In this document: positions 1 to 21,000 of the stretch, piece after piece
Numbering within the stretch: position 1 is the first letter of the stretch
How the letters are laid out: the number at the start of each line of letters is the position of its first letter
IMG/VR virus record: IMGVR_UViG_3300037421_000036
Coordinates: 1 to 21,000 of that record
Direction: 5' to 3' (one strand)
Length of the DNA: 21,000 bases
Source of the DNA: a virus
Translations under genes and position numbers: made by a program
Notes under the pieces: generated by a model
The model's database searches: none
Told to the model about the DNA's origin: nothing
What the model saw: only the letters and a program-made list of their open reading frames with translations

Positions 1-856
1 TTCTGACCGGCGTGTAACCGTTCGCGCGCCACACAATCCCGTTTCCGCGCTCATCCCCACCAAGCCAGAAGATTGAGTTGTCAAGTTTCGCAACAGAAAA
101 ACTAGCGGCAATGCCCTGTTCTACATATCCGCCCTCGATCACGTCGTAAGGGAACGGAAAGTTGCCAGAATCGAAGTAAGGTTGGCATGCCTTCGGCCCA
201 AACACCCACAGCAGGCGGTGATCGACATAGATTGATAGCACATTATCAGGGAATACTGAAACTTGTGCCTCGGAAACTCCCTGCCAGCTTGAGCCGTCAA
301 GCTTATTTGAGGCTTGAATCTGGTTTGAGTTCGAGATCAGAGCAAAAAATGAGCCATCGCCATAAGCCACCTGCGCGACCGTGCCTAGTAATCCGAAGCC
401 TGTAACTGCATTGAATCCCGGAATCAGCGTTAGAGAGTTCTTCGGCAGAATTGAGCCGGTTACATTCGTCGTCGTGCCATCGACCAACTGAAAGCAGTAC
501 AGATTCCCTTGACTGGCAATCAGGACTTGTGTTGGCCCTGAAGCCATTGAAACGGGCAGCCCATCAGAGGCAATCGTGCCCTGGTTGATCTTGTTCGGAC
601 TGGCTGTAGGCGGTAAGAGTTCCCATAGAACCGTCCCTGAGACTACGAATGTCCTGCCTTGGGCCGTGATGATCCCACGGCAACCAACACCACTCAGGTT
701 GTAAAGTTGCAATAGCCCTGGCGTGCGGTAGAGTGCAGCCGCAGACTTCCCTGCCCCGCTCTCGATGGCTTCGAGATAGAGGTTCATTAGGGTCTGACAG
801 TCGGCGATAACTGACTGAGACCTATAGGCGGGACCGACTAAGCCGAATCTAGCCAC
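1..856 (-). CDS. P22 gp10-like packaged-DNA stabilisation / tail hub protein, partial (N-terminal 285 residues)
   Basis: The frame is open from a GTG at 856 to the left edge of the window, so only the N-terminal 285 residues are visible; the C-terminus lies outside. The start directly abuts the stop of the upstream gene (TAG then GTG), and a GGAGAG Shine-Dalgarno lies eight bases before it. The N-terminal stretch (AYRSQSVIADCQTLMNLYLE, then an ALYRTPGL segment) and the later segments VDHRLLWVFG and SVAKLDNSIFWLGGDERG match the pattern I know from the P22 gp10 family (Phage_stabilise), which closes the portal channel after packaging and forms the tail hub beneath the gp4 adaptor. Its place downstream of coat and adaptor genes fits the P22 gene order. 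Family call is from memory of conserved segments, fairly sure. Confidence 0.82.
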   Translation of the reverse strand, partial: MARFGLVGPAYRSQSVIADCQTLMNLYLEAIESGAGKSAAALYRTPGLLQLYNLSGVGCRGIITAQGRTFVVSGTVLWELLPPTASPNKINQGTIASDGLPVSMASGPTQVLIASQGNLYCFQLVDGTTTNVTGSILPKNSLTLIPGFNAVTGFGLLGTVAQVAYGDGSFFALISNSNQIQASNKLDGSSWQGVSEAQVSVFPDNVLSIYVDHRLLWVFGPKACQPYFDSGNFPFPYDVIEGGYVEQGIAASFSVAKLDNSIFWLGGDERGNGIVWRANGYTPVR

Positions 857-3487
857 CTAGTGGACTCTCCAAGCGCCATTCTCACGAAGGACATTCGTCC
901 CGTGTCCGCTTCCTGTCGCAGTGGAATCGAATGCTACCGAATCATCGGCTGCGTTCTTGCAGTCAGAGCAGTAAATAAGCGTTCCGTTGGTCGCTGTCCC
1001 AAGGTTCGCAAACACTACCGATGGAAGTTGTACGCAGCCGCTGTTGTTCACGGTTGGGGCGGTCGTAGCATCCCCAGTCAAACCGGTATCATTGAAAGTC
1101 AGAAACGAAGTTCCGCCGCCATCGTAGTCCGTGGCTAGCGCAGTTCCTATCTTGCCTTGCGATGCCCCGCCGACTGTGCGGTACACATCAATACCCCACG
1201 CGCCCGCCGTGGAATCCAGGTGAATAACGTTGTAGTTTGTACTAGAAAGTGATGAGTTTCCGGTTGTCGTTGTTCCATTGCCTGATGCTGCTGAAGTCCC
1301 GCAACCACCGCGCGCCACGATTACGTAGGTATAGGTTGTCGATCCGGCAGTCCCCACATTGGTGACATTGGAATGCACGCCATCAAAAGTCGGGGCCGCA
1401 ACCTGTGCGAACGTTAAGCCTGAGAGTGACGGCTGAATCCCCATCGTCGGCGTAATTGAATACCCTGCTGGCGTTCTGTAGGTAAGCGCGAGTGTAGAAA
1501 ATGAATTGGTGGATCCGCCCACACTCCTGAAAGCAAACTGATCGTACGAAGGCGTACTCGCATTAACGAGAGACCGGGAGAAGATCAAGCGCGACGATGG
1601 GTAAGATGTGGAAGCGCCGTTTGCGTTGCCATTTGGCAGCAATGCCCAATCGTTAGAAATTCCGCCGGAGGGAGTTGAGATGCCGTTGGCTAGATTGTTG
1701 ACTGGGCCAGTAGAGCCGAGAAATACCTCGCTTCTTTGGAGAGATTGGTACAAAAGCTGGAATGCCCCAGTGTTACCGGTGTCCGTAAGATTATTTCCGC
1801 CGAGGTCGAACACTCCTGCGACCGGACCATTCAGGCCGTTAGCATCATCCCCCAAAAGAGAGTTGTTGTGGATTGCTATGGTAATCCCACCGTTGCCAAA
1901 GTCGTTATTCCAGAGAGAGAACGATCCACCTTGGGCGCGAATCGGGTACAGAGACGGGTCGATGTTCGGGAATCCGATCTGATTGTTGTAAAACGTTCTG
2001 AAACATGCCTGTCCGTTAGTTCCTGGCCCGTTAAGAAATGCGCCGGAAGTTTCTGCGGCGATCACATTGGAAATCTCAACAAAGCACCCGAGAGCTGATT
2101 CGTAAAAATTAGACCCTCCCGCCCCGAACGTAGCGAAACTGCCATTTCCTCCGATGTGAGAATGGCTGACGCGGGCAACTCCGCCTAGCGCCCCTATCTT
2201 GATTCCTTGATAGCATCCGGTGACGTGACTTTCCTGATCTATGTCGGTGGAGTCGGCGGTGAGATCGTTGATGAGAATGCCCACGCTAGCGGAACTGTTC
2301 TGGCAAAAGACCTGGATGTGATGGAAGCCGTATCCTTCCTGATTGGGTCCGTTGTCTACGTTGATCCCTGTAAAATTAGCTACTTGCTGGCCACCGATAT
2401 TGCTGTAGAGCCCTATATGGCTGAAGGTGTTTCGCGATGGAGAGTACCCACCGGTGCCGCTGTTGGTAACGCGAATTCCTCCTGTGAAGCTTGACGTGCA
2501 GGTAGGCCCCTTCGCCTCAATCGTGCCCCCGTGAAAATACGAGAATCCTGTGTCGTCGATGCGGATCACAGCATCTGCAGTCCCGCTACAACCGAAGATC
2601 GTAGTTCCGCCTTGGGGATTGAAGGCTGAATTTACTTCGCTGCCTTGCCCGAACGTTCCACCCAAATCAATTTCGGCGAAGAGTTGCCCTTTAATGAGCC
2701 ATTGAGAAGTCAGTTTTATACTCGGGCAACTGCGAAAACTGAGAGTCTTTCGGGTGATCCCGTCGGTTACAGTCAGAGCATTCAAGGCGGTAGAGGAATC
2801 GGTAGCGCCGGTGCAGTCCACGCCTGCGATATCTCGCGCGTCTATCACTGACTTTGCTTGATAGACGGCTGGTTGCGCAACACCGTTTGATACCACAATC
2901 GAGCCGGGGGCTACTCCAGTTGGCAGACCTCCTCCGGTATTGATCAACACATAGACGGCGCCGTTCCAGGTGTATGTTGCGCTTCCCGTTCTGTTGTCGG
3001 TAATACTGACGGTCGCGTTCCCGGCGGCTCCGGTAATCATCCCGGTAGTGCCACGCCACTTGGAATCCACGACGATATTCCCGCCGCCGTTTTGCGTGGC
3101 GTCGTTGATGGCTTCCTGTAGGCCGAACGTTCCGGAACTCAGGTGATAGCTGACGTGAGGATGCGTCACTGCGAGTTGCAGAATGCAGAGGCCACCATTG
3201 AGATTTTGCGAGAGGAAGGCGACGGTCTCGGTGTTCGCCGGATTGCTATCCGTGGCGGTTACACTGGCGTTGACGTTGAACGGATCGAGTGCCCTAGTTC
3301 CGAGGCTCACAGCATTCGTGCAAGCTGTACGCGTAAAGGTATACGGACCGAACGCTCCATAAAACGAGGAGTCGATGTCGTAGTTATAAGCCGTCGCAAT
3401 GTAGACTCCGGCTTGACGATTAGGCGGTAGTTGGGCAAAGGCTGAGACGCACAGAAAGCAGAGCGCGATGGCGAACAGGGCTCTCAT
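857..3487 (-). CDS. Spike/fibre-like protein with Sec signal peptide and beta-helix-like middle
   Basis: 876 residues if started at the ATG at 3487, which overlaps the stop of the upstream fibre gene as TGATG. The frame extends further upstream, but only this start gives a clean signal peptide: MRALFAIALCFLCVSAFAQ, with likely cleavage before Gln. The middle (roughly residues 215-560) is rich in Gly, Asn, Thr and short hydrophobic steps (IRVTNSGTGG, INVDNGPN, IKIGALGG), the look of a right-handed parallel beta-helix as in tailspikes and pectate-lyase folds. The C-terminal third resembles low-complexity fibre domains, including a TYTYVIVARGG fibronectin-like strand. Location next to gp10 fits a receptor-binding spike. 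No enzymatic residues can be assigned. The Sec signal is odd for a virion protein assembled in the cytoplasm, so a secreted non-virion role is possible. Confidence 0.68.
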   Translation of the reverse strand: MRALFAIALCFLCVSAFAQLPPNRQAGVYIATAYNYDIDSSFYGAFGPYTFTRTACTNAVSLGTRALDPFNVNASVTATDSNPANTETVAFLSQNLNGGLCILQLAVTHPHVSYHLSSGTFGLQEAINDATQNGGGNIVVDSKWRGTTGMITGAAGNATVSITDNRTGSATYTWNGAVYVLINTGGGLPTGVAPGSIVVSNGVAQPAVYQAKSVIDARDIAGVDCTGATDSSTALNALTVTDGITRKTLSFRSCPSIKLTSQWLIKGQLFAEIDLGGTFGQGSEVNSAFNPQGGTTIFGCSGTADAVIRIDDTGFSYFHGGTIEAKGPTCTSSFTGGIRVTNSGTGGYSPSRNTFSHIGLYSNIGGQQVANFTGINVDNGPNQEGYGFHHIQVFCQNSSASVGILINDLTADSTDIDQESHVTGCYQGIKIGALGGVARVSHSHIGGNGSFATFGAGGSNFYESALGCFVEISNVIAAETSGAFLNGPGTNGQACFRTFYNNQIGFPNIDPSLYPIRAQGGSFSLWNNDFGNGGITIAIHNNSLLGDDANGLNGPVAGVFDLGGNNLTDTGNTGAFQLLYQSLQRSEVFLGSTGPVNNLANGISTPSGGISNDWALLPNGNANGASTSYPSSRLIFSRSLVNASTPSYDQFAFRSVGGSTNSFSTLALTYRTPAGYSITPTMGIQPSLSGLTFAQVAAPTFDGVHSNVTNVGTAGSTTYTYVIVARGGCGTSAASGNGTTTTGNSSLSSTNYNVIHLDSTAGAWGIDVYRTVGGASQGKIGTALATDYDGGGTSFLTFNDTGLTGDATTAPTVNNSGCVQLPSVVFANLGTATNGTLIYCSDCKNAADDSVAFDSTATGSGHGTNVLRENGAWRVH

Positions 3488-5349
3488 CAGAGTGCCCAGC
3501 AGTGGTAATTGATCCAGTAGGCTGTCGAGGCCGTCAAGGGAGTCGGCACAGCAATCGTGTTCGCTCCAGTGGCGGCAGGCTGATTCGTCCATGTAAACAA
3601 ATCTGAGGCTGTTCCTGGTGTGGTGTCTTTCATCGTTGCGATTCCAGCCCATGCCGCACCGCCACCATCATTAGCGCTGAAGATGCAAGATGAGGAATGC
3701 ACGGCAAATGCCGTGCCGGCAGAAAATGTTAGAGTGATTGTTCCTGTTCCCGCTGGCGATCCCGTCCCGGTAGTCGCGATAATCGTACCGGCAGAATCAC
3801 TCGAGCCAGTACGGAATGAACAAGAAGGAGAGGTTCCGCCACCAGACGTGAATGTACAGGTGGGCGCAAGAGAGCCAGTGCGAGTCCGAGATACCGCAAC
3901 CGTTCCTGCTGTACTACTCAAGGCTCCAGTGCCGATATCGAGAATGCCAGCACCGCCCCGCGTCATGGAAATGTCTCGGGCAGATGCCGCGCCATTTGAG
4001 AGTCCGAAGCCATTCCCGCCGAGGACGGTAGTTCCAAAGGCGAAATCATTCGCCTGCTCATCAAAAGCATTCACTGTTGTGATGACAGTGTCGGAACCGC
4101 CGTTGTAAAATCCGTCTTTCGTGTTGGAAAGGTATAACGCCAAACTACCTGTCGTGCCTTGCTTGGTCGCAATTTGTCCGGTCGTAGTTAGATTGGTCGC
4201 AAGTATCGTGCCTGTCCCAAAGTTGCTGTTCCCATTGGTGACATTGATTGCCAACACATTTGGATTATGGGTCGCGTCGAATCCGAGAGAGTCAATTTGG
4301 AGCGCGGTATAGTTTGTGAATACTCCGCCAAGCGAGCTGGGGGTGCCTACATGGAAACCCATCGCATTTGAGACTGTTCCACCGCCAGCATTGTAGAGGA
4401 TTGCCCAGTATCCGTTTAAGTTCGTGATGTTGCCGCTGCCAGGGCTCAAAGTGCCAGCATTTGAACTTGAACCACTCAAGTTAGTGACTGTGCCATTCCC
4501 TAGGTTGTAAGCTTCACCAGAATATCCGATAAGATCGGCGACTGTTCCTGTCCCGTTGTGATCGGCTTCTGCGTGAACTGCTGTTTGTTCATTAGAATAG
4601 TTGTGAGTATTTGCCGCCGTGGTGGCTACGGAAGCGTTTAGGTTAAACATTTCAATTGCTGAGTCACTCGCTGGTTGCCCAAGAAACGTCCAGAAGTTAT
4701 AGGGCATCGTGAAAGGACCGCGCGTAGTGCAACCAGTACAGACGTCAGTGTTGGTATTTTCAGAATAGATCAGAGGAGTTGACTGGAGTGTACCGTAATA
4801 TGCCAAATTGGTCGTGGGACCAACAGTTATACTCCTGGCCGGAAGTTGCACTGCTGATCCAGTGGAATTATTCCAAAGAAAGTTGGCATCTCCACCGAAT
4901 GCCCCCGAGTTATTAAACTGCATAGATGATGTTGGGTTAGCGGGCGTTGTAGCACCGCCAGTGCCCCCGCTCTTACTTGAAGAGAGCTTCACGACGTTCA
5001 GTTTTACATTGGCCGTTCCGCTCGCTACCGTGTTGCCGCATAAGTAGAACTGCGTCGAGCCACTAACCGCAGCCGTAAAGACTCCATTGGCAGTGATCGT
5101 GTTCTGAGCGGTTGAGGACGTGGACGGCGTAACCTGGACATTGGCTGCAGCATCATTGCCGATCGCCACTTGCGGCTGTAATGTGCCTGACCAAGTTCCA
5201 GTTACCGAAATACCAACGACGCCCTGAGTGTCCGTGCTGACTGAGACACACGCCGTTCCGCCTCCGGTGGATGGAATACTGCCAGAAACGGACTGCGCGA
5301 GCATCGGGGCACCAAGCAAAAGCAGAATGCTGAGTATTTTACTTGTCAT
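3487..5349 (-). CDS. Fibre-like protein with Sec signal peptide and solenoid repeats
   Basis: 620 residues from the ATG at 5349. The frame is open to 5391, but the 5349 start has an AGGTG Shine-Dalgarno four bases upstream and begins a textbook signal peptide (MTSKILSILLLLGAPMLAQ). An N-terminal beta-rich domain (about residues 20-125) carries two Cys. The phrase SSMQFNNSGAFGG that follows is one I associate with phage tail-fibre proteins. Between about 4330 and 4560 there are four imperfect copies of a 20-23 residue Gly-rich unit of the form GTVxNLxGxxxxAxNxGxG, suggesting a beta-solenoid shaft. The C-terminus ends in a Trp/Cys-containing strand, WINYHCWAL. Probably a tail fibre or adhesin; exact role not known. 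Coupled to the downstream spike gene by a TGATG overlap. Confidence 0.65.
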   Translation of the reverse strand: MTSKILSILLLLGAPMLAQSVSGSIPSTGGGTACVSVSTDTQGVVGISVTGTWSGTLQPQVAIGNDAAANVQVTPSTSSTAQNTITANGVFTAAVSGSTQFYLCGNTVASGTANVKLNVVKLSSSKSGGTGGATTPANPTSSMQFNNSGAFGGDANFLWNNSTGSAVQLPARSITVGPTTNLAYYGTLQSTPLIYSENTNTDVCTGCTTRGPFTMPYNFWTFLGQPASDSAIEMFNLNASVATTAANTHNYSNEQTAVHAEADHNGTGTVADLIGYSGEAYNLGNGTVTNLSGSSSNAGTLSPGSGNITNLNGYWAILYNAGGGTVSNAMGFHVGTPSSLGGVFTNYTALQIDSLGFDATHNPNVLAINVTNGNSNFGTGTILATNLTTTGQIATKQGTTGSLALYLSNTKDGFYNGGSDTVITTVNAFDEQANDFAFGTTVLGGNGFGLSNGAASARDISMTRGGAGILDIGTGALSSTAGTVAVSRTRTGSLAPTCTFTSGGGTSPSCSFRTGSSDSAGTIIATTGTGSPAGTGTITLTFSAGTAFAVHSSSCIFSANDGGGAAWAGIATMKDTTPGTASDLFTWTNQPAATGANTIAVPTPLTASTAYWINYHCWAL

Positions 5350-5372
5350 TTTCACCTGCATTCCCGTATAGT
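5343..5372 (+). promoter_or_regulatory. Candidate sigma70-type promoter for the plus-strand HNH gene
   Basis: TTGTCA (5343-5348) and TATAGT (5367-5372) are separated by 18 bases; each matches the consensus hexamer at five of six positions. Transcription would be expected to begin about seven bases after the -10 element, at 5379-5380, which is the A of the HNH start codon, so the message may be leaderless. No Shine-Dalgarno is visible before that ATG, in keeping with this. The -35 element overlaps the start codon of the divergent fibre gene. Inferred from sequence only. Confidence 0.4.
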
Positions 5373-5379
5373 TGAATCT

Positions 5380-5880
5380 ATGCATGAACAATGGCGTCCA
5401 GTAACAATCCCTGAATTTCTCGGCCTGTATGAAGTCTCCAACTTAGGCAATATTCGCAGTAAGCGCTGCGTCAATCTGCGCGGAGATTATGACCGGTCTG
5501 GCTATCATCGAATCGTCCTGCAAAACAACGGATACACTAAGCGCTTCCTTGTTCATCGGCTTGTAGCCGAAGCATTTCTTGGTCCGCGTCCTGACGGGAT
5601 GACGGTTAATCACAAGAATGGCAAGAAAGCCGACAACCGCGAATATAACCTTGAGTACATGACGCAATCGGAAAATGAGCTGCATTCATTCCGAGAACTT
5701 GGCCGCACTACCCCTGCTGGCAGTAAGCATTGGAATCACAAATTGACCGAGGATGATGTGCGCACGATTCGGGCTCAGCGGGAAGCGGGCCGTTCCTTGA
5801 ACGAACTTAGCCAGATACATAACGTGAATGTTGCCAGCATCTCATTGATTTGCAACCGAAGAACGTGGCGACATATCTAG
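5380..5880 (+). CDS. Free-standing HNH homing-type endonuclease (NUMOD4 + HNH + C-terminal HTH)
   Basis: 166 residues. Residues 2-46 have the NUMOD4 look (EQWRPVTIPEFLGLYEVSNL then GNIRS), a DNA-binding module common in intron-encoded and free-standing homing endonucleases. Residues 55-100 form an HNH_3-type nuclease: VHRLVAEAFLG, then TVNHKNGKKADNREYNLEYM, with His59, His78, Asn86 and Asn90 as likely active-site or structural residues. Residues 120-166 (KLTEDDVRTIRAQREAGRSL onward) look like a helix-turn-helix that reads the target. The gene lies on the opposite strand to all nearby virion genes. It fills the space between them exactly: its TAG stop abuts the stop of the 5881 gene, and its start is 30 bases from the fibre start. 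Looks intact. Function as a homing enzyme is inferred from the family. Confidence 0.88.
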   Translation: MHEQWRPVTIPEFLGLYEVSNLGNIRSKRCVNLRGDYDRSGYHRIVLQNNGYTKRFLVHRLVAEAFLGPRPDGMTVNHKNGKKADNREYNLEYMTQSENELHSFRELGRTTPAGSKHWNHKLTEDDVRTIRAQREAGRSLNELSQIHNVNVASISLICNRRTWRHI

Positions 5881-6651
5881 CTATTCGCGCAAACCTGTTA
5901 GGAAATTCCAGTCAGGCCTGCCAGATTTCCGCGAGTTCGGCATACTGTTGTCCGTCTCCATTCGCGGAGGCTCGTAGTTGTTCTCTTCGATGATCCGCAT
6001 GGCCCGATTCCAAGCAATTGTTAGTTCTGGCGAAACCGTGCGCGTGTAAGACGGTGCCAACTTTACGGCTAAGTCAGTTACCAGCGCTTCCCAGTAACCT
6101 TGCGGTAGGGCCAAGGTCGTATTGAGGCTGATTGCCTGCGAAATCGAGTTCCAAAGCTCTAATCGGACCTGATTCGAAAGCGTGCAGATCGGCCAAAAGT
6201 TCAGGTTTCCCAGCGGTGCCGCGGGATCGTAATACAAATGCGTCACAATCGAACTTTGTAACGACTTAACCGGATTCGCTGCCCACCAGTCGTGATCCTT
6301 GACCTGGATGGGCATGTCTACTGGATTGCCCGAACTGCCCGCAAGGATAAACGTTGCAGACTTGACCGTTGTCGGGCGAATCGGCACGTTAAAGTCACCA
6401 TTCGGCCCGATGGTGTGTGGGGCGTGATTGCCGATCAGCGTAAAGAGTTGGAAGTTGATTGAATAGATCATCTCCCGGCGCGCGTTGTGCTGATCTATGG
6501 CCCTTTGTAGCTTCTCCAGCCCCCAAGCGCCATCCTGAGGCAGGAGTTTTTCGTCCTGCGACATGACGCCAAGCTCCATCAGCGCGCTGCGGACGATGTC
6601 CGAAGTGAGCGCTGTGGTGGCTTGATTTGCTGGGCTAAAAACTACGGTCAC
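5881..6651 (-). CDS. P22 gp4-like head-to-tail adaptor protein
   Basis: 256 residues from a GTG at 6651 that overlaps the stop of the upstream gene as GTGA, so translation is probably coupled. The N-terminal helix pair (TSDIVRSALMELGVMSQDE, followed by LEKLQRAIDQHN) resembles the start of P22 gp4, the ring that joins portal to tail hub. The segments HTIGPNGDFNVPIRP and LYYDPAAPLGNLNFWP, and the late LPQGYWEALVTDLAVKLAPS helix, are typical of a longer version of this adaptor that I have seen in podovirus-like metagenomic phages; P22 gp4 itself is only about 166 residues. Position between coat and gp10-like genes supports the role. A generic tail-tube or connector function is the alternative. 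Confidence 0.65.
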   Translation of the reverse strand: MTVVFSPANQATTALTSDIVRSALMELGVMSQDEKLLPQDGAWGLEKLQRAIDQHNARREMIYSINFQLFTLIGNHAPHTIGPNGDFNVPIRPTTVKSATFILAGSSGNPVDMPIQVKDHDWWAANPVKSLQSSIVTHLYYDPAAPLGNLNFWPICTLSNQVRLELWNSISQAISLNTTLALPQGYWEALVTDLAVKLAPSYTRTVSPELTIAWNRAMRIIEENNYEPPRMETDNSMPNSRKSGRPDWNFLTGLRE

Positions 6652-7046
6652 TGAGAGGATTTAACTGTCTTGCGCTTGCCGTAGAGCTTATCTTCCGGGT
6701 TGGGAGCGGCCTTGGGGATATAGGGCTCTTTTACCCAACCTTGGTCCAAAGCAGCCTGCAACTCTTCCGGGGTATTAACGAGCCGCGTTAAATGCTCGGT
6801 TGGGACAATCTCTTCGCCGACGACTTCAAACTTGTCATTGCGATGCACAATGACCTTTGTCGGTTCGTTCGGGTGTAGATAGATGCAACGTGGAAACTCC
6901 ATGTGCGGAATCTGCATGACTGGCAGACCGCCGCCCATAGTCGAGCCCCAGTTCTCAGGCAAGGGATTCGGGGCAGACTCCTGTGGGCGCATGACATTGA
7001 CTGTGTGCTGCTTCTTTAGTGCTGCTTCGTGGATTGCAAATGGCAT
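6648..7046 (-). CDS. Hypothetical phage protein in the head-tail module
   Basis: 132 residues; ATG at 7046 preceded by an AGGAG Shine-Dalgarno. No family recognised with certainty. The first half is Pro/Met/Gly-rich (PENWGSTMGGGLPVMQIP), the middle has VIVHRNDKFEVV, and the segment LVNTPEELQAALDQGWVKEP resembles a short motif that recurs in small phage structural or capsid-associated proteins. The C-terminus is basic. No membrane segment or signal peptide. It sits between the signal-peptide protein at 7097-8161 and the adaptor gene and overlaps the latter by GTGA, so a small virion or assembly role is the best guess. Confidence 0.7.
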   Translation of the reverse strand: MPFAIHEAALKKQHTVNVMRPQESAPNPLPENWGSTMGGGLPVMQIPHMEFPRCIYLHPNEPTKVIVHRNDKFEVVGEEIVPTEHLTRLVNTPEELQAALDQGWVKEPYIPKAAPNPEDKLYGKRKTVKSSQ

Positions 7047-7063
7047 TGATTCTCCTGAAAGAC

Positions 7064-7089
7064 CCGGTGCGCCTCCCCAGACGCACCGG
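7064..7089 (-). terminator. GC-rich intergenic hairpin, possible weak terminator or attenuator
   Basis: CCGGTGCG (7064-7071) and CGCACCGG (7082-7089) form a perfect eight-base-pair stem with a ten-base loop in the 50-base gap between two leftward genes. On the minus strand it is followed by GTCTTTC, not a true U-run, so it is more likely a partial terminator or an mRNA-end stabiliser than a full stop. It would step down expression after the coat region. Confidence 0.45.
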
Positions 7090-7096
7090 ATTTTGG

Positions 7097-8161
7097 TTAG
7101 AACAACATGAAATACGGCACTTTCGCCGTGGTGAACGTGGTCGGGACGGTAATCGCCGCCGCCGTGCCAAAAGTCTGGCCGGTTTTCGTTCCGCCCAGAA
7201 TATTGTCGTTCGTCGCGGTGACTGCGTGCCGGATTGTGTCAGTAGTCCCGTTCAGCCCATCGCAAGCAAAATACCTTGATGGACCAACCAGGTAATACGG
7301 CGTGACAAGGTTCATCTTCTGGTAGGTAGATGCGCCTGCCGTTGTCGTGCCGGCGGTGGCTGTATTGCCCAACACCGCGCCAGCATTGTCGTACAGGATG
7401 GCAAAGTGCTTGTTCGTGCCGACTGTCGTACCGTTTAGAACTGCGATACCCTGCACAAACATGCTGAAAGGGATATCAAGTTCCGTGCAGTAGATTTCAG
7501 TCGAGGCCGCGGCTGCCGTGCCGGAAGTTTCCAGTGCAGTTAGGGCTGTGCCACCCGGATCGGGATAGCGCCAGCCGTTTGCGCCGGTAGTCTGGCCGTG
7601 GACGCCTGTACGAGTCGTCTGCAAGGCATCACCATTGACCCACTGCCCGCCGTTACAGTCCGAAACGATTCCAGAAGTGAACTGGATACGCGGCAAGTAA
7701 AGCTCACTCGAGCGCGTACAAGAACCTTCAGGAACAGCCGGAGCATACCCGTAAGGCGTGCCAGACCAAAGAATCTGGGCTGTCACCGGAACAATGAACA
7801 CCAGAGCGCCGGAAGCATGCGAAGCTGCCGCAGTGGATTGGATTCCGCGGATGACAGTGATCGTGGTTCCGCTCACTGCCTTCACCTGCATCAGTTCACG
7901 ATCTACGTAAAGGTAGGTCGATGCTTCCGACGTGGCTGGTAGGCCACTGGTCAAACTGGTGTTGGGAGAGGCACCAGCAATACCCGTAGCGCTTGCAACG
8001 ATAATTACACTCATGTTCCCCGTTGGCGTGGCCCCGTTGACTGAGCCCATGCCCTGAACTGCCGAGGAAAGAGTGGTTGTGGTGAGAATGGTCTGCCCAA
8101 ATGCTGATCCGCACAAGAGCAGCCCCATAACGAAACTGGCAAGTTTGAGAGTTTTGTTCAT
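7097..8161 (-). CDS. Hypothetical protein with Sec signal peptide, directly downstream of coat
   Basis: 354 residues; ATG at 8161 lies two bases after the coat stop, with an AGGAG Shine-Dalgarno inside the coat 3' end. The N-terminus is a clear signal peptide (KTLKLASFVMGLLLCGSAFG, cleavage before Gln). The mature part begins with a Thr/Ser/Gly-rich segment. TYLYVDRELMQVKAVSGTT followed by VIRGIQSTAAASHASGA resembles a beta-rich motif common in phage surface and fibre proteins. The second half (IYCTELDIPFSMFVQGIAVL, later FAILYDNAGAVLGN) looks like a beta-sandwich. Place and composition suggest a head decoration or head fibre, but the signal peptide argues for export. No catalytic motif seen; function unknown. 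Confidence 0.7.
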   Translation of the reverse strand: MNKTLKLASFVMGLLLCGSAFGQTILTTTTLSSAVQGMGSVNGATPTGNMSVIIVASATGIAGASPNTSLTSGLPATSEASTYLYVDRELMQVKAVSGTTITVIRGIQSTAAASHASGALVFIVPVTAQILWSGTPYGYAPAVPEGSCTRSSELYLPRIQFTSGIVSDCNGGQWVNGDALQTTRTGVHGQTTGANGWRYPDPGGTALTALETSGTAAAASTEIYCTELDIPFSMFVQGIAVLNGTTVGTNKHFAILYDNAGAVLGNTATAGTTTAGASTYQKMNLVTPYYLVGPSRYFACDGLNGTTDTIRHAVTATNDNILGGTKTGQTFGTAAAITVPTTFTTAKVPYFMLF

Positions 8162-8163
8162 GG

Positions 8164-9405
8164 TTACGCTCCTGCCACGGCAACCGCACCGGCATCCGAG
8201 TAGGCGTTACCAAAGCCATAGCAGATGTCAAAGCGGTTCGTGATTTTGCGGTTGAATTGGTCATAGGCCACAACAAAGGCCAATGACGCGCCGGTCTCTG
8301 GGTCTTCTGCGTGTTCTGCATGCTCAACTGCGTCCGGGTTTTCGAACTTCCCGAATGCCTTCAAGAATGCGTATTTGCTGAGACCCAGACCGACTGTGCC
8401 ACTGACACCTGAAGGGCTAGACGTTCCCGGCCATGCCGTCAGAGCCGCCCCATTCGCAGGGAGAGCATCGACGTTCTGATACTGCGAACCAGGAGCAAAG
8501 ATGGCTGGGCTAATCGGCAGCGTGTCGGTGCCACCGGTGAAGGTGAAGGTCGAGCCACCGGTGTAAACGAACTGCTTCAGGCCAAGAGGCGTCTTGATTC
8601 GAGTGCGCGGGTTGACTGCATTCACCGCAGCGATGGTGAACTTATCGCCCGGTTGAATCGTATCTGCCGCTGTGCCCGTAACAATAATGGACGATCCAGA
8701 CTGTCCGCCACCAGTTACGGTGACGCCATGAGTCGGGAAGGTTCCGATCGTGTGGTTAAACAGCGAATTCGACCGCACCCACTTCCAGCCCGCTGCATTT
8801 CCAAGCACGCCTTGCCGGAACATGTCACTGATCGACTTCTGTGGGTTGAACTGAGTGACGTTGTTCTTCACATACGAGCGCATCAGGCCGCTCGACATGA
8901 TCAGGTTGCGCTCACCATCCTGCGGGCAGGCCAAATTGAATAGCACTTGGTCGCCAGCAAGAGCGAAGTCGATCGTTGTGGAGTCCGTTCCAAGCACGCC
9001 AACGACGTTATTCGTCCAGAGGCGAGCCCAGTTCGCAGCGTCAGAGTCAACCTGTTGAGCCAACTGCAAGCCCGCAGGCTTGAAATAGGCCTCGTCCAGT
9101 TCTTTCTCCGACCGCTCCATCTTGATCAGTTTTTCGTAAGAGTCATAGCCAAAATGGACGTTTTTGATTTGGTCCAAGTTGACCGTGGTTACCAACCGCT
9201 GAATGCCCTGCTCTTGATAAGCAAGGCCAGAGGTAACCAGCCAGGATTGTGGCAATTTGATTTGCGCCTGAGAGCCGACTGGGAAAGATTTCGCGAATTC
9301 GGCGTCCCATCCGCTATTGAACATCTCCGCCACTTCAAGAGAGTTCTTCAAAAACCAAAGGATTTTCATGGAAACCCAATTGGTTACTGCAAAGTTATTC
9401 GCCAA
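8164..9405 (-). CDS. Major capsid (coat) protein, P22 gp5-like
   Basis: 413 residues against about 430 in P22 gp5. The N-terminus (NNFAVTNWVSMKILWFLKNS) and the helix QVDSDAANWARLWTNN fit the HK97-fold of P22-type coats. The block GDKFTIAAVNAVNPRTR, then LKQFVYTGG and ISPAIF, matches the inserted I-domain characteristic of P22-like coats, which steers folding and shell size. It follows the scaffold gene in P22 order with a 24-base gap. Self-assembles in the cytoplasm into the procapsid. Confident call from several family-specific segments. Confidence 0.88.
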   Translation of the reverse strand: MANNFAVTNWVSMKILWFLKNSLEVAEMFNSGWDAEFAKSFPVGSQAQIKLPQSWLVTSGLAYQEQGIQRLVTTVNLDQIKNVHFGYDSYEKLIKMERSEKELDEAYFKPAGLQLAQQVDSDAANWARLWTNNVVGVLGTDSTTIDFALAGDQVLFNLACPQDGERNLIMSSGLMRSYVKNNVTQFNPQKSISDMFRQGVLGNAAGWKWVRSNSLFNHTIGTFPTHGVTVTGGGQSGSSIIVTGTAADTIQPGDKFTIAAVNAVNPRTRIKTPLGLKQFVYTGGSTFTFTGGTDTLPISPAIFAPGSQYQNVDALPANGAALTAWPGTSSPSGVSGTVGLGLSKYAFLKAFGKFENPDAVEHAEHAEDPETGASLAFVVAYDQFNRKITNRFDICYGFGNAYSDAGAVAVAGA

Positions 9406-9429
9406 AGGTTAAGTCTCCGCGGCTAAAGC

Positions 9430-10458
9430 TCACGCTGGCCGATATTTGCGGGACATTTCTGCTTCAAACGCGGCAAAATTCCCGTTGCGCGCTGCCGATA
9501 CCGCTGCATCTTCGGACGCAGCTCCCCGGCCACCAACTTCGGCGGGAGGTTTCGGGGCACGCGGTTTCGGTTCGGGAGCCGTTTTCTCGGAGTCAGGGGC
9601 TTTGGTCTCGACCTTCGCCACTTTGGCTGCCTTATCAAGCTCCTGTTGAATCAGGTGCTCGGTTAAGACAATCTTTCGAATAGCCAATGCGGGGTTGGTC
9701 TTGGCGGTCTGGATCAAATCAGCCATTGCTGCCGGTTCGCCCAACGTGTAAAGCAAATGCTCGAATACCGGAGAGTCGTTTACTAAGGCTTTCACGGCAT
9801 GCGGAATCTGCTGATCTTCCGTTAGGGCTTTGACGATAGGTTGCTGGCGTTGATCGAAGTCGGGATAGAGCTTTTTCGCAGCCTCGATTCGCGTCTTGAG
9901 TTCCTTCTGGGCAGCTTCCGTTTCACGTCGCCGGTTGTCTGCGGCAATTTCTTGCCGAGCTTCCCATCTTGCTTCGTGTTTGGCCGCTGCTCGTACGAAG
10001 TCCTCATAAGTCGCTTTCGGATTGCTGGCGAAATACTCTTTTTCATCGAGGGGCTTGTATCCATCCGGCGCAGGTTGCGATTCCTGCTTAGTTTCACGCT
10101 TTTCGGAGGTAGCCCTGCGATATTCATCCCTTTCTGCCCGAAGTGCCTTCACTTCGTCCAGAATCTCTTTAAACCGCTTTTCCGTGTCCTCTGATGTCTT
10201 GAGATGTGGCTTCCGTTCGGTGCCTGTGGCCGACTCAGGCGCTGTATCGGCAGATGTCTTGTCTTTCCGCGGGGCCGAGTCCGCTACGGCGTCTTTCTTG
10301 GCAGGGGCCGAATCCTGCGTTTTCGGCGGAAACTTGGGTATTGCGCCAGTACGTTGCCACTCGGAAAGTTGCTCATCGGTCCAAGTATTAGTTGGCTGTG
10401 GCTCCGCTGGTTGCGTGGTGGCCGAATCCACTACGGTCGCGGCAGTTTCGTTAATCAT
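9430..10458 (-). CDS. Scaffolding protein (P22 gp8-like by position and composition)
   Basis: 342 residues; ATG overlaps the portal stop as ATGA. Very hydrophilic, rich in Lys, Glu, Ala and Pro, with long predicted helices (KRFKEILDEVKALRAERDE; NRRRETEAAQKELKTRIEAA) and disordered Pro/Ala ends. The C-terminus is short and basic (FAAFEAEMSRKYRPA), as expected for the coat-binding helix-turn-helix of P22-type scaffolds. Gene order portal-scaffold-coat is the P22 order. Scaffold sequences diverge quickly, so the call rests on place, length (P22 gp8 is 303) and composition. No protease motif was seen, so it is probably released intact. Confidence 0.78.
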   Translation of the reverse strand: MINETAATVVDSATTQPAEPQPTNTWTDEQLSEWQRTGAIPKFPPKTQDSAPAKKDAVADSAPRKDKTSADTAPESATGTERKPHLKTSEDTEKRFKEILDEVKALRAERDEYRRATSEKRETKQESQPAPDGYKPLDEKEYFASNPKATYEDFVRAAAKHEARWEARQEIAADNRRRETEAAQKELKTRIEAAKKLYPDFDQRQQPIVKALTEDQQIPHAVKALVNDSPVFEHLLYTLGEPAAMADLIQTAKTNPALAIRKIVLTEHLIQQELDKAAKVAKVETKAPDSEKTAPEPKPRAPKPPAEVGGRGAASEDAAVSAARNGNFAAFEAEMSRKYRPA

Positions 10459-12575
10459 TCCGTCTCCTTCAAACCTGATTGGGCAGTTTGCTGCGCCATC
10501 GTCTGCTGATGGGCTTGGTCTGAAACCTGGGTTAACGCAGCATTAGCCGCTTGCTTGTCAGCAATAGCGTGCTCATGGGATTGCTGATCTTTCTGCTTCG
10601 CTATTTCGTGCGCGGCATGATGATTCTCGATCTGTGTCTCTTGGAAGAGTTGCTGACGTTCTGAGGCATCCTGTGCTTTGGTCTGCACGTTTGCGATGTA
10701 GGCCTTAAGATCGGCATTCAATTGAGCGATCTTGGAGTCGATTGCGCCCTCGAACTGCTTCATCTGCATCTTGTATTCGTTGTCGATGACCTTACCGGCC
10801 CGCTCCAGGTGAAGCTTCTGAATCTCGCCCTGCATTTCCTGTGAGGCTTGCTGCGCCATCTGTAATTGCTGTTGCATTTGCTGCAACTGTCCAGCTTGAT
10901 CTTGGTCAGGCGATAGGACTTCGGCGATTTCGTCTCCAATCGCGCCAATATTCTTAAGCTTGGTAGCCAAGGATAGGAGCTTCCCAACCGCGCCTTGTGG
11001 CAGGACTTGAGCAAGGTCTGCAGCCGTCTTGAAGATCGTATCGGCAAACTCGGCCTCTTCTTCGCGCTGAGAGGCGTGATTCGGGCCTTCTGAGATCGTG
11101 ACGGTAAACTTGCCGCGGTGAGCGAAGAAGTAGTTAGCCTCAGGGACGGCTTCGGATGATTCAGGCGGTACGGAGCCCTTCGCCATGACCTGTAGAGGCA
11201 TATCTTCGCCCTTCGGATCCTTGCCGAGCAGATTCTTAGGCAGGGAGTCGGTTTCCGCCAGTTTTGTAATCAGTTCGTTCATCTGCACGCCGGTATTGCT
11301 TAATGCGCGCCCGAAGTTATCCAGAAAATGGAAGTTGCCGAGCATTCCGGCATTTTCAATCCGCTCAAGAGCGATACCCGACTTGTCATTGACCTTCTGG
11401 GCATCCGTGGGCAGCGGCGTGCCAGCCACAGCCGCTTGATGCGATCGCCGCCAACGCTCATAAGCCATTTCATAGGGCTGAGGGTTGGGCATGAACTGCG
11501 GACGGGTTGGAAGCGGTGGCACACCCCACTCAGCGCGCCAATCGGTTGGCACCACCGCTTCCAATCGTGCAACCGGTGTTCTGTGCGCAATGTCCCAAGT
11601 CTTTTCTGCATGGGCGAACGTGCCCTTAAAGCCAACCCACGACGCTCTGGGCATCTGTCCGAACTCTTCCGCCTCTTGGGAAGCGATGTAGGCCATCATC
11701 TGCTGCGCAGGTCTGCCGGTGCGGATCATCGAAAAGAACAGACGTTTCGACTGCCCGCCTTCCTTGACGTAAAGCTCCTTGCCAAACACGCCGATAATCG
11801 GAATCCACGAGCCTAACCACTCATGCGTTTCAAGGATTTCGACGCCATTTGTAATCTCTTGCTTCACGTTGTAAGTCTTTTCGCCATCATTCTCATCAAT
11901 CTCTTCGCGCGTCCAGTACTCGGCGACGGTGACATTTCCGCCATTCAGGAAGTCCGGCGCGACATTGCGATCTTCTGCAGTGAAGCTCTTTTTCTCAGCT
12001 TTTGGGTAGCGGCGGGCGAACGTTGTTTCCCGCATTGAGTCGATGACGAAGCAGATGCTTTGGTCTGAGAAGTCCGCTTCCTTGGCGTCGGGATCAAAGT
12101 AAACAGTCGCCCAATTAGGAATTCGCTTAAGGCGGGGCTCCTGCTCTCCCTTAGAGCCTGTGATAACCGTGGTAAGCCGCCATGCGCCGAATGCGCATTG
12201 CACGGCTGATTCGTAACCAGTCGTATAAATGGATTGGGCCTTCGATGCGTCCTCGATTCCCCGTATGTAAGCTTGCCGGTGTTCAGCGTCTTGGTCTGTG
12301 GCTTCTTCACTTTTAGGCGAGAGCTTGATGGATCGTTTGTTCTGCCGCAGGTTGTTATTTGCCTGGTTAACGTATTGGCTTGTTTCGTCCGGCCAAATGC
12401 ACGGACGCCCTGAGCGGTCGTCAGTGAAGTCTTTGGGCGGGATGGCGGCGATGCAGTCAACGTCTTTAGCGGCTTCTTCGTAGTTTCTGTGCCAGTACGC
12501 ACGGCAGTAGGCATAATCCTCGCGGATTCGCTTAAGGCGCTCTTCCAGAGCGGATTCTTTGTCTGTGCGGGGCAA
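10455..12575 (-). CDS. Portal protein, P22 gp1-like
   Basis: 706 residues against 725 in P22 gp1. Starts at TTG (12575) just after the stop of the upstream small gene, with no good Shine-Dalgarno, so coupled translation is likely. The N-terminal half has the P22-portal pattern (YEEAAKDVDCIAAIPPKDF; PDETSQYVNQANNN; IEDASKAQSIYTTGYESAV; TVYFDPDAKEADFSDQ). The C-terminal 150 residues are Gln-rich helix (QLQQMQQQLQMAQQASQEMQ and beyond), corresponding to the long helical barrel of P22 portals. The dodecamer forms the unique vertex through which terminase pumps DNA. Overlaps scaffold by ATGA. Confidence 0.88.
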   Translation of the reverse strand: MPRTDKESALEERLKRIREDYAYCRAYWHRNYEEAAKDVDCIAAIPPKDFTDDRSGRPCIWPDETSQYVNQANNNLRQNKRSIKLSPKSEEATDQDAEHRQAYIRGIEDASKAQSIYTTGYESAVQCAFGAWRLTTVITGSKGEQEPRLKRIPNWATVYFDPDAKEADFSDQSICFVIDSMRETTFARRYPKAEKKSFTAEDRNVAPDFLNGGNVTVAEYWTREEIDENDGEKTYNVKQEITNGVEILETHEWLGSWIPIIGVFGKELYVKEGGQSKRLFFSMIRTGRPAQQMMAYIASQEAEEFGQMPRASWVGFKGTFAHAEKTWDIAHRTPVARLEAVVPTDWRAEWGVPPLPTRPQFMPNPQPYEMAYERWRRSHQAAVAGTPLPTDAQKVNDKSGIALERIENAGMLGNFHFLDNFGRALSNTGVQMNELITKLAETDSLPKNLLGKDPKGEDMPLQVMAKGSVPPESSEAVPEANYFFAHRGKFTVTISEGPNHASQREEEAEFADTIFKTAADLAQVLPQGAVGKLLSLATKLKNIGAIGDEIAEVLSPDQDQAGQLQQMQQQLQMAQQASQEMQGEIQKLHLERAGKVIDNEYKMQMKQFEGAIDSKIAQLNADLKAYIANVQTKAQDASERQQLFQETQIENHHAAHEIAKQKDQQSHEHAIADKQAANAALTQVSDQAHQQTMAQQTAQSGLKETE

Positions 12576-12576
12576 G

Positions 12577-12783
12577 TCAGAACGTGCGCTTCATTACCTT
12601 GCGCTTCGGACGGTAATGCTTGTAATTTGAGGCAGAGCCGCGATATTCCGGTTTGTTAGCAGATTCGCGCTTTTCTGAGAGCATGATAGCAACGGCCTGC
12701 TTCTGGGACTTCACAGTCTTGCCTGAGCCGCCAGACTTAAGCTTCCCTGCCTTCCACTTGTGCATAACTTCAGTCCAAGGCAT
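12577..12783 (-). CDS. Small conserved phage protein, DUF6496-like
   Basis: 68 residues from the ATG at 12783. The frame is open to an ATG at 12807, but the 12783 start has a strong GGGAGG Shine-Dalgarno while the upstream one has none. The motif VMHKWKAGKLKSGGSGKTV then KSQKQAVAIMLSE matches a small basic protein family I know from phage genomes (DUF6496), usually found near packaging genes. Highly basic C-terminus (HYRPKRKVMKRTF) suggests nucleic-acid binding. Overlaps the upstream gene by 14 bases and precedes portal. Confidence 0.72.
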   Translation of the reverse strand: MPWTEVMHKWKAGKLKSGGSGKTVKSQKQAVAIMLSEKRESANKPEYRGSASNYKHYRPKRKVMKRTF

Positions 12784-13414
12784 CAAGCCTCCCAGCCCTG
12801 CGGTCATATACAGCCAACGTCTCAGTGCGCGAGAGGCGGATTACCGTCTCCGCAACGGCCGTAGAGCAATCGGGGCAGGCTTCTTTGTTGATTCCAGCCT
12901 CGCGCGTCCATCCTGCGGTTCTGGCAGCAATCATTGCTCCCGCTGGGGTATCGGCGACAAATTGCTCCGTCTTGGGGCAGCGATGGCAGCGTAATGTGGC
13001 GATCGCATGGGTTGCGATTGCTTTAGGTGCCGCCGCGTACTTGCTATTGCCCACTTCAATGGGCTTCGGCTTATCACCAGTCACCGACGCAGCCCGCTTA
13101 CTCACCAGATTTCCGATTCGCTCGGCCAGCATCGTCTCATAGTGAGACAGAGACTTTACCTTGAACTTCAGGTGTGGCACCAGGGCCATGTACATGTCGC
13201 TGCGATCGGCCTGATCGCACTCCCCGAATAAGTCCCGCAGGTATTTATGCTTATCGATCCATTCACCATGCCGATTCGTTGCTCCCGGCCAATTGTTTAC
13301 GATTGCGGCAATTTGCTGCACAAGTTCAGGGCTGGGATCTCCGTTTGAGGCCAGCCCCGCCAAACCCATCTTCACCAGTTCAGTTTCTAACTGGCGTTTT
13401 TCCTTGGAGTTCAA
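12770..13414 (-). CDS. Hypothetical protein with C-terminal Cys4 zinc-ribbon-like region
   Basis: 214 residues; ATG overlaps the stop of the upstream gene as ATGA. N-terminal half is helical and unremarkable (residues 50-110: KHKYLRDLFGECDQADRSDM and a SHYETMLAERIGNLVSKR helix). Cys143-x2-Cys146 and Cys180-x2-Cys183 frame a segment TPAGAMIAARTAGWTREAG; this spacing is typical of small zinc-ribbon domains in phage and actinobacterial proteins. May bind nucleic acid or a partner in head assembly. Family not recognised. Confidence 0.7.
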   Translation of the reverse strand: MNSKEKRQLETELVKMGLAGLASNGDPSPELVQQIAAIVNNWPGATNRHGEWIDKHKYLRDLFGECDQADRSDMYMALVPHLKFKVKSLSHYETMLAERIGNLVSKRAASVTGDKPKPIEVGNSKYAAAPKAIATHAIATLRCHRCPKTEQFVADTPAGAMIAARTAGWTREAGINKEACPDCSTAVAETVIRLSRTETLAVYDRRAGRLDALD

Positions 13415-13686
13415 TCTTCCTCGGGCTCTTGGCTTTCTGCACCGTGCTCTTCAGAAACCTTGATATTCATATGCTTAGCAACATGCGCAAGCAGCTTCTT
13501 GCCATCGCCGATGCCAAATACGTGCTGCTCGGGCTCGTGATATGGCCCATCGCCGCTATTAAACCGGTGCTCCACAATGTGCCCGCCATTCTCCGCTTTC
13601 TCAATCGAAATGCCCCTTAGTTCCTTCTTGCCGCCACTGCGCTTCATTGCGGCGTTGTGCTCTAATACCTCTGCATATTTAGCCAT
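13411..13686 (-). CDS. Small hypothetical protein downstream of a structured leader
   Basis: 91 residues, hydrophilic, basic N-terminus and acidic C-terminus (SEEHGAESQEPEED). No family recognised with certainty; the middle (GGHIVEHRFNSGDGPYHEPE) resembles small proteins seen between terminase and portal in metagenomic podoviruses. A GGAG Shine-Dalgarno lies at 13694-13697, with its first base inside the closing stem of the upstream RNA structure (13697-13800), so translation may respond to folding of that leader. Overlaps the next gene by ATGA. Confidence 0.7.
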   Translation of the reverse strand: MAKYAEVLEHNAAMKRSGGKKELRGISIEKAENGGHIVEHRFNSGDGPYHEPEQHVFGIGDGKKLLAHVAKHMNIKVSEEHGAESQEPEED

Positions 13687-13696
13687 TTAACGTCTC

Positions 13697-13800
13697 CAAC
13701 GGCAGGATGCCGTCTCTTCGTTTGGTATTTCGGCGGTGTGTCACGCTATGGTCCCGCCACGGGTAAGGAAAGCCCGTTAGGGGGCTTTCTCCTGCCGTTG
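13697..13800 (-). promoter_or_regulatory. Structured intergenic RNA candidate (branched, with alternative hairpin)
   Basis: A perfect 11-base inverted repeat (CAACGGCAGGA at 13697-13707, TCCTGCCGTTG at 13790-13800) closes a 104-base region. Inside are an eight-base-pair hairpin (13768-13775 with 13782-13789, six-base loop) and a five-base-pair helix GGCGG/CCGCC (13732-13736 with 13754-13758), giving a three-way-junction layout. In addition ACGGCA (13699-13704) can pair locally with TGCCGT (13708-13713), which would break the closing stem. The structure ends at the Shine-Dalgarno of the 13686 gene. No known RNA family recognised; read on the minus strand it would be a 5' leader. Confidence 0.5.
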
Positions 13801-13804
13801 AAGC

Positions 13805-14008
13805 TTAGCCGCCAAGAATGCGATTCGCCTTAGCCCTGATCTTTGCGGCGCTGGCCGGTGACAGCTTGCCCTTGTGCACCATCTGGGTTGCGCGGGCCTT
13901 CGCATTGGAAGCGTGCGATCGGTCAGGCATTGGGTATTTGTGCGAGCCCGGTAACCCGAACTCGCTCGACGGGATACGCTTACGTGCGGCTGCTGTCAGT
14001 TTTGCCAT
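13805..14008 (-). CDS. Small conserved phage protein, DUF6582-like
   Basis: 67 residues; its ATG overlaps the terminase C-part stop by one base (TAATG). The pattern LTAAARKRIPSSEFGLPGSH then YPMPDRSHASNAKARATQMV and a C-terminal SPASAAKIRAKANRILGG is one I recognise from small phage and prophage proteins (DUF6582-type), often located near packaging or capsid genes. Basic and probably partly disordered; function unknown. Confidence 0.72.
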   Translation of the reverse strand: MAKLTAAARKRIPSSEFGLPGSHKYPMPDRSHASNAKARATQMVHKGKLSPASAAKIRAKANRILGG

Positions 14009-14745
14009 TAAGACCAGACTCCGATTCGCGGGGCGCGCGCGTCGTTTAGTGGCGCCTCAAAGGGCTTCAATTGCATCTGCGGGACTCGGCTTTCGAGGTA
14101 CCTAGTTGAGTCCATTAAGTGATCGTTCTCTTTCACCACTTTGCCGTGGTCGTCGCGCCGGTACAGCCTGAATTCCTCCAGCCACTTCGTCATATTGCGA
14201 AAGACCTTCAGCCTGCCCGTACTCAGGCGGTTCCAAACCGAGTACAGCCCGGATTCAACTCCATTGTCAGCAAGACTGAGCTTGAGCCCGAGTTGGCTGT
14301 AATCGTAAAGCAGTTGACGGCCATCCGCTTGAGCACGTCCTCGGGAAGCAGGATCAATAAAGCCCGGTATCCATTCACCGGGCGCTCGGACACCATGAAC
14401 GTGTACGCTGGGCTCGGCTTGGCTACGCTTATATTCATGCGTTAGATATAAAACGTCGTTCTCTCGATCGTGGGCACCCCAGACTGCAGCCGTGAAGTTC
14501 CATCCCACATCCATTCCATAGCCACGAGGCCAATGTACTGGCACTTCGAAGGGTGCGACGAGGAGATCGGACTCTGGCACAGGGTAGATTGCACCGCTCC
14601 CCAATTGAGGAATACCCTTAGATCGGGCATCCCTTTGATACGGGGGAATTGAATTCCAAAGCTCTTTCTTGGATTCTTCACTGAGATGGGGGGCGTCGTC
14701 CCATGTGAGCATCACGACATATTTGGTGTCGCTAACTGCTGGCAT
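14008..14745 (-). CDS. Large terminase, C-terminal (nuclease) part of a split gene
   Basis: 245 residues. The sequence continues the P22-type large terminase where the 15094-15810 gene leaves off: linker SDTKYVVMLTWDDAPHLSEE, then RDARSKGIPQLGSGAIYPVP. The RNaseH-like nuclease follows with Asp79 (YGMDVGWN), Asp131 (FIDPASRGR) and Asp208/Asp212 (NDHLMDSTRYL) as the likely metal ligands. This half cuts the concatemer during headful packaging. The ATG at 14745 lies inside the 3' end of the HNH gene (14-base overlap), with only a weak GAAG upstream, so translation may depend on reinitiation. Both halves keep their key residues and sum to 483 residues, near the normal length, so a working two-chain terminase is plausible. 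Confidence 0.88.
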   Translation of the reverse strand: MPAVSDTKYVVMLTWDDAPHLSEESKKELWNSIPPYQRDARSKGIPQLGSGAIYPVPESDLLVAPFEVPVHWPRGYGMDVGWNFTAAVWGAHDRENDVLYLTHEYKRSQAEPSVHVHGVRAPGEWIPGFIDPASRGRAQADGRQLLYDYSQLGLKLSLADNGVESGLYSVWNRLSTGRLKVFRNMTKWLEEFRLYRRDDHGKVVKENDHLMDSTRYLESRVPQMQLKPFEAPLNDARAPRIGVWS

Positions 14746-15094
14746 GCGTCTTCAGATACTGGATGGCCTGCTCAAGGAATTCCTTGCGCTCGTAGAACAT
14801 GCCGAGGCCACGATTACAAAAGCCGCACAGCAAACCTCGAAAGCTCCCGGTTGTATGATTGTGGTCAATGTGCAACATCTCTTGGAACTTGCTGCAGATC
14901 GCGCATTTTCCGCCTTGGCGCTTGTAATAGTCCAGGTACTGCTGGAGCGTGATCCCGTAGCGCGCGCGTAGAGTCGCTGACTTCCTTTTGGCTGTTTTGT
15001 TGTGTCGCCGCTGCGCGGCCTTAACCTTGTCAGGATTGGCTGCTTTCCAACGTTTAAGCCAGTTCGCGGCATCTGCCTTGGAAGCGTAGGGCAT
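14732..15094 (-). CDS. Endonuclease VII-type HNH homing endonuclease inserted in the large terminase gene
   Basis: 120 residues. A Lys/Arg-rich N-terminal helix is followed by RARYGITLQQYLDYYKRQGG and the nuclease core: Cys64-x2-Cys67, the IDHNHTTG motif with Asp77, His78 and His80, then GLLCGFCNRGLG with Cys90, Cys93 and Asn94. This is the recombination endonuclease VII (T4 gp49-like) His-Me finger family, often found as free-standing genes in phages. The start MPYAS is typical of these free-standing genes, so the gene looks complete. It sits exactly between the two halves of the large terminase, overlapping the first by one base (TAATG) and the second by 14 bases. It fills the insertion, leaving no room for a group I intron core. 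Confidence 0.88.
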   Translation of the reverse strand: MPYASKADAANWLKRWKAANPDKVKAAQRRHNKTAKRKSATLRARYGITLQQYLDYYKRQGGKCAICSKFQEMLHIDHNHTTGSFRGLLCGFCNRGLGMFYERKEFLEQAIQYLKTHASS

Positions 15095-15810
15095 TATTCA
15101 GGCAACCTCCCGCCCTTCAGGAAAGCCAACACTACCGCGCTCATCCCCTGCAATGGCGTGAAGGTCAACATTATCATCCCGTTGTTGGTCATGGTTCGCA
15201 TCAGGCATTCCGTGTAGATGTCTAATGGCGGCTCCTCATCCAGCCAAATAACATCCTGCTCGGTGCCTTGAAACGATTCGCGGCGTTGGTCATAAGACTT
15301 GAGAACCAACGTGGACGTGCCACCGGAGGCGTGCTTAATGAAAACTGAATCCAGTTTGTCCGCGATACCACTGGATCGGACAGTCCGAAGGATCGAGTCT
15401 CCATTGATGAGACCCGTACCCCAATTCCCAACGGGGCCAAGTAACTTCTTTTGAATGATGTCTCTGACGGTGATACCTGTATCACCTGCAGCCCATGCGC
15501 TGATGGGTCTCGTAAAAGTTCGACCCTTCCACCATGCGGGATACTGACCACTAAGGTGGAGTGCAAGTTCATACCCGCCGACGCCTTCAGTCTTGCCGAC
15601 ACGATTGGCGGCCAGGATGAGCCTTTCACGGTACTTCGGCCCTGCTGCGAAGAATTCACAGTGCTTTGGATAGAGTTCACGTCGTAGCGGCCCTTCATCG
15701 GGGTAATACGTCGTGATCTTTCGCCGCTCCATTCGCCTTTTCTGCTCTTGCTGTAGCGATTCCAGCCTCTGCAGCAGCGTCAGCCGCTCTCTTAAGTCCA
15801 AGTCGGGCAT
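15094..15810 (-). CDS. Large terminase, N-terminal (ATPase) part of a split gene
   Basis: 238 residues, P22 gp2-like. Walker A variant AANRVGKT at residues 67-74, Walker B DVIWLDEE at 186-193 and motif III LTFTP at 215-219 are all present, so the packaging motor ATPase is complete. The chain stops at GGRLPE (TAA at 15094-15096), where homologues continue into the nuclease domain. The start at 15810 overlaps the small terminase candidate by 116 bases and has no clear Shine-Dalgarno. The ATG at 15732 (MERRKITTYYPDEG), with AAAAGG just upstream, is an alternative that would lose 26 residues of N-terminal helix. Confidence 0.88.
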   Translation of the reverse strand: MPDLDLRERLTLLQRLESLQQEQKRRMERRKITTYYPDEGPLRRELYPKHCEFFAAGPKYRERLILAANRVGKTEGVGGYELALHLSGQYPAWWKGRTFTRPISAWAAGDTGITVRDIIQKKLLGPVGNWGTGLINGDSILRTVRSSGIADKLDSVFIKHASGGTSTLVLKSYDQRRESFQGTEQDVIWLDEEPPLDIYTECLMRTMTNNGMIMLTFTPLQGMSAVVLAFLKGGRLPE

Positions 15811-16165
15811 AGAGTTTGTCTATTTCGGCCTGTATGTCATTGTCCGGCACTTCGTTGAAATCACTGCCGGTATCGCGGGTTTCTTTCAGTTTTCCAAAGG
15901 CCCGCTCAGCCACTACCTGGAAGCCAAACGCACTGCCCTTCATCAGCAACGTCGCATATGCCTTGTAGATCAACTCGGGATTCTTCTCAAATATCGCCCT
16001 TGCAATGACTTGGGACATATCCTGTTTTGGCCTGCCGGCGGGATTACCGCTTTGACCTGGCTTCCAGGGAGCGACTAAGTTCTTCAGCGAGTTCGGGCTG
16101 CGCTTCCTCGGTGCAGCGCTCGCTGAATCCACCGACTGCGCCTCAATTGATTCGCGCGTTTTCAT
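15695..16165 (-). CDS. Small terminase candidate (DUF5681-type N-terminus)
   Basis: 156 residues. The segment WKPGQSGNPAGRPKQDMSQV is the DUF5681 signature, a DNA-associated motif found in many phage proteins encoded just before large terminase. It is followed by helices (KNPELIYKAYATLLMKGSAF; LKETRDTGSDFNEVPDNDI) and an Ala/Lys-rich C-terminus that overlaps the large terminase frame. Position immediately upstream of the ATPase gene supports a DNA-recognition role at the pac site. Sequence alone does not prove it; another DNA-binding accessory protein is possible. Overlaps the upstream gene by 23 bases. Confidence 0.68.
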   Translation of the reverse strand: MKTRESIEAQSVDSASAAPRKRSPNSLKNLVAPWKPGQSGNPAGRPKQDMSQVIARAIFEKNPELIYKAYATLLMKGSAFGFQVVAERAFGKLKETRDTGSDFNEVPDNDIQAEIDKLYARLGLKRAADAAAEAGIATARAEKANGAAKDHDVLPR

Positions 16166-16328
16166 AGACCAGTTTCCAGATATCTCTTACCGCTGCCGTG
16201 ATCTTTGCCCAGCCGTATATCGACTCACCGTTGCTGTCATATCCGAGGTGTACTCGTCGGTTAAATGACAGTAATTGCTGTCCAGTCGGGACGAAAAGGA
16301 ATTGATATGCATCAAATGGAATCTTCAT
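16143..16328 (-). CDS. Small hypothetical protein
   Basis: 61 residues, starting with an ATG that overlaps the previous stop as ATGA and ending inside the small terminase candidate. No family recognised. Aromatic-rich (FDAYQFLFVPTGQQLLSFNR) with a C-terminal helix AAVRDIWKLVYENARIN; no signal peptide or membrane span. Reality is supported mainly by the unbroken chain of overlaps on both sides. Confidence 0.55.
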   Translation of the reverse strand: MKIPFDAYQFLFVPTGQQLLSFNRRVHLGYDSNGESIYGWAKITAAVRDIWKLVYENARIN

Positions 16329-16516
16329 TGCGGCTCGCTGTAATCTGGATCAAAGCAGCCAACCGTGACACTGTCTGAGTCGGAATCGACCAAGTACCAG
16401 GATTCACCGTTCGGACAACTGCCGGGATAGAGCTTTGTACGCCGTTCGCCGGAAGTCGGATGTGCGGTCAAGCTCATCAGGAACACAATTATGAGCGTTG
16501 CAATGGCTATTCTCAT
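16325..16516 (-). CDS. Small secreted or membrane-anchored protein
   Basis: 63 residues. N-terminal hydrophobic segment IAIATLIIVFLMSLTAHP followed by TSGE looks like a signal peptide or single anchor. The short mature part carries two Cys (SCPNG and VGCFDP), which could form a disulfide in the periplasm. ATGA overlaps at both ends place it firmly in the leftward unit. No family recognised; function unknown. Confidence 0.55.
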   Translation of the reverse strand: MRIAIATLIIVFLMSLTAHPTSGERRTKLYPGSCPNGESWYLVDSDSDSVTVGCFDPDYSEPQ

Positions 16517-16746
16517 AGCATCCCCAACTCTTTCGCCCGCAGGTAAACTAAACGCACGCTTGGAATGTATAAGTTGCTTTGAATGCCATATTTTGCGGCA
16601 GCTTTTGAAAGCGCTTGCTTCACTGTGTTTTCGCTGATTCGCATTCTCTGAGCTAAATGTGCAATCGTATTCCGCGGTTGGCGCTCTCTTGAGAACAGCA
16701 GGTCTACAGCCTGCTTCTGCCGCGGACTAAGCCTTTCGTAGCTCAC
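16513..16746 (-). CDS. LuxR/GerE-type helix-turn-helix protein
   Basis: 77 residues starting with GTG at 16746. The segment LSPRQKQAVDLLFSRERQPR followed by TIAHLAQRMRISENTVKQAL and KAAAKYGIQS is a LuxR/GerE-type DNA-binding domain: scaffold helix, HTH with recognition helix SENTVKQAL, and final helix. There is no receiver or ligand-binding domain, so it is a stand-alone regulator, perhaps controlling late genes. GTGA at the start overlaps the stop of the methyltransferase only if that gene ends in the -1 frame. Confidence 0.72.
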   Translation of the reverse strand: MSYERLSPRQKQAVDLLFSRERQPRNTIAHLAQRMRISENTVKQALSKAAAKYGIQSNLYIPSVRLVYLRAKELGML

Positions 16747-16750
16747 TTAA

Positions 16751-17239
16751 TCAACCTTGTGCGCACCAACACTCCCCTAAGCGGGATATCGCTAAGCCTT
16801 TGGGCATTGCGCTCTCCCATCGCGCAGAATGCCCCACCGAAAAACCGGGGGGGGCTTTCCCTTCTGGGCAGATGTATTTGACTGGGCCTTTCGTGAAAAA
16901 AATGGCCGTCGCGTTATGCCATAACTTCCAGAACCACGAGACTTCCACGCGCGCCGGGACGAGCAACACCCCTTTACCGTGCAAGATGAAGCGATCTACC
17001 CACGCCTGCAGCTCTGAAAATGGCGGATTGCAAAATACGTCACCATTCCACGGAAGCATGAGGCAATTGTCGTCAGGATAGCGGTATTCGATCTTAGCCA
17101 AAGGCTTTATTTGTCTACGAGATGCGCACGGATCGAGGTCGAATTCACCCATTGCTGCTATAATGTGCGGCGGCGTCAAGAAATCGTCGCTCGTATTGAG
17201 CTTCTTAATCTTGAGCTTTGCGCCTACGGTCTCGCTCAC
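16751..17239 (-). CDS. Dam-like phage DNA N6-adenine methyltransferase, C-terminus apparently frameshifted
   Basis: 162 residues as read, from a GTG at 17239 overlapping the previous stop (GTGA). The family signature is clear: SDDFLTPPHIIAAMGEFDLD, CASRRQ, the catalytic NPPF motif at residues 71-74, and LLVPARVEVSWFWKLW. It would methylate adenine in phage DNA, perhaps against host restriction. After residue 131 a run of eight C occurs. In the current frame the tail looks unlike the family, while a -1 shift gives RFFGGAFCAMGERNAQRL and a GVLVR ending, as in homologues, with a stop at 16743 that overlaps the next start as GTGA. The shifted product would be 165 residues. Either a sequencing error or programmed slippage. 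Confidence 0.82.
   Translation of the reverse strand: MSETVGAKLKIKKLNTSDDFLTPPHIIAAMGEFDLDPCASRRQIKPLAKIEYRYPDDNCLMLPWNGDVFCNPPFSELQAWVDRFILHGKGVLLVPARVEVSWFWKLWHNATAIFFTKGPVKYICPEGKAPPGFSVGHSARWESAMPKGLAISRLGECWCAQG
16847..16854 (-). other. C8 homopolymer, candidate frameshift site in the methyltransferase
   Basis: Eight consecutive C on the coding (minus) strand, read GCC CCC CCC GGT in the current frame. A one-base backward slip restores a family-like C-terminus and a four-base overlap with the next gene. A missing or extra base in the assembly would give the same appearance. Confidence 0.55.
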
Positions 17240-17454
17240 TTTGCAGCCTCAATGACTTCACAGCCCTTCTTATATGAGATCGACGCTTTGCGGCACTTTG
17301 GCGGATTCATTTGATCGCAGCCCAACATCTCAATAGGCTTCTTCAAGCACTCCGGAGCGATCAGGAGATTAGTCCCCACTTGCCTTTTCGCTGCGCAGCC
17401 CACCGTTGCCAGTCCAAGGTAGAGCGCTATTAGGCCAAGACTCAGGAGTTTCAT
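17236..17454 (-). CDS. Small Cys-rich exported protein, possible lipoprotein
   Basis: 72 residues. N-terminus LLSLGLIALYLGLATVGCAA is a signal peptide with a near-lipobox; Cys20 could be lipidated, although Thr at -3 is not ideal. Four more Cys (36, 46, 54, 65) may form two disulfides. An outer-spanin role is conceivable, since it follows a small membrane protein gene, but it lacks the Pro-rich look of Rz1. ATGA overlap upstream, GTGA overlap downstream with the methyltransferase. Confidence 0.6.
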   Translation of the reverse strand: MKLLSLGLIALYLGLATVGCAAKRQVGTNLLIAPECLKKPIEMLGCDQMNPPKCRKASISYKKGCEVIEAAK

Positions 17455-17696
17455 AGCTTGTCTGCGGGGTATTCGGGGTAGAAGGGTTTAACGTCTGTCT
17501 TTTCTTGCGTGTGACGGATTTCGTGTCCATGACGGCTGAGGCGTTCTCGAAAATGGCGAAACATAGCAATACCCCCGCCGATAGCCATAAGAATAATCCC
17601 ACCAACGACAGCAGAGGCCGTATCTCGTGCAAAGTCAGTGGCAGAATGCACATCCACATTCAATACTCGCGGATCGACTTCATTACCGTCTGCCAC
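17451..17696 (-). CDS. Small single-span membrane protein, holin- or spanin-like possibility
   Basis: 81 residues with a GTG start at 17696; a TTG at 17663 (overlapping the previous stop) or a GTG at 17657 are alternatives. One membrane segment at residues 28-46 (SAVVGGIILMAIGGGIAMF) rich in Gly, followed by a basic region (RHFRERLSRHGHEIRH) that would stay in the cytoplasm. Size and topology allow a holin-like or other membrane role, but no lysis enzyme is visible nearby, so this is only a suggestion. ATGA overlap with the lipoprotein-like gene. Confidence 0.58.
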   Translation of the reverse strand: MADGNEVDPRVLNVDVHSATDFARDTASAVVGGIILMAIGGGIAMFRHFRERLSRHGHEIRHTQEKTDVKPFYPEYPADKL

Positions 17697-17833
17697 GCTT
17701 CCAAACTCGCCGGGGTGACTTCATTGCGCTCACACCAAAGCTTGTAGCGGTCGTAACGCATAAACTCTGCCTGGTTCGGCTGCAGCTTGATGCGGAAGTT
17801 ATTCCAGGCCTGCTGGTTTCGTGTCTGCTGCAT
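17660..17833 (-). CDS. Small hypothetical protein
   Basis: 57 residues, M-QQTRNQQAWNNFRIKLQ onward, with Trp/Tyr/Arg-rich helices (EFMRYDRYKLWCERNE; LEAWQTVMKSIREY). No Shine-Dalgarno is seen before its ATG, and it overlaps the upstream 48-residue gene by 35 bases, so coupled translation would be needed. The composition looks protein-like and fits the dense gene packing here. No family recognised. Confidence 0.45.
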   Translation of the reverse strand: MQQTRNQQAWNNFRIKLQPNQAEFMRYDRYKLWCERNEVTPASLEAWQTVMKSIREY

Positions 17834-17945
17834 TGTCAGCCGCGCGCTTTTGAACGATCGCCAAAGCTACGGTGTCGCAGTACATCTCCGACAGCTTCAG
17901 CAGCTCGCAGAGTTCTTCAAGCGAAAGATGATCGCCCCAACTCAT
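17799..17945 (-). CDS. Small hypothetical protein
   Basis: 48 residues starting with MSWGDHLSLEELCELLKLSE. The ATG overlaps the previous stop as ATGA, and a GGAG Shine-Dalgarno lies eight bases upstream. Mostly helical and acidic at the start; no family recognised. Confidence 0.5.
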   Translation of the reverse strand: MSWGDHLSLEELCELLKLSEMYCDTVALAIVQKRAADNAADTKPAGLE

Positions 17946-18268
17946 TGATAACGCTCCAAGATCGCCGCAGGAAGCGGGTAGGTGTAGGGCAGGCAGTGGT
18001 AAGTCGGTGGATTCAACACACCCGAGCCGCGCAGATATTCCTTCACCTGCCTGATGCTCATGCCACTTGTGATCTGGATCGCGCGAAGGCCGACTTTACG
18101 CGCTAGTCCGCGTTTAACGGCTTCTAGCGCAAGCACATGGGAAATCCTGTGCGGTGCCTTTTCTGGGAGAGGGCCTTGGAGGTAGGCTTGAAATTGCATC
18201 AGGCGGACTGGTGCAACGTTCGGGTGGTGCAGATTGACGGCCTTACGACCGTGGGACGTTTTTAGCAA
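17942..18268 (-). CDS. Hypothetical protein, first gene of the leftward unit
   Basis: 108 residues if started at the TTG at 18268; a GGAG lies only two bases before it, which is too close to be ideal. The in-frame ATG at 18199 is an alternative. The segment HRISHVLALEAVKRGLARKV followed by GLRAIQITSGMSIRQVKEYL has a helix-turn-helix feel, so a DNA-binding or early regulatory role is possible but unproven. It faces the divergent control region at 18269-18475. Confidence 0.5.
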   Translation of the reverse strand: MLKTSHGRKAVNLHHPNVAPVRLMQFQAYLQGPLPEKAPHRISHVLALEAVKRGLARKVGLRAIQITSGMSIRQVKEYLRGSGVLNPPTYHCLPYTYPLPAAILERYQ

Positions 18269-18475
18269 TACTCCAAATTTACATAGATTGCAAGTGAAAT
18301 TTGGTAGATAAGACGCTTTTTCTACAGACTGTGTCTAAATTGCGAAAAGTGTCCTATTAACGCCGCGATTCGCAGCTTTTCTAAGGCATTGCCCGTAAGT
18401 GCTTGTGGGTATTGACAATAAAGTCGTAATTATTTTCTTGCATCTTCCAAGCGCTTGGGCAATAATTCCTGAGTC
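18269..18475. promoter_or_regulatory. Divergent intergenic control region
   Basis: About 207 bases, AT-richer than the flanks, separate the leftward and rightward gene sets, so promoters in both directions are expected. Visible elements are the palindrome TATTGACAATA (18410-18420), which contains a perfect TTGACA -35 hexamer for rightward transcription but no convincing -10 at 16-18 bases, and the small inverted repeat AGAC-TGT-GTCT (18326-18336). Either palindrome could be an operator. No firm promoter could be assigned for the leftward genes. Confidence 0.4.
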
Positions 18476-18667
18476 ATGCCCAACCGTATGGAATGCGCTG
18501 CGAGGGATTGCAAGAACACGTTTCTTCCTAAGCCGCGCACACAAAAATACTGCTGCCCTAAATGCAAGCAGCTGGAAGCCTCTAGACGGCTTGAGGAACG
18601 AGTTCGTCAGGGGCATTACATCCCTAGCCGCGCAGATCGCGCACCCCTAATACACACCAGTAAATAA
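18476..18667 (+). CDS. Small zinc-finger-like protein
   Basis: 63 residues; first gene of the rightward unit. Cys7-x4-Cys12 and Cys26/27-x2-Cys30 around FLPKPRTQKYCCPKCKQLEA match the small treble-clef or zinc-ribbon pattern common in phage early proteins. The rest is basic (RRLEERVRQGHYIPSRADR). Weak ribosome site. Likely nucleic-acid or protein binding; function unknown. Confidence 0.6.
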   Translation: MPNRMECAARDCKNTFLPKPRTQKYCCPKCKQLEASRRLEERVRQGHYIPSRADRAPLIHTSK

Positions 18668-18673
18668 CAGATT

Positions 18674-18988
18674 ATGACTTTAGCATTCATTTGCTTGACG
18701 TTAGCCAGTCGGGGCAACACTGAACCACATAATGCCGCAAGCTATGTAGTTCATGGCTGTGCCGACTCAAAAGTTTGGCCAAAACGCGTTGCGGAACGCA
18801 AAGCCAAACTAGCCGCCGAATACTCGCAGTGGTTTGATGCGGTCGGCAATCTCAAGCCCGAAATTCCCAAAAAAGATTCCGCGACGACACCCCCATCCCT
18901 CGCGGATAGTGGGGCGGAACTGCCCAGCAACCCCCGGTCAACTCAGTCCGCCCCGCTCCTCCATTTCCCAGATAAGGAGACTGCATGA
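18674..18988 (+). CDS. Hypothetical protein
   Basis: 104 residues; ATG at 18674 without a strong Shine-Dalgarno. The first 12 residues are hydrophobic, then a basic helix (WPKRVAERKAKLAAEYSQWF) and a Ser/Pro-rich, probably disordered C-terminus. The stop overlaps the next ATG (ATGA). No family recognised; the true start might be internal. Confidence 0.48.
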   Translation: MTLAFICLTLASRGNTEPHNAASYVVHGCADSKVWPKRVAERKAKLAAEYSQWFDAVGNLKPEIPKKDSATTPPSLADSGAELPSNPRSTQSAPLLHFPDKETA

Positions 18989-19119
18989 GTTCAGGTGATC
19001 TCTTCTGCTTAATTACGTTTGGCGCTGTCGTTTTGGGCTTACTTTGCGGGGCTGTTGGTTACTGCAATGGACGCCTAGGCGAGATAGACCGGACAAAGAA
19101 AAATCACCCAAAGGAGTAG
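18985..19119 (+). CDS. Small single-span membrane protein
   Basis: 44 residues starting MSSGDLFCLITFGAVVLGLL. One membrane segment (residues 6-27) followed by a basic tail. Strong AAGGAG Shine-Dalgarno five bases before the ATG, and ATGA overlap with the previous stop. Family unknown. Confidence 0.58.
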   Translation: MSSGDLFCLITFGAVVLGLLCGAVGYCNGRLGEIDRTKKNHPKE

Positions 19120-19124
19120 GGGCT

Positions 19125-19466
19125 ATGAGCTACACAGGGACGTTGATCGCTGATCTACAAGAACAATGCGAACGCATGGACGCTCTTGTGGCGTTCCTGC
19201 TAGTTCAACAAAAGCAGAAAGAACTCGCCAAGATTTGCGGAGGTTGTGGTTGCAAGCTTGGCGATCACCGAGGATACGATGCGGCCTGCCCCTACCCGTA
19301 CAGATTCGAGAAAGGGCAGCCGCTGTATATCGAAGGGCAATTCTTTACTGAAACGCTGCACAGATGCGAAGCCCTTCTGACTCGCCATGCCGAAGATGAA
19401 GGCTCGCTGTGCGGAAAGCAATGCAGTGCAGGAAAGTATCTGTGTGATGAGCACTATATCGAGTAG
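19125..19466 (+). CDS. Cys-rich hypothetical protein
   Basis: 113 residues from the ATG at 19125, which has an AAGGAG Shine-Dalgarno eight bases upstream; the frame is open further upstream but overlaps the previous gene. An N-terminal helix (ADLQEQCERMDALVAFLLVQ) is followed by Cys38, Cys41, Cys43 and Cys55 in an ICGGCGCKLGDHRGYDAACP segment, and a second Cys group near the end (SLCGKQCSAGKYLCDEH). Likely binds zinc at one or both sites. Family not recognised. Confidence 0.62.
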   Translation: MSYTGTLIADLQEQCERMDALVAFLLVQQKQKELAKICGGCGCKLGDHRGYDAACPYPYRFEKGQPLYIEGQFFTETLHRCEALLTRHAEDEGSLCGKQCSAGKYLCDEHYIE

Positions 19467-19473
19467 GTGAGCT

Positions 19474-19635
19474 ATGAGCACGATCTACGTAGTCGAGCGC
19501 GTCTACAGCTCGTCTGAATTACCGCTAAAGGCTTTTCGTGTCAAGGCAGAGGCCCGCGGCGAGATTGCCGTACTTAATCAGCAAAACCCAGGTTGGCGTT
19601 ATCACGTGCGGGAGTTGGAATTGGTTGAGGACTGA
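19474..19635 (+). CDS. Small hypothetical protein
   Basis: 53 residues, too short for most gene finders but with clear protein character: STIYVVERVYSSSELPLKAF, then RVKAEARGEIAVLNQQNPGW and an acidic end. A beta-strand/helix mix like small phage accessory proteins. GGTGAG precedes the ATG. Its 3' end carries the first copy of a 14-base repeat (19625-19638). Confidence 0.55.
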   Translation: MSTIYVVERVYSSSELPLKAFRVKAEARGEIAVLNQQNPGWRYHVRELELVED

Positions 19636-19638
19636 CTT
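19625..19638 (+). repeat. 14-base direct repeat, copy 1, before a start codon
   Basis: TTGAGGACTGACTT, overlapping the end of the 53-residue gene and directly before the ATG at 19640. The GAGG core probably acts as the ribosome binding site. An identical copy precedes the gene at 19871. Confidence 0.7.
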
Positions 19639-19639
19639 T

Positions 19640-19855
19640 ATGGGCAACAGGTCTAAATATCTAAAGCAGCGCTATCGCCGATTGAAGGATAAGGACTTAT
19701 GCGTTAGCTGCGGAATACGGCGGGGACTAGGGGGGGCACGGTGCAGACAATGCCGCCAAACCCATACAGCCCACCAACATAAGTACCGAAGTCGCCGAGA
19801 ACGGTTACTTGGACGGAGAACGATTTATTTCGGGCCAAACATAACAAGCGGATGA
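19640..19855 (+). CDS. Small zinc-ribbon protein
   Basis: 71 residues from the ATG at 19640, chosen because it follows the repeat-borne GAGG site; the frame is open upstream inside the previous gene. Basic N-terminus (NRSKYLKQRYRRLKDKD), then Cys21-x2-Cys24 and Cys35-x2-Cys38 (CVSCGIRRGLGGARCRQC) and a basic tail. The pattern is common among small phage proteins that probably bind nucleic acid. Confidence 0.65.
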   Translation: MGNRSKYLKQRYRRLKDKDLCVSCGIRRGLGGARCRQCRQTHTAHQHKYRSRRERLLGRRTIYFGPNITSG

Positions 19856-19856
19856 A

Positions 19857-19870
19857 TTGAGGACTGACTT
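19857..19870 (+). repeat. 14-base direct repeat, copy 2, before a start codon
   Basis: TTGAGGACTGACTT, identical to 19625-19638 and directly before the ATG at 19871. The two copies lie 232 bases apart, bracketing the zinc-ribbon gene at 19640, as a duplicated start region would. Confidence 0.7.
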
Positions 19871-20059
19871 ATGAGCGTGTGCTGGGAAAATAACGAGATG
19901 TCTTTCGTCTGCGACGATTGTGGCGATGTTTTCAAAGATAGTCCATACAGAAATTCGTGGTGTCCTAAATGTGGGGCGGCGCACATTCTGTGTGAGCCTT
20001 GCCGATTTGTGCACGAGAAGTATGCGCAGGTTATTGATGAACTTGAGGCTCAGTTATGA
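19871..20059 (+). CDS. Small zinc-ribbon protein
   Basis: 62 residues. Three CxxC pairs (Cys14/17, Cys31/34, Cys41/44) in FVCDDCGDVFKDSPYRNSWC and CGAAHILCEPC suggest one full zinc ribbon plus a third knuckle; a helix follows (HEKYAQVIDELEAQL). An internal ATG at codon 10 is an alternative start, but the upstream GAGG repeat favours 19871. Stop overlaps the next ATG (ATGA). Confidence 0.65.
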   Translation: MSVCWENNEMSFVCDDCGDVFKDSPYRNSWCPKCGAAHILCEPCRFVHEKYAQVIDELEAQL

Positions 20060-20244
20060 GAACCGCTCGTCCCAGAGCTTTAGAAGAGTGCGACCGCCTC
20101 TCTGCCTATGCGGAGTACATGCGAGATTTCGCAGATCAAAGATTGGCCGATAGGCAGCGAGCAACTTGGCGGGATCGTATCTTTGCGCTGTTAGTTCTTG
20201 GAATTGCAGTAGGGCTTTGTTTGTTCTTGCGTTGGTTTCAGTAG
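20056..20244 (+). CDS. Small tail-anchored membrane protein
   Basis: 62 residues. Basic and helical N-terminal 40 residues (LEECDRLSAYAEYMRDFADQ and RLADRQRATWRDR), then a C-terminal membrane span IFALLVLGIAVGLCLFLRWF. Single-span, N-terminus probably cytoplasmic. ATGA overlap upstream. Family unknown. Confidence 0.58.
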   Translation: MRTARPRALEECDRLSAYAEYMRDFADQRLADRQRATWRDRIFALLVLGIAVGLCLFLRWFQ

Positions 20245-20265
20245 TAGGGCGTCCCAGGGTGTCTA

Positions 20266-21000
20266 GTGAAAAATCCGTGGTTCCCGCTGTACGTGGCTGA
20301 TTATTTGGCAAAAACTGGTCATTTAACTCAAGGCCAGCATGGAGCTTACTTGCTTCTGCTACTGCACTATTACTCGACTCGGAAGCCGATTCCGGCAGAC
20401 AGGCTAAGTTTGCAGCGCATTTGCAGGAGTTTTGCAGGCTACGAAGACACTGCAGTCGATGCGGTGTTGAAGTACTTCTTCGAACTGCGAAGTGATGGAT
20501 GGCACAACGCTCGAATTGACGAAGAGCTTGAAAAGGCTGAATTGATATCGGGCGCGCGGCGCGCAGCCGCAGCTAAGAAATGGGGGAAAGATGCCACTAC
20601 TTCGCGGTCGGTGACGCCGCGCGGACGCCGCTTGGCGAATGCCCGAATGATTGGCACTCATATCGAAGAAGAATGGGTAATGCTTTTAGAAATATGTGGT
20701 TACAAATGCCTTAAGTGTAGCGCTGAGGATGTCGTAAAGGATCACATAGTGCCACTGTACCAGGGTGGTGCAGATTCAATCGACAATCTTCAACCGCTCT
20801 GTCGCTCTTGTAATTCGTCCAAGGGACCGGATAGGACAGATTACCGCCCCGAGAACTGGAGAGAATTACTGGAAAGCGCCTGCAAAAGCACTGCAAATGG
20901 CCTGCTATCACAATCACAGTCAGATATGGAATCTCTCCCAATAAAAGCAATTACACACAGTAAGAAGCAATTCGTAAAACCTTCTTTAGAGGAAGTAAGT
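20266..21000 (+). CDS. DUF1376 replication-type protein with an HNH endonuclease domain embedded in frame, partial
   Basis: Starts at GTG 20266 and stays open for 245 codons to the window edge. Residues 1-106 are a clear DUF1376 domain (KNPWFPLYVADYLAKTGHLT; HGAYLLLLLHYYSTRKPIPA; GWHNARIDEELEKAE; ARRAAAAKKWG), the N-terminal region of phage replication-initiation-like proteins. From about residue 112 comes an HNH nuclease: RGRRLANARMIGTHIEEEW, Cys148-x2-Cys151, KDHIVPLYQGGADSIDNLQP with Asp159, His160 and Asn174, Cys179-x2-Cys182, Asn183 and Lys186. The frame then returns to a Ser/Gln linker and KPSLEEVS, which resembles the start of the usual DUF1376 C-terminal region. No stop and no intein splicing motifs are seen, so a single fused protein is predicted. 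Confidence 0.85.
   Translation, partial: MKNPWFPLYVADYLAKTGHLTQGQHGAYLLLLLHYYSTRKPIPADRLSLQRICRSFAGYEDTAVDAVLKYFFELRSDGWHNARIDEELEKAELISGARRAAAAKKWGKDATTSRSVTPRGRRLANARMIGTHIEEEWVMLLEICGYKCLKCSAEDVVKDHIVPLYQGGADSIDNLQPLCRSCNSSKGPDRTDYRPENWRELLESACKSTANGLLSQSQSDMESLPIKAITHSKKQFVKPSLEEVS

Follow-up and report, generated by a model that had tools for sequence, protein, structure and literature searches.

An endonuclease VII-type HNH gene lies between the two parts of the large terminase gene of a bacterial virus, at a linker that is also split in many relatives

Introduction

How does a gene for an essential packaging motor come to be encoded in two pieces, and can the pieces still make a motor? 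In tailed phages and herpesviruses alike, the gene for the large terminase (TerL) is a hallmark. Models of the packaging motor treat TerL as one chain, and phage phylogeny and annotation use it as a single marker. In the window, by which we mean the whole 21,000-nucleotide stretch of DNA analyzed here, a virus of bacteria carries the DNA-packaging motor gene terL as two separate genes. A literature search that covered few subscription journals yielded only spliced or unrelated cases and no paper describing a two-chain terminase large subunit, and earlier notice of one is possible.

Results

Organization of the terminase locus

The minus strand of the window encodes, in order, a DUF5681 protein, the N part of TerL, an HNH gene, the C part of TerL, small genes, and a P22-type portal protein.

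15695..16165, minus strand: DUF5681 protein, 156 aa, immediately 5' of the TerL N part (PF18932, 2.9e-6)
15094..15810, minus strand: TerL N part, 238 aa, with the ATPase core of Walker A, Walker B and motif III
14732..15094, minus strand: endonuclease VII-type HNH gene, 120 aa (PF02945, Endonuclease_7, 1.4e-22)
14008..14745, minus strand: TerL C part, 245 aa, with the last ATPase strand and lid (aa 1-45) and the RNase H-like nuclease (about aa 46-227)
10455..12575, minus strand: P22-type portal protein, downstream of the TerL C part (PF16510, 3.3e-79)

A preliminary description of this DNA had claimed a P22-type TerL split by an HNH gene with overlaps of one and 14 bases, and the coordinates of the three open reading frames bear this out. 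The N part ends on a TAA stop codon whose last base also opens the HNH gene (TAATG), and the first 14 bases of the C part overlap the end of the HNH gene. The N and C frames are 351 nt apart, with stops between them. The ATPase and nuclease of TerL usually share one polypeptide, a feature that is not strictly defining, and in the window they do not. The DUF5681 gene occupies the usual place of the small terminase gene, and from that position it may fill the terS role.

Other genes of the window include a NUMOD4-HNH_3 homing-type endonuclease gene at 5380-5880 on the plus strand (HNH_3 1e-13, NUMOD4 1e-8), which lies amid tail-region genes and runs counter to the structural genes. At 20266-21000, also on the plus strand, a DUF1376 protein (8e-24) with an HNH domain on its C-terminal side (2e-12) runs off the end of the record and is the third HNH-bearing gene in the 21 kb. 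A 77-aa protein at 16513-16746 on the minus strand has a weak sigma-70 region 4/HTH match.

Completeness of the two parts

The N part matches Terminase_6N (PF03237) at 2e-12 in Pfam, and the C part has a weak match to the end of the same family (profile 158-212). Both halves fall in the terminase large subunit family of PHROGs, the N part through phrog_31467 (1.7e-62) and also phrog_2, the C part through phrog_5653 and phrog_2. A profile of the C part matches the P22 TerL nuclease structure 4DKW at 3e-38 (hmmsearch), starting from C residue 46, and the fold match to 4DKW reaches a Z of 25.5; the C part also matches D6E TerL (5OE8) from aa 12, at 5OE8 residue 201. A profile of the N part found no meaningful match among PDB sequences, although a fold search did place the N part, and NCBIfam gave no match for the TerL N, HNH or TerL C proteins. 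Together the two parts carry what marks a TerL: the Walker A motif, Walker B motif with catalytic Glu, and motif III of an ATPase core, and the acidic residues of an RNase H-like nuclease.

15589..15612, minus strand: Walker A, AANRVGKT, N residues 67-74; most of the motif invariant in A1
15232..15246, minus strand: Walker B and catalytic Glu, WLDEE, N residues 189-193; invariant in A1
15151..15165, minus strand: motif III or coupling motif, TFTPL, N residues 216-220; T216, T218, P219 and L220 invariant in A1
14110..14511, minus strand: nuclease acidic residues D79, D131 and D208/D212 (C numbering); invariant in A2 and A6

The motor and nuclease residues had been described as intact, and indeed all of the motifs are present and the catalytic residues are invariant. 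The preliminary description had also proposed alignment with an unsplit homologue and a search for the unsplit allele in relatives. Unsplit relatives exist, and the closest unsplit TerL among those retrieved, the sister L003, is about 82% identical to the joined halves. Apart from a 2-residue gap where the halves meet, the alignment extends over the entire protein, the N part aligning with L003 as far as aa 253, and no key residue is missing from either half. Since no residue is lost in comparison with L003, the insert has landed in a loop that varies freely in sequence and length in unsplit relatives.

Position of the cut

In a structural model of unsplit L003 (mean pLDDT 83.6) the junction falls at residue 253/254, in a coil between a helix that extends to 249 and a strand at 259-264. 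Structures of the P74-26 TerL ATPase domain align to residues 45-308 of the model, and the solved nuclease domains of G20c, SPP1 and P74-26 begin at about 303; the P22 4DKW row spans further on the model than these other nuclease domains. The cut is therefore set back some 50 residues into the ATPase domain. This rules out the preliminary claim that the insert sits exactly between the domains, and the accompanying notion of ATPase and nuclease on separate chains is not supported either, because the C chain also bears the last ATPase strand and the lid helices.

14611..14745, minus strand: C-chain segment of the ATPase domain, comprising the end strand YVVMLTW and the lid helices, from the P74-26 alignment to L003

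With the ATPase domain shared between them in this way, the two halves are fragments that depend on each other, not self-contained modules. When the C chain is predicted alone, residues 1-14 have pLDDT values under 50 and form no strand, while the equivalent residues of the unsplit model do form one. Such a predicted disordered start would fit a strand that needs its partner chain.

The HNH gene and the content of the linker

The HNH protein matches the structures of T4 endonuclease VII and Hpy99I and belongs with phrog_2914, 2633 and 307.

14813..14866, minus strand: HNH catalytic core, D77-H78-N79-H80 ... C90-x2-C93-N94, from the translation aligned with Hpy99I and T4 endonuclease VII

A zinc pair, C64-x2-C67, is found in the translation just upstream of this core. 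Judged by its zinc cysteines and D-H...N residues, the protein is a complete endonuclease VII-type nuclease. As expected of a homing gene, its insertion site is empty in close relatives, both in the unsplit sister L003 and in neighbours, and the window copy may be mobile by homing. A search of viral contigs with the window HNH protein found no close relative outside the window phage, returning itself and one protein of 50% identity; the phage records hold over 1800 distant endonuclease VII matches, widely scattered.

Among split loci the spacer is of the Endo VII type, of another HNH family, of the GIY-YIG type, other DNA, or nothing at all. The other HNH family (best PHROG 1035) is present in the terL linker of L015, L312, L328, L347 and L348; the L312 and L328 proteins are 46% and 29% identical, respectively, to that of L015. 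These five related HNH proteins in one linker lend indirect support to homing. L347 encodes a 341-aa HNH protein antisense between the terL halves (3764-4789), with apparent N-terminal repeats of a zinc-finger motif. Twelve further relatives of the L015-type family were detected in viral contigs, and the closest two are again in the terL linker. In L150 the linker contains a GIY-YIG type nuclease (T5orf172/MUG113). The differing nucleases in one linker indicate that the linker is a landing place for several nuclease families, in agreement with the known fact that homing endonucleases are enriched in the vicinity of terminase genes (PMC10448857). Only 7 split loci have a recognizable nuclease, and most splits thus lack one to which they could be attributed. 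The remaining split loci have small ORFs without assigned function, non-coding gaps, or no spacer. Related small ORFs lie between the terL halves of the Halomonas and Litchfieldella loci (L329:3612-4001 and L332:3741-4001) and end on the start of the C part.

Recurrence of the split among relatives

Relatives, numbered here as L loci, were drawn from IMG/VR contigs, 84,980 species genomes, and phage records. A terL was called split if its halves were in different frames or had stops between them, and splits were counted among sequences holding both halves. The gene is split in 54 of the 234 distinct sequences, a value of 23% that is not a population frequency because sampling was not random and took the nearest matches first. 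Loci from the species genomes are split in 15 cases out of 38. All of the 39 split loci examined in detail are broken at this linker, with no stop within either matched half. At the junction of a split terL, anything from an overlap of the two genes (ATGA, TAATG) to a gap of more than 1 kb occurs. The weaker cases are L248 and L286, without a clear start codon at the expected place, L308, with a single in-frame stop, and L307, which is cut by the contig end. Isolate genomes with a split terL are those of Acetobacter musti, Roseomonas acroporae, Kushneria aurantia, Chromohalobacter canadensis, Halomonas sp. McH1-25 and Litchfieldella xinjiangensis. Among unsplit relatives, L162 (Megaira phage MAnkyphage_25.80) has a long in-frame extra stretch in the linker, the matched halves lying 114 nt apart.

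A tree of 150 representatives, 50 of them split, requires 23 state changes, at least 11 of which are forced by well-supported branches; this tree came from a quick search and calls for caution, and because parsimony cannot separate gain from loss the changes may include re-fusions. In a more careful tree the window and unsplit L003 are sisters (99/94 support) within a mostly unsplit clade. There are three splits in the window's clade, and a single origin for them is rejected (p-AU 0.0033). Several clades are split throughout (e.g., those of L311, L266, L312, L187, L301, L302 and L331), indicating that the split state persists.

The same arrangement as in the window is present in the L002 contig, which is 99.2% identical over 9.7 kb with 80 differences, none of them in the terL region; being nearly identical to the window, it adds little independence. 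The portal gene contains 72 of these 80 differences (window 11089-12575), a pattern that resembles a recombination tract.

Selection on the split genes

L154 and L157 are both split and have different spacers. Between them the N part has a dN/dS of 0.006 and the C part one of 0.014, dS being 0.4-0.6. Other split pairs have values of about 0.02-0.3, the L155/L156 N-part value resting on almost no changes. Ten split records, including the complete circular phage MW202785, hold no second copy of Terminase_6N in a search confined to that family. Purifying selection on both halves, together with the single Terminase_6N core, argues that the split pair is a working terminase. The gene fits the description of a gene in pieces in that both parts are complete and conserved and no splicing element was found. 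The two chains would be expected to co-assemble into an active motor, for which the single Terminase_6N core and the unformed strand at the start of the C chain are indirect support.

Discussion

The pattern across these genomes makes it probable that homing endonucleases repeatedly break terL at this linker and that the two separately translated chains still co-assemble as one large terminase. We present a hypothetical sequence of events. A free-standing homing-type nuclease gene would enter the variable terL loop that follows motif III, at the end of the ATPase core, and would end the N frame with a stop and open the C frame with a start, without loss of any motor residue. The TAATG junction and the C-part start inside the end of the HNH gene mean that one message can yield all three proteins by coupled translation, which would keep the N and C chains in step. 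The chains would then associate through the ATPase sheet and the lid. After loss of the nuclease the two genes may stay apart, remain adjacent, or come to overlap, and many lineages would keep a two-gene terminase.

The main rival differs only in the origin of the split and is compatible with a two-chain motor: terL would already have been in two pieces when the HNH gene moved into the junction, as a passenger and not the cause. Many relatives are split without any insert, through ATGA or TAATG overlaps (L032, L152, L266, L271), which speaks for this order of events, and gene 43 of Aeromonas phages, which 44RR has in two pieces with no nuclease gene, poses the same question (PMC2988022). Nevertheless, the closest relatives of the window (L003, L004, L008, L009, L011, L087) are all unsplit, and we regard a split that preceded the HNH gene as unlikely here. 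It is because these nearest relatives are unsplit that insertion of the HNH gene is the likely cause of the split in the window genome; as the same linker is often split with a different nuclease or with no insert, this cause is likely and not proven.

Could the HNH protein instead be a working part of the packaging machine, the three genes forming one functional set, as with the HNH protein beside the HK97 terminase? P22-type phages package by the headful mechanism and have no need of cos cutting, which counts against such a role. The gene overlaps suggest tight translational coupling, as might be expected of a functional set. HNH proteins adjoining the terminase can aid cos cleavage, as discussed for HK97 in PMC10448857. 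The position between the halves, however, is taken in split relatives by another nuclease, by other DNA, or by nothing, and once by a nuclease gene on the opposite strand (L347), which makes a packaging role very unlikely.

Removal of the insert by RNA or protein splicing, through a group I intron or a split intein, would restore one normal TerL, and there are precedents for spliced terL in ICP1 (PMC10448857), Bastillevirinae (PMC11878797) and IBB_35 (PMC3322345). Among the relatives, an 806-aa TerL ORF (L284:3965-6382) has an intein-like C-terminal part, with an Intein_splicing match of 4e-8 that is just below the curated cut-off. However, the window insert is merely 351 nt long and is wholly HNH coding sequence, with neither a ribozyme core nor the non-coding room of a group I intron; the group I introns of Bastillevirinae have about 350 nt of non-coding sequence besides their ORF (PMC11878797). 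An Rfam intron search at relaxed thresholds found nothing relevant in the window and eight loci, and no intein halves were found, the ends of both TerL parts aligning to the unsplit linker without extra residues. Many split relatives, moreover, have nothing to splice out. Splicing is accordingly even less probable than a packaging role. Least credible is an artefact or decay, by mis-assembly or because the broken terL belongs to a dead phage: the window is a 21-kb linear virus record from a metagenome, but the arrangement is the same in a second contig (L002) that differs at 80 positions elsewhere, neither half has stops or frameshifts, splits recur in six isolate genomes, and selection on the split pair L154/L157 is strongly purifying.

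Returning to breakage by homing endonucleases, a wider picture can be proposed, and we favor it with some reserve. A broad podophage and prophage family would run a stable two-chain motor in which the nuclease chain supplies the last ATPase strand and the lid; the linker would be entered recurrently by several unrelated families of homing endonuclease, and clades would stay split after nuclease loss, the two-chain form being at least neutral and perhaps useful. From how often the gene has been broken, it would seem that homing endonucleases can remodel an essential motor many times over and leave the phage viable. Because this two-chain TerL is a natural one and is cut immediately ahead of the lid, its chains can be mixed, mutated and swapped separately, which opens the coupling of ATP site, lid and nuclease to experiment. 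There is also a practical consequence: annotation pipelines may miss or double-count terL, and phrog_31467, to which the N part belongs, is still labelled as of unknown function.

Comparison with known systems

The parallel that the preliminary description had drawn with nrdA of Aeromonas phage Aeh1 is apt. In both cases an intact HNH-type homing endonuclease gene (mobE in Aeh1) splits an essential phage gene into complete parts, and unsplit relatives exist. The Aeh1 nrdA halves give a fully active enzyme (PMC2988022). The gene and the nuclease are different here: it is the packaging motor that is divided, many lineages share a recurrent break at one loop, and the halves are predicted to assemble. 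Gene 43 of Aeromonas phages 25 and 44RR likewise encodes a phage enzyme, DNA polymerase, as two chains (43A/43B). A nuclease gene lies between the halves in one phage and is absent in 44RR, and the 43A and 43B proteins of phage 25 co-purify and are active (PMC2988022). The split terL, by contrast, is spread over a wide family in which the state has changed at least 11 times and several types of nuclease occur.

In ICP1, Bastillevirinae and Campylobacter phage IBB_35, terL is interrupted by intron or intein elements that accompany homing endonucleases (PMC10448857, PMC11878797, PMC3322345). In those phages splicing, of RNA or of protein, joins the parts again, whereas here no intron or intein is detectable and each part has its own start and stop. 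In fold, motifs and order of parts the window protein resembles the P22/Sf6-type large terminases (P22 4DKW; Sf6 4IDH; D6E 5OE8; P74-26 4ZNK), and it differs in that full-length proteins of that group are one chain and the window has two. A counterpart in a complete phage genome is Podoviridae sp. ct2G2228 (MW202785.1), in which two adjacent CDS, each annotated "large terminase protein", are split at the same loop; its halves are separated by a 133 nt gap with no HNH gene, and the split is not remarked on in the record.
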